This document shows positions 1-57,357 of a stretch of 57,357 nucleotides of DNA, piece by piece. The notes under the pieces were generated by a model. The model was not told the origin of the DNA. It did no database searches and saw only the letters and a list, made by a program, of their open reading frames with translations. Both the position numbers and the translations under genes were made by a program. How positions within the stretch are numbered: position 1 is the first letter of the stretch; each line of letters starts with the position of its first letter. Location of the stretch: the NCBI GenBank assembly GCA_034439735.1, contig JAWXAX010000061.1, positions 1 through 57,357 on the forward strand, read 5' to 3'. The DNA comes from Rhodothermales bacterium (lineage in GTDB: Bacteria; Bacteroidota; Rhodothermia; Rhodothermales; JAHQVL01).

Positions 1-41
1 GCAGCCAGTCACCCCGGAGGTTATCCGGGGTGACTGGCTGC
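1..41 (-). terminator. Perfect 18-bp stem-loop after the lipoprotein gene
   Basis: Bases 1-18 are the exact reverse complement of bases 24-41, with a 5-base loop (GGTTA). It lies 7 bases beyond the stop codon of the minus-strand lipoprotein gene, where an intrinsic terminator would be expected. Any following T tract would lie outside the window, so termination itself is inferred. It could also serve a convergent gene further left. Confidence 0.65.
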
Positions 42-48
42 CGGTCGA

Positions 49-759
49 TTACATCGCGAAGCAGTAGAAATACCCGTTCCCGCCGGTGCCTACCAGGTTT
101 TCCTGGCTGCAGCCGCGGGAGCCGTGGGCGGCGTTCCAGGACGTCGGGTTGTCGCCGCCGCCGACGCGGTCGTGGTGGCCGACCTGGGCGCTGCCTTCGC
201 CGTTGCTGGTCCAGTTGCCGCAGGTGTGGTCGCCTTCGGCGAAAACCGTCCCGTCGAGCTGCGAGCCGGTGATGATGTCGTGCTGGTTCGGCGTATCGCC
301 GCGGCCATTAACCATCATCCCTTTTTCGGTGAGCGAGTTCTCTTTGCTCAGCTTGTTGTTTTCGCTGTGGAGGTCCGCCACGCTCGTCGCCACGACGACG
401 CTTTTGACATTCATCCACGGGCCGGCTCCTATGCGGTCGCGGGCGTTGACGGCCGGCTGGCCGTCGGCGGCGTGGGCGCTGAGGTAGGCATGCCAGGTTT
501 TGTCGCCCGCACCGGCGGCGGCGGCGAGCGTCTGGCATTGGGCGTCGGCGCCGGCGAGGCCGCCGAGGTTGGCGCCGTCACCCGAGCCGACGCTGGTGAT
601 GAAGAACCCCATGTCGGCGGGGTTGAGATCGGACACCTCGGCCACGGTCGTGGACGGCGTCGTTTCGGATGCGGCGGGGGTCCGCGCTTCGCCGCAGGCC
701 TGGAGTATGCCGGCGAGGAGGAGCAGGGCGATTGGGAAATACGAGTGTGTTCGGTTCAT
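49..759 (-). CDS. Lipoprotein with a lectin-like GNLGGLAGADAxCQ domain
   Basis: A 236-residue protein starts with a lipoprotein signal peptide and a lipobox (LQAC, Cys about residue 22), so it should be anchored to a membrane facing the periplasm or surface. A polar Thr/Ser/Pro linker leads into a compact domain from about residue 45. It begins GFFITSVGSGDGANLGGLAGADAQC in spirit: aromatic strand, GANLGG, GADAQC, then paired cysteines near the end (HTCGNW, RGCSQE, FYCFAM). This layout resembles the DUF1554 / collagen-NC10-endostatin-like C-type lectin fold found in other secreted bacterial proteins; that assignment is from pattern memory. No catalytic residues are recognisable. It is transcribed alone, divergent from the two-component pair at 957, with a 197-base shared upstream region. 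Ligand unknown. Confidence 0.75.
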   Translation of the reverse strand: MNRTHSYFPIALLLLAGILQACGEARTPAASETTPSTTVAEVSDLNPADMGFFITSVGSGDGANLGGLAGADAQCQTLAAAAGAGDKTWHAYLSAHAADGQPAVNARDRIGAGPWMNVKSVVVATSVADLHSENNKLSKENSLTEKGMMVNGRGDTPNQHDIITGSQLDGTVFAEGDHTCGNWTSNGEGSAQVGHHDRVGGGDNPTSWNAAHGSRGCSQENLVGTGGNGYFYCFAM

Positions 760-956
760 TGTTCGTACGGTTGAGTGATAGAGAGCGAAACCATTGGTTC
801 AAGATAGGCATGTCCGAAATAGTGTGCAGGATTTCGGTTTGGATCGCACGTCGTTCCGCATTTGTGCCGTTCGTCCCTGTGAAGAGGCCATCCAGCACAT
901 GGGCGGCTCATTTGCCGGAGGGCCGGTGTATATACCGCATGCATGCCCGATTCTGA

Positions 957-2159
957 ATGACCACCATGACCCGTACATCTTCCCCACCCCCGCGACCTGC
1001 GATCGCGCCGACGCTATCTACGCGCTGGCGCTGGATAGAGGGGGGATTGCTCGTGCTTTTCTGGGGGACATTCGCCCTGCTCGCCATCGGGCGCGAGGCC
1101 TTTAATCCGCACTTCGGCGGATCGAGCGGGCTGCACGAGGGGGAGGCATTATACATGTTTTTGGAAAACATGGTTTGGGCGTCTATGACGCCGGTGGTGT
1201 TCTGGATCAGTACTCGACTCTTTCCGGACCGGATCGGCTGGTTGCGAACAATCCTCGGCGCCGCCGGCACGGGCGTGACGATGGCCATCGTGGTGGATAT
1301 GATCGACCATATGTTGTGGAACGGGATCGTCGCCGGCCGGCAGGATCGCCCGTTATCCATCGTCTACATCCTCAGCAATTTTCATTTCCTGACCGAATTT
1401 TTTGTCTATACGGTCGTACTCATCGCCGGCTACGCGCGGGCCTACTTCCTCCGCTCGCAGGAACACCTCAAGGAAGCCATCCAGCTCCGCGTGGATGCGG
1501 CCCGTCTCCAGACGCACCTCGCCGAGGCCCGCCTGCGCGCCCTCCGAATGCAGATCAATCCGCACTTTTTGTTTAATACGCTCCACGTGATTTCCGACCA
1601 TTTCGAGGAAGATCCCCGCGCCGCGCGGCGGATGATCGCCCGTCTGAGCGAAATCCTTCGTTACACGTTCGAAGGGACGGAGACCCGTGAGGTGCCCCTC
1701 TCCAACGAGCTTCGGTTTCTGGATGGGTACCTTGATATCCAGCGGTTCCGCTTCGAGGATCGCCTCGCGGTTAACCTGGACATCGCGCCGGAGGCCATGG
1801 AGGCGCTTGTGCCCACCCTCATCCTTCAACCCCTTGTCGAAAACGCCATCAAACATGGCGTCAGCCAGATCGAAGGCCCGGGCGTGATCACGATTCGCGC
1901 CTGGCGGGACGACGAGCAGCTGCATTTGCGTGTCGCCGACAACGGGCCAGGGGTGACGAAGCGAGAAGACAACGGCGGGCGCGGCGCATCCGGCGGTATT
2001 GGACTGCGTAACACGCGGGAGCGCCTTGAAACTTTGTACGGGACGCGCCAGCAGTTCACCGCCGAGTCCGCACCCGGCGGAGGGTTTGTCGCCCGCATCG
2101 TGTTGCCCTATCACACCAGCAGCGACTACTTTTTGGAGTCGGCGGATGAGGACGAATGA
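957..2159 (+). CDS. LytS/YpdA-type sensor histidine kinase
   Basis: A 400-residue membrane sensor kinase. Hydrophobic segments lie near residues 28-45, 70-88, 98-120 and 138-160, without a large periplasmic domain, so the signal is probably sensed in or at the membrane. A short coiled segment (AARLQTHLAEARLRAL) leads into the His_kinase signature RMQINPHFLFNTLH, whose histidine is the phosphoacceptor. The ATP-binding part has the N box (LVENAIKHG) and glycine-rich boxes (DNGPG, GGIGLRNTRERL). It autophosphorylates and passes phosphate to the LytTR regulator encoded immediately downstream; the stop and next start overlap as ATGA (2156-2159), so the two are translationally coupled. The stimulus cannot be read from the sequence. 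Confidence 0.93.
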   Translation: MTTMTRTSSPPPRPAIAPTLSTRWRWIEGGLLVLFWGTFALLAIGREAFNPHFGGSSGLHEGEALYMFLENMVWASMTPVVFWISTRLFPDRIGWLRTILGAAGTGVTMAIVVDMIDHMLWNGIVAGRQDRPLSIVYILSNFHFLTEFFVYTVVLIAGYARAYFLRSQEHLKEAIQLRVDAARLQTHLAEARLRALRMQINPHFLFNTLHVISDHFEEDPRAARRMIARLSEILRYTFEGTETREVPLSNELRFLDGYLDIQRFRFEDRLAVNLDIAPEAMEALVPTLILQPLVENAIKHGVSQIEGPGVITIRAWRDDEQLHLRVADNGPGVTKREDNGGRGASGGIGLRNTRERLETLYGTRQQFTAESAPGGGFVARIVLPYHTSSDYFLESADEDE

Positions 2160-3013
2160 TCCCTATGCACGAAGTTACCCCTTCCGCACCGCATACACCC
2201 CCCCGCCCGACGATCCGTGTGCTGGTCGTAGACGACGAGCCGGGCGCCCGCCGGCGGGTAGAGCGCCTCATCAAACGCGAGGCAGACGTCATCCTGGTCG
2301 ACAGCGTGGGCACGGGCCGCGAAGCGCTGGCGGCAATTGCCGAGCACACCCCGGATCTCGTATTTCTGGATGTTCAGATGCCGATGATGACCGGCATCGA
2401 AGTCGTGCGCAACCTGCCGGCGGATCGTGCGCCGGCGATCATCTTCGTTACCGCGTTCGACCAGTACGCCGTCAAAGCCTTCGAGCTGGCCGCGCTCGAC
2501 TATCTCCTCAAGCCCTTTGACGACGAGCGCTTCGAACAAGCCCTGGCGCGGGCGAGGAAGGCGCTTTCGGGATCGGAGGAGGGTCGGTTGGCCGAAAAGC
2601 TGGCGGCCATGTTGCAGGCCTTCGAGGGCGCGGCCAGGCGACCGGCGCCGCCGCGGTACATGGAGCGCATCGCCGTCGAGCTCCGCGGCCAGCTCCGCAT
2701 CGTGCCCGTCGAGCAGATCGATTACATCAACGCGAGCGGCAACTACGCGTATCTCAACGTAGGCGAAGAAAAGCTGCTCGTCCGCGAGCAGATGCAGGTG
2801 CTCGAGGAGCGCCTGCCGCCCGACATCTTCTTCCGCATCCACCGCAGCTCGATCGTCCGCCTGAACGAGATCGAGCGCCTGATCAGCAATCCGGGCGGCG
2901 ACTACGCCGTGCGGCTTCGCAGCGGCATGCTTCTCAAGGTGAGTCGCAACCGATGGGGCGAACTCGGGCTCCGGCTCGGCATCCAGTCCGCCGCCGGCGA
3001 CGGGGCCGTTTGA
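2156..3013 (+). CDS. LytR/AlgR-type response regulator (REC + LytTR)
   Basis: A 285-residue response regulator. The receiver domain (about residues 20-140) has the acidic pair (VVDDE), the phosphoacceptor Asp72 in FLDVQMP, the conserved T in FVTAFD and the K in LKPFD. The C-terminal LytTR DNA-binding domain runs from about residue 170 to 275 and shows the usual IDYINASGNYAYL and IHRSSIVRLNEI elements. It forms a two-component system with the kinase at 957-2159, with which it overlaps by four bases. LytTR proteins bind direct repeats upstream of target promoters; no such site was identified confidently here. An alternative ATG lies three codons in (2165). Downstream there is no further functional gene, only debris, so the operon probably ends here. 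Confidence 0.93.
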   Translation: MIPMHEVTPSAPHTPPRPTIRVLVVDDEPGARRRVERLIKREADVILVDSVGTGREALAAIAEHTPDLVFLDVQMPMMTGIEVVRNLPADRAPAIIFVTAFDQYAVKAFELAALDYLLKPFDDERFEQALARARKALSGSEEGRLAEKLAAMLQAFEGAARRPAPPRYMERIAVELRGQLRIVPVEQIDYINASGNYAYLNVGEEKLLVREQMQVLEERLPPDIFFRIHRSSIVRLNEIERLISNPGGDYAVRLRSGMLLKVSRNRWGELGLRLGIQSAAGDGAV

Positions 3014-3098
3014 GCGCCATCGCGTCCCCGTGCGTCTCAGCGCCCCCCGTGCCGTTTGTCCCCGGCCGCTTCTCCCCCCTTATCGTCCTTAATGCCCT

Positions 3099-3251
3099 AT
3101 CGCAGCGAACGCCCCCGACCCGACCATCAACCGGTTCGACTACAACCTGAAGTGGAATAACCTGACCGAAACCGGCGGGCTGGTCGTGTCGGAAAACGTC
3201 AAGATCCAGCTTGAGCTGGCGTTGGATCAGGTGGCGACGGCTGGGCAGTAA
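3099..3251 (+). pseudogene. Remnant: C-terminal part of a YceI-like protein
   Basis: An open frame without a start codon reads APDPTINRFDYNLKW, then NLTETGGLVVSENVKI and LELAL before a TAA stop (3249-3251). This matches the final strands of the YceI lipocalin-like family, which typically end with a KWN-L-E-GG-V-V-V-KI pattern followed by a strand. The first two thirds of such a protein, including a signal peptide, are missing, so this is a truncated relic rather than a gene. It lies between the response regulator and a rhamnosidase fragment. Family recognition is by pattern only. Confidence 0.55.
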
Positions 3252-3392
3252 GCGCGATGTAGCCGAATTGGGAGACACGTGGTGAGGAAATGACGGCGCC
3301 GGCCGGCGTGCGCAACCTCGCCCCGGTGGGCGGCGGCTTCGGCGGCATCCTGTGGGGTAGCGCCGGCCTGCCACCAGACGATCGCCTCGGGC

Positions 3393-3740
3393 GTGGTGGT
3401 TAGAGGCTTTGGCGGGGGGCAATCGCCGGCCGTCGGCAAGGTGATCGATACCCAGGTGTCGTACACCGTCCCGCTCGCCCTCGGGGTGTTCGACGAGGTC
3501 CACGCCCCGCACGCCGCCCGGCTCCTCGCCGAGAGCGTGAGGCGCGAAAACACCGACGACAGCGGGGCCAGCCGGCCGGCGTATTCGCTCATGACAGGCT
3601 TCATCGGGACGGCCTGGATCAGCAAGGCGCAGTCCGACCACAGCTACGGCGAGGCCGCCTACCGCCTCCTTCAGCAGACTTCCTACCCGTCCTGGCTCTA
3701 CCCCGTGGCCCAGGGCGCGACGACGATCTGGGAGCGGACG
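3393..3740 (+). pseudogene. Remnant: GH78 alpha-L-rhamnosidase fragment
   Basis: About 116 codons carry the catalytic-barrel signature of glycoside hydrolase family 78: a TQ-Y-PLALGVF helix, SLMTGFIGTAWI, and YPSWLYPVAQGATTIWER. Complete family members are roughly 900 residues with accessory beta domains on both sides; both are absent here. The open frame continues to 4385, but beyond 3740 the translation is low-complexity and runs through a palindromic repeat and into the antisense of the MetE-like gene, so it is not protein-coding. The active enzyme would release terminal rhamnose from plant or algal glycans. Its position before sugar ABC permease genes suggests a decayed carbohydrate-use locus. 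Confidence 0.7.
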
Positions 3741-3793
3741 GGGGATGGGGTGGTCCGTACTCCGCCGGGGCGTCGGCTGCCCGTGGCATCCCA

Positions 3794-3892
3794 CGTAGAG
3801 ACGCTCCGGTGGAGCGTCTCAGGGAGGTTGTGTCTTGCGGAATACCTCTTGATAACCACCGCCCACGGAGACGCCCCACCGGGGCGTCTCTA
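3794..3892. repeat. Bipartite palindromic element, copy 1 (about 99 bp)
   Basis: Two palindromes, one near 3794-3820 (GTAGAGACGCTCC/GGAGCGTCTC) and one at 3868-3892 (GAGACGCCCC/GGGGCGTCTC), face each other across a 47-base spacer. The outer edges therefore read GTAGAGAC ... GTCTCTAC. The same architecture and nearly the same size recur at 23942-24039. This resembles REP/BIME- or MITE-like dispersed elements. The flanking stretch from 3741 to 4040 shows no other recognisable content. Confidence 0.75.
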
Positions 3893-4040
3893 CGACTTTT
3901 ATGTTAAGGGGGCGCGTCGTCTGACGCCGTTTGTCATGCCCGATAAGAAAGCCCGGAGCAGCTGGGCTATGGGTCTCGGGATGACTTTAGTAAACGCTGG
4001 CTGCATTCATCAGACGAGCGAATACAACCCCTCGCCAACC

Positions 4041-4080
4041 CACTTTTCACTTTTCACTTTTCACTTTCCACTTTCTCACT
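4041..4080. repeat. Heptamer tandem repeat (CACTTTT)n at a gene 3' end
   Basis: Three near-perfect copies of CACTTTT are followed by degenerate copies that run into the stop codon of the MetE-like gene (TCA at 4076-4078, read as TGA on the minus strand). This is one of several heptamer-type tracts in the window located exactly at coding boundaries. Confidence 0.8.
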
Positions 4081-5068
4081 TCCCCTCAAACAAATCTCTT
4101 CCTTTCACCAGCGCCCGCATCTTCGCGTCGGCGATGGAGCGTTTGAGCATCCAGAAGCCGCAGTCGGGGTGGACGTACCGGATGCGCTCCACGCCGGCGG
4201 CCTTCGCGGCGGCTTCGATCCGCCGGGCGACGAGTTCGGGGGTCTCGACGACGGTGGTTTTGATGTCGATCACGCCGATTCCGAGGCCGATTTCGGGGCG
4301 GATGTCGCGGAGATGCTGGAGTTCAGACTCGCCGCGAAAGGCGAATTCGAGCACCATGTGGTCGGTGCGCAGGCGGTTGATGTAGGCGATGAGGGTCTCC
4401 CAGTGACCCTTTTGAATCGACTGACCGCCGTAATTCCCGAAGCACAGGTGCACAGCCGGCTTCGTAGGGATGGCATCCAGCATGACATTCAGCGCGCTCG
4501 CGGCCCACTCGGCCTCCTCGGGGGAGCCGGTGATGTTGGCTTCGTCGAGCTGGACGATATCGGCGTCGATCTCGCGGAGCTGCGCGGCGAGTACCCCGGC
4601 GAGGGCGTGGGCCAGCTCGGGGACGTCGGCGTACTGCCGATCGAGCAGGGTCTTCGCCAGCATGTGCGGGCCGGTGACGGTGAACTTGAGCGGCGCCGTC
4701 GTCAGCCGGCGGACGCGCCGGTAGTCGTCCACCAGGTTCAGCATCCCCTCGCCCAGCGGGCCCTCGACGACAGCGGCCGGCCGGGTCCGGAAGCCCATCC
4801 CCTTGATCTTCCGAAAATCCTCCACATCCCGCCGCGTCACCCGGCTGCGGATGCCCTCCAGCGGGTTGACGAAGTACTCGATCATCCCGTTCGTCTCGGG
4901 GTGGTTGATGTCGAACCGGTACAACTCGCCGTCGGCGACGACGTCGATGCCGGCGAGCTCCTGCGTTTTGAGCACGACGCTGGTGGCGTCTTCAAGCGCC
5001 TGCCGGCTCGGGGCGGCCACGAGCCAGTCGAGGATGGGGTAACTGCCGACGACGGTGGTTTGGATCAC
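4076..5068 (-). CDS. MetE C-terminal-like (cobalamin-independent) methyltransferase
   Basis: A 330-residue TIM-barrel protein similar to the catalytic half of cobalamin-independent methionine synthase and related UROD/MetE-like enzymes. The start reads MIQTTVVGSYP, the typical TT-VGSYPR beginning of the stand-alone form. Likely zinc ligands are the His and Cys in HLCFGNY, a Glu in LEFAFRGE and the Cys in HPDCGFW; VQLDEANI matches the family's IDEP strand region. Stand-alone proteins of about 330-380 residues transfer methyl groups to thiols, but whether this one makes methionine or uses another methylated substrate cannot be decided. It is the last gene of a minus-strand group after the sugar permeases, 205 bases away with a palindromic element between, so co-transcription is doubtful. 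Its stop codon lies inside a heptamer repeat. Confidence 0.85.
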   Translation of the reverse strand: MIQTTVVGSYPILDWLVAAPSRQALEDATSVVLKTQELAGIDVVADGELYRFDINHPETNGMIEYFVNPLEGIRSRVTRRDVEDFRKIKGMGFRTRPAAVVEGPLGEGMLNLVDDYRRVRRLTTAPLKFTVTGPHMLAKTLLDRQYADVPELAHALAGVLAAQLREIDADIVQLDEANITGSPEEAEWAASALNVMLDAIPTKPAVHLCFGNYGGQSIQKGHWETLIAYINRLRTDHMVLEFAFRGESELQHLRDIRPEIGLGIGVIDIKTTVVETPELVARRIEAAAKAAGVERIRYVHPDCGFWMLKRSIADAKMRALVKGRDLFEGK

Positions 5069-5144
5069 AGGTGCTGTTTGTCTGAATGATATAAAAATAG
5101 GATCATCAGAAACTGGTGATATTTGCCTGTTTCTTAAATATCAA

Positions 5145-5241
5145 GTCATCCCCGCGCAGGCGGGGACCCAGAAAAAGCCAGTCTGACGGCTGGATTACTT
5201 CGTAAGTCGCTTCGCTCGTTTCCCGCCTTCGCGGGGATGAC
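5145..5241. repeat. GTCATCCCCGC palindromic element, copy 1
   Basis: The left arm begins GTCATCCCCGCGCAGGCGGG and the right arm ends CCTTCGCGGGGATGAC, so the outer 12 or so bases are inverted copies of each other. Related copies lie at 8645-8714 and 13354-13426. The middle differs in length and sequence. This is a common style of dispersed, non-coding bacterial repeat; it fills most of the gap between 5069 and 5273. Confidence 0.8.
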
Positions 5242-5273
5242 CAATCCTTGGTCTTTGAAATCTCACGTGTTTC

Positions 5274-6161
5274 TCACCCCTTCAGCCCGCTCAGCGTGAC
5301 GCCTCGGATGAACTGGCGCTGCATGAGCAGGAAGAAGACGACGACGGGGGCGACGGCCACGGTGGCGGCGGCCATCATCTTGACGTAGTCCGGGTTGTTG
5401 ATGTCGGAAAAGCCGAGGATGCCCACTTCGACCGGCTTCAGCAGTTCCGAGTTGATGACGATCAGTGGCCAGAGGAAGTCGCTCCACGACCACATGAACA
5501 GGAAAATGCTGTACGCGGCGAGCGTCGGGCGGATGAGGGGGAGGACGACGCTCCAGTAGCTCCGGAAGAGGCCGCACCCATCGATTCGGGCGGCGTCGAG
5601 CAACTCGTCCGGGATGCCCTTGATCGTCTGCCGGAAGAGGAAGATGCCGAACGGCTCCATCAGCCCGACGGCCGCGACGGCCCAGTAGGTATCTACCCAG
5701 CCGAATTGGACCATCATCTCGTAGAGGGTGAGCATCTTGATCTGGAACGGGACCATCATGGTGGCGATGATGCTCCAGAATAGAAGATTCCGGCCCCGAA
5801 AGCGTGTTTTGGCAAACAGGAAGCCGGCGAGCGAACAAAAGAACAATCCGGGTAGGATCTTGAGCCCGGTATAAACCGCGCTGTTCAGGAAATACCGCAG
5901 CATCGGCCGCTCGGTGAACACGGCGCGGTAGTTCTCCCACGTGAGCGGGTCTGGCCAGAGACTGCGGAGGACGGCCAGCAGCTCGCGCGGGGTGTCGAAA
6001 AACGCCTCGGCGTTGGCCGGCGTCTTCAGCGAACTCAGCGCCATCCACACCAGCGGCCCGACCATGACAAGACTGCCCAGAATGAGCAGGGCGTGGACCA
6101 GTACATCCACGAGGGGGGATTTCCGCCGGACGGCGCCGGCTGTCGTGGGGCGTGTGTTCAT
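5274..6161 (-). CDS. Carbohydrate ABC transporter permease, MalG/UgpE type
   Basis: An inner-membrane permease of 295 residues when started at the ATG at 6161, which overlaps the stop of the upstream permease as ATGA (6158-6161) and so indicates translational coupling. It has an N-terminal membrane segment (LLILGSLVMVGPLVW), a periplasmic loop (PDPLTWENYRAVF), five further membrane segments, and the EAA loop DELLDAARIDGCG that docks the ATPase. It ends RGVTLSGLKG, the usual C-terminus of this family. It forms a heterodimer with the 6158-7039 product. No substrate-binding protein or MalK-type ATPase gene is in the window, so partners must be elsewhere. The substrate is unknown; a nearby rhamnosidase relic hints at plant or algal oligosaccharides. 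Confidence 0.93.
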   Translation of the reverse strand: MNTRPTTAGAVRRKSPLVDVLVHALLILGSLVMVGPLVWMALSSLKTPANAEAFFDTPRELLAVLRSLWPDPLTWENYRAVFTERPMLRYFLNSAVYTGLKILPGLFFCSLAGFLFAKTRFRGRNLLFWSIIATMMVPFQIKMLTLYEMMVQFGWVDTYWAVAAVGLMEPFGIFLFRQTIKGIPDELLDAARIDGCGLFRSYWSVVLPLIRPTLAAYSIFLFMWSWSDFLWPLIVINSELLKPVEVGILGFSDINNPDYVKMMAAATVAVAPVVVFFLLMQRQFIRGVTLSGLKG

Positions 6162-7039
6162 CGTTCCGCCCCCACCCGCCACTGGATGGCCGCCAGCAGT
6201 CCGACGATGATCAACAAGACAACAGACGCCGCCGAGGCGTAGCCCATCTCATCGTACTGGATACCCTGCTCGTAGATGTGGTAGACCACCGTCCGCGTGG
6301 CATTCAGCGGGCCGCCCTGCGTCATGGCCAGGACGGTCGTGAACACCTGAAACGAGCGGATGACGGCGGTGATACAGACCAGCAGCACGATGGGGCGGAG
6401 CTGCGGGAGGGTGATGAACAGGAAATCCTGCCACTCGTTCGCCCCGTCGAGGCTGGAGGCCTCGTAATACGACTCCGGGATCGCTTGCAGAGCCGCCGAA
6501 AACAGCACCAGGTCGAACCCGATGTTTTTCCAGACGGTGAGCGCCACCAGCGCCGGCAACGCCAGGTCCTCGCTCAGCAGCCAGGCCTGCGGATTGAACC
6601 CGAACCAGGTCAACACGAAGTTGAACAACCCGTTGGAGGCATACAGCCACCGCCACACCATCGTGGTGGCCAGCAGGGAGACGACCACCGGGATAAAAAA
6701 GAGCGTCCGGTAATACCGCGCCCAGCGGCCCGTCCGCTCCACGAGGATCGCAAAGAGTAACGCCAGCACCACACCGAAACCCACCGCCGAGGCCACGAAC
6801 ACCAGCGTATTGCCCAGGGCCGAAACAAACAGCGGGTCTTGAAACTGGCGCACGTAGTTGGCCAGGCCCACGAACGGCGTATCCCGCCTCAACAACCCGT
6901 AGTCGAAAAAGCTGATGTAGATGCTTTTTAGGATCGGGTAGTACTGAAACAGCGCGAAATACACCAGGACTGGCAGCAGCCACCACACGGGCGCGTGCCG
7001 TTCGGCGCTGCTCGACGGGCCGTAAACCAGCCGCCTCAT
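6158..7039 (-). CDS. Carbohydrate ABC transporter permease, MalF/UgpA type
   Basis: A 293-residue inner-membrane permease, partner of the MalG-type gene that follows with a four-base overlap. It starts with a membrane helix (WWLLPVLVYFALFQYYPIL), followed by the family's FVGLANYVRQFQDPLF loop, further helices and the EAA motif ESYYEASSLDGANEWQ. I place the start at ATG 7039 because a GGAGG sequence sits about eight bases upstream; a GTG five codons earlier (7054) overlaps that ribosome-binding site and is less likely. In complete operons of this type a solute-binding protein gene usually precedes; here the next upstream gene is an unrelated TolC, so either the operon starts here or its first gene was lost. 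Confidence 0.93.
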   Translation of the reverse strand: MRRLVYGPSSSAERHAPVWWLLPVLVYFALFQYYPILKSIYISFFDYGLLRRDTPFVGLANYVRQFQDPLFVSALGNTLVFVASAVGFGVVLALLFAILVERTGRWARYYRTLFFIPVVVSLLATTMVWRWLYASNGLFNFVLTWFGFNPQAWLLSEDLALPALVALTVWKNIGFDLVLFSAALQAIPESYYEASSLDGANEWQDFLFITLPQLRPIVLLVCITAVIRSFQVFTTVLAMTQGGPLNATRTVVYHIYEQGIQYDEMGYASAASVVLLIIVGLLAAIQWRVGAER

Positions 7040-7162
7040 CGGACTATCCTCCACCGAGACGAGTACATGCGCGGGGATACCTCATGCAACAAAAGGCATA
7101 AATAACGAGCTTCCATCCAGGGACTCAAGGACGGAAGGGCTTTTAATATCGCGGTATCGGAT

Positions 7163-8596
7163 TTAAAACGAAAGGGGCGTTTTCAGGCTCAGATCAATCA
7201 TGGTCAGCCGCTGGACGGTGAAATAGGAGCTCCAGAAGCGGCGCAGGGTCTGGATATACGACCGGTTCGCGGCGTCCTTTTCGTTCTGGGCATTGAAGAG
7301 GTCGGTGATGTCGATGTTGCCCACGAGATACCGGTTGCGCGCCACTTCGAACCGGCGCGTGGCGATGGTGTCCGCCTGGGCGGCCACCTCCACCTGCCGG
7401 CGGAGCAGCTGAAGCTGCAGGGTCTCAAAGTACACGGCCTGGTCCAACTCCTCCCGCTGCAGATCGCTGGCCTCCTCCGCCCGCCGGCGAGCGGCCAGGG
7501 CAGACTGGATACGGGCGCGCGACTGGCCCCACTGGAAGATGGGCACCTGGAAGCCAAGGTTAAACTGCTGCCGGTCTAGCGGATCGGTGTAGACACGGCT
7601 CAGATCCGTGGTGCTCTGGTTCAAGCCGTAGCTGGCGGACACGTCGATCGCGAACACGTTCCGCCTCGCCTGTTCGAGCAGGCGTTCCGCCTCCAGCTCG
7701 TCCAGCTCTGCCTGTAACGCCGCCGGCTGCCGCTGCCGCGCTTGATCCACCGCCTCCTCCGGCGTGGTGGTGATCTCAGGCAACTGCATCGGCGGGATAA
7801 GCTCTATCGTCTGCCCCGGCTCCATACGCAACGCGATCCGAAGCTCCTGGACGGCGCGTTGGTGGTTGATTTCGGCATTGTCCCGCGCCGTCCGCGCGTT
7901 GATGAGTTGGAGTTCGCTCTGCAGCAGGTCGTTCTCGGCGATCCGGCCGATGTCGAAGCGCCCTTGCGAGAGCACGAAGATCGTGTCGTTGACGGCCACG
8001 TTGAACACGGCGATCTCGATATCCTGTTGGGCCTCGAACACATCGAAATACCGGTTTGCCACCTCCCAGGCAATGGTCGCCATGTCCTCCGTGAAGGCCC
8101 GTTCGGCCACTTCGAGGCGTAGTGGCTCCAGCCGGCGCTGCCACTTCAACGCATTGTACTGAAAAAGCGGTTGATCGAGCGATACCAACAACGGGGCCGC
8201 CTGCCACTGGTTGGACCCGAACCCGCCGGTCTGGGTGATCCGGCTGAGCCCGGATGACACCCGTATACTGCCGCCGGTGAGCGGAATCGGCTGGCTGAGT
8301 GCGAGGCTCATGGAGGAAAACGTGCGCTGCTGCTGGATGTAGCGCAGCGAGCCGTCGTCCAGGTCCAGGCTGGTAAGCGAGCGGAGGTACCCCGGCGCGT
8401 TGCCGTTGAGCGACAACGCCGGCAACAACTCGGCCCGCGTCGCCCGATAGTCCCACTCGGCGATATCGCGGTCGTACCGCGCAATCCGGGCATCCGGCCC
8501 CTGCACCTGCCCGCGCGCGATGGCCTCGTCGAGCGTCAGGCTCACGGCCGGCTGGGCGAGGGTCGGGGCCGCCATGCCGGCGATTATAAACAGCAT
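7163..8596 (-). CDS. TolC-family outer-membrane efflux protein
   Basis: An outer-membrane factor of about 477 residues. It begins with a signal peptide (MLFIIAGMAAPTLAQ), then the OEP pattern: SLTLDEAIARG, long amphipathic helices, EVANRYFDVFEAQQDI, a second half with VDQARQRQPAALQAELDELEAERL, and NLGFQVPIFQWGQSRARIQSA. It forms the trimeric exit duct for the HlyD and MacB-like proteins encoded upstream in the same direction. The start is uncertain: the frame stays open to 8878, but that extension translates a GTCATCCCC palindromic repeat. I chose ATG 8596 because the protein-like sequence begins there; the chosen signal peptide lacks the usual positive N-region, so a non-ATG start slightly upstream is possible. 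Confidence 0.88.
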   Translation of the reverse strand: MLFIIAGMAAPTLAQPAVSLTLDEAIARGQVQGPDARIARYDRDIAEWDYRATRAELLPALSLNGNAPGYLRSLTSLDLDDGSLRYIQQQRTFSSMSLALSQPIPLTGGSIRVSSGLSRITQTGGFGSNQWQAAPLLVSLDQPLFQYNALKWQRRLEPLRLEVAERAFTEDMATIAWEVANRYFDVFEAQQDIEIAVFNVAVNDTIFVLSQGRFDIGRIAENDLLQSELQLINARTARDNAEINHQRAVQELRIALRMEPGQTIELIPPMQLPEITTTPEEAVDQARQRQPAALQAELDELEAERLLEQARRNVFAIDVSASYGLNQSTTDLSRVYTDPLDRQQFNLGFQVPIFQWGQSRARIQSALAARRRAEEASDLQREELDQAVYFETLQLQLLRRQVEVAAQADTIATRRFEVARNRYLVGNIDITDLFNAQNEKDAANRSYIQTLRRFWSSYFTVQRLTMIDLSLKTPLSF

Positions 8597-8644
8597 CAGC
8601 GCGAACGCCAGCCCCCCTGGAACAGGTAGCCGCGCACCGCCCTT

Positions 8645-8714
8645 GTCATCCCCGCGCAGGCGGGGAACCAGTCTGCTATCCGGTTGGCTGGATCCCCGCT
8701 TTCGCGGGGATGAC
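8645..8714. repeat. GTCATCCCCGC palindromic element, copy 2
   Basis: A 70-base copy of the element seen at 5145, with left arm GTCATCCCCGCGCAGGCGGG and right arm CGCTTTCGCGGGGATGAC. It lies between the MacB-like permease stop and the tolC start, in frame with the tolC open frame, so it could be mistaken for an N-terminal extension. Confidence 0.82.
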
Positions 8715-8801
8715 GACCTATTTAGGGCCGAGGTAGACACATGAAGCGCGATTCGTTGCATAATGAAAGAAATAAATAAATGGGCGCACTGCCGTACGCC
8801 C

Positions 8802-8818
8802 CAACCTGCCAACCTACT
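8802..8818. repeat. Short CCAACCTGCCAACCTAC repeat at a stop codon
   Basis: Two CCAACCT units overlap the TAG stop of the MacB-like permease (CTA at 8814-8816). It belongs to the same sequence family as the tracts at 19951-20010 and 21003-21030. Confidence 0.5.
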
Positions 8819-10151
8819 CGTGTCGCAACGCATCCACGGGGTCGTGTTCGGCGGCGCGTCGGGCCGGCAGGAAGCCAAACACCAGGCCGACCGTCACGGC
8901 CACGACAAACGCCAGCAGCACGGAAAAGAGGGAGACGATGGTCTCGATCCCCGTCGCCTGTTCGATCCCGAAGCTGATCGACAATCCCACCAGAATCCCG
9001 ATCACGCCCCCGCTGAAGCTCAGCGCCATGGCCTCGATCAGAAACTGCATGTGCACGTCCTGCCGCGTCGCGCCAAGCGAGCGCCGGATGCCGATTTCCT
9101 TGATCCGCTCCATCACGGAAGCGAGCATGATGTTCATGATGCCGATGCCACCCACCACGAGGCTGATCGAGGCGATGGCGGCGAGCACGATGTTGAAGAG
9201 GTTCTGCGTGCGCTGCTCCTGCTCCAGCAGCATCTCGGGTATCGTCACCTCGTAATCCACCACCCCGTAGTGCCGGCGCTCCAGCATCCGAGTAATGACT
9301 TCCGCAACGGGCTGGACGAACTCCGACCCCTCCACCCCCACCACCAGCCGATCCAGCTGATGGTAGTTTTCGGAGGTCGGCGCCACTCCCTGCTGCTGTT
9401 CCTGCTGCGCCTGCAGGATCTCCTGCCCCGTCACCTGCGCGCGGTTCTCGAAGCGGAGCAGCATCGTCGTGATGGGCGTGTAGATGTCCAGGTCGTAGTT
9501 GCGAATCCCGAGCCGCTCGATACTCTTGGCGTCGATGTTGCGCTCCTTCAACACCCCGATCACCGTGAGCCACAGCTGACCGCACTTGATCCGGTTGCCG
9601 ATCGCCTCCTCCTTGGCAAAAAACTTGGTCTTCACATCCTGCCCGATGATGGCCACCGAGGCATTGGACCGCATGTGCTCCTCGCTGAAAAACTGCCCCT
9701 GGGCGAGTTCGAATCCGCTTGTCGCAAAGAAGGCGTTCTCCACACCCACCAGCTTGGTCGTCCTCCGGAAGCCGGGCCGTAGCGCGACGGTTTCGACGAC
9801 GATCTCGGGGTTCACGGTGGCCACCTGCGGTACAAGCGCGCGGATACTCGCCGCGTCGGCCAGCGTGAGCCCCGGCGAATACGGTTGTTTTTCGGTGAGA
9901 TCGACGTTGCCTTCGTCCTCAACCGCGCCTTCTTGCTGCTGGACGATCGGGGTGATGATAATGTTATTGGCCCCGAGCAGCCGGATCTGATCCAGGATCT
10001 CCTGCCGCGCCCCGCTCCCGATGGCGAGCATCGCGATCACCGATCCCACGCCAAAGATGATGCCCAGCGACGTCAGCAACGCCCGCAATTTATTGTAGGC
10101 GATCGCTTCGATGGCGATGTTAAAATTGTAGGTAAGTTTTTCGAACAGCAT
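8814..10151 (-). CDS. MacB-like ABC transporter permease (FtsX family)
   Basis: A 445-residue permease with the MacB architecture minus the ATPase. It has an N-terminal helix (LLTSLGIIFGVGSVIAMLAIG) followed by GARQEILDQIRLLGANNIII, then a large periplasmic MacB_PCD domain (about residues 50-310), and three C-terminal helices with the FtsX signature GGIGIMNIMLASVMERIKEIGIRRSLGA and the ending PARRAAEHDPVDALRHE. A Gln/Glu-rich insertion (QEILQAQQEQQQG) lies near residue 245. It is transcribed after the HlyD-type adaptor gene (12-base gap) and before tolC, giving a MacA-MacB-TolC-like tripartite pump for peptides, drugs or lipids. No LolD/MacB-type ATPase gene is adjacent, so it must borrow one encoded elsewhere. 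Confidence 0.92.
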   Translation of the reverse strand: MLFEKLTYNFNIAIEAIAYNKLRALLTSLGIIFGVGSVIAMLAIGSGARQEILDQIRLLGANNIIITPIVQQQEGAVEDEGNVDLTEKQPYSPGLTLADAASIRALVPQVATVNPEIVVETVALRPGFRRTTKLVGVENAFFATSGFELAQGQFFSEEHMRSNASVAIIGQDVKTKFFAKEEAIGNRIKCGQLWLTVIGVLKERNIDAKSIERLGIRNYDLDIYTPITTMLLRFENRAQVTGQEILQAQQEQQQGVAPTSENYHQLDRLVVGVEGSEFVQPVAEVITRMLERRHYGVVDYEVTIPEMLLEQEQRTQNLFNIVLAAIASISLVVGGIGIMNIMLASVMERIKEIGIRRSLGATRQDVHMQFLIEAMALSFSGGVIGILVGLSISFGIEQATGIETIVSLFSVLLAFVVAVTVGLVFGFLPARRAAEHDPVDALRHE

Positions 10152-10163
10152 GACGGCCCGGCG

Positions 10164-11423
10164 TTATTCCCCCGAGACCGTCTGAAGCCGGGCGACGGGC
10201 GCCTCGTCCGCCGTCGCCGGCGCGGAGAGCAGCACCTGATCGTCCAGCGAAAGGCCGGCTTCCACCACAACTTCATTCTCATTCAACACCCCCAGCCGCA
10301 CCTCGCGCCGCGCGGTCCGCACCCCCTCCTTCACATAGACAAAGGTCAACGAATCGGCCGTGTGCACGGCCTCCAGCGGGATGTAGAGCGCCTCGGGCAG
10401 GTCCGACACGACAATCGTGTTGCTCGTGGTCATCGCCGGCCGCAGCGTGCTGTCGCTTTCATGGATCACGATGGCCACCTCGAACACCTTGGCGTCCGAG
10501 TTCGGCCGCTGCTCGCCGATGTTGGCCACACTCTCCACCACGCCGGTCAGCTTCTTGTCCGCATCCGCGTCGAGCCCGATGCTCACCTTCTGTCCCACAC
10601 TCACCTTCTGGATATCCACCTCGTTGACATAGGTGATGGACTGCATGATGGAGAGATCCGGCAATGTAGCCACGACCGGGTTCCAGGCACTCACCGTGCT
10701 CCCGATCCGCTTCTTCGCGCCATCCCACCCGCGGTCGTAAATCACCATCCCGTTGTCGCTCGCCATCACCGTAAATTCCGCCGCGATCGATACCAGGTCG
10801 TCGTGCTGCTTCTGATTCTTCGATAACTCCGCCCCAACCTCCTGCATCTTCGCGATCGCCTGATCCACCTGCGTCACGTAGTTCTTTTTCGCCTGCGCAA
10901 ACGCCCGCTCCGCCTTCTCGAAATTGATCTCCTCCTGCCGCTGCACCGACGGCGCCTCAAACGCGGCCTGCTCCTTGTTCAGCTTGGCCTCCTCCATCGC
11001 ATACTGCAGATTCACCAGCTCGTCTCGCGCCTTGCTCAACGTGAGCGCGGTGTCGAGGGCTGTTTGCGTGTACAGGCTCTGCGCCTTCTGCAGGTCGATC
11101 TGCGCCGTCTGGATGTTGCTGTTTAACTCGGATTTATCCAGCTCGGCCACAAAATCGCCCTTCTGCACTACCGTCCCCTCAGGCACCAGCTGCAGGATCT
11201 TCATCTCATAGATCCGCGCCTGCCGCGCCCGGCTCGGGCCATAGATCGAAACCGAATTCTTGGCCCGCAACTCGCCGGTGGCCGTCACGGTGACGCTGAA
11301 GGGTCCCTGGGTCGGCTGGACGACCAGTTCGACGCCGGATTCGGCCGGGCGATCCCAAAGAAAACCGGCGACGACGAGGATGACGAGGCCGGCGGCGATA
11401 AACAGGGAGTTTCGGAGATTCAT
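10164..11423 (-). CDS. HlyD/MacA-type periplasmic adaptor protein
   Basis: A 419-residue membrane-fusion protein. A single N-terminal membrane anchor (NSLFIAAGLVILVVAGFLW) precedes the first beta strands (GPFSVTVTATGELRAKNSVSIYG), the lipoyl half-motif (VPEGTVVQKGDFVAELDKSEL), a long alpha-helical hairpin (about residues 95-230) and the beta-barrel/membrane-proximal parts (SITYVNEVDIQKVSVGQKVSIGLDA). The hairpin is 20-30 residues longer than in short adaptors. I used the ATG at 11423 (MNLRNSLF) rather than the open-frame start at 11480, whose extra residues lack coding character. It heads an operon with the MacB-like permease and TolC and should bridge them. The 174 bases upstream to 11597 probably hold the promoter. 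Confidence 0.92.
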   Translation of the reverse strand: MNLRNSLFIAAGLVILVVAGFLWDRPAESGVELVVQPTQGPFSVTVTATGELRAKNSVSIYGPSRARQARIYEMKILQLVPEGTVVQKGDFVAELDKSELNSNIQTAQIDLQKAQSLYTQTALDTALTLSKARDELVNLQYAMEEAKLNKEQAAFEAPSVQRQEEINFEKAERAFAQAKKNYVTQVDQAIAKMQEVGAELSKNQKQHDDLVSIAAEFTVMASDNGMVIYDRGWDGAKKRIGSTVSAWNPVVATLPDLSIMQSITYVNEVDIQKVSVGQKVSIGLDADADKKLTGVVESVANIGEQRPNSDAKVFEVAIVIHESDSTLRPAMTTSNTIVVSDLPEALYIPLEAVHTADSLTFVYVKEGVRTARREVRLGVLNENEVVVEAGLSLDDQVLLSAPATADEAPVARLQTVSGE

Positions 11424-11597
11424 GACGATCGTGCAAGAATGAGCAAGATAGGCTAGGGAGAAGATACGCGGCGGACCCAAAAGTCGCCGGGTCTTCCATA
11501 TCCGCTCTAACGCAAGAAGTACGCTCGGGATGCACTGCTAAATTCTTAGCATACAACTCTCCCCGCACGATGTCAACCGGGGCGTGGAAATCGCCCC

Positions 11598-12029
11598 TCA
11601 ATCATTCTTCGCCCCCGCCTCGATCCATGCCCGCACGGCCTCGATCTGATCACTCGAAAGCGCCTCGCGGCCAAGCGGCATCCGCAGGGAACCGCCGATG
11701 AGGGCGCTCCCCTCGATTTTGGCCACGAGGTAGCTGCTGTCCGGCTCGCCCGGCTCCACCAGCAACAACCCGCGCGAGCCAACGCCCGCGACATTGACGA
11801 GGTTCTCGTAAGATGCGCCGGCGCTGAGGTCGAGCCCCATCAGGGCATTGGGCCCGACATGGCACCCCGCCACGGCGCAGCTCACATCGAATATCGATGT
11901 CTGCAGATCAGTTAGCGTGGGCGCCTCGGGCAGTGGATCGGGCTCCAGCGGGCCGGCGTGTTCGCAGTGGAGCGTGAATAGGGCGAGGACAAAGAGGGGC
12001 GCGGAACGAAACAGAAACGACTGAACCAT
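11598..12029 (-). CDS. Lipoprotein with a CX4CH cytochrome-like motif
   Basis: A 143-residue lipoprotein, with signal peptide and lipobox (LTLHC, Cys about residue 22). The mature part carries TLTDLQTSIFDVSCAVAGCHVG, that is C-x4-C-H, followed by GLDLSAGASYENLVNV and a C-terminal RMPLGREALSSDQIEAVRAWIEAGA. This matches the cytochrome-like domain common in Rhodothermales, Planctomycetes and related phyla, where the cysteines may hold haem and the IxxIxxWIxxGA helix is typical of class I cytochromes. Haem attachment with a four-residue spacing is unproven. ATG 12029 was preferred to an upstream in-frame TTG (12044). It is followed by the efflux operon and preceded by a haem-domain protein and a dehydrogenase-like propeller on the same strand, suggesting a shared redox role. 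Confidence 0.78.
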   Translation of the reverse strand: MVQSFLFRSAPLFVLALFTLHCEHAGPLEPDPLPEAPTLTDLQTSIFDVSCAVAGCHVGPNALMGLDLSAGASYENLVNVAGVGSRGLLLVEPGEPDSSYLVAKIEGSALIGGSLRMPLGREALSSDQIEAVRAWIEAGAKND

Positions 12030-12067
12030 GGCACTAGAAGACAATTTCAGAAGAGGACACCAACCGT

Positions 12068-13315
12068 CTACCGCACCAGCACCATCGCACGAGTTTCGGA
12101 ATAGGCGCCATTGGTGAGCCGGTAGAAATAGCTCCCCGAGGCCAGGTCGCGGCTGTCGAACGGGATGCGGTACGGCCCGGGCGCGAGGCTTTCTTGGAGC
12201 AGCGTCCGAACGACGCGGCCGTGGAGGTCCAGCACGTCCAGCCGGGTGAACGCCGGCTCGGCGATCTCGACCTCGATGCTCGTGGCCCCGGTGAATGGAT
12301 TCGGGTAGTTCTGCCCCAGCGCCGTCCGGCGCGGCAGCGCGTCGGAGACGGGCTCGACACTCACTCCGACAATCGCGGAGAAATCCATCGTGTACAACGT
12401 CGGATCCACGGCCGTCGCGTCGAGGGCGTGGTTGCTGCCCTGGTTGTCGAACAGTTCGTGCGCGAACTGCACGGATGCGCCCGGCACGACGGTAAAGTCC
12501 TGCGCCCCGCCGGCGTACGGCCGCTTGAACTCGACCGTCCAGACGCCGTTGCCGAATGCGCCGGCCGCCTTGACGTCCGCCACACTGCCCGACGGAATCC
12601 GCAGCACATGGCCAGGAATCTTGTCGTTTGCCGCAAAGGTCGCCCCCGCGTTAAAGGCGACGGCCTCTTCGATCTTCTTGCCGGCCTGGACACCATAGGG
12701 ATCGAAGGCCGCGAGCACATCGGCGTTTTCGACGAGGAAGTTGGCGATCGCCCCGGGGTCCACGCTGGCCATGAAGCCGGGCAGACCGGTGATTTCATCC
12801 TGAGCATTCAGTAACACGGCCGTGACGCCGTCGTCGTGAATCTGGCCGGTGGCGTTCCAGTGGGTGTCGTCGGCGATGCCCATCGGGTTGGAACGCGAGG
12901 CGCGCCACTGCCACACGTCCACCATGCCGCCGTTGGTGCTCATGATCGGAAAGTGGCAGAAGGCCTGGCAGTTGGCGCCGTCGGCGCCGGTTTGCCCCAT
13001 ATCGAACACAAAAGCGATCCGATCTTCGTCGCCGGCTTTCGACCAGCCGGTGCCGTTGAAGTTGTACCGGCTGTGCGAGGCGTCCTCGGTCGCATCCGCC
13101 CATGAGGCCGCGACATAGAGGTAGTCGCCGTCGGCCATGGCGTTGAGTGTCACGCCGCGCGCCGTGACAAGCGGCGAAGACGCCCACTCACCCGCCGAAA
13201 CGACGCCATCGAGCACCGGCGCGCCGGGCTGTACGACGAGGGTGGTGTTCTGGGCGAGGGCCGGCGTCGCCAGGGCGCCGGCGAGGAGGAAGGAAAGGAT
13301 GGGTTGCCTTGTCAT
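12068..13315 (-). CDS. Secreted ethylbenzene-dehydrogenase-like haem domain protein, type IX cargo
   Basis: A 415-residue protein with a signal peptide (SFLLAGALATPALAQ). Residues about 25-310 resemble the EB_dh/DOMON-type haem-binding sandwich (VLDGVVSAGEWASSPLV, DGDYLYVAASWADATEDASH, DEDRIAFVFDMGQ, NGVWTVEFKRPY). A C-x3-C-H motif (CQAFCHFP, about residue 115) and several Met/His residues could serve haem ligation. The last 75 residues (GQNYPNPFTGATSIEVEI ... GSYFYRLTNG) form a FlgD-like type IX sorting domain, so the protein is probably exported to the surface or medium. Its neighbours are a CX4CH lipoprotein downstream and a PQQ/sorbosone-dehydrogenase-like propeller upstream. In characterised relatives this fold is the haem-b electron-transfer subunit of molybdenum dehydrogenases; here it is stand-alone. 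Confidence 0.8.
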   Translation of the reverse strand: MTRQPILSFLLAGALATPALAQNTTLVVQPGAPVLDGVVSAGEWASSPLVTARGVTLNAMADGDYLYVAASWADATEDASHSRYNFNGTGWSKAGDEDRIAFVFDMGQTGADGANCQAFCHFPIMSTNGGMVDVWQWRASRSNPMGIADDTHWNATGQIHDDGVTAVLLNAQDEITGLPGFMASVDPGAIANFLVENADVLAAFDPYGVQAGKKIEEAVAFNAGATFAANDKIPGHVLRIPSGSVADVKAAGAFGNGVWTVEFKRPYAGGAQDFTVVPGASVQFAHELFDNQGSNHALDATAVDPTLYTMDFSAIVGVSVEPVSDALPRRTALGQNYPNPFTGATSIEVEIAEPAFTRLDVLDLHGRVVRTLLQESLAPGPYRIPFDSRDLASGSYFYRLTNGAYSETRAMVLVR

Positions 13316-13353
13316 GATATATAAAAACGTGTTATTTGAAAAGCTCGCCGCTC

Positions 13354-13426
13354 GTCATCCCCAATTTGATTGGGGATCCAAGCAAGGCTGGTTGGTTGCA
13401 TGGATCCCCGCTTTCGCGGGGATGAC
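13354..13426. repeat. GTCATCCCC palindromic element, copy 3
   Basis: A 73-base copy with left arm GTCATCCCCAATTTGATTGG and right arm CGCTTTCGCGGGGATGAC. The left half-palindrome has diverged (CCCCAATTTGATTGGGG) but keeps its own stem, as expected if structure is conserved. It occupies the gap between two type IX cargo genes. Confidence 0.8.
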
Positions 13427-13449
13427 GAGGACGAAAACGCATAACGTGC

Positions 13450-15546
13450 TCATCGCGCCACCGTCATCCCGCCGCTGAGGATGCGGGTATCGGCGCCCTG
13501 GCGGATCGTGAGGCGGTAGACATAGGCGCCGGCGGACAACTCGCCGCCCTGGATTTCGAGCTGGCGATTGGAGCCGGCCGGGACGGCGACTTCGGGCAGC
13601 GCCAGCGCGCGCCGGCCGAGTACGTCGAACACCTCAAGACGGACGTTCGCCGCCGTGGGGAGATCGAATACGACGGTAGTCGCGACGTCGAACGGGTTCG
13701 GGTAGTTGCCGTAGAGGGTGTACGACCCTGGCATCCCATCGCCATCCTCGATCGCGACGCCGCCGCTTTCCATGGGCTCGAAGACGGTGATACTTTCGCC
13801 GAGGTAGTTGGCCGTCCATATGGTGCCCGGGAACGGATCATCGTCGCCCTGCGCCACGAGGTCCAGCGGAACGCCGCCGATCGAAGGGAAGAGCACGGCC
13901 ACGCCGCTGGCATCCCCCTCGATCACCTGGTCGCCGGCTTCGTTGAGCTTCGCGATGTACACATCGCCGTTCATCCCAACCGACAGGATCGCGCCCTGGA
14001 GCCCGCCGTCGAAGTTCGTGGCGGTGTACTCCGCGATGCCGTTGGTGGACGGGACGTAGTTGGCCAGCGCGCCGTCGCCTTCGCCGGAGTTGCGGAAGTC
14101 ACACTCGGCCGCGTAGGCCGCGCTCTCGGGCACCGGCGGCCAGTCCGCCGGCAACGGGTTGTCGCCGGTCGTGCTGGTGCGGAAGACGCCGGTGACGTCG
14201 TCGTATGTATAGAGGCCGGCGCCCATCGGGTTGCCGCGCACGGGGTTCGGGTGGCCTCCGTAGTACCGGTGGCCGGGGTCTACCTCGCGGATGTAGTGGA
14301 GTCCGTTAAGGTTATTGACCTTGTTGTCGTTCCCCGCGGCGGCGTTGGAGCCCGGCTCGGACGGATCGTAGTCGTTGGTGCAGACGCCGGACTCGCCGGC
14401 CTGGGTGTATTCTTGCTCTCCCATGGGGATGCCTCCCCAGCCGGCGTTGGCGCCATTATCCACCGTATAAAAACGCCCTTCGCGGCCGGGCGTACGAGTC
14501 ATGACGATGTCATACGGATTGCGGAAGCCCGTGGCGAAGAGCTGGACCGGCCCGTCGGGGATGACCTTCGCCTGGTTCAGACCATCGTTGCCGCCGAAGG
14601 GGTCGTTGACATCGATGCCGTCGTAGCCTTCGGCCGTGGGGTCGTCGATGCCGTTGACGTTGGGCCGGGTCGGGTCGTCGAGGGTGGGAAGATCGTAGAC
14701 GTAGCTCGCGCCGGCGTCGTCCGTCAGGACCGGCATTGCCTCGAGCATCGTGAGGTCGATCGCCAGGATGGCGGCCGAAAGCGCGTATTCGTTCGTCCTG
14801 CCAAAATTCTCAGCCGGGGCGCCGGCGTTGGTGATGCCGCCTGTGGCGAGGTACAGGATATTCGTGGCCTCGTCGTAGACCATCCCGTTGGGCGCGTGCT
14901 GCTCCTCGGAGCGCGGCAGGCCGCGGACGAGATCGACCTTCACCCAGCTGTTGCCCTGTTTCGTGAGCCGGCTGATCACACCCGAGTTCGTGTCCAGATC
15001 TGTATCGTGCACGCCGCCGACGCCGCCCTGTCGGGGATCGCTCGAGGACACGTAGATGACCGGGATCGATGCCGTGCCCACGACCAGAACCCCCGTAGCC
15101 TGGCGCTGGGTATCCAGGTTCAACTGGAACGGGCCCTGAGCCACCGTGCTGTCGTTCGGCTCGCCGTCGTCATCGTGGTTCTGGGTGTCGAGTTTCACCT
15201 GGCGGAGCACCTCTTCAGCCGTCACCGTATAGGCCTGAGGGCCCATCCGCTCGATCGTGTAGGCCACAACGAGCCCATTTTCCTGGGCGACATAGAGCCG
15301 GCCGTCTGGCCCGAAGTTCAGCGCTGTCGGGTGGACCACCGCCTCGCCGGCGAGGTCGGTGCGCTCGAACGAATAATCGACGCCGGAGGCGGATAGATAG
15401 GTGTACCGATGGGGGCGGACATCGAGGTAGTCGGCCGGGATTGGGCCCAACCCCTGGGCGGATGCCTGGGGCGGGAGTAGCGCGAGGGAAAGGAGGAACA
15501 CCATCCAGCCGAAGCCGGGATGAACACGAACAACAGGATTAGACAT
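13450..15546 (-). CDS. Glucose/sorbosone dehydrogenase-like beta-propeller, type IX cargo
   Basis: A 698-residue secreted protein. After a signal peptide (FLLSLALLPPQASAQ), residues about 60-600 form a propeller typical of soluble PQQ glucose/sorbosone dehydrogenases: HPTALNFGPDGRLYVAQENG, RSEEQHAPNGMVYDEATNILYLATGG, FATGFRNPYDIVMT, VDNGANAGWGG and ILSVGMNGDVYIAKL. RNPYD and the DNG-N-GW strand are the most diagnostic. The C-terminus (YGNYPNPFDVATTVVFDLP ... GAYVYRLTI) is a type IX sorting domain. The reaction, if active, would be oxidation of a sugar or alcohol outside the cell with electrons passed to a haem protein; the 12068 product is a candidate acceptor by position only. The neighbouring gene lies 134 bases away beyond a palindromic repeat. 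Confidence 0.82.
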   Translation of the reverse strand: MSNPVVRVHPGFGWMVFLLSLALLPPQASAQGLGPIPADYLDVRPHRYTYLSASGVDYSFERTDLAGEAVVHPTALNFGPDGRLYVAQENGLVVAYTIERMGPQAYTVTAEEVLRQVKLDTQNHDDDGEPNDSTVAQGPFQLNLDTQRQATGVLVVGTASIPVIYVSSSDPRQGGVGGVHDTDLDTNSGVISRLTKQGNSWVKVDLVRGLPRSEEQHAPNGMVYDEATNILYLATGGITNAGAPAENFGRTNEYALSAAILAIDLTMLEAMPVLTDDAGASYVYDLPTLDDPTRPNVNGIDDPTAEGYDGIDVNDPFGGNDGLNQAKVIPDGPVQLFATGFRNPYDIVMTRTPGREGRFYTVDNGANAGWGGIPMGEQEYTQAGESGVCTNDYDPSEPGSNAAAGNDNKVNNLNGLHYIREVDPGHRYYGGHPNPVRGNPMGAGLYTYDDVTGVFRTSTTGDNPLPADWPPVPESAAYAAECDFRNSGEGDGALANYVPSTNGIAEYTATNFDGGLQGAILSVGMNGDVYIAKLNEAGDQVIEGDASGVAVLFPSIGGVPLDLVAQGDDDPFPGTIWTANYLGESITVFEPMESGGVAIEDGDGMPGSYTLYGNYPNPFDVATTVVFDLPTAANVRLEVFDVLGRRALALPEVAVPAGSNRQLEIQGGELSAGAYVYRLTIRQGADTRILSGGMTVAR

Positions 15547-15880
15547 GATACAAACCCAAACAGTCTATAGGAAAACGCTCTGACTGTACCGGGGCCCATG
15601 CAAGGGATCCCTTACCGGTTCGATCCCACCTGCCGTACCCCGGGGGAGGCGCGGAGGGGCGGGCTTCAGAAGCGTCAAAAAAGAGGGGCGAGGGAGCGAT
15701 GTGCGAACGACATCTGTGATGGACCGGAATATCGGAAACGAGGCGAGCGAAACCTGTAGGTTGCTCCTGTGGCTGAGTGCGGGGTAAATCCCTACGCACC
15801 CCCGTCGCCTGGCCTCGTGCACCATTGCGCCGGCGCGAGTATATTCCACCCAGATCCTACCATCCAGCCCGATTTGTTCG
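15547..15880. other. Divergent intergenic region, 334 bases
   Basis: This separates the minus-strand propeller gene from the plus-strand CocE-type hydrolase, so it should contain both promoters. Short open frames here overlap on both strands with no recognisable protein pattern. I see no repeat, RNA or clear operator. Confidence 0.6.
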
Positions 15881-17785
15881 ATGAATCCCACCTTCCGCCG
15901 CGCCGCGACCCTCATCCCGCTCCTTCTCACCCTCGCCTTCGCCGGCTGCGACGCCCCCGAACCGCCAGCGGAAGGCCCGTACGTCATCTCCGACCACTAC
16001 ACAAAACACGAATACCGCATCCCCATGCGCGACGGCGTGCACCTCTACACGGCCGTCTACCTCCCGAAGGCGGTGGATGAAGCTCTACCATTCCTGGTCC
16101 ATCGAACCCCCTACAGCTCAGGCCCGTACGGCCCCGACGCCTTCCCGGATCAGCTGGGCCCGGCTGGCTCCGCCCGCTTCATGGATGAGGGATTCATCTT
16201 CGTCAACCAGGACGTCCGCGGCCGGTTTATGTCCGAGGGGAGCTTTGTCAACATGACGCCGGCCTGCCCCAGCGGTGCGCCGGCTGGGTGCATGGACGAA
16301 AGCACGGACATGTATGACACCGTCGAGTGGCTCCTCGCCAACGTCCAACCCAATAACGGCCGCGTTGGGATCCTGGGGATCTCCTACCCCGGCTTCTACG
16401 CCGCCGCCAGCATCGTCAACTCCCATCCCGCCATCCGCGCCGCCTCGCCGCAAGCCCCGATCGCTGACTGGTTCATCGGGGACGACTTCCACCACAACGG
16501 GGCGTTTTACCTGCAGGACGGCTTCAACTTCTTCAGACGATTCGAACACCCGGAGCCCAACCCGACGGCCGCTCGCATGGATCCTTTTGAATACCCTGTC
16601 GACGACGCCTACACGTTTTTCCTCGACCTCGGCGCGCTGCCCAACGCGAACAAACGCTACTTCAACCACCAGATCGCGTACTGGGACTCGATGATGACGC
16701 ATGGCACATACGACGCCTTCTGGCAGCAGAGCAACATCCTCCCCTTTCTGAACAACGTTACCGCCAGCGTCATGACTGTCGCGGGGCTGTACGATGCCGA
16801 GGACCCCTACGGCCCCATCGGCATCTATAAGAGCATCGAGGAGCGCAACCCGGACGCGACAAACACGCTCGTGCTCGGCCCCTGGTTTCACGGCGGATGG
16901 GTACGCTCCACCGGCGACGCCCTGGGCAATGTGTCTTTCGAAGAACAGACGGCGATCTTCTACCAGGATGAAATCGACCTGCCCTTCTTCACCTTCCACC
17001 TCAAGGACAAGGGCGCCATCGACCTGCCCGAGGCCCTGGCATTCGCCAGCGGCTCGAATGACTGGCACCGGCTGCCGGCCTGGCCGCCGCCCGACATGAC
17101 GACGCGCTCGATCTATTTTCACGCCGACGGCCGACTAAGCTTCGATCCACCGCCAGCCGATGGCGCGGACAGCTATGCCAGCGACCCGGCCAACCCGGTG
17201 CCTTACACCCAGGAGAAAACGACGAGCCGCTCGCGCGAATATATGGTGGAAGATCAGCGCTTCGTCGCCGGCCGGCCGGACGTGCTCGTCTACCAGACCG
17301 AGCCGCTGACCGAAGACATCACCTTTGCCGGCCCGGTCGCCACGACGCTCCATATCTCCACCACGGGGACAGACGCCGACTTCATCGTGAAATTGATCGA
17401 TGTGTTTCCGGACGATACGCCCGAGCACCTGGAGCCGGCCGATAAATACCTGGACGTCCCGATGGCCGGCTACCAGATGATGGTCCGCGGCGAGGTCTTC
17501 CGCGCCAAATTCCGGAACAGCTTCGAAACGCCCGAGCCGCTCACCCCCGGCGCCATGGAAACGATCCGCTTCGCCGCGCCCGATATTTTCCACACCTTCA
17601 AGGCCGGACACCGGATCATGGTGCAGATCCAGAGCACCTGGTTTCCGCTCGTCGACCGCAATCCGCAGCAGTTCATGGACATCTACAGTGCCGACGACGC
17701 GGATTTCCTGCCGGCGACGCACACCGTCCACCGCTCGGCCACGCACCCCTCCCGCCTTGAAATCGGGCAATTTATCGCCCAATAA
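15881..17785 (+). CDS. CocE/NonD-type alpha/beta hydrolase, lipoprotein
   Basis: A 634-residue lipoprotein (lipobox FAGC, Cys about residue 23) of the CocE / X-Pro dipeptidyl-peptidase S15 superfamily. The hydrolase domain shows the N-terminal HEYRIPMRDGVHLYTAVYLP, FLVHRTPYSSGPYG and NQDVRGRFMSEGSF, the nucleophile elbow GILGISYPGF (Ser about residue 167), an acid in LYDAEDPYGP and the catalytic His in LGPWFHGGW. The C-terminal jelly-roll (about residues 440-634) contains ITFAGPVATTLHISTTGTDADFIVKLIDV and FKAGHRIMVQIQSTWFP. Relatives hydrolyse esters, amides such as cephalosporin side chains, or X-Pro peptides; the substrate here is unknown. A second, diverged member lies at 33644-35533. A small type IX cargo gene follows after 8 bases, suggesting an operon. 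Confidence 0.92.
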   Translation: MNPTFRRAATLIPLLLTLAFAGCDAPEPPAEGPYVISDHYTKHEYRIPMRDGVHLYTAVYLPKAVDEALPFLVHRTPYSSGPYGPDAFPDQLGPAGSARFMDEGFIFVNQDVRGRFMSEGSFVNMTPACPSGAPAGCMDESTDMYDTVEWLLANVQPNNGRVGILGISYPGFYAAASIVNSHPAIRAASPQAPIADWFIGDDFHHNGAFYLQDGFNFFRRFEHPEPNPTAARMDPFEYPVDDAYTFFLDLGALPNANKRYFNHQIAYWDSMMTHGTYDAFWQQSNILPFLNNVTASVMTVAGLYDAEDPYGPIGIYKSIEERNPDATNTLVLGPWFHGGWVRSTGDALGNVSFEEQTAIFYQDEIDLPFFTFHLKDKGAIDLPEALAFASGSNDWHRLPAWPPPDMTTRSIYFHADGRLSFDPPPADGADSYASDPANPVPYTQEKTTSRSREYMVEDQRFVAGRPDVLVYQTEPLTEDITFAGPVATTLHISTTGTDADFIVKLIDVFPDDTPEHLEPADKYLDVPMAGYQMMVRGEVFRAKFRNSFETPEPLTPGAMETIRFAAPDIFHTFKAGHRIMVQIQSTWFPLVDRNPQQFMDIYSADDADFLPATHTVHRSATHPSRLEIGQFIAQ

Positions 17786-17793
17786 CCCGTCCC

Positions 17794-18525
17794 ATGCGTC
17801 ACACGCTCCCGATACCGATCGGCCTCCTGTTGGGCGCCCTCTTGCTGACGGCGGCGCCAGCACTCGGCCAGGAGGCTCTGATCCCGCCCCTGCCGCCGCG
17901 TACGTTCGCGGTGGACGGGCTCGATGACGGCATCGTGCTCGGATGGACCACCCACCCCGGCCAACCGGACCCCGACGCGTGGGAGGTCTACCGCACCGTC
18001 CACTTCGCCGACAACCTGCCTTATACCCTCCTCCACACCCTGCCCGGAAGTGCACGCGCCGTGACGGATACGGCGTACGTGATGAACACCGGCTACTACT
18101 ACTACCTCGTCGCGGTCGGAGGCCCGATGCCTGTGGACCCGACAGGGCTACACGGCACCCCCGACGGACGCCCGCTGCGCAGCGCCCGCTATGCCGCACA
18201 GACAGACATCCTCACGGCGGTCGGCTTCCGGCCCGGGCTCGACAGTGATGACCTTATCGTAAGCGGCCCCAACCCCTTCTCGTCCGAGATCCAGCTACGC
18301 TACATCGCCAACGGCCCCGCACTCATCCGGCTGAGTGTCTTTAACACCCTCGGCCAGGAAGTGGCGGTGTTGGTTGATGACTTTATCGGGCTGTTCGCCT
18401 CCCGGGAAGTGCGATGGGCCGGCGTGGATCACAGCGGCCGGCGGCTCCCGAGCGGCATCTATTTCGCCCAGCTCGCGGTGGGTGCCCGCCCTCCGCAGTC
18501 CGTCTCGATGGCCCTCGTTCGGTGA
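17794..18525 (+). CDS. Small secreted protein with Fn3-like and type IX sorting domains
   Basis: A 243-residue protein beginning with a signal peptide (IGLLLGALLLTAAPALGQ). Residues about 35-120 look like one fibronectin-type-III-like beta sandwich (DGIVLGWTTHPGQPDPDAWEVYR, TGYYYYLVAVGG). Residues about 155-243 are a type IX sorting domain (DLIVSGPNPFSSEIQLRY, RLSVFNTLGQEVAVLVDD, RRLPSGIYFAQL). There is no enzymatic motif, so a binding or structural surface role is most likely. It starts 8 bases after the CocE-type hydrolase and is probably co-transcribed. The 106 bases downstream hold the promoter region of the xylose isomerase gene. Confidence 0.82.
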   Translation: MRHTLPIPIGLLLGALLLTAAPALGQEALIPPLPPRTFAVDGLDDGIVLGWTTHPGQPDPDAWEVYRTVHFADNLPYTLLHTLPGSARAVTDTAYVMNTGYYYYLVAVGGPMPVDPTGLHGTPDGRPLRSARYAAQTDILTAVGFRPGLDSDDLIVSGPNPFSSEIQLRYIANGPALIRLSVFNTLGQEVAVLVDDFIGLFASREVRWAGVDHSGRRLPSGIYFAQLAVGARPPQSVSMALVR

Positions 18526-18631
18526 TCTTCTGGGGAAGAGTTTCCCCGGGGCGGTGCGCGAATAGGTAGCGCTTCCTATCTTCCAGCACCTGATCCAACC
18601 GCCCATACATCGCTCCAACCACACGCCGCCC

Positions 18632-19950
18632 ATGGCTCGCGCAACAGACTACTTCAACGGCATCGGCGCCATCCCTTTCGAAGGACTCGACTCCCACGAT
18701 CCCCTCGCCTTCCGCTACTACGACCCGGCCCGAGTCGTCGCCGGCAAAACGCTGCGAGAGCACTTCAAATTCGCCTGCGCCTACTGGCACTCGTTCTGTA
18801 ACGTCGGCGCGGACCCCTTCGGGCCAGGCACCCACCACTTCGCGTGGGACACGGGCAACGACCCGATCGACCGCGCGAAGCGTAAGATGGACGCGGCGTT
18901 CGAGTTCATGACAAAACTCGGGCTCGAATACTTCTGCTTCCATGACTACGACCTGGTCGACGAGGGTGCGACCCTCGCGGAGTCCGAGCGACGCCTGCAG
19001 GCCATCACGGACCACGCACTCGGCCACATGAAGGCTACGGGCATCAAGGTCCTCTGGGGCACCGCCAACCTGTTCGGCAACCCCCGCTACATGAACGGGG
19101 CCGCGACGAATCCGGATTTCAACGTCCTCGCCTTCGCCGGCGCCCAACTCAAGCAGGCTATCGACGCCACCATCAAACTCGGCGGCGAAAACTACGTGTT
19201 CTGGGGGGGCCGAGAGGGGTATATGACGCTCCTGAATACGGATATGCGCCGCGAACAGGATCACCTCGCCCGCATCCTCCACCTTTCCCGCGACTACGCG
19301 CGAGCCCAGGGCTTTAAGGGATCGTTTTTTATCGAACCTAAACCCTGCGAGCCCACGAAGCACCAGTACGACTACGACGCCGCGACGGTGGTCGCCTTCC
19401 TGAAGACCTACGACCTGGACCGCGACTTCAAGCTCAATGTCGAGGTCAACCACGCCACCCTCGCCGGACACACCTTCCAGCACGAACTCCAGGTCGCCGC
19501 CGACGCCGGCCTCCTCGGCAGTATCGACGCCAACCGGGGCGACTACCAGAAGGCTGGGACACCGACCAGTTTCCGAACAACCTCAACGAACTCACCGAGG
19601 CGATGCTGGTCATCCTGCGCGCCGGCGGCCTCCAGGGCGGCGGCGTGAACTTCGACGCCAAAATCCGGCGAAACTCCACCGATCCCGCCGATATCTTCCA
19701 CGCCCACGTCGGCGGGATGGACACCTTCGCCCGCGCCCTCATCACCGCCGCGGCGCTCATCGAAAAATCCCCCCTCGAACAGATGCGCCGCACACGCTAC
19801 GCCTCGTTCGACGCTGGCAACGGGAAGGCCTTCGAAGACGGCAAGCTCTCTCTGGCCGACCTCCACGCACTCGCCTCAACAGCCGGCGAACCCGCCACCA
19901 CCAGCGGCCAGCAGGAGCTGTACGAGAATGTGGTGAATAGGGGGGTTTAG
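18632..19950 (+). pseudogene. xylA: Xylose isomerase with a single-base frameshift
   Basis: Codons from 18632 read a typical xylose isomerase: [86 protein letters not shown] and IDANRGDYQ, containing the metal-binding Glu/Asp/His residues. After DANRGDYQ the frame is lost. One base is missing at about 19551/19552 (CAGAA then GGCTGG). In the next frame the protein resumes as [18 protein letters not shown] and ends ELYENVVNRGV at 19950. Restored, it is about 440 residues, the full family length, interconverting D-xylose/D-xylulose (or glucose/fructose). Both halves are otherwise undecayed, so the lesion is recent or an assembly error. A heptamer-type repeat begins straight after the stop. Confidence 0.92.
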
Positions 19951-20010
19951 TTGGCAGGTTGCAGGTTGGCAGGTTTTTCAATGGTTGACGGCTGCCAACC
20001 TGCAACCTAC
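19951..20010. repeat. GGTTGCAGGTTGGCAGG tandem and inverted repeat
   Basis: Bases 19951-19975 contain GGCAGGTTGCAGGTTGGCAG and bases 19992-20010 contain its inverse (CTGCCAACCTGCAACC), forming a stem between the convergent xylA and epimerase genes. It begins at the base after the xylA stop. It may act as a bidirectional terminator, though there is only a short T run (TTTTT at 19974-19978). Related tracts lie at 8802 and 21003. Confidence 0.7.
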
Positions 20011-20090
20011 TTCGTCGTAATCAGCACCACCCCGCTCGAACTGTGTGCCAGTACATTAATCTGGCGATGTGACATCCGCGTAACGTGTAG

Positions 20091-20999
20091 TCACGTGTCC
20101 AGCACCCCCACACGTTCCATGGCGCGGCGGAGCGTCTTCGCCGACACGTCCACCAGCCAGCTGTAGAACTCGTCTGACAATACACCGCTTGCGTGGTCTT
20201 CGATGAACTTGAGCTGCTCGGGCGTCAGTTCAGCTTCCGCGCCGGCTTTTGCATTTTTGTAGGGATTAGCCGGCGTACGGTCCAGCGGAGCCACAAATTC
20301 CACGGTCAGTGCATCGTTGTAGCCGGCGGCCTTGAGGGTGGTCAGAAGCCGTACCCAGTCGTAATCCCCCTGCCCCGGCGCCATCCGATTGTTGTCGGCC
20401 ACATGGAATGCCCGCAACCGTGGGGCGGAATTGAGGATGGCCTGGTGGAGATCGGCTTCTTCGATGTTGATGTGGAAGGCATCCAGGCAGATCCCACAGT
20501 TCGGGCCGACGGCTTCGGCCAGCATCAGGGCCTGGTCGTGCCGGTTGAGGAAGTTGGTCTCGAATCGGTTGAGCGGCTCGATCCCGATCACCACGCCGGC
20601 TGGTTCGCTGTGGGCGTAGATCTCGCGCAGTCCCTCCACAGCCCAGCCCCACTCTTCCTCCTCGCTCGCCATCGCGTTCACTTTGCCCACTTGCGACGGT
20701 ACGATGGTCATCTCCCGCCCCTCCAGCTCCTTCACCATCGTTATGCAGTCCTTGAGGTACTGCACCGTGTTGGCGCGCACGCCGGCGTCCGCATGGATGA
20801 GGTCGCGCCCGGCGAACATGAGCGACACCGAGCCAAAGCAAAACAACCCGTTGTCTTTCAACAGCTTACGGACTTCCTTCGTGTTGTACTTCGAGGGCTC
20901 GCCTTCGATTTCGATGCTGTGATACCCGCATTTCGCGAGCCGGCGGATGGTCACGTCGATCGGCTCGGCGCGCATCCAGTTGTGCATGGAGAGGAACAT
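20091..20999 (-). CDS. D-tagatose/D-psicose 3-epimerase-like TIM-barrel isomerase
   Basis: A 302-residue AP-endonuclease-2-like TIM barrel. The metal ligands expected in ketose 3-epimerases are visible: Glu in VIGIEPLNRFETNFLN, Asp/His in ICLDAFHINIEEAD, His in FHVADNNRMAPGQGDYDW and Glu in LTVEFVAPLD. RFET-N and HINIEE closely match the D-tagatose/D-psicose 3-epimerase subgroup, while hydroxypyruvate isomerase and IolE/IolI are alternatives. I used the ATG at 20999 (MFLSMHNWM); the upstream open frame to 21194 translates a CCAACCTGC repeat and lacks family similarity. It is convergent with the xylose isomerase gene, so the two sugar isomerases sit together but are not co-transcribed. Confidence 0.82.
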   Translation of the reverse strand: MFLSMHNWMRAEPIDVTIRRLAKCGYHSIEIEGEPSKYNTKEVRKLLKDNGLFCFGSVSLMFAGRDLIHADAGVRANTVQYLKDCITMVKELEGREMTIVPSQVGKVNAMASEEEEWGWAVEGLREIYAHSEPAGVVIGIEPLNRFETNFLNRHDQALMLAEAVGPNCGICLDAFHINIEEADLHQAILNSAPRLRAFHVADNNRMAPGQGDYDWVRLLTTLKAAGYNDALTVEFVAPLDRTPANPYKNAKAGAEAELTPEQLKFIEDHASGVLSDEFYSWLVDVSAKTLRRAMERVGVLDT

Positions 21000-21002
21000 A
21001 GA

Positions 21003-21030
21003 TGGTTGCAGGTTTGCAGGTTGGCAGGCT
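21003..21030. repeat. GGTTGCAGG-type repeat before an ATG
   Basis: Three imperfect GGTTGCA/GGTTGGCA units lie immediately upstream (minus-strand sense) of the epimerase start at 20999. They match the family at 19951-20010. Confidence 0.6.
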
Positions 21031-21187
21031 TGTCCTGAGAGACGACGGCGCAAGCCGGCGGAATGGAAAGTATTCGATCGCGGATAAAAATCTATCATTA
21101 ACGCCTTTCTTTCGTGCCAATGGTAGAACATTATATGAGGATGCCCTATTTTGGGCCATCCAGTCTCAATCAGCCGACCCTTTCGCC

Positions 21188-21646
21188 ATGGCAAACTACA
21201 CCCTCGACGTCAACGGAAAACAGCACCAGGTGGATGTCGAATCGGACACGCCGCTCCTCTGGGTCCTGCGGGACCATCTGAATCTGACGGGCACCAAGTT
21301 CGGCTGCGGGGTCGCGCAGTGCGGAGCGTGCACGGTGCATCTGGACGGCGCGGCCGTACGCTCGTGCTCTACGCCCATCTCCACCGTGGGAGACATGGCG
21401 GTGACGACCATCGAGGGCTTGTCGGACGACGGCTCGCACCCGGTGCAACAGGCCTGGATGGAGCACGATGTGCCCCAGTGCGGCTACTGCCAGGCCGGTC
21501 AGATCATGACGGCCGTCGCTTTCCTGAAATCCAACCCGGCCCCGACCGACGATGCGATCGAGCAGGCGATGAACGGAAATCTGTGCCGCTGCGGCACCTA
21601 CCTCCGCATTCGCGCCGCCGTCAAAACGGCGTCGTCCCACCTCTGA
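21188..21646 (+). CDS. 2Fe-2S subunit of a molybdenum hydroxylase (IorA type)
   Basis: A 152-residue small subunit with two [2Fe-2S] clusters. The N-terminal plant-ferredoxin-type cluster uses [17 protein letters not shown] ... RSC. The C-terminal helical cluster uses [11 protein letters not shown] and [10 protein letters not shown]. It transfers electrons from the molybdenum cofactor in the partner subunit encoded 29 bases downstream. This size and the stand-alone arrangement match isoquinoline 1-oxidoreductase alpha-type subunits rather than the three-subunit CO-dehydrogenase type, since no FAD subunit gene is present. The start at ATG 21188 ([11 protein letters not shown]) fits the family; the longer open frame from 21002 has no supporting similarity. 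Confidence 0.94.
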
Positions 21647-21675
21647 TCCGCCCTTCGCCCCATCTCCAAGCTACC

Positions 21676-23892
21676 ATGAGCCAGCCTGCCATGAACACGA
21701 CGATCAACCGCCGCTCCTTCCTGAAAGCCTCCGCCCTCACCGGCGGCGGCCTGATGATTGGCTTCAACTGGTTCGCCGGCTGCCAGCCGGCCATCGATCC
21801 GCTTGCCCCCGTCGGGGACTGGAGCGAGATCAACGCCTTCCTCAAAATCGCCGAAAACGGGATCGTGACGATCATGTCGCCGAACCCTGAGATCGGGCAG
21901 AATGTGAAGACGTCGATGCCGATGATCGTGGCCGAGGAGCTGGATGTCGACTGGAAACACGTGATCGTCGAACAGGCCGGGCTCGACACGGTCAAATTTT
22001 CTCGCCAGCTCGCCGGCGGTAGCGATTCGATCCGCCAGAGCTGGGCCGGCCTCCGCAAGGCCGGCGCCACGGCCCGCCACATGCTCGTCGACGCCGCCGC
22101 CCAGCGCCTCGAGGTGCCGGCGTCGGAGCTGACGACAAGCGCGGGGGTCATCACCCACGCCGGGAGCAAGCGATCGGTCGGCTATGGCGAAGTGGCCAGC
22201 GCCGCCGCCCTGCTACCGGTGCCGGAGAACCCGACGCTCAAGGAGGCGAAAGACTTTACCATCGTCGGCACCAGCCGCAAGAATGTCGACGCCCCCAAAA
22301 TTGTCCAGGGCGAGCCGCTCTACGGTATGGATTTTAAACGGGACGGGATGCTCATCGCCATGATCGAGCACCCGCCGGCGTTTGGGATGACGGTGAAGTC
22401 GGTCGACGCCACGGCGGCGAAAGCGATGCCGGGGATTGTCGATGTGATCACGGTCAACACGCGTCCCGATGGATTCCAGGCCCAGTGGATGGACGTGACG
22501 GCGTTTCCGGAGCTGGTGGTCGTCCTCGGCCGCTCGACCTGGGAGGTGATGAAGGCCAAAAAGGCCCTGACGATTGAGTGGGAGACGACGTCCAGGCTGG
22601 AGAACAGCGCCGAACAGAGCGCCAGCCTCGCCGGCCTGCTCACCGGCCGCACCGCCGAAGTCGCCCGCCGTGACGGCAACCCGGAGGCGGCGTTCCGGAA
22701 TGCGGCGAAGGTGATCGACCGGACGTATAGCGCCCCGTTCCTCGCCCACAACACGATGGAGCCGATGAACTTCTTCGCGCACGTCACGGCGGACCGCGCG
22801 GAGCTGATCGGGCCGATCCAGACGCCGGAGGCGCTCCGCAAGTCGGTCTCGCAACTGCTGTCGATGCCCGAGGAAAACATCACCATCGCGCTTACCCGCA
22901 TGGGCGGGGGCTTCGGCCGGCGCCTCTATGGCAACTTCGGGATGGAGGCCGCGGCGATTTCAAAAGTAGCCGGCGCCCCCATCAAGCTGATCTACAGCCG
23001 CGAGGACGACATGACGCAGGGCACCTACCGGCCGGCGTACCAGGTCCGCTACCGCGCCGCGCTCGACGCCAACAACAACCTGATCGCCTTCCACGTCCGT
23101 GGCGCCGGCATCAGCGAAAGCCCGGTGTTCGCCAACCGCTTCCCGGCCGGGACCGTGGATAACTACCTGGCGGAGAACGTCGTTTTGGAATCGAATGTGT
23201 CGACGGGCGCCTGGCGCGCGCCGCGCTCCAACTTCATCGCCGGCGCCGAACAGGCGTTTATCGACGAGGTGGCTGAGGCCGCGGGTAAAGACCCCATCGC
23301 CTTCCGCCTCGAACTGTTCGACCGGGCGATGACCAACCCGGTGGGCACGGATAACGACTACGACCCGGCCCGCATGGCCGGCGTGCTCAAGCTTGCGCGC
23401 GACAAATCGGGCTGGGACGCGACACCCGCCGGCGTCGCCCGCGGCGTGTCGGTCTACTACTGCCATAACTCATACGTGGCGCAGGTGCTGGACCTCACGA
23501 TGAACGGCAACCAGCCGATCGTGGACAAAGTGTGGTGCGCGGTCGACTGCGGCATCGTCGTCAACCCGGACGCGGCGCTCAACCAGATCGAAGGCGGCAT
23601 CGTGGACGGCATCGGGCACGCCATGTACGGCGCCATCACGATCGCAGACGGCCGGCCGGAGCAGCGCAACTTCGACACCTACAGCCTCATCCGCAACACA
23701 CAGGCCCCAAAAGCCGTCGAGGCTTTCTTCGTGGACAACGGCATCGACCCGACCGGTCTCGGCGAACCCTCGCTGCCGCCGGTCTCGGGCGCCCTGGCGA
23801 ACGCCATCGCGAAGGCTACCGGCAAGCGACTGTACAGCCAGCCGTTCGCTCCGGCGCTGGAGGGGTTGGAGCTACCGAGTGCGGTGGGGTGA
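21676..23892 (+). CDS. Molybdopterin-binding subunit of an IorB-type aldehyde/N-heterocycle oxidoreductase
   Basis: A 738-residue catalytic subunit. A twin-arginine signal (NRRSFLKASALTGGGLMIG) and a lipobox-like Cys (WFAGCQ) send it folded to the periplasm, perhaps membrane-anchored. Family motifs include MSPNPEIGQNVKTSMPMIVAEEL, AGGSDSIRQSW, SAPFLAHNTMEPMN, RMGGGFGRRLYG, TGAWRAPRSN and WCAVDCGIVVNPDA, ending with GLGEPSLPPVSGALANAI (the Glu of GEP acts as the base in molybdenum hydroxylases). It hydroxylates an aldehyde or N-heterocycle using water, passing electrons to the 21188 product and then to an unidentified acceptor. No molybdenum-cofactor genes are nearby. A second ATG lies five codons in. 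Confidence 0.94.
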   Translation: MSQPAMNTTINRRSFLKASALTGGGLMIGFNWFAGCQPAIDPLAPVGDWSEINAFLKIAENGIVTIMSPNPEIGQNVKTSMPMIVAEELDVDWKHVIVEQAGLDTVKFSRQLAGGSDSIRQSWAGLRKAGATARHMLVDAAAQRLEVPASELTTSAGVITHAGSKRSVGYGEVASAAALLPVPENPTLKEAKDFTIVGTSRKNVDAPKIVQGEPLYGMDFKRDGMLIAMIEHPPAFGMTVKSVDATAAKAMPGIVDVITVNTRPDGFQAQWMDVTAFPELVVVLGRSTWEVMKAKKALTIEWETTSRLENSAEQSASLAGLLTGRTAEVARRDGNPEAAFRNAAKVIDRTYSAPFLAHNTMEPMNFFAHVTADRAELIGPIQTPEALRKSVSQLLSMPEENITIALTRMGGGFGRRLYGNFGMEAAAISKVAGAPIKLIYSREDDMTQGTYRPAYQVRYRAALDANNNLIAFHVRGAGISESPVFANRFPAGTVDNYLAENVVLESNVSTGAWRAPRSNFIAGAEQAFIDEVAEAAGKDPIAFRLELFDRAMTNPVGTDNDYDPARMAGVLKLARDKSGWDATPAGVARGVSVYYCHNSYVAQVLDLTMNGNQPIVDKVWCAVDCGIVVNPDAALNQIEGGIVDGIGHAMYGAITIADGRPEQRNFDTYSLIRNTQAPKAVEAFFVDNGIDPTGLGEPSLPPVSGALANAIAKATGKRLYSQPFAPALEGLELPSAVG

Positions 23893-24355
23893 GATCATAA
23901 AAATGCCGATGACCTGCAACAGTGATTTATTCACTGACGCCGTAGAGAAGCCCCGGTGGGCCGTCTCTGAACGACCAGGATTAGCACAAGTGCTGCGGTT
24001 AAACCTTGTGCAGAAGACGCCCCACCGGGGCGTCTCTACAGAATCTGTCATTGGCAGCCTCGCAAGCATCTGTCCCGATGGTGCCCCCTCCGTGTAGGGC
24101 TGGCCCTTGCAAAAATGAGAGGGGGTTCATATCTAATGACGTCAGCTTCCGCCTTTTTGAGATGCTCCCCGCATCTTATTTGGCGATCACATGTCGGTTG
24201 TTGATCCGCTTTTTCGCCTGTGAAGTAAGGGGGGCGTTTACTTATCCAGAACGAACAGGGCCTCCATAGACCTGTTCGTTATCCTGTATCCCTACCCCGT
24301 ACCGATTGCCACCAGGCCGGCTCCCCTCGACGGTCTGGTATAACACCCCATCGTC
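23893..24355. other. Intergenic region with palindromic element, 463 bases
   Basis: Apart from the bipartite repeat at 23942-24039, the stretch from 24040 to 24355 shows no convincing open frame on either strand and is richer in A+T near 24110-24240. It should contain the promoter of the Ser/Thr kinase gene; no operator was recognised. Confidence 0.6.
23942..24039. repeat. Bipartite palindromic element, copy 2 (98 bp)
   Basis: The left palindrome (23942-23968, GTAGAGAAGCCCCGGTGGGC) and right palindrome (24015-24039, AGACGCCCC/GGGGCGTCT plus CTAC) are separated by 46 bases, mirroring the copy at 3794-3892. The spacer holds its own stem (GCACAAG ... CTTGTGC) that copy 1 does not share, so arms rather than spacer are conserved. 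Confidence 0.75.
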
Positions 24356-26551
24356 TTGGAATTGATCGGTTCATCGCGACTCCACTACGACATCATCGAG
24401 AAGCTCGGTGAGGGCGGGATGGGTGTGGTGTATAAAGCGCATGACACGAAACTGAAACGGCATGTCGCCATCAAATTCATGCCCTGGCGGTATGCCACGA
24501 TTCCCGACGTTCGGACGCGGTTTCGGATCGAAGCCCAGGCGGCAGCCACGCTGAATCATCCGAATATCGCTACGATTTATGCCATCGAAGAATTGACCAG
24601 CCCGGACGGGGTGGATGAGATTTTCTTCGTGATGGAGTATATCGACGGCATGGAGTTAAAACGGCGCATCCAGTCGAGCGAGATCCCCCTCGTCGAGACG
24701 GTTGATATTGCCTTACAGATCGCTGAGGGATTGAGTGTGGCGCATGAACACGGCATCACACACAGGGACATCAAGCCGGCCAACATCATGCTCACCCCGA
24801 AGGGCCGGATCAAGCTGATGGACTTCGGCCTCGCGAAAATAGGGCCCGGCATTCAACTGACTCAAAACAATACGACGCTTGGCACGCTCGCGTACATGTC
24901 GCCGGAGCAGGCGCGGGCCGAATCGGTAGACTATCGCAGCGATATCTGGTCGTTTGGGGTCGTCCTGTATGAGATGCTCGCCGGCACGCTACCCTTTGCC
25001 GACTATCGCGAGCATGCGCTCATCTATGCGATCATCCATCATTCGCATACGCCGCTCACGACGCAACGCCCGGAGCTCCCCGCTTCGTTGGCAGCGCTCG
25101 TAGAACGCGCCATGCAGAAGGATCCCAACGATCGCTTTCAGGGCATGGACGCGATGATCCTGGAACTGAAGCGCATCCGAAAAGAATTGCGGTTCGGGGC
25201 GGGCGGCCTGGACGATGGCGACACACAGCTGGTTCAGCCGACCTTGCCGGTGGCGATACTGCCCGGCCCTTCGCCGGTCGTCCCCGAGGAGTCTATCGAG
25301 ATAGCACCAGCGGCGCCCGAACCTGTACGCCCCCGGCGTGCGCTTCAGGGGCTCGCCATCGCCCTGATCGTCCTGGTCGTAGCGGTCGGTTCTTTTTACG
25401 GGCTGCAGAGCGAACCGGCTGACGAGGCAGCCTCCAACGCTCCCGGGGTCATGCCATCCCCCGGCGAAGCAACACCCGACGAACCAGAACTCCGCGAACA
25501 GGCATCCGATGAACCGTCACCCGATGAACAGGTATCCGGCGGCCTGACCTCAAGCGAGCCGCTTACGAATGCTTCGCCAGATACTCATGTGGATAATCCA
25601 GTCCCCGGTGAGAGCCCGGCTACCGGAGGCGATACGGAGTCCCTAGTAGCCGGGGCCGACCCCGCTACCAGACCCTCAACCGAGCCGCCATCAGCCCCGG
25701 TGCAGGCGCCGACACCCACCGACACCCCTCCCGCAGCGGAACCAAACGCCCTGCTCGAGGCCGGCAAGAACCAGGCGACCGCGGCCAGGGCAGCGATGCA
25801 ACGCGTGTTGGACACGCTGCCGGCGGACGAGACGCTCCTCGGCTCAATCGACGCGTATGGTTCCGCGAGAGAAGCGCAGCGACTCGGCGAGACCGCTTTC
25901 GAACAGGCGAGGTACGACGTGGCGCTCGCGCAATTCAGTCAGGCAGAAACGGGGTATCGAACAGCGCTGACGGAAGCACTCGTTACGGAAGAAGCGCGTG
26001 TTAACGAGACGCGTCGGGCGCTCGCTCAACTCATGGCCCGAGTCACGGTAACGTCTCCCGAGCCGGCATCCTACACCAAGGCGCTTGCTAAAGAGGCCGA
26101 AGGAAATCGAGCCTTTCAGGCAGGGGATTATGCCCTCGCCAATCAGCTCCTTCTCGAAGGCGTGGAGCTCCTCCAGCAACTGGATGCCGAACACACCCGC
26201 GAAGCGGAAGAAAAACGACATCTCGAGACACTCATCGATGAGGCCAAACAGCACCTCACGTCCGCTTTCCTGGATGAAAATTTTAGTCAATTTAGTTCGG
26301 CGGTGGCGCTGTCAGCATCCGAACAAAGGACTTGGACCAGCATCTTCGCTTCGTTTAAGAACTTCCAGTTCACGATTACGCGTGAATCCCTCCAGAACGT
26401 GGACCCCGACACGTACATCTACGAGTGCGGCGCTTCATTCACCTACACAAACAATAAAAACGAGAAAAAAACTACCGCTTTATCGTTCCAACAAACGCTC
26501 ACACGGGAAGCCACCCGGTGGACGTCCTCCAAGTTCAGTTTCCCCCGCTAG
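24356..26551 (+). CDS. Membrane Ser/Thr protein kinase with acidic-proline linker and helical C-domain
   Basis: A 731-residue Hanks-type kinase. Residues about 10-275 are the kinase domain: LGEGGMGVVYKAHD (P-loop), VAIKF (Lys), ITHRDIKPANIML (catalytic loop), MDFGLAKI (DFG) and YMSPEQAR. A membrane helix follows near 325-345 (LAIALIVLVVAVGSFYGL). Outside, a linker of about 110 residues is dominated by Pro, Glu, Asp, Ser and Thr with imperfect DEP/SPDEQ repeats. Residues about 465-640 are Ala/Glu-rich helices with NRAFQAGDYALANQLLLEGVELL, resembling a TPR-like or coiled segment, and the last 80 residues form a small domain of unknown type. The start is a TTG (24356), with another TTG at 24362; no ATG is available near the domain start. 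An outer-membrane protein gene follows 78 bases on. Confidence 0.9.
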   Translation: MELIGSSRLHYDIIEKLGEGGMGVVYKAHDTKLKRHVAIKFMPWRYATIPDVRTRFRIEAQAAATLNHPNIATIYAIEELTSPDGVDEIFFVMEYIDGMELKRRIQSSEIPLVETVDIALQIAEGLSVAHEHGITHRDIKPANIMLTPKGRIKLMDFGLAKIGPGIQLTQNNTTLGTLAYMSPEQARAESVDYRSDIWSFGVVLYEMLAGTLPFADYREHALIYAIIHHSHTPLTTQRPELPASLAALVERAMQKDPNDRFQGMDAMILELKRIRKELRFGAGGLDDGDTQLVQPTLPVAILPGPSPVVPEESIEIAPAAPEPVRPRRALQGLAIALIVLVVAVGSFYGLQSEPADEAASNAPGVMPSPGEATPDEPELREQASDEPSPDEQVSGGLTSSEPLTNASPDTHVDNPVPGESPATGGDTESLVAGADPATRPSTEPPSAPVQAPTPTDTPPAAEPNALLEAGKNQATAARAAMQRVLDTLPADETLLGSIDAYGSAREAQRLGETAFEQARYDVALAQFSQAETGYRTALTEALVTEEARVNETRRALAQLMARVTVTSPEPASYTKALAKEAEGNRAFQAGDYALANQLLLEGVELLQQLDAEHTREAEEKRHLETLIDEAKQHLTSAFLDENFSQFSSAVALSASEQRTWTSIFASFKNFQFTITRESLQNVDPDTYIYECGASFTYTNNKNEKKTTALSFQQTLTREATRWTSSKFSFPR

Positions 26552-26629
26552 CACCACGCCAACCACCCACTCGGTTTACCGCGCCGACCTGCTCCGCCCA
26601 TAGGCTACCGCCCACCGAACCGTCTTCTC

Positions 26630-28006
26630 ATGCCCATGCCCGCCACCGCCCGCACCGTATTGTTGTGTTTCGTGCTGCTGCTGTCTATTTCCATTCGTCC
26701 GGCGACGGCCCAGCTCGACCAGACGTTTAACGACGTTTTTAACTACTTCCTGCGTGACCGATTGGACCGAGACGATCAGGTCTTCCATGGCCAGCATTAT
26801 TTCCCGGCGGCCGACAATGCGGAGCAGCTCCTCACCCCCGCCCTGAACGGGCTCATCGCATCCAACATCTCTTCATTTCCTCTGAGTTCTACGATCGCCG
26901 GCATGTCGATCGACTTTATGAACGGCGCCGCCGTCGTGACCAACGAGAGCCTGGGGCCCATCTTCGCGGAAACCGCGGAGTCCATCGGCCAGGGGAAAAT
27001 CAACATCGGTCTCAGCTACTCCTACATGAATCTTGATCGTTTCAGAGGTCTCCCGATCGATCAGATGCGGTTCACGTTCGCGCATCAGGACGTCACCCCG
27101 ACGCCTCCCTTTGAAGAGGAACAAACCCTTCCGGGCAGTCTGGGCGCTCCTGCCTATGAACTGGACAACATCGATGTCTTCCCGAACATGGACATCAGCA
27201 GCAGCATTTTTGCGTTCACGCTTTCCGCCGGCGTGCTCCGAAACCTCGACATCAGCCTCGCCATCCCGATCGTCAATATCTCTATGTCCGGGCGTGCGAC
27301 GGCCGTGATCAACAGCTTTACCTATGGCCGACTCATCCCCACCCGGCCCGAGATCCAGGGTGCCGCCCACGCGTTCGGCGGCAACCAGCTCAATCCCATC
27401 CTCACAGCGGACACTACGTACAATGTCAGCACAAATGGGGTGGGCGATCTGGCCATACGTCTGAAATATGTGTTGCCCGGCGCAAACGCCCTCAAGGTGG
27501 CTTTATTGGGCGATATCAGGCTGCCTACCGGCGATGAACACAACTTTCTTGGCACGGGTAAACAGAATATTCGATTCCTCTTTATCTCCTCCCGGCGGTT
27601 TAATGACTTCAACCCCCACATCAACCTGGGCTACGACAAACGCGGCGGCGCGCTGGACAGCGACGAAGTGGAATATGCCATTGGTTTCGACCACAAAGTG
27701 TCCAACACGTTGACCTTCGCCGCGGACCTCCTCGGTTCATTCGACCTGCAAGAAGATGAAGCCATCGTCCTCTTCCCGGGCTCGATCGGCATCCGGGAGC
27801 AGTTCGAGGCCGGCTCACTCACGCGTTTCTTCGACCTCAGCAATATCCCAGAAAGCCGGCGCGACAACACGACCGATCTGGCCGTAGGCTTCCGCTTTGC
27901 GCCCTCGGACAAGGTCGTCCTCATGGTTAATATCCTCACGCCGCTCAACAAAAATGGCCTGCGTTCGGATGTCATCCCGACCGCCGGCCTGTCGGTCTCT
28001 ATCTGA
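26630..28006 (+). CDS. Outer-membrane beta-barrel protein (MetA-pathway/transporter-like)
   Basis: A 458-residue protein with a signal peptide (VLLCFVLLLSISIRPATAQ) and a mature part rich in alternating amphipathic strands: INIGLSYSYMNLDRF, IFAFTLSAGVLRNLDISLAIPIV, GVGDLAIRLKYVLPG, VALLGDIRLPTGDEHNFLGTG and PHINLGYDKRG. The last two match the Phenol_MetA_deg / 'transporter' barrel pattern (R-PTGD--NFLG-G), whose members are predicted outer-membrane channels of unknown substrate. It lies 78 bases after the membrane kinase in the same direction and is probably co-transcribed. The kinase's outer helical part could sense or contact it, but that is speculation. The 52 bases to the convergent transporter gene hold no obvious terminator. 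Confidence 0.82.
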   Translation: MPMPATARTVLLCFVLLLSISIRPATAQLDQTFNDVFNYFLRDRLDRDDQVFHGQHYFPAADNAEQLLTPALNGLIASNISSFPLSSTIAGMSIDFMNGAAVVTNESLGPIFAETAESIGQGKINIGLSYSYMNLDRFRGLPIDQMRFTFAHQDVTPTPPFEEEQTLPGSLGAPAYELDNIDVFPNMDISSSIFAFTLSAGVLRNLDISLAIPIVNISMSGRATAVINSFTYGRLIPTRPEIQGAAHAFGGNQLNPILTADTTYNVSTNGVGDLAIRLKYVLPGANALKVALLGDIRLPTGDEHNFLGTGKQNIRFLFISSRRFNDFNPHINLGYDKRGGALDSDEVEYAIGFDHKVSNTLTFAADLLGSFDLQEDEAIVLFPGSIGIREQFEAGSLTRFFDLSNIPESRRDNTTDLAVGFRFAPSDKVVLMVNILTPLNKNGLRSDVIPTAGLSVSI

Positions 28007-28058
28007 CGCCACGCCCGCGCGGATAACCCATCAACTTCATACATGCAGGGCCGTGTAC

Positions 28059-29201
28059 TCAGGCCCGCTTTTCCTCCGCGATCAGCGGGTGGTCTGTTTG
28101 AGGCACGGTTTCCAACACCGGCCGGCTCCGCCACCAGTTTGCCAGCGCGGACCCCGAGATGTTCATCCAGGGTCCAAAAATAGCTGGCGCCAGCCCCACT
28201 GTGGCCACCTTCCCCATCTGCAGGGCAATCCCGGTCGCCAGCCCGCCATTCTGCATCCCCACTTCGATGGAGATCGTCCGGCACGATTGTTCGTCCAAGC
28301 CGATCAGCCGGCAGGCCCAGTAGCCCAGGGTGTAGCCGGCGGCGTTGTGCACGATCGCCGCCAGAAAAAGTAATGGCCCGACCGTCAACAGGTCGTTCCT
28401 ACCCGTGGCGACGATGATGGTGAGCACGACCGCGATGGCCGACATCGACAGCAGCGGCATCGCGTCGTGCAGCCACCGGTCGCGGCCCCGTAGCAGTCGG
28501 TTGACGATCAGGCCGAGCACGATGGGCACGATAACCATCTTCACGATCCCGATCATCATGTCGAAGAAATCGACGGGGACGAATTGGCCGGCGAGCACCT
28601 TCATCAACAACGGCGTCATCAGCGGCGCCAGCAGCGTGCTGCAGGCCGTCAGCGTGATCGACAGCGCCAGATTCGCGCGGGCGATGTACGCCATCACATT
28701 GGACGCCACGCCGCTCGGCGCCGAGCCAATCAACACGATGCCGGCGGCAATCTCGGGCGCAAATCCGAGGCCTCGCGCCAGGGCGACGCCTACCAACGGC
28801 ATAATCGTGAACTGACAGGCCAGCCCGATAAACACCGCGCGGGGCATTCGGACGACGCCGGCAAAGTCGCCCAGGCTCATCGACGTCCCCATGCCGAACA
28901 TGATGATCTGGATGAGGGGCACGATCAGGTTCTTCAGCTCATAGTCCCCCACCGCCAGGAAATACGACGGATACACCATCGCGGCCGACACGGCGGCCAG
29001 GATCCAGAGCGTAAAGGAGAGACTCCGCAGCGCCGGCGCCCCGCGGCCCCCGATGGCGAGGCACACGAAACACGCGATAAGCATGGGGCCGGCGACTGCC
29101 GCGCCGGCGGTAAATGCTGCGATGACTACGCCAAGAGCGCACAACGCGGCCCCGGCAAGGAAGATTTTATAGATGATGTGCACAGTAGCAACCTCAAACA
29201 T
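28059..29201 (-). CDS. Bile acid:sodium symporter (BASS) family transporter
   Basis: An inner-membrane protein of about 380 residues with roughly ten to twelve helices. Family motifs are clear: IIMFGMGTSMSLGDFAGV, VGVALARGLGFAPEIAAGIVLIGSAPSGVASNVMAYIARANLALSI, TACSTLLAPLMTPLLMKVLAG and the Na+-site region ISIEVGMQNGGLATGIA. BASS proteins import organic anions such as bile acids, pyruvate or pantoate-like acids with Na+. The N-terminus has two or three extra helices (IFLAGAALCALGVVIAAF ...), making it longer than 300-residue bacterial ASBT homologues. I started at ATG 29201; the open frame to 29462 covers hairpin-rich non-coding sequence. The substrate cannot be inferred from neighbours, which are unrelated. 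Confidence 0.88.
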   Translation of the reverse strand: MFEVATVHIIYKIFLAGAALCALGVVIAAFTAGAAVAGPMLIACFVCLAIGGRGAPALRSLSFTLWILAAVSAAMVYPSYFLAVGDYELKNLIVPLIQIIMFGMGTSMSLGDFAGVVRMPRAVFIGLACQFTIMPLVGVALARGLGFAPEIAAGIVLIGSAPSGVASNVMAYIARANLALSITLTACSTLLAPLMTPLLMKVLAGQFVPVDFFDMMIGIVKMVIVPIVLGLIVNRLLRGRDRWLHDAMPLLSMSAIAVVLTIIVATGRNDLLTVGPLLFLAAIVHNAAGYTLGYWACRLIGLDEQSCRTISIEVGMQNGGLATGIALQMGKVATVGLAPAIFGPWMNISGSALANWWRSRPVLETVPQTDHPLIAEEKRA

Positions 29202-29531
29202 CCAATAAGCCCCCCACCCACCATCACGAAGAGCCGGAACGTACGGCACATCCACCTGAATTGCTACCTCGTACGCGATAGACCACGCATCGCGGAGCGA
29301 TGCCGCAATGTAGGCCGGCGTTTCAACGCCGGACTCCTTGAGGTGCCCCCTACCCATGATGCACAATGAGCAGATCGTCAGGGTCGTGCCCTGAAGCACG
29401 GGGGCTATGATGCGGCGTCGCGCGGCGACGCCAACTTGTCGTACAATATCCAAGCGGTCCAAAGAGTGGCGCCAGGCAGATGCAGCTGGTCCGCCCCCGG
29501 TCGCCGAGGGGCGGACCCATTCGCGATGCGA
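29202..29531. other. Hairpin-rich intergenic region, 330 bases
   Basis: It lies between two minus-strand genes. It contains several independent stems: CCGGCGTTTCAACGCCGG near 29313-29332, GGCGTCGC/GCGACGCC near 29413-29431, and the terminator-like stem at 29488-29517. No coding potential was recognised. The stems may be fragments of dispersed palindromic elements. Confidence 0.55.
29488..29517 (-). terminator. Strong GC stem-loop after the 29532 gene
   Basis: GGTCCGCCCC (29488-29497) pairs perfectly with GGGGCGGACC (29508-29517) around a 10-base loop. It lies 15 bases downstream of the stop of the minus-strand gene at 29532. There is no T tract, so it may act as a transcript-stabilising stem or factor-assisted terminator. 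Confidence 0.55.
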
Positions 29532-30005
29532 TCACCCGGCTACGGCCACCTTTTCGAGCGCGCTGTTTATGTCGGCCGCGGTCAGCGTTCGGTGGACTGG
29601 CTCGATGCGGGTGCCGTAGCGATCGGGCTCCGGCAGGCGTACCTTCCCATCAGCGGCCACGGGTACGATGAGGCTGCTCACCGCCCCCCGGTAGGTGCCC
29701 GTGAGGGTCAACACCCAGTCTCCGTCCTCCGGACGTTCCCAGGCAATTTCGTAGAGGCCCTTCGACCGGGAGGTCAGCGTAATCGGGAGGGTCTGGCGGA
29801 CCCCGTCGACCAGTCCTTCCGCGGCGCCGATCACGCGGGCATTTTCGGGGCGCTCGCAGCCCTTCGCCTGGATGGCGAGCACGGAGCCGGCCTGCGTCGG
29901 GTATTCCGCGCGGAGGTAAAAGCCGCCCTGGAACGTCGCTGCCGTACCGACGGCCAGCAGGACAAAGGCGAGGGAAAGAATGGCACGGGTGTGGTTTCGT
30001 TTCAT
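29532..30005 (-). CDS. Secreted or membrane-anchored protein of unknown function
   Basis: A 157-residue protein starting at ATG 30005 (MKRNHTRAILSLAFVLLAVGTAATFQGG), with an N-terminal signal or anchor helix. The remainder looks like a small all-beta domain: GFYLRAEYPTQAGSVLAIQAKGC, LPITLTSRSKGLYEIAWERPEDGDWVLTLTGTYRG and SLIVPVAADGKVRL, followed by a short C-terminal helix (LTAADINSALEKVA). The pattern suggests an extracellular carrier or binding domain, but I do not recognise a family. The open frame extends to 30728 on the same strand, but that part is the antisense of the ECF sigma gene. It is divergent from the sigma factor, with 213 bases between, so it could be one of the regulon's targets. 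Confidence 0.7.
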   Translation of the reverse strand: MKRNHTRAILSLAFVLLAVGTAATFQGGFYLRAEYPTQAGSVLAIQAKGCERPENARVIGAAEGLVDGVRQTLPITLTSRSKGLYEIAWERPEDGDWVLTLTGTYRGAVSSLIVPVAADGKVRLPEPDRYGTRIEPVHRTLTAADINSALEKVAVAG

Positions 30006-30218
30006 ATCGTCTCTCCGGTTGGTTGTGAGGTTCTGGCGCGCGACTCGCACCGGTGTTCTGATGGTGTGATGCCAGGCATACACGAAGCGTTTAGTGATCC
30101 CCGGCAAAAAAAAACGCGGCATGCGTAAACCTCGGCGTCCCCGGCGGCATCCAACCTCTATACAAACCGGAATAGACGGCAGCCCTGCCCCCTCGTAGCG
30201 CATCGCGTTGAGATCATT

Positions 30219-30773
30219 TTGGAGGAACCCCTTGACGACCCCCATCCACCCACCGCCAACCTCGTGCAGCGCGCGCAGGCCGGCGATACGGCCGCGTTCG
30301 AGCAGCTGTACAGGGCGCATGTCGGTCGCATTTATGCCCTGTGTCTGCGTATGGTGGCGGATGTGACCCGGGCGCAGGCGCTCACGCAGGACGCTTTCGT
30401 CCGCGCCTGGCAGCAGCTTGGCAGCTTCCGTCAGGACAGTGCCTTCGCTACCTGGCTGCATCGCCTCGCCGTGAACGTTGTGCTGGTCGATCTCCGCGCC
30501 GCACGCCGGCGCGCCGCACGCTTCGAGACGGCGGGCGAACTGGAGCCCTTCGAGGTCGCCGGACGGGAACCGTCGCCCGATACAGGCATGGACCTTGAAC
30601 GGGGGATCGCCGCCCTGCCGGCACAGGCGCGGTCCGTCCTCGTCCTCCACGATATCGAGGGCTATACGCACGATGAAATCGGCGTAGCCATGGGCATCGC
30701 CCCCGGCACCTCGAAAGCCCACCTCCACCGGGCCCGCCAGTTATTGCGGACAACGATGGCGCCTAACGGATGA
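30219..30773 (+). CDS. ECF-type RNA polymerase sigma factor
   Basis: A 184-residue sigma-70 family protein of the extracytoplasmic-function group. Region 2 is visible as AFEQLYRAHVGRIYALCLRMV, AQALTQDAFVRAWQQLGSF and FATWLHRLAVN; region 4 as LPAQARSVLVLHDIEGYTHDEIGVAMGIAPGTSKAHLHRARQLLR. It directs polymerase to a stress- or envelope-responsive promoter set. The gene is followed after four bases by an anti-sigma factor gene, the usual arrangement. The start is not settled: I give TTG 30219, with GTG 30264 also in frame. An arginine-rich insert between regions 2 and 4 (AARRRAARFETAGEL) is ordinary linker. Confidence 0.92.
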   Translation: MEEPLDDPHPPTANLVQRAQAGDTAAFEQLYRAHVGRIYALCLRMVADVTRAQALTQDAFVRAWQQLGSFRQDSAFATWLHRLAVNVVLVDLRAARRRAARFETAGELEPFEVAGREPSPDTGMDLERGIAALPAQARSVLVLHDIEGYTHDEIGVAMGIAPGTSKAHLHRARQLLRTTMAPNG

Positions 30774-30777
30774 CGCG

Positions 30778-31965
30778 ATGAACACAATGAGCCATATTAC
30801 TTCCCAGCTAAACGACTACGTCGACGGCCTGCTGCCGGCCGACGACGCGCGCGCCGTTGAACGCCACCTCGCCGAATGCGCCACCTGCCGCACGGCCGTC
30901 GATGACCTTCGCACCCTGCTGGCCGATTTGCTTGCGTTGCCGCCGGTCGCCCCGCCGAGCGACCTCTGGGCCGGCATCAAAACGCGGCTCGAAACGCAGC
31001 TCGCCCCGGATGAAGCGCCGCGAACGCCCGCACCGCCGCGGGCCCCGATCCCACTCAATACCCCCGTGCGCCACTCGGATGTTGGGAGCACTCCCCCGAG
31101 CCGGCTCCAGATCCGCATGCTCAGCCAGTTCGTCGCGGCCCTACTCGTCGTGACGGGCCTCGCATGGGTCTTCATCCGATCCGACGCATCGGGCTGGCAG
31201 GTGGTCGCGCTCGCCGGCCTGCCATCGGTGGATCAGAACGGACTGCGCGGCAGCGGCCGACTCCGCGTTGGCCAGTGGCTCGAAACCGACGCCACCTCGC
31301 GTGCACTCCTGGATGTTGGCGACATCGGCACCGTGGAAGTAGCGCCAGACACCCGCCTCCAACTCCTCGGCGCCGAGGCGAACAATCACCGGTTGGTGCT
31401 GGAGGAAGGCCAGATCGAGGCGTTTATATGGGCCCCGCCCCGTCTGTTTTTTGTCGATACCCCATCCGCCCTGGCGATCGACCTTGGGTGCGCCTACACG
31501 CTGGCCGTCGATAGCGTGGGCACCAGTTTATTACACGTCACGTCCGGTTATGTCGAACTGAGTCACGGCGGCCGAACGACGCTCGTGCCGGCGGGTGCGA
31601 TGTGCCGGGCGCGCCCCGGGCGCGGACCCGGTACGGCGTTTCATGAGGCGGCCTCGCCCACGCTCCAAGCTGCGCTGGAGCGGTTCGATTTCGAGGATGG
31701 AGGATCGGAGGCCGTGGCCGACATCGTGCGCGAGGCCGGTTTCGACGATGGGATCACGCTCTGGCAGATGATTCCACGGGTCGACCCTGCCCTTCGCGGC
31801 CGCGTCTACGATCGCCTCGTGACGCACATCCAACCGCCGGCGGGGGTGACTCGTAAAGGGGTGCTGGAACTCGATCCCGACATGCTCGAATCCTGGCAAC
31901 GGCACCTGGGGCTCCATGTTGACGAGCCCAAAGTCAAAAAGAGCCGACTCGTCGCGACGGAATAA
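30778..31965 (+). CDS. Anti-sigma factor with zinc-finger, one membrane helix and FecR-like domain
   Basis: A 395-residue membrane regulator encoded four bases after its sigma factor. The cytoplasmic N-terminus carries the zf-HC2 motif VERHLAECATCRTAVDDL (H-x3-C-x2-C), which clamps the sigma factor. A Pro-rich linker follows, then a membrane helix near residues 118-135 (QFVAALLVVTGLAWVFI). The periplasmic part (about 140-290) resembles FecR: GRLRVGQWLETDATSRALLDVGDIGTVEVAPDTRLQLLGAEANNHRLVLEEGQIEAFIWAPP, with the typical LHVTSGYVELSH strand. The C-terminal 100 residues are helical and unlike standard FecR. Release of the sigma factor upon a periplasmic signal is inferred from the architecture. 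No TonB receptor gene is adjacent. Confidence 0.88.
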   Translation: MNTMSHITSQLNDYVDGLLPADDARAVERHLAECATCRTAVDDLRTLLADLLALPPVAPPSDLWAGIKTRLETQLAPDEAPRTPAPPRAPIPLNTPVRHSDVGSTPPSRLQIRMLSQFVAALLVVTGLAWVFIRSDASGWQVVALAGLPSVDQNGLRGSGRLRVGQWLETDATSRALLDVGDIGTVEVAPDTRLQLLGAEANNHRLVLEEGQIEAFIWAPPRLFFVDTPSALAIDLGCAYTLAVDSVGTSLLHVTSGYVELSHGGRTTLVPAGAMCRARPGRGPGTAFHEAASPTLQAALERFDFEDGGSEAVADIVREAGFDDGITLWQMIPRVDPALRGRVYDRLVTHIQPPAGVTRKGVLELDPDMLESWQRHLGLHVDEPKVKKSRLVATE

Positions 31966-32041
31966 CGGCTGCCCATCTTGCACGCCGGCTCGCGAATTCC
32001 TACCGTGGCCTGTCCATTTCCTTCATCCAAGTTTTCCCGCC

Positions 32042-33238
32042 ATGCCGCGTCGTGTTGCCACCGTCCCTCTCCTTGGCGCTGGCTTGCTGGTGCTGGCCTT
32101 CTCAGCCTGCAGGTACAATCCGGAAAGTACGGCACTCGCCGGCCCAGGATGGCCCGCTGAAACCTGGCCGGTTTCTACCCCCGCCGCCGAAGGCTTCGAC
32201 CCGGATTCTCTCGCCGCCATCGAAGCCGACGTGGCCGCCGGCGTCTACGGATCGGTCGACCACTTCCTGCTCATCCGTAACGGCCGCGCCGTCATCGATA
32301 CGCACTACGACCGCACGTATACCCTGCCTTCAGACGCGCCCGACACCACCGATCATCCCTACAACTACAGCCACCCGAACTGGCATCCCTATTACCACGG
32401 TAGCGATCTCCACACCCTCCAATCGGTCACCAAAAGCGTCAACTCCGCCGCCCTCGGCATCGCCATCGACGCGGGACTGATTCCAGGGGTCGAATCCCCT
32501 GTTATGCCCTACCTCCAGGCCTACAGTCCCGACGTATCGGACCCCCGCAAGGCGGCCATGACCATCGAGGACCTGCTCACCATGCGGAGCGGGATCGACT
32601 GGTACACAGAAGGCGGATATGGCAATACGGACCACAGCACGATTGTCATGGAGCTCAGCGACGAGTGGATCCGCTACATCATCGGCAGACCGATGGATGC
32701 CGAACCCGGGACGGTGTACGAATACAACGACGGAGCGAGCGTCCTCCTGGGTAAAATCATCACGGAGGCCACGGGTATGCGAGCCGACCTCTGGGCAGCC
32801 GAGCGCCTGTTTAAGCCGATCGGCATCACCGAGCATTACTGGAAAATCACGCCTGATGGGGAGACGGATACGGAGGGAGGACTTTACTTGAAAACCCACG
32901 ATCTGGCGCGTATCGGGTACCTGTTTCTGCGCGGAGGAGAATGGGAGGGGAAACAGATCGTTTCGAAAGCGTGGGTGGATAAATCCACGGCGCCGGTAGT
33001 GGCGGATATCGCCCCGGCAAACGAGCAGGTAAACCTGGGATACGGCTACCAGTGGTGGGTGCCGGATCAGGAGAACGGTCGCGCAACCGTATTTGCCGGA
33101 AACGGATATGGTGGCCAGTTTGTACTGGTCGCCCCGGACTACGACATCGTGGCGGTTTTTAACGCGTGGGATATCGACGCCCCCCGCACCACCTGGCGGT
33201 TACTGCAAGATCGGATTTTGCCGTCGACGCGCCGCTGA
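32042..33238 (+). CDS. Serine hydrolase, class C beta-lactamase/PBP-like lipoprotein
   Basis: A 398-residue protein with a lipoprotein signal peptide (LLVLAFSAC, Cys about residue 23). The DD-peptidase/beta-lactamase fold motifs are present: LQSVTKSVNSAALG (SxxK, Ser about residue 128), PGTVYEYNDGASVLLG (YxN) and, late in the sequence, FAGNGYGGQFVLVAPD in the position of the KTG box. The lid region includes TIEDLLTMRSGIDWY, typical of the Beta-lactamase/esterase EstB group. It may act as an esterase, D-aminopeptidase or amidase; antibiotic hydrolysis is not implied. ATG 32042 is the only start giving a proper signal peptide; the open frame extends upstream into the end of the anti-sigma gene. 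It follows that gene by 76 bases. Confidence 0.9.
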   Translation: MPRRVATVPLLGAGLLVLAFSACRYNPESTALAGPGWPAETWPVSTPAAEGFDPDSLAAIEADVAAGVYGSVDHFLLIRNGRAVIDTHYDRTYTLPSDAPDTTDHPYNYSHPNWHPYYHGSDLHTLQSVTKSVNSAALGIAIDAGLIPGVESPVMPYLQAYSPDVSDPRKAAMTIEDLLTMRSGIDWYTEGGYGNTDHSTIVMELSDEWIRYIIGRPMDAEPGTVYEYNDGASVLLGKIITEATGMRADLWAAERLFKPIGITEHYWKITPDGETDTEGGLYLKTHDLARIGYLFLRGGEWEGKQIVSKAWVDKSTAPVVADIAPANEQVNLGYGYQWWVPDQENGRATVFAGNGYGGQFVLVAPDYDIVAVFNAWDIDAPRTTWRLLQDRILPSTRR

Positions 33239-33285
33239 CGTGTTGCCTCCGAGCTTACGGTCCCGGATGCAAAACCGTCAATTAC

Positions 33286-33531
33286 TTATTCGCCTTCAAC
33301 TTCGGCGCTGACAGCGGCCGCGGCCGAGTCAACTACCGTCGCCATCGAATCGGGCACGGCCAACAGGGAATCCGTGGTCGAGGTCAACGAATCGATAACA
33401 GTCGTCATCATTTCGGAGGCCGGTACGGCAACCGATTCGGTCGCGTGCGGGGCGTCATGCTGTTCAGCGCTTCCACCGCAGGCGGAAAGAACAAGAGCGA
33501 GGGTAAGTATCGTCAGGAAATTGCTTTTCAT
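33286..33531 (-). CDS. Small lipoprotein, Ser/Thr/Val-rich
   Basis: An 81-residue protein with a clear lipoprotein signal (TILTLALVLSACGG, Cys about residue 18). The mature part is low-complexity: HDAPHATESVAVPASEMMTTVIDSL followed by repeated DSL/DSM units spaced 8-11 residues (TSTTDSLLAVPDSMATVVDSAA), suggesting a short amphipathic coiled segment like that of Lpp-type envelope lipoproteins. No known family was recognised. It converges with the serine hydrolase gene (47-base gap) and precedes the CocE-type gene's 3' end. Coding status rests on the signal peptide and typical codon use. Confidence 0.72.
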   Translation of the reverse strand: MKSNFLTILTLALVLSACGGSAEQHDAPHATESVAVPASEMMTTVIDSLTSTTDSLLAVPDSMATVVDSAAAAVSAEVEGE

Positions 33532-33643
33532 GTCTTCGTGTTGTGTGATAAAAGCGTGGGGTAACAGCTGTTAAAGTCATTGCGAGCCACAGAGTTGCCG
33601 AAATAACACAACAAGATTTGTCGAACGAGCCCCACAAGCCGTA

Positions 33644-35533
33644 TTACCGGGCGATGATCGGGAGCCGGATGTGCGACGGGTACGCGGCCGAGGAATGAAC
33701 CGTATTCCGGGCCTCCACTCCCTCTACCTCATCATAATTGTTGCCGCCCGTATTCAGGTTGCGCATGAAACGCGGGAAGTTGCTGCTTGAGATCTCGATC
33801 CGAATACGGTGCCCCGGGTTGAAGTAATTGCTGGTCGTGAGGGGTCCCACCTCGAGCGGATACACCTCGCCGGCTTCCATAAACACCTCGCGGTCGTACC
33901 CCTCGCGGTACCGCACGCGCTGGATGGTTTCATCCAGGTTGTACGCCTTCCCATCCGGATATACATCCAGCAGCTTCACGGTAAAGTCGGTGTCCCGGGC
34001 GTCGGACGAGACGTAGAGGGTCAAGTCGATCGAGCCGGACACCTCGACGCCTTCCGCGAAAGGTTCGGTGGTATAGACGAGCACATCCTGCCGGGCCTCT
34101 ATCTTTCGCTGGTCGAACGACCCGCCCTGGATCGCGTTGCCGGTGCAGCACACGTTGCCGCCATAGGAGGGCACGGGGTTCATGGGATCGTAGACGAACG
34201 TGTCCGGCCGGTCGCCGCGCGCCGGCGGGCGGGTCGTGGTCAGCCGGCCGTCTCCGTACAGGCTGTTCGCCGCACCTCCGCTTTCCAGATAATAGGTCGC
34301 GACGGTCGCCTCTGGCGGAGGCCAGGCCTCGGCGGTATTCCACACGTTGCTGCCCATCGTGAAGTACTTCACCCGCGGCATGGCCGCGCGTTGGCCGGCA
34401 TCCTCCCCCTTCAGCCAGAGGTCGAACCAGCCGTACGTGAGCGCGTCGTAATCGAGCCGCGCATCCCCCATGCTCCGCTCGCCGACGATGGTGTTTTCGG
34501 TTGCCCGTTTGAAGCCGCAATGCAGCGTCGGGGCGATCACCAGGTACTGGTTGTCGGCAATCTCCGGCGCGGCTGTCTGGCGGACGTGGTTAAACAGGGC
34601 GATATTGGGCCCGGTGGACACATCGTACCACGAGGCAAACCACATGGTGGGCTTATTAAACGGCATGTCGTCGTGGTAGAGCCCGCCGGCGTACCAGGCC
34701 GGGTCGTTCGGCTTACGCCGGATCATGTCTTCGTAGACACCCACCGGGCCATCGACGCTTTTGATGAGATCCATCACGGGGAGGTGGTAAAACGCCTTGG
34801 ACCAGTCGACTTCCGGCCGCTCCGGCGCCAGGTCGAACGAGCGGGAGATCCGGATCAGATCCTCCTGGGAGACGTCTGCTTCAAAACTCGGCCGGGCGAC
34901 ATCGTTCTGGACGCCGTAGAGCCAGGAGAAAAACAGCATCTGCTCGGCCCCGCCGCGGTACCAGTTGCCCTGCTCGTACCAGTCGCCGATCCGGCCCACG
35001 CCGGCGCCGTACCCCTGCGCCACCATCGCCGCGAGCGCCGGATGGTCCTGCGAAGCCACCGCCATCTGCCACTCGGCCGTCGACGAACACCCGATCGCTC
35101 CTACCTTTCCGTTAGACCACGGCTGGCCGGCCATCCAGGTGAAGGCATCGTCGCCGTCGGTGAGCGGCGTGCCCAGGATGTCCCACTCGCCTTCCGAGAA
35201 GAAGCGCCCGCGTTCGTTCTGGACGACGTAGGCATAGCCGCGTTTGACCGCGTCGAGGGCGGCGCGGTACGTGCCGGCGTTTTCCTCGCCGTCTCGCCAG
35301 CTGTTGAAGTTGTAAGGGGTTCGGGAAAAGATGACCGGGACGGGGCCGCCACTTTTCGGCCGGTAGATGTCCGTCGCGAGGCGGACGCCGTCGCGCATCG
35401 GCATCATCACCTTCTGATCGATGACGGCGATGGCCTCGAGTTCGGCGCGGGGGTTGTCCTGGGCGCGGGCGGCGGGAATGAGGAGGAGGCCGGCAAGGAT
35501 CCAGCCGGCGAGGCATCGGATCGAAGATTTCAT
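33644..35533 (-). CDS. CocE/NonD-type alpha/beta hydrolase, secreted
   Basis: A 629-residue secreted hydrolase with a signal peptide ([14 protein letters not shown]). It is a second CocE / X-Pro dipeptidyl-peptidase superfamily member in this window. The N-terminal part reads [32 protein letters not shown] and [14 protein letters not shown]. The nucleophile elbow is [14 protein letters not shown] instead of the GxSYxG form seen in the 15881 protein. The acid lies in [16 protein letters not shown] and the His in [11 protein letters not shown]. The C-terminal jelly-roll has [38 protein letters not shown] and [19 protein letters not shown]. This elbow is found in the YitM/glutaryl-7-ACA-acylase-like branch, so the substrates may differ. 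I used ATG 35533; the longer open frame to 35605 lacks a signal peptide. Confidence 0.92.
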
Positions 35534-36419
35534 GGCGGTACCGCTCTGGTTCAGCCCGTAACCTACAACCCGCGGCGGACTTTGGCATCCCCCACCCCGG
35601 TGCACGTCAAAACATCATTTTCGGAGCCAGTACAAGACAAGATTACCCGGCCTCTGCGGCGTGACCTTGATCACGGCAACGGGAGCAGCTATATCCGATC
35701 TCTCTTACGTTGACGCGTTCGAAGGGTCAAAGCAGGGTCGGTTGGGCCTTTATCAAACCATGAGAACGGCAACGTTAAATCAGGTTCAAATCCATGCCCG
35801 TAGGCCGACAAGCGGATGGTGCCATCCATTGGAGCCAGAACCGCTACATATTCTCGTGATGCTACTCCGCGTCTCCGCGGGAGCCTTATTTTTCTATTCG
35901 GTCAAGGGGATGGGGATGTTCCCGCGGAGGCGCGGAGTATCGTTTTGCGCATGGCTCGGCATGAACGCTTACGAACACTGCAAATGGGGCATTACGCTTA
36001 TTTACGGTATTTCATAACGCAACGAGAAGGAGATCCGGTATACTCCCGCTTAAGCGCTTCCCGGGATAGGCCTCTAGCGAGGCCACGAGCTGCGCCAGAC
36101 AGGTCGGAAACAGTTCGCTACGCTGGTCGATGCGAAGGAGAAATTCCCCCCTGGCCAAGGACATGTGTGGCACTGAGATTGTAGGGGGAGATGGTTTCCG
36201 GCAATTCAGCCTGCCGTACATCATACGTGAAACGCCTGGACGTACCGTTGGGGACGCTCAGTCGGAATCGCGGCATCCATCCGGTTGTTTTATGAGGGAT
36301 GTCAAAGCGCGCATGAGGACACACACGTTGCGTTCTCCCACCACCCATGTAGCCGCATCAGACGCCCAGGACTACGATATAGCTAGCGTCCCCGTAATTC
36401 TCCGCTTCTCACCCACACG
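35534..36419. other. Long non-coding gap, 886 bases
   Basis: It separates divergent genes and is unusually long and AT-richer than its surroundings. It contains the inverted repeat at 35863-35939 and small stems such as GGCCTC/GAGGCC near 36069-36084. Several short open frames (for example 36012-36224 minus, 35661-36017 plus) show no recognisable protein features. It may contain decayed genes, but I could not identify any. Confidence 0.55.
35863..35939. repeat. Inverted repeat ACTCCGCGTCTCCGCGGGA, 19-bp arms
   Basis: The left arm (about 35864-35882) and right arm (about 35920-35938, TCCCGCGGAGGCGCGGAGT) pair with one mismatch across a 37-base AT-richer spacer. The layout resembles the bipartite elements elsewhere in the window but the sequence family is different. 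One copy only here. Confidence 0.65.
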
Positions 36420-37988
36420 ATGGCCTATTTCAACATTCTGCTCTTCCTGATCGGGTTCGCCGTACCCATCGCTTCCTTTGCCGACACGTTTTACGTCGAC
36501 CCGGCCGGCAATGATAGCAATCCGGGCACCTCCGCGCGACCCTTTCGCACGATCGCTCACGCCGTGAAGCAGGTGTCTCCAGGCGATACGGTGCTGGTGA
36601 GAAACGGCGTGTACCGGGAGAAGGTCATCATCTCGCGTTCGGGAACGCCGGATCGGTATATCGTACTCAAAGCCGTGAACCAGGGTGGGGCTAAAGTCGA
36701 AGTCGCTGAAACCGGCAAAACAGATGGAATCAAGATCGCGGCCAACTACGTGACGGTGGATGGGTTCGAGGTGTACGACCCGAATCCCGGCCCGGGAAGA
36801 ACCGGCAATTGCATCACCGTCTGGGAGAATCATCACGTCAATATCTTGAACAACCGGGTGCACGGCTGTGGCGCCGCCGGCATTCAGGTAGGCCGATGCG
36901 ACCATATCCTCATCGAAAACAACGTCGCCTACGGCAACGCCAAATATAACCCCAGTCAATCCAGCGGTATCGGGCTCTATCAAGCGCGCTCGGTCGATAA
37001 CGCACCAGGCTACCACATCATCGTGCGAAACAACCGGAGCTACGACAACATCAACCTGGTTTTTGCAAGCTTTAAGCCCGGAGAAACGACAGATGGAAAC
37101 GGCATCATCCTCGATAATTTTTATAACGAGGGCGACACGAACGTGAAGTACCCGCACCGCACGCTGATAGAAAACAACCTGATTTACAACAACGGCGGAA
37201 AAGGGCTCCACGTGTTCAAAAGCGACCATGTGGATGTATTCAACAACACGGTGTATCACAACAACAAAGACACCCAAAGTACCGCTACCTGGCGAGGCGA
37301 GTTGAGCCTGGTTTACTCGAAAGATACCGTATGGCGAAATAACATCGGCGTTGCCAAACCCGGGGCGGGGGTGTTGTCCTGGAACCGCGCGCTCCTGATC
37401 GCCCGATCTGAAGAGATGGTCTGGGAAAAGAACCTTTCTTTTGACGGAACACCCGGGAATGAATCGATCAATTTCAGCGGCACGTCGGTCGATCTGACAG
37501 ACCTGAAAGGCAATCTGTTGGGTGTCAGTCCCGGGATGAATGATCCTCAAAAGGGCAAATTCGATCTTCGAGCAGACAGCCCCGCCCTCGATGCCGGCAG
37601 CAATCGGATCGTCTCTTTTTGGGATATCGATTACAAAACGAGAAACGCCAGCTCCGTGGATATCGGCGCGTTCGAGCATGGGGGGATATTGGCTACCGGG
37701 ATCGATCCCGAACCCCCTCAGGTTACGGATCTGCCGCAGGCGACGAGTTATCCCAATCCGTTTTCAGGCGAGGTCACCGTCACCTACCACCTCTCTCGTC
37801 CTGCTCCAGTGCGTCTCGAGATCTTCAATGCGCTGGGCCAGCATATGGCGACGGTCGTCGATGCTGAAAAACCAACCGGTGAGCATACGGCGCATTTCAG
37901 CGGCAGCCATCTACCCAATGGCGTGTATTATTACCGGATTTTTGCCGGCAACGCTACATGGACGAAGGCTATGATTCTGGCGAGATAA
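36420..37988 (+). CDS. Secreted right-handed beta-helix protein, type IX cargo
   Basis: A 522-residue protein with a signal peptide (LLFLIGFAVPIASFA). It begins DTFYVDPAGNDSNPGTSARPFRTI, the DUF1565-type opening of parallel beta-helix proteins, then continues with regularly spaced strands: NYVTVDGFEVYD, HHVNILNNRVHGCGAAGIQV, DHILIENNVAYGNA, YHIIVRNNRSYDN, HRTLIENNLIYNNGGKGLHV and HVDVFNNTVYHNN. These N-ladder turns are typical of pectate-lyase-like or alginate/chondroitin-lyase-like folds. Residues about 440-522 are a type IX sorting domain (ATSYPNPFSGEVTVTYHLS ... GVYYYRIFAG). It is probably an extracellular polysaccharide lyase, epimerase or binding protein; catalytic residues cannot be assigned by eye. 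Confidence 0.88.
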   Translation: MAYFNILLFLIGFAVPIASFADTFYVDPAGNDSNPGTSARPFRTIAHAVKQVSPGDTVLVRNGVYREKVIISRSGTPDRYIVLKAVNQGGAKVEVAETGKTDGIKIAANYVTVDGFEVYDPNPGPGRTGNCITVWENHHVNILNNRVHGCGAAGIQVGRCDHILIENNVAYGNAKYNPSQSSGIGLYQARSVDNAPGYHIIVRNNRSYDNINLVFASFKPGETTDGNGIILDNFYNEGDTNVKYPHRTLIENNLIYNNGGKGLHVFKSDHVDVFNNTVYHNNKDTQSTATWRGELSLVYSKDTVWRNNIGVAKPGAGVLSWNRALLIARSEEMVWEKNLSFDGTPGNESINFSGTSVDLTDLKGNLLGVSPGMNDPQKGKFDLRADSPALDAGSNRIVSFWDIDYKTRNASSVDIGAFEHGGILATGIDPEPPQVTDLPQATSYPNPFSGEVTVTYHLSRPAPVRLEIFNALGQHMATVVDAEKPTGEHTAHFSGSHLPNGVYYYRIFAGNATWTKAMILAR

Positions 37989-38042
37989 GTATGCGGTGAG
38001 TCCTGATCTATCCAGCCAGGCGACTAAAAATCACCTTTCCAG

Positions 38043-38210
38043 TGGCGGAAACAGTTCTTCGAGCAGGGCGCCGCCGCCTTCAAGTCGTCCCGGCCGAATC
38101 CCTCCGTCCGGCAGTATCCGGGCGAGGGATATCGCCGAATCACCTACATGATGCTCGACCGCAACATCGTGGCCGTCAGCCCGGCCAGTATGTACCGGGT
38201 GCTCAAATGA
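38043..38210 (+). pseudogene. IS3-type transposase relic (internal deletion)
   Basis: A 55-codon frame lacks a start and ends with a stop at 38208. It reads WRKQFFEQGAAAF, as near the C-terminus of an IS3-family OrfA-like helix-turn-helix, followed almost directly by YRRITYMMLDRNIVAVSP and YRVLK from an early part of the integrase-type OrfB. The several dozen residues between and all the DDE catalytic part are missing. It is a deleted mobile-element remnant next to the MazF gene stop at 38213. Confidence 0.65.
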
Positions 38211-38212
38211 TG

Positions 38213-38569
38213 TCACAGCGCCAACAACAGGCGCAGCCGGCTCTCTACGGCTTGCATCGTCGATTCGCTCACGCGTCCCCATCTTTCTACAAACCGTGCC
38301 TCGGTCGACAACGAACGAATATCTTCACACTTAACGTAACTGGGGTTTTTTAATCCTCCTTCAGGCGGCGTGATGAGAACATGGCTCGGAATTCCTTTCC
38401 GGACCGATGTGATGGGCAATACAATGGCGAGTTCCGCCGGCCCATGATTCAACGGATTTACCGAGATCACCAGACACGGGCGTTTGCCCTGTTGTTCATG
38501 ACCCAATGTCGGGTTGAGATTAACCAGCCATATGTCGCCTCGGTCCGGCCTAATCTGTGACATGCTCAT
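38213..38569 (-). CDS. mazF: MazF/PemK-type endoribonuclease toxin
   Basis: A 118-residue toxin of the MazF/PemK/Kid family. Family motifs are IRPDRGDIWLVNLNPTLGHEQQGKRPCLVIS, LAIVLPITS and SYVKCEDIRSLSTEAR. Members cut mRNA at short sequences when freed from their antitoxin. The start (38569) overlaps the 3' end of the upstream antitoxin gene by 20 bases, the usual type II arrangement. The 3' end lies two bases from a transposase relic, suggesting that the module arrived or survived within mobile DNA. The product is of normal length, with no visible lesions. Confidence 0.93.
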   Translation of the reverse strand: MSMSQIRPDRGDIWLVNLNPTLGHEQQGKRPCLVISVNPLNHGPAELAIVLPITSVRKGIPSHVLITPPEGGLKNPSYVKCEDIRSLSTEARFVERWGRVSESTMQAVESRLRLLLAL

Positions 38570-38810
38570 CGCCCTGATTATCCATCAACGTGACATCCCA
38601 GCTTCCTCGTTCGGCGATCTCCTCTTGCCATGCCGTACTATCCGCCTTTAACGCCGCATACGCTTCGTTAAATTCCTGGAAGAAATGATCACGCTCCCAG
38701 GCACCAACAATCTCGTCGAGCGCCTCGACCAGCGAGACACCTCTTCGATCGGATAGCAGTTTAAGAATGCGATGCGCTTCGGGACTTACACGAATGGTGG
38801 TGGTAGCCAT
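38550..38810 (-). CDS. Antitoxin partner of the MazF-type toxin
   Basis: An 86-residue protein starting at ATG 38810 (MATTTIRVSPEAHRIL). The first 45 residues look like a ribbon-helix-helix DNA-binding domain (TTIRVSPEAHRILKLLSDRRGVSLVEALDEIV). The acidic C-terminus (FNEAYAALKADSTAWQEEIAERGSWDVTL) is the likely toxin-wrapping part and matches antitoxins of PemK-type pairs. It should repress its own operon and neutralise the 38213 toxin, with which it overlaps. An earlier ATG (38834) would add eight residues without similarity. Confidence 0.85.
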   Translation of the reverse strand: MATTTIRVSPEAHRILKLLSDRRGVSLVEALDEIVGAWERDHFFQEFNEAYAALKADSTAWQEEIAERGSWDVTLMDNQGDEHVTD

Positions 38811-38878
38811 GATCGACAGATCGGGTTGTTGCATGTGTGTATACAGGTTTGATTACACAAGCGTATCCACGATGTTTC

Positions 38879-38950
38879 TCACCCTCCCCCCTGCCCCCAC
38901 TTCCGGTCCAGCGCGCGGTATTGGATGGCCTCGGATATATGATCAGTCCA
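38879..38950 (-). pseudogene. Displaced second 3' end of comM
   Basis: On the minus strand, the bases read SEAIQYRALDRKWGQGG and a TGA stop, matching the C-terminus of the intact ComM protein 740 bases away (39621-41174). All four differences over these 17 codons are synonymous. The rest of the gene is absent. The copy stands just downstream of a toxin-antitoxin pair, so that pair is bracketed by two comM ends. It behaves like the displaced target end left when a cassette inserts at the 3' end of a gene. Confidence 0.85.
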
Positions 38951-38962
38951 TCACTGCCGCGG

Positions 38963-39361
38963 TTAATTCCCTTTCAACCTATGCGAATCCATGACATGAA
39001 GTCCTTCCACGAAGTCAAAATCCTTTAAATTCCGAGTGATAAGCACCATTTCATGCTCAATAGCCGATGCCGCGATGACGGCGTCGGGCAATTTGATCCT
39101 GTACTGGCGCTTGAGCGCTATTGTCCTCCTGGCGATCTGGTCCGTGAGCGCTAAAATGGGGCATGCGGCAACAAATGCTTCAAGTTGCTCCATCTCTTGC
39201 TGCGGCACAAAGTATCCCAGCAGCTCGATCTGGTTGATAACGGAAAGATACCCCGACTGAGTCCGTACGTGGTCCTCCAACCACTGGCTTGCATCAGGAG
39301 GAAGCATCCCCCCTAGAAACTCAATAACCGCATTGGTATCGATCAAGCAGGGCGTTCCCAT
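38963..39361 (-). CDS. PIN-domain ribonuclease toxin (VapC type)
   Basis: A 132-residue PIN-domain protein with the metal-binding acids of VapC-type toxins: LIDTNAVIEFLGG (Asp8), VINQIELLGYF (Glu about 47), KLPDAVIAASAI (Asp about 94) and LITRNLKDFDFVEGL (Asp about 113). It should be a Mg2+-dependent ribonuclease aimed at tRNA or rRNA. Its start overlaps the 3' end of the antitoxin gene by 19 bases. The pair lies in the short interval between comM and the comM 3' remnant. Confidence 0.93.
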   Translation of the reverse strand: MGTPCLIDTNAVIEFLGGMLPPDASQWLEDHVRTQSGYLSVINQIELLGYFVPQQEMEQLEAFVAACPILALTDQIARRTIALKRQYRIKLPDAVIAASAIEHEMVLITRNLKDFDFVEGLHVMDSHRLKGN

Positions 39362-39606
39362 TCTTCTCGGCTCGCATCAAGCTGCTGTAAGAGACGTACC
39401 GCGGTCTGCCTGGAAATACTGCCGCCCCAAGGGTCTAGAGGATGAGGTGCCGTCACAGCTGGCGAATCTGGGATCATGCGCACCAGATGGAGTTGCTCCA
39501 GCTGTTGGATGAGCTGTAACGCACGTTCATGGAGCAGCTCAATCGTTATGCGTTGCATGAATGGACCTATTGGTTCGATCTGTTGCATTGTTTCTAATGG
39601 TTTCAT
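39343..39606 (-). CDS. Antitoxin partner of the PIN-domain toxin
   Basis: A protein of about 87 residues (start ATG 39606; a later ATG at 39558, MQRITIELLHERAL, has a better-placed AGG and may be the true start). The core MQRITIELLHERALQLIQQLEQLHLVRMI is like the short antitoxins that pair with PIN toxins in Bacteroidota and cyanobacteria: one strand plus one helix ending in a basic/hydrophobic stretch, followed by a Ser/Pro-rich tail. DNA binding is likely but no classical domain is evident. It begins 15 bases after the comM stop on the same strand, so it may partly depend on comM transcription. Confidence 0.75.
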   Translation of the reverse strand: MKPLETMQQIEPIGPFMQRITIELLHERALQLIQQLEQLHLVRMIPDSPAVTAPHPLDPWGGSISRQTAVRLLQQLDASREEWERPA

Positions 39607-39620
39607 GTACGCAGTGATGT

Positions 39621-41174
39621 TCAGGAGGCTCCCCCCTGTCCCCACTTCCGGTCCAACGCGCGGTACTGGATGGCCTCCGAGACGTGCTCCGGGCGGACGG
39701 ACTCGGCGCCAGACAGGTCCGCGATTGTCCGGCTCACCTTCAGGATCCGGTCGTACGCCCGGGCGCTGAGCCCGAGGCGTTGGATGGCCATCTTCATGAG
39801 TTGCTTGCTCTCGGCATCGAGCGCGCAGTGCTGGCGGACGAGTCGGGTGCTCATCTGGGCGTTGCAGTAGACGCCGGCCTGGCCGGCAAACCGCGCCTGC
39901 TGCCGCTCCCGGGCCGCCAGCACCCTCAATCGCACGTCGGCGGACGACTCCCCGTCTCGCCGGCTGCTCATCTCGTCGAACGAGACCGGCATCACGTCCA
40001 CATGCACGTCGATCCGGTCCAGCAACGGGCCGCTGATCTTAGACAGGTATCGCTGAACCTGCACCGGGGCACACACACACGCCCGCGACGGGTCGGTCAG
40101 ATGCCCGCACGGACAGGGGTTCATCGAGGCGACGAGCATAAACCGCGCGGGGTAGTCCACGGACACCCGCGCCCGGCTGATGGTGATCCGGCCTTCCTCC
40201 AGGGGTTGCCGCATGACCTCCAGCACCTGGCGTTTAAACTCGGGCAGTTCATCCAGAAATAGGATCCCGTTATGGGCGCAGGAGATCTCGCCCGGGCGCG
40301 GGTTGACGCCGCCGCCGCACAGGCCGGCGTCGGAAATCGTGTGGTGCGGCGACCGGAACGGGCGCGTGGCGACCAGGCCCGTGCGGGTGGAAAGGGTGCC
40401 GCTGACGGAGTGGATCTTGGTCGTCTCCAGCGCCTCGTCGATCGTCAGCGGCGGCAAGATGGTGGGCAGCCGGCGGGCCAGCATCGTTTTCCCGGAACCC
40501 GGGGCGCCGACCAGCAGCACATTATGCCCGCCGGCCGCCGCCACTTCGAGCGCGCGTTTTACGCCCTCCTGCCCGCGAACATCGGCGAAGTCGATGTCGT
40601 ACTGCCGCGCCTGCTCGAACAGCTGGCTGATATCCCGCCGGTACGGCGCTGGCCCCGGCGCGCAGCCAGAAAGCAGGGCGTAGGCGTCGCGCAGTCGGGT
40701 GATCGGGTACACGTCGATGCCCTCGACGATGGCGGCCTCCGGCGCGTTTTCCGCCGGCACCAGCACGGCCCGCTTCCCCTCGGCCCGCGCGCGGAGGGTG
40801 ATCGGCAACGCGCCCCGGATGGGGCGGACGTCCCCGTTCAGCGCCAGCTCGCCGGCGATAAACAGCTCGTCAAGCGCCGCCTGGGTGATGGACTCGTCCG
40901 CCGTCGCGATCACCCCCATCGCAATCGGCAGGTCGAACGCTGTACCCTCCTTGCGCACGTCCGCCGGCGCCAGGTTCACCGTGATCCGGCCCGTCGGTCG
41001 CGGAAGACCATTCGAGCGCAACGCGGTCAGGATCCGCTCCTGGCTCTCCCGCACCGCCCCATCGGGCAGCCCGACCATGATGTACTTCGGCACCCCGCCC
41101 CGGGTGTGCACCTCGATTTCGATGGGAAACGCATCAACGCCAATAACGGTGCTGCTCCAGACGCGTGATAACAT
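39621..41174 (-). CDS. comM: ComM/YifB-type AAA+ helicase (Mg chelatase-like)
   Basis: A complete 517-residue ComM protein. The N-terminal Lon-protease-like domain (VDAFPIEIEVHTRGGVPKYIMVGLPDGAVRES, residues about 10-175) precedes the AAA+ domain with Walker A GAPGSGKT (223-230), Walker B ILFLDELPEF and the zinc-type NPCPCGHL / ACVCAP pair. The C-terminal Mg_chelatase_C helix bundle ends SEAIQYRALDRKWGQGGAS. ComM is a hexameric branch-migration helicase aiding integration of transforming DNA; the comM gene is also a known insertion hot spot for resistance islands in Acinetobacter. Here the gene is intact, but a second copy of its 3' end lies at 38879, beyond a toxin-antitoxin pair. Confidence 0.95.
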   Translation of the reverse strand: MLSRVWSSTVIGVDAFPIEIEVHTRGGVPKYIMVGLPDGAVRESQERILTALRSNGLPRPTGRITVNLAPADVRKEGTAFDLPIAMGVIATADESITQAALDELFIAGELALNGDVRPIRGALPITLRARAEGKRAVLVPAENAPEAAIVEGIDVYPITRLRDAYALLSGCAPGPAPYRRDISQLFEQARQYDIDFADVRGQEGVKRALEVAAAGGHNVLLVGAPGSGKTMLARRLPTILPPLTIDEALETTKIHSVSGTLSTRTGLVATRPFRSPHHTISDAGLCGGGVNPRPGEISCAHNGILFLDELPEFKRQVLEVMRQPLEEGRITISRARVSVDYPARFMLVASMNPCPCGHLTDPSRACVCAPVQVQRYLSKISGPLLDRIDVHVDVMPVSFDEMSSRRDGESSADVRLRVLAARERQQARFAGQAGVYCNAQMSTRLVRQHCALDAESKQLMKMAIQRLGLSARAYDRILKVSRTIADLSGAESVRPEHVSEAIQYRALDRKWGQGGAS

Positions 41175-41254
41175 GGGATGGTCTTTTTATATATAGACAA
41201 TCCCGATAGCGCCGGCGTACCGTGGGGGTTCAAAATTTAATGTTCGCGTTTTAA

Positions 41255-41300
41255 CCCGGGTTACGGCCGCCGGGGGGCGCGGGGGGCGGCCTAACCCGGG
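41255..41300. repeat. Large GC stem-loop CCCGGGTTA...TAACCCGGG
   Basis: CCCGGGTTACGGCCGCC (41255-41271) pairs with GGCGGCCTAACCCGGG (41285-41300) with one bulged C. It lies between comM and the polyferredoxin gene on the minus strand, after the 41307 stem. It may end polyferredoxin transcription or shield the transcript. Confidence 0.65.
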
Positions 41301-41306
41301 CTCCTA

Positions 41307-41334
41307 GCGTATCAATCCGGCAGGATTGATACGC
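41307..41334 (-). terminator. Stem-loop spanning the polyferredoxin stop codon
   Basis: GCGTATCAATCC (41307-41318) pairs exactly with GGATTGATACGC (41323-41334). The stop codon of the polyferredoxin gene (41312-41314) is inside the stem, so the final codons are part of the hairpin. There is no T tract, so its role in termination or mRNA stability is inferred. Confidence 0.5.
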
Positions 41335-42664
41335 TCTCCCGATCGATCAGCACCGGGCCGTTATACCGACCCTCCTTCGGCCCATTCTCCAGCTTCAACA
41401 CCCCGCGCGGACACACCGCCGCGCACACCCCGCAGCCCACACACGACGACCGGATGATGTTCTGCCCGCGCTGGGCGTACCAGCGAACGTCAATCCCCAT
41501 CTCGCAATACGTCGAGCAATTCCCACACGAAATGCACTGACCGCCATTCGTCGTGATCCGGAAGCGCGAATAAAACTTCTGGATCATCCCCAGCACCGCC
41601 GCCATCGGGCATCCAAAGCGGCACCATACGCGGTTGCCCATGATCGGGTAAAAGCCGGTGCCGACGACGCCGGAGAAAATCAACCCGATATAAAACCCGT
41701 ACCACGACGAAAACAGTCCCGACAGACTCCCGAACACGGCGCCCTCCGTGGCCGAATTGATCCAGAGCGCCGCCGTCGTGAGCACCACAAACACCAGCAC
41801 GCCGTGGATCAGCCACCGCTCGATCTGCCAGGCTTTAAGCGACTTATCGGACAACTGCCGAAACGGATCGCCCAGCGTCTCGGCCAGCCCGCCACACCCG
41901 CACACCCACGAACAGTACCACCGCTTCCCGAAGAAATACGTCAGGATGGGCGTGGCGATAAAGATCATCACGGCGCCCCAGAACACCATGAACACCCCGA
42001 GCGACCCCGAGCCCGAGAGCCAGTCGACGGTGCCGGGCCAGAGGTAATCGTATTTGAGGGGCCAGAAATAGGAGAAGTAGAACTCCGGCTGGTTAAACAT
42101 CACCAGCAACGACGGCAGCAAAAACGCGAACCCGAGTTGGAAAAACATCACCGAGATCGTCCGCAAGATCTGGTACCGGCTGTGGCGGTACTTGAAGAGC
42201 ATCCGAACGCCCATGACGAGCACGGCCATCGTATAAAACGTCCCATACATAAACCACTTATCCGCCGGCACCCCCTTGAGCGCCAGGCTCAGCGGGCTAA
42301 AAATGGGGATCAGATTCGCCAGCCAGGCCTCCTGCCAGTAGAGGATGCAGTAGAACCCGGTGAAGACGATGCCGAGCGTCCACCCCACGATGCCTTTCAT
42401 CCCGGTGGTGACAGCGTTCTGCCAGATCCCGTCGTTATTGATCCCCGCCGGCCGCTTCAGATACCGCCAGAAATACAGGAACCCGCCGCCTGAAATCCCG
42501 ACCAGACCAACCAGAAACACCAGCAACGGCTGCCCGAGGTCGCCGGCAAACAACGCGACGATCCAGGCCAGCACTCCGATGCCGATGAGCGCCATCCCGG
42601 CCTTTTCGACGCCGTCGAAGTGGGATCCGGGGCGGGTGAGTTGGAAGCTGACGTCGTGGGACAT
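41312..42664 (-). CDS. NapH/CcoG-like membrane polyferredoxin
   Basis: A 450-residue inner-membrane iron-sulfur protein. It has about eight helices (for example GMALIGIGVLAWIVALFAG, LLVFLVGLVGISGGGFLYFW, VFMVFWGAVMIFIATPILTYFFG). Cytoplasmic cysteine motifs typical of NosR/NapH are CSWVCGCGG and CRFGCPMA at the ends of helices, and the C-terminus has two [4Fe-4S] sets: CISCGNCSTYCEMG and CVGCGVCAAVCPRG. It probably moves electrons between a cytoplasmic donor and a membrane or periplasmic acceptor. The FAD oxidoreductase gene directly upstream is a plausible donor. I do not see nitrous-oxide or nitrate genes nearby, so the physiological partner is unknown. A heptamer repeat lies just before the start. 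Confidence 0.9.
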   Translation of the reverse strand: MSHDVSFQLTRPGSHFDGVEKAGMALIGIGVLAWIVALFAGDLGQPLLVFLVGLVGISGGGFLYFWRYLKRPAGINNDGIWQNAVTTGMKGIVGWTLGIVFTGFYCILYWQEAWLANLIPIFSPLSLALKGVPADKWFMYGTFYTMAVLVMGVRMLFKYRHSRYQILRTISVMFFQLGFAFLLPSLLVMFNQPEFYFSYFWPLKYDYLWPGTVDWLSGSGSLGVFMVFWGAVMIFIATPILTYFFGKRWYCSWVCGCGGLAETLGDPFRQLSDKSLKAWQIERWLIHGVLVFVVLTTAALWINSATEGAVFGSLSGLFSSWYGFYIGLIFSGVVGTGFYPIMGNRVWCRFGCPMAAVLGMIQKFYSRFRITTNGGQCISCGNCSTYCEMGIDVRWYAQRGQNIIRSSCVGCGVCAAVCPRGVLKLENGPKEGRYNGPVLIDRESVSILPD

Positions 42665-42763
42665 AGGGTAAAAGGTAAAAGGTAAAAGGTAAAAGGGAAT
42701 TCGCTAATCGATTAATCGCTAATCGCTAATCGATTAATCGCTAATCGATTCATCGCTAATCGC
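42665..42763. repeat. Two heptamer-type tandem repeats: (GGTAAAA)n and (CTAATCG)n
   Basis: Bases 42665-42697 hold four GGTAAAA units. Bases 42702-42763 hold about eight 7- or 8-base CTAATCG/ATTAATCG units. The second tract overlaps the 3' end and stop codon of the FAD oxidoreductase gene, and the first abuts the start of the polyferredoxin gene. The two genes are therefore separated almost only by repeat. Confidence 0.9.
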
Positions 42764-43995
42764 GGGGCAAACTCCGGGTCGAAATTCGCCTCGCCAAGCC
42801 GGGGGCGGACGTAGTCGATCGTGCGCTCCTCCAGCAGCCAGCGTTCACAAACGGCGTGGCGGAAACGGACGCCGAGGAGGTTAAACCCGAGCACCCGCCC
42901 ATCGCTCGTGCGGTAGTTGACGCGAACGAGCTGCTTGCCTTTCGGGTGTTGCCAGAGATCGGAGACCACGCCGGCCGGCGGCTGGGCGTCCACCTGACCG
43001 TACGTCTGGTACTCGATCGTAAAAAACTTGGCCGAGTTGAAATACGGCGGTTTCTGGTAGGCGTCGCGGTCGCCGCAGATGATGCGGGCGACGACCTTGC
43101 CGTGTTGCCGGCCGGTGTACCAGAGGGGGTCGATCCGGCGGTAGCCGATCCCATCCTCCCGAAACTCCGCGCAGTCGCCGATGGCGTATACATCCGGGAT
43201 GTTCGTCTCGAAAAACGCGTTCACGAGCACTCCGCGGTTGGTCTCGATCTCCGAACGGGCGACGACGCTCACGTTCGGCACGACACCGGTGGCGATGCCC
43301 ACGAACTGGCAGGAAATCTCCTGGTCGTGGCTCGTGACGACCGCGCGGGCCCGGCCGGCGGCGTCGCCCAGCACGGCCTTCATCTCGGTGCCGAGGCGGA
43401 GGTCGACATGGTGGGCGCGGATCTCGTCGTTGATCATGGCCGACTCCTCCGCCGGCAGCGCGAAGTCGAAATAACTCTTTTCGCGGACCAGGAAGGTCGT
43501 CGGGATGCGCCGGGTGTGGAGCATCTCCACCATCTCGATCCCGATGAGGCCGCCGCCGAGGACAACGGCGCGCTGGACGCCGCGAGTGTCGCGCTCCATC
43601 GCGGCCAGGTCGGGCAGGCCGTAGAGCCCCTGCACGCCGGCGAGGTCCTGCCCGGGCCAGTCGAAATACCGCGTCTGCGACCCCGTGGCGACGATCAGCA
43701 CGTCGTACGAAAGGGACGCCCGCTGCCGGCAGCGGAGGATCTTATCCGTCGAATCGATCTCCTCGACAAAGTCCCGCACGAGGTCGATCCGGTTCTTCGC
43801 CCAGAAGTCGTCGGCGTACGGTTTTGTATCCTCGTAGCGCATGTGGCCCATGTAGATGTACATGAGGGCCGTGCGGGAGAAAAAATGGTCGGATTCCGAG
43901 GAGATGACGGTAATCTTGAAGTCGCTCCCCTTTCGGATGTGCCGCGCCGCCGTGATGCCGGCGACGCCGTTTCCGATGATGACGACGTGTTTCAT
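42712..43995 (-). CDS. FAD-dependent NAD(P)H oxidoreductase (NirB N-terminal-like)
   Basis: A 427-residue pyridine-nucleotide-disulfide-type flavoprotein. It has the FAD Rossmann motif (VVIIGNGVAGITAARHIRKG), VLIVATGSQTRY, the NAD(P) Rossmann motif (AVVLGGGLIGIEMVEML) and the FAD-ribityl motif (VYAIGDCAEF). Overall it resembles the N-terminal part of nitrite reductase NirB, rubredoxin reductase or the ferredoxin-reductase subunits that feed membrane polyferredoxins. The polyferredoxin gene follows in the same direction after 47 bases. The last residues (RLAMNRLAINRLAISD) are encoded by a tandem repeat and are not part of the fold; the natural C-terminus was probably about FDPEFAP. The gene is divergent from NAD kinase (126 bases). 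Confidence 0.9.
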   Translation of the reverse strand: MKHVVIIGNGVAGITAARHIRKGSDFKITVISSESDHFFSRTALMYIYMGHMRYEDTKPYADDFWAKNRIDLVRDFVEEIDSTDKILRCRQRASLSYDVLIVATGSQTRYFDWPGQDLAGVQGLYGLPDLAAMERDTRGVQRAVVLGGGLIGIEMVEMLHTRRIPTTFLVREKSYFDFALPAEESAMINDEIRAHHVDLRLGTEMKAVLGDAAGRARAVVTSHDQEISCQFVGIATGVVPNVSVVARSEIETNRGVLVNAFFETNIPDVYAIGDCAEFREDGIGYRRIDPLWYTGRQHGKVVARIICGDRDAYQKPPYFNSAKFFTIEYQTYGQVDAQPPAGVVSDLWQHPKGKQLVRVNYRTSDGRVLGFNLLGVRFRHAVCERWLLEERTIDYVRPRLGEANFDPEFAPRLAMNRLAINRLAISD

Positions 43996-44121
43996 AAGGG
44001 AGAGGTCCGGAAGCGAATGCCTTTGGATGATGCGCTATACGACCTGTGTGGCCGAGGCCCACGGAACGTTACCCGAGCCGCGGCGGTTGAGTGCCGACAG
44101 GGCCACCCAAGGTACACCAAA

Positions 44122-44985
44122 ATGATCTACGGGATCACCGGTAACACAAAGAAAACAGAACTCTGGCCGGCGTTGGTCGAGCTCATCAATGGATTCAAGA
44201 CGGAATCCATCCGGTTCGTGCTCGACGCCCCCATTGCGAAAGGCCTGCGCGAGCGCGGCCTCCTGCACGAAAGCGAGCAGGTAGCCGAGAGCACCAATCT
44301 CCCGAACGCGTCGGACATCATACTCTCCTTCGGCGGCGACGGCACCCTGCTCAACACCGCCTTCCAGATCGGCGCGCGGCAGACGCCGATCCTCGGCGTG
44401 AACATGGGCCGGCTGGGGTTTCTGGCGGATACGGAGGTGGCCCAGCTCGGCGAGACCATTCGTCGGCTCGAGCGCGGCGAGTACCGGATCGAGTCGCGCA
44501 TGGTGCTCGAGGCCCGGCTGGACGGGGCGAGCGGCAAGGACACCCACTGGGCGCTGAACGACATCGTCATCGAACACAGCCAGACCACCCAGCTCATCTC
44601 CGTGGAGGTGAAGGTGGACAGCGCCCCGCTGACCACCTACTGGGCGGACGGCCTCATCATCAGCACCCCGACCGGGTCCACGGCCTACTCCCTCTCTGTC
44701 GGCGGCCCCATCCTCTCGCCCGGCAGCGGTGTCGTCGTCCTGACCCCCCTGGCGCCGCACACATTAACGGTGCGGCCGATCGTGTTGCCGGCGAGCGCCG
44801 TGATCGACATCCAGGTGCCCAGCCAGCCCTACATCTTCGCGGCCGACGGCCGAAGCAAGATCATCGAGGACGACAGCGTGCGGATCACGATCCGCCGGGC
44901 GCAGCACTCCGTGAAGCTGATCAAGATGCCCGAGCAGGACTACTTCCAGACGCTGCGGTCGAAGCTGCGGTGGAGCGGTCGGTGA
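44122..44985 (+). CDS. nadK: NAD kinase
   Basis: A 287-residue NAD kinase, which phosphorylates NAD to NADP with ATP or polyphosphate. Signatures: ILSFGGDGTLLNTAFQ (GGDG, about residues 71-74), ILGVNMGRLGFLAD, WALNDIVIEHS (NE/D motif) and YWADGLIISTPTGSTAYSLSVGGPIL. The length and order are those of the full bacterial enzyme. I used ATG 44122 (MIYGITGNTKK); the open frame runs upstream to 42856 but there it is antisense to the FAD oxidoreductase. It is a plausible functional neighbour of that NAD(P)H-using flavoenzyme, though divergently transcribed. Degenerate purine-rich heptamer-like sequence follows the stop. Confidence 0.96.
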   Translation: MIYGITGNTKKTELWPALVELINGFKTESIRFVLDAPIAKGLRERGLLHESEQVAESTNLPNASDIILSFGGDGTLLNTAFQIGARQTPILGVNMGRLGFLADTEVAQLGETIRRLERGEYRIESRMVLEARLDGASGKDTHWALNDIVIEHSQTTQLISVEVKVDSAPLTTYWADGLIISTPTGSTAYSLSVGGPILSPGSGVVVLTPLAPHTLTVRPIVLPASAVIDIQVPSQPYIFAADGRSKIIEDDSVRITIRRAQHSVKLIKMPEQDYFQTLRSKLRWSGR

Positions 44986-45092
44986 AAGAAGGCAAAGTGG
45001 AAAATGCAAAAGGCAAAACGGTGTTGTCGTGAAAAAAGTGCGCGCCGGTTGAACCCTCCCGGGGGTGACGCGTATATTCGGTCCGCTTCAAG

Positions 45093-45165
45093 GGTCAGGT
45101 AGCTCAGTTGGTAGAGCAATGGACTGAAAATCCATGTGTCGGGGGTTCAATTCCCTCCCTGACCA
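45093..45165 (+). tRNA. tRNA-Phe (GAA)
   Basis: A 73-base cloverleaf: acceptor GGTCAGG pairs with CCTGACC, D arm GCTC/GAGC around AGTTGGTA, anticodon stem ATGGA/TCCAT with loop CTGAAAA (anticodon GAA), and T arm GGGGG-TTCAATT-CCCTC with one G-U pair. The discriminator base is A, and CCA is not encoded. A strong terminator follows. tRNA genes are common integration sites, and mobile debris begins about 260 bases downstream. Confidence 0.97.
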
Positions 45166-45171
45166 CTACAT

Positions 45172-45219
45172 AAAGCCGTAAGTTGTTGCCCAGCAACGAC
45201 TTACGGCTTTTTAATTTTT
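45172..45219 (+). terminator. Rho-independent terminator of tRNA-Phe
   Basis: AAAGCCGTAAGT (45172-45183) pairs with ACTTACGGCTTT (45199-45210), extended by a G-U pair and GTTG/CAAC, followed by a T-rich tract (TTTTTAATTTTT). This is the clearest intrinsic terminator in the window and ends the tRNA-Phe transcript. Confidence 0.93.
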
Positions 45220-45545
45220 AGAACTAAAGGAATTACTAAAAGTTTGTGGGGCGGCCCAAAAGGGCGGTGGCGCGGGGTGGCTTGGAGCGGGATAGGACCT
45301 TCAAAAAGGCTGAGGCGAAGGTTTTTGAAGTGCTATGAGGGCGTGGCGCGAGGGGATTGGACTAATGGTTTTCCTAAAAGTCCGCGTAGAGCAACCAGTC
45401 GATGCCGGATCTGCCCCACTGTCAAGGTCCACGAGTATTCCCCAGTTAGGGCCAGGAGTGTTCCCCACCCCGGGGCCACGAGTATTCCCCACCCTTTTGG
45501 CGTGAAGCCAACTGAACCGCCCCACGTTTGTCGGAGACTAGGTTA
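45220..45545. other. Non-coding debris between tRNA-Phe and IS5 element
   Basis: A 326-base stretch with no convincing gene. It contains the three GGCCACGAGTATTCCCCA-type repeats at 45426-45494. An open frame at 45244-45546 lacks protein character and simply ends at the IS boundary. Confidence 0.6.
45426..45494. repeat. Three direct repeats like an IS21-family end
   Basis: Units of about 20 bases, GGTCCACGAGTATTCCCCA, GGGCCAGGAGTGTTCCCCA and GGGCCACGAGTATTCCCCA, are spaced 23 bases apart. Multiple 20-bp repeats containing TGGGGAATACTCGTGGCC on the other strand are typical of IS21-family termini. No istA/istB genes are present, so this would be an orphan end. Family assignment is from memory of such ends. 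Confidence 0.5.
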
Positions 45546-46455
45546 GAGCCTATCCGAAAACCTCATGGGAGGGTAGATTGAAAGTGTCTTACGCTTCTCA
45601 ATCTTCAGCCCCTCGCCATGAAGCCTTCGGACTTTGAATGTACAGTTGATTCGAAGTTTTTACCATCGGAGAATCTGTGGCTGGCGGTTGAACCGCTCTT
45701 GCCACCTGAGTCCCCGAAACGAAAAGGCGGTCGGCCTCGCATGCCAGATCGCATCGCGTTCTTTGCCATCTTTTACATACTCAGGACGGGTATCCAATGG
45801 AAGGCGTTGCCCCGTTCTCTCGGAGCGGCATCGACTGTTCACGACCGTTTCCAGCAATGGTGTGCCGCTGGTGTGTTCGAGCGACTCTGGGTCAGCGGAC
45901 TGCTCGAATACAATACCGACGTCGGTCTCGACTTCGAGTGGCAGTCTATTGACGGAGCCATGACGAAAGCACCCCTCGGCGGAGGTGAAACAGGGCCAAA
46001 TCCAACAGATAGAGGCAAAAAAGGCACAAAACGCCATCTGCTCACGGAAGCTGGTGGCCTGCCCATCGGCCTGGTTGTAACGGGGGCCGAGCGCCACGAC
46101 AAAACGCAGGTTCAGGCTGTGCTTGAGAACATGCCGTTACTGCCGCCTATCCCCGATCGGGAGTCACCGCAGCACTTTTGCGCCGACAAGGGATACGACT
46201 TTCGGGATGTCCGGCGATTGGTCATTCGCTTGGGCTACGTCACGCACATTTTGAGTCGTGGCGATGAACAGGAAGCCCTACGCGTCCCAGGTTATCGAGC
46301 CCGTCGTTGGGTATGTGAAAGAACACACAGTTGGCTGAACCGATTCCGGCGGATTCTCATCCGTTGGGAGAAGAAAATCGACAATTACATCGCCTTCCTG
46401 CATCTGGCATGTGCCTTCATCGTCTGGAGGCATTGCCCGGTTTTCGGATAGGCTC
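45546..46455 (+). mobile_element. Complete IS5-family insertion sequence (910 bp)
   Basis: The element starts GAGCCTATCCGAAAACC and ends with the exact inverse, giving 17-bp perfect terminal inverted repeats. It is flanked by TTA on both sides (45543-45545 and 46456-46458), a 3-bp target duplication fitting the TNA preference of the IS427-like subgroup of IS5. It contains one transposase gene and is probably intact. It lies at the broken 5' edge of a conjugation gene fragment. Confidence 0.93.
45618..46451 (+). CDS. IS5-family (IS427-like) DDE transposase
   Basis: A 277-residue transposase. It begins with the DUF4096-type domain (LWLAVEPLLPPESPKRKGGRPRMPDRIAFFAIFYILRTGIQWKALP) and carries the DDE core: first Asp in WQSIDGAMTKAPLGGG, second in HFCADKGYDFRDVR, and Glu in RWVCERTHSWLNRFRRI (Y-x2-R-x3-E-like region). 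It is encoded in one frame without the programmed frameshift seen in some IS427 members. It should move the surrounding 910-bp element, since both terminal repeats and its own frame are intact. The stop lies inside the right terminal repeat. Confidence 0.95.
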   Translation: MKPSDFECTVDSKFLPSENLWLAVEPLLPPESPKRKGGRPRMPDRIAFFAIFYILRTGIQWKALPRSLGAASTVHDRFQQWCAAGVFERLWVSGLLEYNTDVGLDFEWQSIDGAMTKAPLGGGETGPNPTDRGKKGTKRHLLTEAGGLPIGLVVTGAERHDKTQVQAVLENMPLLPPIPDRESPQHFCADKGYDFRDVRRLVIRLGYVTHILSRGDEQEALRVPGYRARRWVCERTHSWLNRFRRILIRWEKKIDNYIAFLHLACAFIVWRHCPVFG

Positions 46456-46457
46456 TT

Positions 46458-47543
46458 AATCCGCTCGCCCTCACCTCCGCCGAAAACGCCTTCGACGAAG
46501 CCTGGATGCTTGCCGACATGCTCGTCATCGAGCGCGGGGGCGATGCCTTCTGGAATGAGGAAGCGCGGGCGCTCCTGGCCGGCCTCCTGTATTTTGTGAT
46601 GACCGAGCCCGAGGCGACACGCGTCCTCATCCCGGGCGGGACGCCCCTTCCGCGCGACCTCCTGAGTGTGCGCCGGCTCCTCACCCTGCCGCCGCAGGCC
46701 ATGGAGGTGTTTTTTGATCGGTTGGCCAGTGGGGAAGGCGTGGCGGCTCGGGCCGCGAGCCGGCACCTCCAGAAGGCCGACAAAGAGCGGAGCGGCGTGC
46801 TTTCGACGGCGCTCAGCCACACCCATTTTCTGGATGCGCCGGCGATGGAGCGGGTGCTTGGTTCAAACGATGTGGCAGGAGGGCCGTGTCATGGGTCGGT
46901 GGCCGTCGACCCCTACGGGGAGGTGGATGGGACGTTGTCGTTGTTTTTGGTATTACCGCCCGACCGGCTTGCGACGTATCGCGGGTGGCTTCGGCTCATG
47001 ATCGCATCGACCCTGCTTGTGCTGACCCGGAATCGCCCGGCCTCTCGCGTCCTGTTTCTGCTCGACGAGTTCGCCAACCTCGGCCGTATGGACCTGTTGG
47101 CTCAGGCCGTGACCCTCATGGCCGGCTACGGCGCCACGTTCTGGTTCTTTATCCAGGACCTGCCCCGGCTGCGCTCCGTCTACCCCTCCGACTGGGAGAC
47201 CTTCCTCGCCAACTGCGAGGCGCTCCAGGCCTTCGGCAGCCGCGACCCGATGACGTGCCAGTACCTCTCCCGAAGAACCGGCCAGCAGACTGTTTTTGTA
47301 CGTAGCGACAGCCAGGCGAGTGCGTCCAAGGGCTCGCCTCACAGCGTGAGCGTGTCCGAGACCGGGCGAGCGTTGCTCCTGCCCGACGAGGTTGAGCGGA
47401 TGGAGGAGGATGAGGCGCTGCTGTTCGTGCGGGGCGAGCGGCCTATCCGGGCGAGGAAGGTCGTGTATTACCGGGACCGGGAGTTCAAGCCTAGAGGGAA
47501 GCCGCTGTTTGATGGGAATCCGTTTTTCGATACGGGTCCGTAA
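46458..47543 (+). pseudogene. Truncated TraG/VirD4-type coupling protein
   Basis: A 361-codon open frame enters directly from the IS5 right end (NPLALTSAENAFDEAWMLADMLV) and runs to a normal stop. It matches the C-terminal two thirds of type IV secretion coupling proteins: FWNEEARALLAGLLYFV, VAVDPYGEVDGTLSLFLVLPPDRLATYRGWLRLM, SRVLFLLDEFANLGRMDLLAQAVTLMAGYGATFWFFIQDLPRL (Walker B) and FLANCEALQAFGSRDPMTCQYLSRRTGQQT, ending with LLLPDEVERMEEDEALLFVRGERPIRARKV. The N-terminal membrane anchors and Walker A are missing, and they do not appear on the other side of the IS, so a deletion accompanied or preceded the insertion. It is a relic of a conjugative or integrative element next to tRNA-Phe. 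An ATG at 46506 is in frame. Confidence 0.88.
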
Positions 47544-47580
47544 GTGCCATGACGATTTACCACGGTATTACACAGGATCT

Positions 47581-48486
47581 CTATCTGAACGCGTTCACGA
47601 TGGAGTCACCGAGTACCTCATACAAGCCAAATCCTTCCCCTTCATAGAGACGCGTCTCCGTCACAACGAACACTTTTCCATCATGCGCCATAATGCCGAG
47701 AGGCTTTTCGTATATGCTTTGATTCGGGTCCGGGTCGCTCCGCAGCGTCGGCTGTTCGCGGGTGATATGCGTCTCGCCCGTTTGGCGTTTTACAATCCAT
47801 CCCGACATATATGCATTCTCGTCACACCTCCCTTTCGTAGTCGCCCGGTATCGTTTCCTGGCCACGAATCGGTACACCGTAACGCCACTAAGACTTCCAC
47901 TAAATAGGTCCATGGCAAGCGCCGTCTTCGCCCGCTCGATCGGCTCGATCGAACTGCACATATTCTCTTCGATCTCTTGTTCTACAAAATAGGCAGCCAG
48001 TTCATCCAAGGTGTCATCCGTGCCACCGCGTACGACCTGTATTTCTCGGCTCATCGGGTATATTTCCAGTTCCACATCCGAGGCAATGCCTATCTTTGGA
48101 ATCGGATGCATAACGAATCCCCCCATGGAGACTCCCGGATAATCCGATATCAGACCGAAGAGAATGCCTGTATAAGGCAATTCGGGCGGAAGCCATCCTA
48201 GTTGTACGGTTTCAGTCACGTAGGCCTCCGTGCGAGAGTACCCGAAGCCAGGCAGTACAGAACGGACAAACCATTTATCTGGGAACCGCTCGTAGCGCCA
48301 CCATTCCTCGTCATTTGGCAACCTATTCCAAGTGCCTTTCGAATAGCGCGCTATAGGAAGGATGATGCCATCCGCACGCACCAACGCAAGCCACGGGGAG
48401 TCGAGTGGTGACTGCCCCGATACCCTGGCAGGCAGTACACAATGTAGGATCGTGGCGCAGAGTAGGAAAAGAAGCTTCATTCGCAT
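47581..48486 (-). CDS. Secreted protein of unknown function
   Basis: A 301-residue protein with a signal peptide (MRMKLLFLLCATILHCVLPARVSG). I do not recognise a family. The mature sequence has no transmembrane segment and is mixed alpha/beta, with aromatic-rich early parts (NRLPNDEEWWRYERFPDKWFVRSVLPGFGYSRTEAYV) and strand pairs such as VTVYRFVARKRYRATTKGRCDENAYMSGWIVKR. Three Cys in the mature part (two near the middle) could form a disulfide. It converges with the coupling-protein relic (37-base gap) and is followed upstream by the hybrid histidine kinase gene on the same strand (160 bases), so it could be regulated by or co-expressed with it. Its codon and base composition are less GC-rich than the core genes. 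Confidence 0.72.
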   Translation of the reverse strand: MRMKLLFLLCATILHCVLPARVSGQSPLDSPWLALVRADGIILPIARYSKGTWNRLPNDEEWWRYERFPDKWFVRSVLPGFGYSRTEAYVTETVQLGWLPPELPYTGILFGLISDYPGVSMGGFVMHPIPKIGIASDVELEIYPMSREIQVVRGGTDDTLDELAAYFVEQEIEENMCSSIEPIERAKTALAMDLFSGSLSGVTVYRFVARKRYRATTKGRCDENAYMSGWIVKRQTGETHITREQPTLRSDPDPNQSIYEKPLGIMAHDGKVFVVTETRLYEGEGFGLYEVLGDSIVNAFR

Positions 48487-48646
48487 CGAAGTTTTGTGCA
48501 GCCGAAGAGTAAGTCGTTCCGATCATGCGGATATCGGAAGATATGATTTCGGGGTGGGGCCGGCGCCCCAGTCCGAATGGGCTACTTACTCAGGAATCCG
48601 GCATTGCAGATCGGACATCTCCAGTCCATCCACGATTTTGCCCGAC

Positions 48647-50371
48647 TCACCCCCACTGCGACGGAGGCTTCTTGTACTTCTGCTGAAACAACCGCGCGAA
48701 GTGCCTCGGGTCTCTGAACCCCACCTGGTACGCTACTTCCGACACATTGCCTGCTTTCTGCTCCAGCAGTTGCCGGGCCCGCTCCAGCCGGCTCTCCTGA
48801 ATGAATCGGTGAACGGTCTGTCGGGTCAGTTCCTGCATCTTGCGCTGCAGCTGTCGCCGGCCCAGCCCCACTTCCTCCGCCAACTGCTCCACCCCGAACT
48901 GGCTGTCGCCCATTCCCGACTCCACGACAGTCCGCACCTTTTCCAGAAACGCCGCATCAGCCGAGGTCACCGTGATCTCTGTCGGCTTCAGTACGACTTC
49001 CTGGCGATACTTCTTTTTCAGCTCCTGATTCCGCTGAATCAGGTTTTCCGTCCGCGCCAGCAGCTCGCGGGCACTGAAAGGTTTGTACAGATAATCGTCC
49101 GCGCCCATCTTCAGCCCTTCGATCTTGTTCTCCTCGGCGGCTTTCGCCGTGAGCAGGAGCACCGGGATGTCCTGCGTGCGTTTGTCGCGACGCAGCGCCG
49201 AGCAGAGTCCGAAGCCGTCGAGCTTTGGCATCATGACATCGCTGATCACGAGGTCGGGCAGGGCCGAGAGCGCCAGCGCGAGGCCCGCCTCGCCGTCTTC
49301 GGCCTCAAGGATGCGGTAGGCTGTCAGGTGGCTCTTCAGATAGGCGCGTACGTCGGCGTTGTCCTCGACGAGGAGGATAGTGGCGGTGGTTAAGGTGGCT
49401 AGGTTGGACTGGGTGGACAGGGCGGACTCGGTGGACGGGGTGCCGTCCGACTGGTCCGCCCTGTCCAACCTGTCCACCGCAGGCGCGGCGTCATCGTCGG
49501 CAATCAGTTCCTCGTCCTTGAGGTGGCTCCGCCCGAGAGGCAGCGTCAGCTTGAACGTGCTGCCGAAACCTTCCTGGCTTTCCACGCGCAGCGCGCCGTG
49601 GTGCAACTCGGCGAGCTCCTTCGCGAGCGCCAGCCCGATCCCGCTGCCTTCGTGCCGGCGCGTCGGCGAGGCGTCCGCCTGGTGGAAGCGGTCGAAGATG
49701 TGCGGCAGCTCCGTCGCCGGAATGCCCTCGCCGGTGTCGCGGACGACGATCAAGGCCGAACCCTCGGAGGCCTCGACGGATACGCGAATCTTCCCGCCGG
49801 CGGCGGTGAACTTGAAGGCGTTCGAGAGCAGGTTGTAGACGATCTTCTCCAGTTTGTCGCGGTCGAAGTAGACCTCGAGTGTTTCGGGCTCGGCCTCGAC
49901 ACGGAGGTGTTTCTGCTCACGTTCAGCGCGGGAGACAAACGAAAGCGTGAGGGCTCGGACGAAAGCGACGAGGTCGTCGGCGCGGGCTTCGAGGCGCATT
50001 CCGCCAGCCTCGAGCCGGGCGAGGTCGAGCAGTTGGTTGATGAGCCGGTGGAGGCGATCGGCCGCGCGGTGCATGGAAGATAGCTGACCCCGGTAGCGGT
50101 CGTCCATCGGGCCATACGCCCCATCGAGGGCATCACGGATGGGGCCCAGGAGGAGGGTGAGCGGGGTGCGGAATTCGTGGGAGAGGTTAACGAAGAAGCG
50201 TGATTTCGTATGGTCGAGTTGCTCAACCCTTCGAACACGTTCCAGCGCAGTTTTCAAATTCTCAGCTGCACGAGCGCGTGAACGCCACCATCGACAGATC
50301 AATGCCAGCGCACATGCAACGATCAATGCGATCGACAGATCTAGGTGAGGTGCGAGCGCTATCTTTTCCAC
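48647..50371 (-). CDS. Hybrid histidine kinase with receiver and AraC domains (HTCS-like), no sensor domain
   Basis: A protein of about 574 residues (start GTG 50371; ATG 50461 and 50548 are alternatives). After one membrane helix (LDLSIALIVACALALICRWW) comes HisKA (KSRFFVNLSHEFRTPLTLLLGP), HATPase (IVYNLLSNAFKF, RDTGEGIP, GSGIGLALAKEL), a receiver domain (LLVEDNADVRAYL, DLVISDVMMPKLDG, LLTAKAAEENKIEGLKMGADDYLYKPF) and an AraC-type HTH (VGLGRRQLQRKMQELTRQTVHRFIQ ... EVAYQVGFRDPRHFARLFQQKYKKPPSQW). Typical hybrids of this class carry 600-800 extra periplasmic residues; here they are missing, so it is shortened or senses through another protein. The HATPase-receiver linker is encoded by an inverted repeat. 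It is divergent from an ECF sigma gene. Confidence 0.88.
   Translation of the reverse strand: MEKIALAPHLDLSIALIVACALALICRWWRSRARAAENLKTALERVRRVEQLDHTKSRFFVNLSHEFRTPLTLLLGPIRDALDGAYGPMDDRYRGQLSSMHRAADRLHRLINQLLDLARLEAGGMRLEARADDLVAFVRALTLSFVSRAEREQKHLRVEAEPETLEVYFDRDKLEKIVYNLLSNAFKFTAAGGKIRVSVEASEGSALIVVRDTGEGIPATELPHIFDRFHQADASPTRRHEGSGIGLALAKELAELHHGALRVESQEGFGSTFKLTLPLGRSHLKDEELIADDDAAPAVDRLDRADQSDGTPSTESALSTQSNLATLTTATILLVEDNADVRAYLKSHLTAYRILEAEDGEAGLALALSALPDLVISDVMMPKLDGFGLCSALRRDKRTQDIPVLLLTAKAAEENKIEGLKMGADDYLYKPFSARELLARTENLIQRNQELKKKYRQEVVLKPTEITVTSADAAFLEKVRTVVESGMGDSQFGVEQLAEEVGLGRRQLQRKMQELTRQTVHRFIQESRLERARQLLEQKAGNVSEVAYQVGFRDPRHFARLFQQKYKKPPSQWG
49401..49477. repeat. Inverted repeat within the kinase linker
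   Basis: GGACAGGGCGGAC (49415-49427) and GTCCGCCCTGTCC (49454-49466) are perfect inverted copies. AGGTTGGA/TCCAACCT (49401-49408 and 49464-49471) and GGACGG/CCGTCC (49433-49438 and 49443-49448) add further stems. The sequence consists of TGGAC-type units and encodes the Asp/Arg/Ser/Thr-rich linker between ATPase and receiver domains. Confidence 0.75.
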
Positions 50372-50420
50372 AGGACAAACCCTTCGATTATGATGCGTTA
50401 ATGTGTAGCATGCAAAAGAG

Positions 50421-50438
50421 CGCAAGTCATATCTTGCG
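50421..50438. promoter_or_regulatory. Inverted repeat CGCAAG-N6-CTTGCG in a divergent promoter region
   Basis: A perfect 6-base dyad with a 6-base spacer lies in the AT-richer gap between the hybrid kinase and the ECF sigma gene. It supports a kinase start downstream (50371) and could be an operator for autoregulation. No binding protein can be assigned. Confidence 0.35.
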
Positions 50439-50535
50439 TTTATCTCATGCCTCACATCCATCACGTAGTCCTGTGAGCAAACGGGCCACGAGCCGTTGTT
50501 TTTAGGACACTGCGGCCTCTGGGCCATCCTGATCC

Positions 50536-51123
50536 GTGAAAACTGCACCGCCCTCAGATATCACGCGCCTACTCAACGCGGCTCGAGATGGAGACGAGCA
50601 GGCGCTTCGTGCGGTTTTTCCTCTCGTGTATGAGGAAATCCGTGAGCGCGCCCACCGGCAGCGCCAACGCTGGCATGGGGACGTCACGCTCAACACAACG
50701 GCACTTGTCCACGAAGCGTATATCAAACTAACCGGCCACACCGACTTCGAATGGGAAGGTCGCGCCCACTTCCTGGGCGTCGCGGCGAAAGCCATGCGCC
50801 ACATACTTGTTGACTATGCTCGCCAACGACGGGCAGAAAAACGCGGCGGCGATGTTCAGCGGATATCGTTTGAAGAGTGGCATATACCCGACGCGGAGTT
50901 CGCGCTGACCGACGAAAAGGCCGACAGTATCGTGGCTTTGGAGGACGCCCTCCTTGCCCTCGAACAAGTCGATGAACGCGAAGCGCGGGTAGTCGAGTGC
51001 CGCTTCTTTGGCGGGCTGTCGGTGGAGGAAACGGCCAAGGTGTTGGGCATTTCTGAGCGAACGGTAAAGCGCGATTGGGCGATGGCCCAGGCATGGCTCA
51101 TGCGAGAAATGAAGCGCGGCTAA
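50536..51123 (+). CDS. ECF sigma factor of the kinase-associated TIGR02999 type
   Basis: A 195-residue sigma factor. The pattern DITRLLNAARDGDEQALRAVFPLVYEEIRERAHRQRQRW, followed by TLNTTALVHEAYIKLTG, FLGVAAKAMRHILVDYARQRRAEKRGG and LEQVDEREARVVECRFFGGLSVEETAKVLGISERTVKRDWAMAQAWL, matches the ECF subfamily (TIGR02999, 'Sig-70_X6') frequent in Planctomycetes, Acidobacteria and Rhodothermales. These sigma factors often lack an anti-sigma factor and instead sit beside Ser/Thr kinases, as here: a kinase is encoded at 52118. Phosphorylation control is therefore inferred. The start is a GTG (50536). It is divergent from the hybrid kinase, and converges with a HEAT-like protein gene. Confidence 0.93.
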   Translation: MKTAPPSDITRLLNAARDGDEQALRAVFPLVYEEIRERAHRQRQRWHGDVTLNTTALVHEAYIKLTGHTDFEWEGRAHFLGVAAKAMRHILVDYARQRRAEKRGGDVQRISFEEWHIPDAEFALTDEKADSIVALEDALLALEQVDEREARVVECRFFGGLSVEETAKVLGISERTVKRDWAMAQAWLMREMKRG

Positions 51124-51268
51124 GTGTTTTGCTTCTTATTGACGAAACGCTGCAGGCCCCATAACCCTGCCGCAGCCCAAGGGACAAAATCGGAAAGGGA
51201 GCCCGCGTTGCCGCGAGCCCCCTCTCGTATCGGGATGGTGGAGAACCGTCTTTCCCGAATGTCGCTAC

Positions 51269-51784
51269 TTACTGGAACGAGCCGTCGTGATCCTTAAGCA
51301 CATAGGTGATCGTGTGCCGCACTTCCGGGTTCTTTTCGAAGTGAACCGCTCGTTTCAGGTAGGCCATCGACCAGTCGTCGCCCAGTTTGCCCAGTGCAAC
51401 TACCGCCATCCGGCGGACACGGTCGTCCTCATTATTTCTGTAGATGGTCACGACTTCCATCACGGTCTGCCGGGTTGCCGGCATGAAGTCGCCATACTGG
51501 ATGAGCCGCTGCAGCGCGCTCTGTGTCATGCCTTCGGTCGACGAAGTGAGAGCGGCGGCGAGGCGCTCCCCATACGCGCGCCAGTCCTGGATTGACAGCG
51601 TGATGAGGTCCTGATGCGCCGGGGCTGCTTCCCGGATCGTCGCCGGGTCGAGCGTGGTGATTACGGTGGGAGCGCTGCGCTGAGCGTGGGCGGCGGCTAA
51701 GGGCGTCATGATCATGACGGCGGCAAGCGCCAAGCGGATGATCGAGTAGTTGGACGTAGTGAAGGGATTGCGTGTCGTTTTCAT
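51269..51784 (-). CDS. Secreted HEAT-repeat-like protein
   Basis: A 171-residue protein starting at ATG 51784 with a signal peptide (IIRLALAAVMIMTPLAAAHAQ). The mature part is helical: DWRAYGERLAAALTSSTEGMTQSALQRLIQYGDF, then TVMEVVTIYRNNEDDRVRRMAVVALGKLGDDWSMAYLKRAVHFEKNPEVRHTITYVLKD. The DDRVRRMAVVALGKLGD and PEVRHTI elements are typical of HEAT/PBS-lyase repeats, which make protein contacts. It lies between the ECF sigma gene (convergent, 145 bases) and the large kinase gene (divergent, 333 bases) and could be part of that regulatory unit or its target. The open frame extends upstream to 51883 without plausible sequence. Confidence 0.78.
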   Translation of the reverse strand: MKTTRNPFTTSNYSIIRLALAAVMIMTPLAAAHAQRSAPTVITTLDPATIREAAPAHQDLITLSIQDWRAYGERLAAALTSSTEGMTQSALQRLIQYGDFMPATRQTVMEVVTIYRNNEDDRVRRMAVVALGKLGDDWSMAYLKRAVHFEKNPEVRHTITYVLKDHDGSFQ

Positions 51785-52117
51785 GGCGTTCACCGTCAGG
51801 ATGGTCTGGTTGGCCGTTTGGGGCGAGAGCGTCGGATCATTGAAGACGCTCTTGCTTGCTTCACCCATTACCACGGAATCCATTGTCGCCAGGGGCCATC
51901 GATGTGAGATTTATTTTTGAAGGTGAAGGATGGGGACGTGCCGGCAGCCCTTCAACGGATCCGACTCAGAAAGACAGGGCGGCCGATCGGCTCTTTTATT
52001 ATGGGCAGCGAAATAAGTCAGCGCCGTGAGCCCATTCGACAATGAAATAGGCGAGCATTGCTTATCTTTTCAACTGCTTAAATGGGTCAAGCCCACATCT
52101 TGCCTACGCTATCCCTT
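51785..52117. other. Divergent intergenic region, 333 bases
   Basis: It lies between the HEAT-like gene and the large kinase gene and should contain both promoters. It is AT-richer near 51900-52080 and contains a short palindrome (GCCGATCGGC near 51972-51981). I see no gene or repeat. Confidence 0.55.
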
Positions 52118-55100
52118 ATGGCCCAATCGCAACGTGACCGTATCAAAGCCCTCTTCGAACAGGCGCTAGATCTTCCCATGCCGGCGCGAGCCGCATTCCT
52201 GGAGGACTCCTGCGCCGGCGATGCGGAGTTGCGCAAGGAACTGGAAAGCCTGTTGATTCACGCTGAAGGAGCGCCCGACTATCTGGACCGGCTCGCAGCT
52301 GACGTTTTGCCCGGGGACCGCCTGTTCATCGCACCGGCTGATTCCGCGGATCCCCTGATTGGCCAACGAATCGCGCATTACAACGTGCTACAACGACTTG
52401 GTGCCGGCGGAATGGGGGTCGTTTACAAGGCCATGGACACCCGATTAGACCGTGTCGTGGCGCTCAAATTTCTGACCCATCCGCTTAATATCGAAGCGGA
52501 AGCGAGGCAACGGTTCGTCCGAGAAGCAAAGACGGCCTCTTCGCTCGACCATCCAAACATCGGCACGGTCTACGAGATCAATGAAACCGATGATGGGAGG
52601 CTCTACATCGCCATGGCGTTTTACGATGGGGAGACGCTGAAGGAAACGATCGCCAGGGGGCCCCTTTCGATCGAAGACGCACGGAACTATGCCTGCCAGA
52701 TGGCCGAGGGCATGACAAAGGCGCACGGGGCTAACATCATCCATCGGGATATCAAACCGGCGAACGTGATAATAACCTCGGGCGGAGTAATCAAGATTGT
52801 CGACTTCGGACTGGCGAAGATGAGCGGGGTCGATCCGTTGACCAGGACCGGCACGACGATGGGCACAGCCGCCTACATGAGCCCGGAACAGATCCGTGGC
52901 GAAAAAGCGGATCATCGGTCGGATCTCTGGTCGCTCGGAGTCATCCTGTACGAAATGATCGCGGGCACGAGACCATTCCAGGAGAATTATGAAAGCGCAC
53001 TGGTCTACAGCATCGTTCACACCGAGCCTGATGACTTGTCTCTTTTACGCAAGGACGTGCCGGAATCCATGGTGTCGCTCGTCAAAACACTGCTTCAAAA
53101 GGATCCGGCATCACGTGTCTCGCTAGCTTCAGACATCCTGCCCACGTTAAGATCAGATACTGCAGAAACCCGCCATCTCGAAACACCTCCGCGGGTAGCA
53201 CGCAACCCCGTCATCCTCACTGCAACGGGAGTCGTACTAGCCGCCTTTTTTGTTCTATTCTGGTGGGTAGGGCGAAATGGAACTCCCAAGGCAGATGGGG
53301 CAACGACGCCGGCGCTCAATATGGCGAAGATTGCCATTATACCGTTTGATGTGCGAGAGGACGAGTTCTCGAATTTGCGAGAAGACATGGTGGAAGTAGT
53401 CCACCTGGCCATTCAAAATTCCGAAGAGGTTTCCAGTGTCGATCCGAACACCATGTTTGTTTACACAGCCGGCGACAGCATGGTCTCCAAGGATCCGGTA
53501 CGGGCCTCCGCATTCGCACGTAGTGTTGGAGCGGGTTGGTATGTACTGGGACGCATTTCGCAGCTGGACGATCACATTCAGGTAATTCCAAGACTGTATC
53601 GCACTTCGGGAGAGGGATCGTTCGATCTGGCCATAATCTCCATGCAACATGTCGACCAGATTCGGCATGTTGCAGACACATTGGCTCAGCGTATCGTCGG
53701 AACTGTACTCGACCGCCCGGACATCCGAATTGCCAGCTTCGCCTCACAATCGACCAGCTCACCAATTGCGTTTCGACATTTCTTGAGAGGGCAGCATTTC
53801 TTCAAAGAAAAACAGTATGAAGAGGCTGCCGAAGCCTTCGAACTGGCCCTGACGACGGATTCCACCTTTGCCCTTGCCGCTTTTCAATATGCGCAGAATT
53901 ATTTCTACCTATACCAGGATGATGTCGACTTCCAACAACGCCTTTATCGTCAGGCGGAACGTCATCTCGACAAACTTCCCATTGCTCTGAGGTGGCTCGT
54001 GCAAGCGGAGGTCAGTGCTTTTGCTCATGGCGAGCTCAATAAGGCGGAGCCCTTGTACAGGAAATACCTGTCCAAATATCCGGACGATGGGTATGCACTC
54101 ATCACGTTCGGTGATTTCCTATTTCATTTCAATCCACTCCGCGGACGATCGGTGAGTGAAGCTAAGGAGTATCTCGAAAAAGGATATCGGATTGTTCGTA
54201 GCGACCAAGACGATGCGCTTTTGCATCTAGGATTCTTCGCAGTTCGAGAAAACGATATGCAGCGATATCTATGGGTTACAACACAAGCCGACTCGATTAG
54301 GGGAACGCAAGAAGAAGAAGGTATATTCCATCTTCCCCTCTACAGGGACATGATTCAAACAAAGCCAGAGGAGAGAGGTCCCATGATTGATATTCTGGCA
54401 CAAGTGCCCGACAATTTACTTACACAGGCTCTGTATTTAAGCGCGAGAGATATCCCTGGCTCGATTCGTTCAAATATATTCAACCCTGAACCAGTTCGAA
54501 CACACAACGCCCAATTGTTAGAGGCAGCTGGAGGGCGCTTTAGCAGGGCCGATTCGATCCGACTTGAACGCACATCGGATCATTATGCTATTAATCTATT
54601 CCACCGAGCCAGAATCGCTTCTTCGCCATGGTCAACCCAATCACTAGATGCCATCAAGGCCATACGGGATGAAGTGAACGAGTGGAATCCGGCAGGACGG
54701 CCATTTATCCGTACCCGTGTGGTTGTATATGACGATCCGGAGACTGTCAAAACTTATTTACTTGGTATTCTATCCTTCCGTTTGGAGGATGATTCGACAC
54801 TACAGATTCAAATCGATCATGCAAGAAATCGTGCCTCACGGCAGGATGAGGATAAAACATGGGTAGCCGTAGCGCAGATATTAAATGTTCTTCAATCTGC
54901 CCGAACAGACGATCCCGACGGCGCGATTCGACATTTTTATGAAGGCATCATCCCTCTACCGTCCTACTGGTATTCGTTTGATTCACCCCTGACCACCCAG
55001 GATTTCAGCCGCCTCGTAATCGCCAACTTGTTGTTTGAACAAGGGCGATTCGAGGATGCTCTACCCTGGTATGTTTCTTTATTCGATGGGTGGGACACAG

Positions 55101-55303
55101 ATGCGCTCATCTATGCCGCCCCTGTTTATTACCAGCGCGCGCGTACCCTCGAAGAACTGGGTAATCCAACCGAAGCGATCACCTATTACACCCTATTTAT
55201 GGAGTTCTGGAAGGATGCCGAACCAGGCTTACGCCCCATGGTGGCGGATGCGGAGCGTCGACTTGAGTATTTGTATCAGGGGATGACCAGCGAAGCCAGA
55301 TAA
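52118..55303 (+). CDS. Large Ser/Thr kinase with membrane helix, FlgO/TolB-like domain and TPRs
   Basis: A 1061-residue protein. The N-terminal 80 residues (RDRIKALFEQALDLPMPARAAFLEDSCAGDAELRKELESLL) are the helical segment usual in kinases paired with TIGR02999 sigma factors. The kinase domain (about 85-340) has LGAGGMGVVYKAMD, VALKFL, IIHRDIKPANVII, VDFGLAKM and YMSPEQIRG. A membrane helix lies near 365-385 (VILTATGVVLAAFFVLFWWVG). Outside, residues about 400-545 (AKIAIIPFDVREDEFSNLREDMV ... VGAGWYVLGRISQLDDHIQVIPRLY) resemble the FlgO/TolB-N-like domain, followed by TPR-like helices to the end (HFLRGQHFFKEKQYEEAAEAFELALTTD). ATG 52118 is preferred to 52082 because the conserved helix begins there. 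The 3' half is distinctly AT-richer than neighbouring genes. Confidence 0.92.
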   Translation: MAQSQRDRIKALFEQALDLPMPARAAFLEDSCAGDAELRKELESLLIHAEGAPDYLDRLAADVLPGDRLFIAPADSADPLIGQRIAHYNVLQRLGAGGMGVVYKAMDTRLDRVVALKFLTHPLNIEAEARQRFVREAKTASSLDHPNIGTVYEINETDDGRLYIAMAFYDGETLKETIARGPLSIEDARNYACQMAEGMTKAHGANIIHRDIKPANVIITSGGVIKIVDFGLAKMSGVDPLTRTGTTMGTAAYMSPEQIRGEKADHRSDLWSLGVILYEMIAGTRPFQENYESALVYSIVHTEPDDLSLLRKDVPESMVSLVKTLLQKDPASRVSLASDILPTLRSDTAETRHLETPPRVARNPVILTATGVVLAAFFVLFWWVGRNGTPKADGATTPALNMAKIAIIPFDVREDEFSNLREDMVEVVHLAIQNSEEVSSVDPNTMFVYTAGDSMVSKDPVRASAFARSVGAGWYVLGRISQLDDHIQVIPRLYRTSGEGSFDLAIISMQHVDQIRHVADTLAQRIVGTVLDRPDIRIASFASQSTSSPIAFRHFLRGQHFFKEKQYEEAAEAFELALTTDSTFALAAFQYAQNYFYLYQDDVDFQQRLYRQAERHLDKLPIALRWLVQAEVSAFAHGELNKAEPLYRKYLSKYPDDGYALITFGDFLFHFNPLRGRSVSEAKEYLEKGYRIVRSDQDDALLHLGFFAVRENDMQRYLWVTTQADSIRGTQEEEGIFHLPLYRDMIQTKPEERGPMIDILAQVPDNLLTQALYLSARDIPGSIRSNIFNPEPVRTHNAQLLEAAGGRFSRADSIRLERTSDHYAINLFHRARIASSPWSTQSLDAIKAIRDEVNEWNPAGRPFIRTRVVVYDDPETVKTYLLGILSFRLEDDSTLQIQIDHARNRASRQDEDKTWVAVAQILNVLQSARTDDPDGAIRHFYEGIIPLPSYWYSFDSPLTTQDFSRLVIANLLFEQGRFEDALPWYVSLFDGWDTDALIYAAPVYYQRARTLEELGNPTEAITYYTLFMEFWKDAEPGLRPMVADAERRLEYLYQGMTSEAR

Positions 55304-55331
55304 TTGGCTTTGTCACAATGAGGCCGGCTAC

Positions 55332-55363
55332 TCCTGAATGGCCCCGGAAGTGGCCATTCAGGA
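55332..55363. terminator. Bidirectional stem-loop between convergent genes
   Basis: TCCTGAATGGCC (55332-55343) pairs exactly with GGCCATTCAGGA (55352-55363). It sits in the 91-base space between the kinase stop and the esterase stop, so it can serve both transcripts. There is no long T tract on either side. Confidence 0.7.
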
Positions 55364-55394
55364 TTTAGGCCATTGTCTGGCTCTTACTGCCGGT

Positions 55395-57356
55395 TTATTG
55401 CCCGAGATACACTACCGACTTCGCGGCGATCGGTGCGCCGTCTACCGTTACCCGAACGAAGTAGACCCCGGCCGGCACATCGCCGCCATCCCAGCTCACG
55501 CGGTGGGCCCCTGCCGAAAGCATACCCCGCTCAAGGTCAAGTACTTTCTGGCCGAGCACATTATACAGTGCGACGGCGACCTCCCGGGTTACTGGCAAAT
55601 TGAGGTCGATCGTGAGCCGGCGAGCGAATGGGTTTGGAAAGAGCGCGAAGTCGACTTCTGACTGCAGGGGCTGGCCGATCACACCCGTGGCCACATCCGG
55701 CATGGGGTTACGCGCAAAAAAAGCAAAGATTTCAGCGCTCGCGTCGATGTCCTGATTCACAAACCCCAGGAAGTCCGGCCACTCGCCTCCTGGAAACGAT
55801 CCGCTTGGCCAGGTATGTCCCCCGTTTAGGACGTTATAATATTTGGTTTCGACGCCGTCACAGTCCGGATAATCATACAGACGCACCGTACTGCTATCAT
55901 CCGATACGGCATCCTCGATGTCAGTTACGATGGGTTCGGATGCACATCCGTTCTTATCCGCCCAAAAAGCGATAGTCTCCTGAGGGTCGAGGAAAATGTA
56001 TTCCCCATTTTTCCATTCCGCGCCCTCCGGTGGCCAGAAGAGGTCCTCCGTACCATGGATAAGCATGGCAGCTATCGGTCGAGGCGGCTCGCACGTCGCC
56101 CTATAGGCTTCATCGATCGGTCCGCCCACGCCGGCCACCGATGCGATCCGATCCGATAGATCACAGGCCAGCTTCCAGAGCATTTGTGAGCCCATCGAGT
56201 ATCCCGTTGCATGGACTCGGGTTGGATCCACATTGTATTGGGAGGAAAGTGCCTCGATCAGTTCACGCGTAAAACGGACGTCGTCATTTACCGAAACGCG
56301 CCCATCGAAATTCCAGCCGGTGTCAGGGCCGTCCAACGGATCATCGACGATGAGCCCATCCAGGTACGCGAGGAGTACCCGCTGATCGTCAGCAACCGAC
56401 GCCATCAGATCGATGTCCTTCTGGAGGTCCCCATCGAGTGTGTACCCATGGTAATTGAGGACCAGAGGCCATTCCTCTGAACCGTTGTAGGTAGCCGGCA
56501 CATAGAGCAGGTAGGTGCGAAGTGAATCACCAACCTGCAGACTTCCCTCATGGAAGACGCCGGGAGTGGATTCGGGTAATGGATTGCGCTCAAAAAACTC
56601 CAGAATGAGCGCACTCGCATCGATGTCCTGATTAACATGCCCGAGGAACGCCGGTAAAGCTCCTCCTCCAGGCCAGCTATGTCCGCCCTCGTTGATGCGA
56701 TAGAAACCGACCTCGGTATCCGAATCACACCCTTCGTACAAGAACCGCGTCACCGTACTGCTATCTGTCGCGACAAGGTCGGGCTCGCCCGATTCTACAG
56801 GCTCCGCCGAACATCCCGCGAGTGAAGCCCAGTATGCGGCAGTCTGATCCGCCGACTCAAACACGAGCCCGGCCCCTGAGACGCCGTCATAAGGAACGAT
56901 CGGATCACCTGTACCATGAAACTGGAGCATGGAAACGGGCCGAGTTGGAGTGCAGCTCTGTATCGTGCCATTGTCCATTTGATTGGCGAGTGCGGCCAGT
57001 GAGGCAATACGATCATAACGGGCGCATGCGATTTCATAGGTCATCGAGGCGCCCATGGACCACCCCGTAACATGAACCCGCTGCTGGTCGATCGCATAGT
57101 CCGCAGACAACTGGTCGATCATTTCCAGCGTAAATCGAATGTCGTCATTGGATGAAAGGGTGCCACCAAGCACATTCCACCCCTGGCCGCTTGTCCCGGT
57201 AAACGGATTGGCGACCTGGAGTCCTTGCGGGTACACCACAAGAAAATGCCTGGCGTTCGCGACGGAGTCCATCTGGCTGATATCCGCCTGAAACTGTGCC
57301 CCGACATTAAAACCATGATAGCTGACGACCAACGGCCATTCCTGAGTGCCATCGTA
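55395..57356 (-). CDS. Tandem PHB-depolymerase-like esterase, type IX cargo (5' part outside window)
   Basis: At least 653 residues; the N-terminus lies beyond the window. Two esterase domains of about 275 residues follow each other. Each starts with EWPLVVSYHG / EWPLVLNYHG, has the nucleophile elbow GWSMGAS / GYSMGSQ, an LQFHGTGDPIVPYDG / LIHGTEDLFWPPEG acid strand and a final His in GGHSWPGG / GGHTWPSG, then FLGHVNQDIDAS / FLGFVNQDIDAS. This is the pattern of LpqC/PHB depolymerase-type (feruloyl/acetylxylan) esterases. The last 85 residues are a type IX sorting domain (FALFPNPFARRLTIDLNL ... GVYFVRVTVDG). Both domains appear catalytically complete. The protein should act on extracellular polyesters or plant wall esters. 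Whether a signal peptide or a third domain precedes cannot be seen. Confidence 0.9.
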   Translation of the reverse strand, partial: YDGTQEWPLVVSYHGFNVGAQFQADISQMDSVANARHFLVVYPQGLQVANPFTGTSGQGWNVLGGTLSSNDDIRFTLEMIDQLSADYAIDQQRVHVTGWSMGASMTYEIACARYDRIASLAALANQMDNGTIQSCTPTRPVSMLQFHGTGDPIVPYDGVSGAGLVFESADQTAAYWASLAGCSAEPVESGEPDLVATDSSTVTRFLYEGCDSDTEVGFYRINEGGHSWPGGGALPAFLGHVNQDIDASALILEFFERNPLPESTPGVFHEGSLQVGDSLRTYLLYVPATYNGSEEWPLVLNYHGYTLDGDLQKDIDLMASVADDQRVLLAYLDGLIVDDPLDGPDTGWNFDGRVSVNDDVRFTRELIEALSSQYNVDPTRVHATGYSMGSQMLWKLACDLSDRIASVAGVGGPIDEAYRATCEPPRPIAAMLIHGTEDLFWPPEGAEWKNGEYIFLDPQETIAFWADKNGCASEPIVTDIEDAVSDDSSTVRLYDYPDCDGVETKYYNVLNGGHTWPSGSFPGGEWPDFLGFVNQDIDASAEIFAFFARNPMPDVATGVIGQPLQSEVDFALFPNPFARRLTIDLNLPVTREVAVALYNVLGQKVLDLERGMLSAGAHRVSWDGGDVPAGVYFVRVTVDGAPIAAKSVVYLGQ

Positions 57357-57357
57357 C

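Follow-up and report, generated by a model that had tools for sequence, protein, structure and literature searches.

Intergenic heptamer arrays and the repeat-encoded C-terminus of an FAD-dependent oxidoreductase in a Rhodothermales bacterium

Described heptamer repeats and the arrays of this genome

The GGGNATC heptamers of Xanthomonas and Nostoc are distributed genome-wide in intergenic regions and form G-quadruplexes (Rehm 2015, PMC4692102). They lie less than 50 bp from open reading frames (ORFs); upstream repeats are on the non-coding strand and downstream ones on the coding strand. They occur singly or as inverted pairs, and some of them overlap stop codons. The TAACTGA direct repeats occur in Beggiatoaceae, Cyanobacteria, and some Bacteroidetes, in intergenic regions and mostly beside start codons. 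Their orientation is fixed, with 147 of 170 sets directed at a start codon and 12 at a stop codon, and they encode protein ends outside functional domains, for instance in MurG (MacGregor 2015, PMC4679880).

The Rhodothermales genome analyzed here contains intergenic heptamers of this kind, that is, tandem arrays of a 7-nt unit, found at many loci, adjacent to ORFs and on a fixed strand. The genome, the only one of its species in the comparison, is a metagenome-style draft assembly of 304 contigs; the array survey covers roughly one quarter to one third of it. In 80 contigs picked by number (1.08 Mb of unselected sequence), we found 18 perfect period-7 arrays of at least 20 nt, compared with none in a first-order Markov simulation, and therefore the arrays are not due to chance. 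The same census yielded no arrays with periods 4 to 6 and one or two for each period from 8 to 11. The units are AAAAGTG, AAAAGGG, AAAAGGT, AAAAGGC, AAAAAGG, and GCGATTA; TAACTGA does not occur as a period-7 unit in this sample. Arrays were also observed at or near several contig ends, in contigs C19, C87, C185, and C240 and in the loci L285 (8286-8380), L235 (1-20), L160 (9107-9126), and L302 (173-206). It is probable that such arrays interrupted the assembly; the longest of them may be missing, and copy numbers may be collapsed.

The units appear to be specific to this species. Three tandem copies of GCGATTA occur in 1 of 245 genomes of the class, namely this one, and the CTAATCG array is absent from the other 244 class members. 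Three copies of AAAAGGT were found in 1 of 40 genomes, again this one, and GGTAAAA has 24 overlapping matches genome-wide; neither CTAATCG nor GGTAAAA, the two units of the junction described below, was found in any of the 39 relatives. Reading the pattern backwards is not a valid control for CTAATCG and AAAAGTG, since the reversals are rotations of the same units.

Like the GGGNATC repeats, the arrays have a 7-nt unit, are genome-wide, intergenic, and adjacent to ORFs, have the same polarity, occur singly or in inverted pairs, and in some cases overlap stop codons. Unlike them, GCGATTA, AAAAGTG, and GGTAAAA lack GGG, and among the main units of the genome only AAAAGGG contains it. With the TAACTGA repeats they share the intergenic location, the fixed orientation, and the repeat-encoded protein ends, but several units coexist in this genome, arrays at stops are no rarer than arrays at starts, and in one case a conserved 35-residue tail has been replaced. 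Thus the repeat type is already known, and the outward rule is extended here to units without G-runs.

The oxidoreductase junction and its replaced C-terminus

The window, that is, the whole analyzed stretch of 57,357 nucleotides, contains a gene for an FAD/NAD(P)-dependent oxidoreductase of 427 amino acids (P0001, 42712-43995, minus strand). The protein belongs to the Pyr_redox_2 family (Pfam PF07992, E=5e-43; 147.9 bits against a curated cut-off of 26.1) and has about 100 homologues, collected from loci of relatives and of GTDB genomes. Its C-terminus reads EANFDPEF-APRLAMNRLAINRLAISD, the translated end being EFAPRLAMNRLAINRLAISD, and the stop codon is at 42712-42714. A CTAATCG/ATTAATCG tract supplies the 16 C-terminal residues together with the stop. 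The first-pass annotation had placed the last codons and the stop in the CTAATCG tract, and its coordinates and peptide proved exact by TRF and translation.

On the sense strand, this tract is GCGATTA/CGATTAAT (42701-42763, minus strand; TRF repeats at 42701-42747 and 42720-42762), a (GCGATTA)n heptamer tract with 8-nt variant units that spans the last codons and the stop and continues for about 11 nt past it, to 42701. Over 42701-42762, TRF reports a 100% match for period 22 and 96% for period 15. In the coding part, the 15-nt units (7+8) stay in frame and thus produce the pentapeptide RLAIN or RLAMN; the repeat-derived C-terminus, RLAMNRLAINRLAISD (42715-42762, minus strand), consists of these units followed by pure heptamer. 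The pure heptamer is limited to the last part of the tract, the stop falls in the first purely heptameric stretch, and only about two units are perfect.

The RLAxN tail is present in none of the approximately 100 homologues, in agreement with the earlier view of the tail as artificial. The expectation that homologues would end before the tail failed in the alignment: most of them instead carry a conserved C-terminus of their own. In two relatives from the same family (about 66% identity) and in most Bacteroidota homologues, the FDPEF motif is followed by about 35 residues with the shared pattern F..YE..I...YN.QNP.....K.KRGL...F, and this segment is gone from P0001. In several lineages of Rhodothermales, the FDPEF position is followed by 12-16 unrelated residues. 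In the AlphaFold model of one homologue (L066), the tail segment opens with a confident helix (residues 408-425, pLDDT 83-88); in that of P0001, this helix is absent and pLDDT drops from 67 to 45 across residues 401-427. Judging from these alignments, the tail is a replacement of the conserved extension of about 35 residues rather than an addition, and it is probably disordered. As the terminal segment is lost in P0001 and other Rhodothermales have short unrelated tails, it seems to be dispensable, and the new tail is most likely neutral.

The remainder of the gap is filled by a second heptamer, as had also been noted: the GGTAAAA array (4.3 copies, 42667-42696, plus strand; TRF 100% match) reaches to within 2 nt of the downstream gene (P0002, 41312-42664, minus strand; ATG at 42664) and reads away from it. 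This gene encodes a membrane 4Fe-4S protein of 450 amino acids, which is called NapH/MauN-like only, as it scores below the curated NapH cut-offs. Its N-terminus (MSHDVSFQLT) matches those encoded by the homologous downstream genes, and thus the start is real. Two arrays, one of the GCGATTA type and one of GGTAAAA, therefore converge at the oxidoreductase/NapH-like junction, whose flanking genes keep the order seen at homologous junctions of many other genomes. Elsewhere in the same window (45429-45494), there is a 24-bp tandem repeat with 2.8 copies, CCACGAGTATTCCCCACCCCGGGG, whose period is unrelated to the heptamers.

A similar layout was found at the homologous junction of an Armatimonadetes MAG (L111). 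In the same gene pair, a TCAGTGG/TCAGTAG-type array lies over the stop (the protein ends in GSQWSVVSGQ), and a second array, of CTCCATT, converges with it before the next ATG; however, the units are different and just the last 10 or so residues are affected. At another homologous junction (L047, 2880-3000, genome G022), the post-stop spacer is GGTTCGAGGTGGTGGGTTCGGGG and the pre-start spacer CCTCGAACCTATAACCTCCAACC, which are degenerate, GGTTCGA-like, and converging in layout. A GGTTCGA-type array family in G022 was considered and rejected, as no three-copy GGTTCGA array was found in this genome or in two relatives, and 333 kb contained few period-7 arrays. The Rhodothermales genome itself has a diverged paralogue with 68% identity (L141, G000:C52:8001-18000; oxidoreductase part C52:11525-12436), in which the first 305 or so oxidoreductase residues are fused in frame to the NapH-like C-terminal 4Fe-4S part and the whole junction is deleted. 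It may represent either a genuine fusion or a copy in decay.

Outward polarity of the arrays

The P0001 tract is one among dozens of period-7 arrays in the genome. Polarity was defined as the direction of the purine-rich strand of the unit, for arrays no more than 60 nt from an ORF boundary, with ORFs called by our own dicodon caller; the loci were chosen partly by unit pattern and never by orientation. In 74 of 86 arrays, the purine-rich strand points away from the ORF (p=5e-12), with no difference between starts (30 of 35) and stops (44 of 51); the count becomes 75 of 86 after reassignment of the junction's own array. For instance, a CACTTTT array in the window (5.7 copies, 4041-4081, minus strand), located 8 nt past the stop of a minus-strand gene, has the outward polarity and belongs to the same population. 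At least one of the remaining exceptions (L152, 2358) results from a mis-called start, the array being located immediately upstream of what is probably the true ATG of an aldolase gene. When gene calls were not used, opposed neighbouring arrays formed 20 converging pairs and no diverging ones. Measured from the ORF on their purine-5' side, the arrays have a median position of 7% of the gap (KS p=3e-25) and a median distance of 6 nt.

Some arrays enter the genes themselves, as 16 of 76 outward arrays overlap their ORF. The GCGATTA arrays supply protein ends in ISD in two genes, including P0001, and in TSD in a third one, and the AAAAGTG arrays supply ends in SEK. Homologues of an ABC transporter (L291) and of the aldolase (L152) align nearly to the end, so that no more than a few terminal residues are replaced by the arrays. 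By this comparison, the 35-residue replacement in P0001 is the extreme case among the genes checked.

As the polarity holds for units without GGG runs, G-quadruplex formation is not needed for it. Stop-codon content was rejected as a cause too: the outward strands of GCGATTA, AAAAGGT, and AAAAGTG have stops in all frames, but those of AAAAGGG and AAAAGGC have none, and the explanation fails for polarity at starts. No degeneracy gradient marking a growing end was found, the in-phase match being 0.43 versus 0.42 on the two sides of the arrays (p=0.6).

Origin of the tail and alternative readings

We consider it likely that the P0001 tail is a by-product of the genome-wide, species-specific intergenic heptamer arrays, which crowd ORF ends and overwrite dispensable tails. 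The arrays would spread, or be retained, directionally until they meet a sequence under selection. The terminal residues of P0001, about 35 in number, would have been dispensable and could thus have been replaced by GCGATTA/15-nt units, which supplied a new stop.

A selected regulatory or mRNA element, either as sites for a translational regulator or as an intercistronic hairpin controlling the relative amounts of the two proteins (cf. MacGregor on TAACTGA), would agree with the location of the arrays next to ORF boundaries, start codons included, and with the folding of the junction. The palindromic 8-nt variant units are predicted to form a strong hairpin in the transcript (42705-42750, minus strand; RNA fold z=-3.95 for the junction) that covers the P0001 stop codon. 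However, most pure heptamer arrays lack such a hairpin, and most other GCGATTA arrays have folding z-scores near 0, that is, no folding excess; an element of the REP/BIME type was ruled out as a general explanation on the same grounds. Further, the junction has no Rfam match, terminator, or promoter, upstream of starts the sense strand is rich in pyrimidines, the opposite of a Shine-Dalgarno sequence, and no single role at the RNA level explains one polarity at both stops and starts in any gene orientation. We find a selected element rather unlikely as the explanation; the P0001 junction itself may have a regulatory or hairpin role, but this is not general to the arrays.

The C-terminus had also been proposed to be phase-variable or neutral. 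Neutrality is the part that we retain. In a contingency locus, slippage of the heptamers would act as a switch on the tail, on the stop, or on translation of the NapH-like gene. Indeed, the unit length is not a multiple of three, and the loss of one heptamer in silico opens the frame to 517 amino acids, with a 230-nt overlap with P0002, as there are no stops on the CCTTTTA strand; a change in the GGTAAAA copy number would also shift the spacing ahead of the P0002 ATG. However, the addition of one to eight heptamers leaves the P0001 protein identical and only lengthens the spacer, since that frame meets its stop already in the first unit; in (GCGATTA)n, every frame has a stop. Two lost heptamers shorten the tail by two residues, and one 15-nt unit more or less adds or removes five residues with the frame kept. 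Besides, the approximately two perfect units are a poor substrate for slippage, both genes are metabolic rather than surface-related, and phase variation was deemed unlikely for comparable heptamers (Rehm 2015, PMC4692102). The junction does not look designed as an on/off switch, although the state with one heptamer lost deserves notice, and phase variation, a quite improbable reading, is not supported; copy-number change would mostly alter the spacer length or add in-frame pentapeptides.

That the tail and its array are a mis-joined repeat, an artefact of assembly or binning that the arrays at contig ends might suggest, is highly improbable given the conserved order of the flanking genes, the length of the tract (about 65 nt, spannable by ordinary reads), and the many independent arrays that follow one polarity.

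To return to the heptamer arrays as the source of the tail, a broader and distinctly doubtful proposal is that one directional process, such as 3'-end extension or one-sided copying of the purine-rich strand, generates the period-7 arrays of unrelated bacteria and runs outward from a selected sequence or is stopped by it. If true, it would explain both the common unit length and polarity of unrelated heptamers and the independent filling of the same junction in Rhodothermales and Armatimonadetes.

The genome separates two explanations of the polarity, as quadruplex formation cannot be its general cause, and the independence of the polarity from the direction of transcription points to an origin at the DNA level. 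In the case of P0001, non-coding heptamers are seen turning into protein, at a dispensable C-terminus and with a stop supplied by the repeat.
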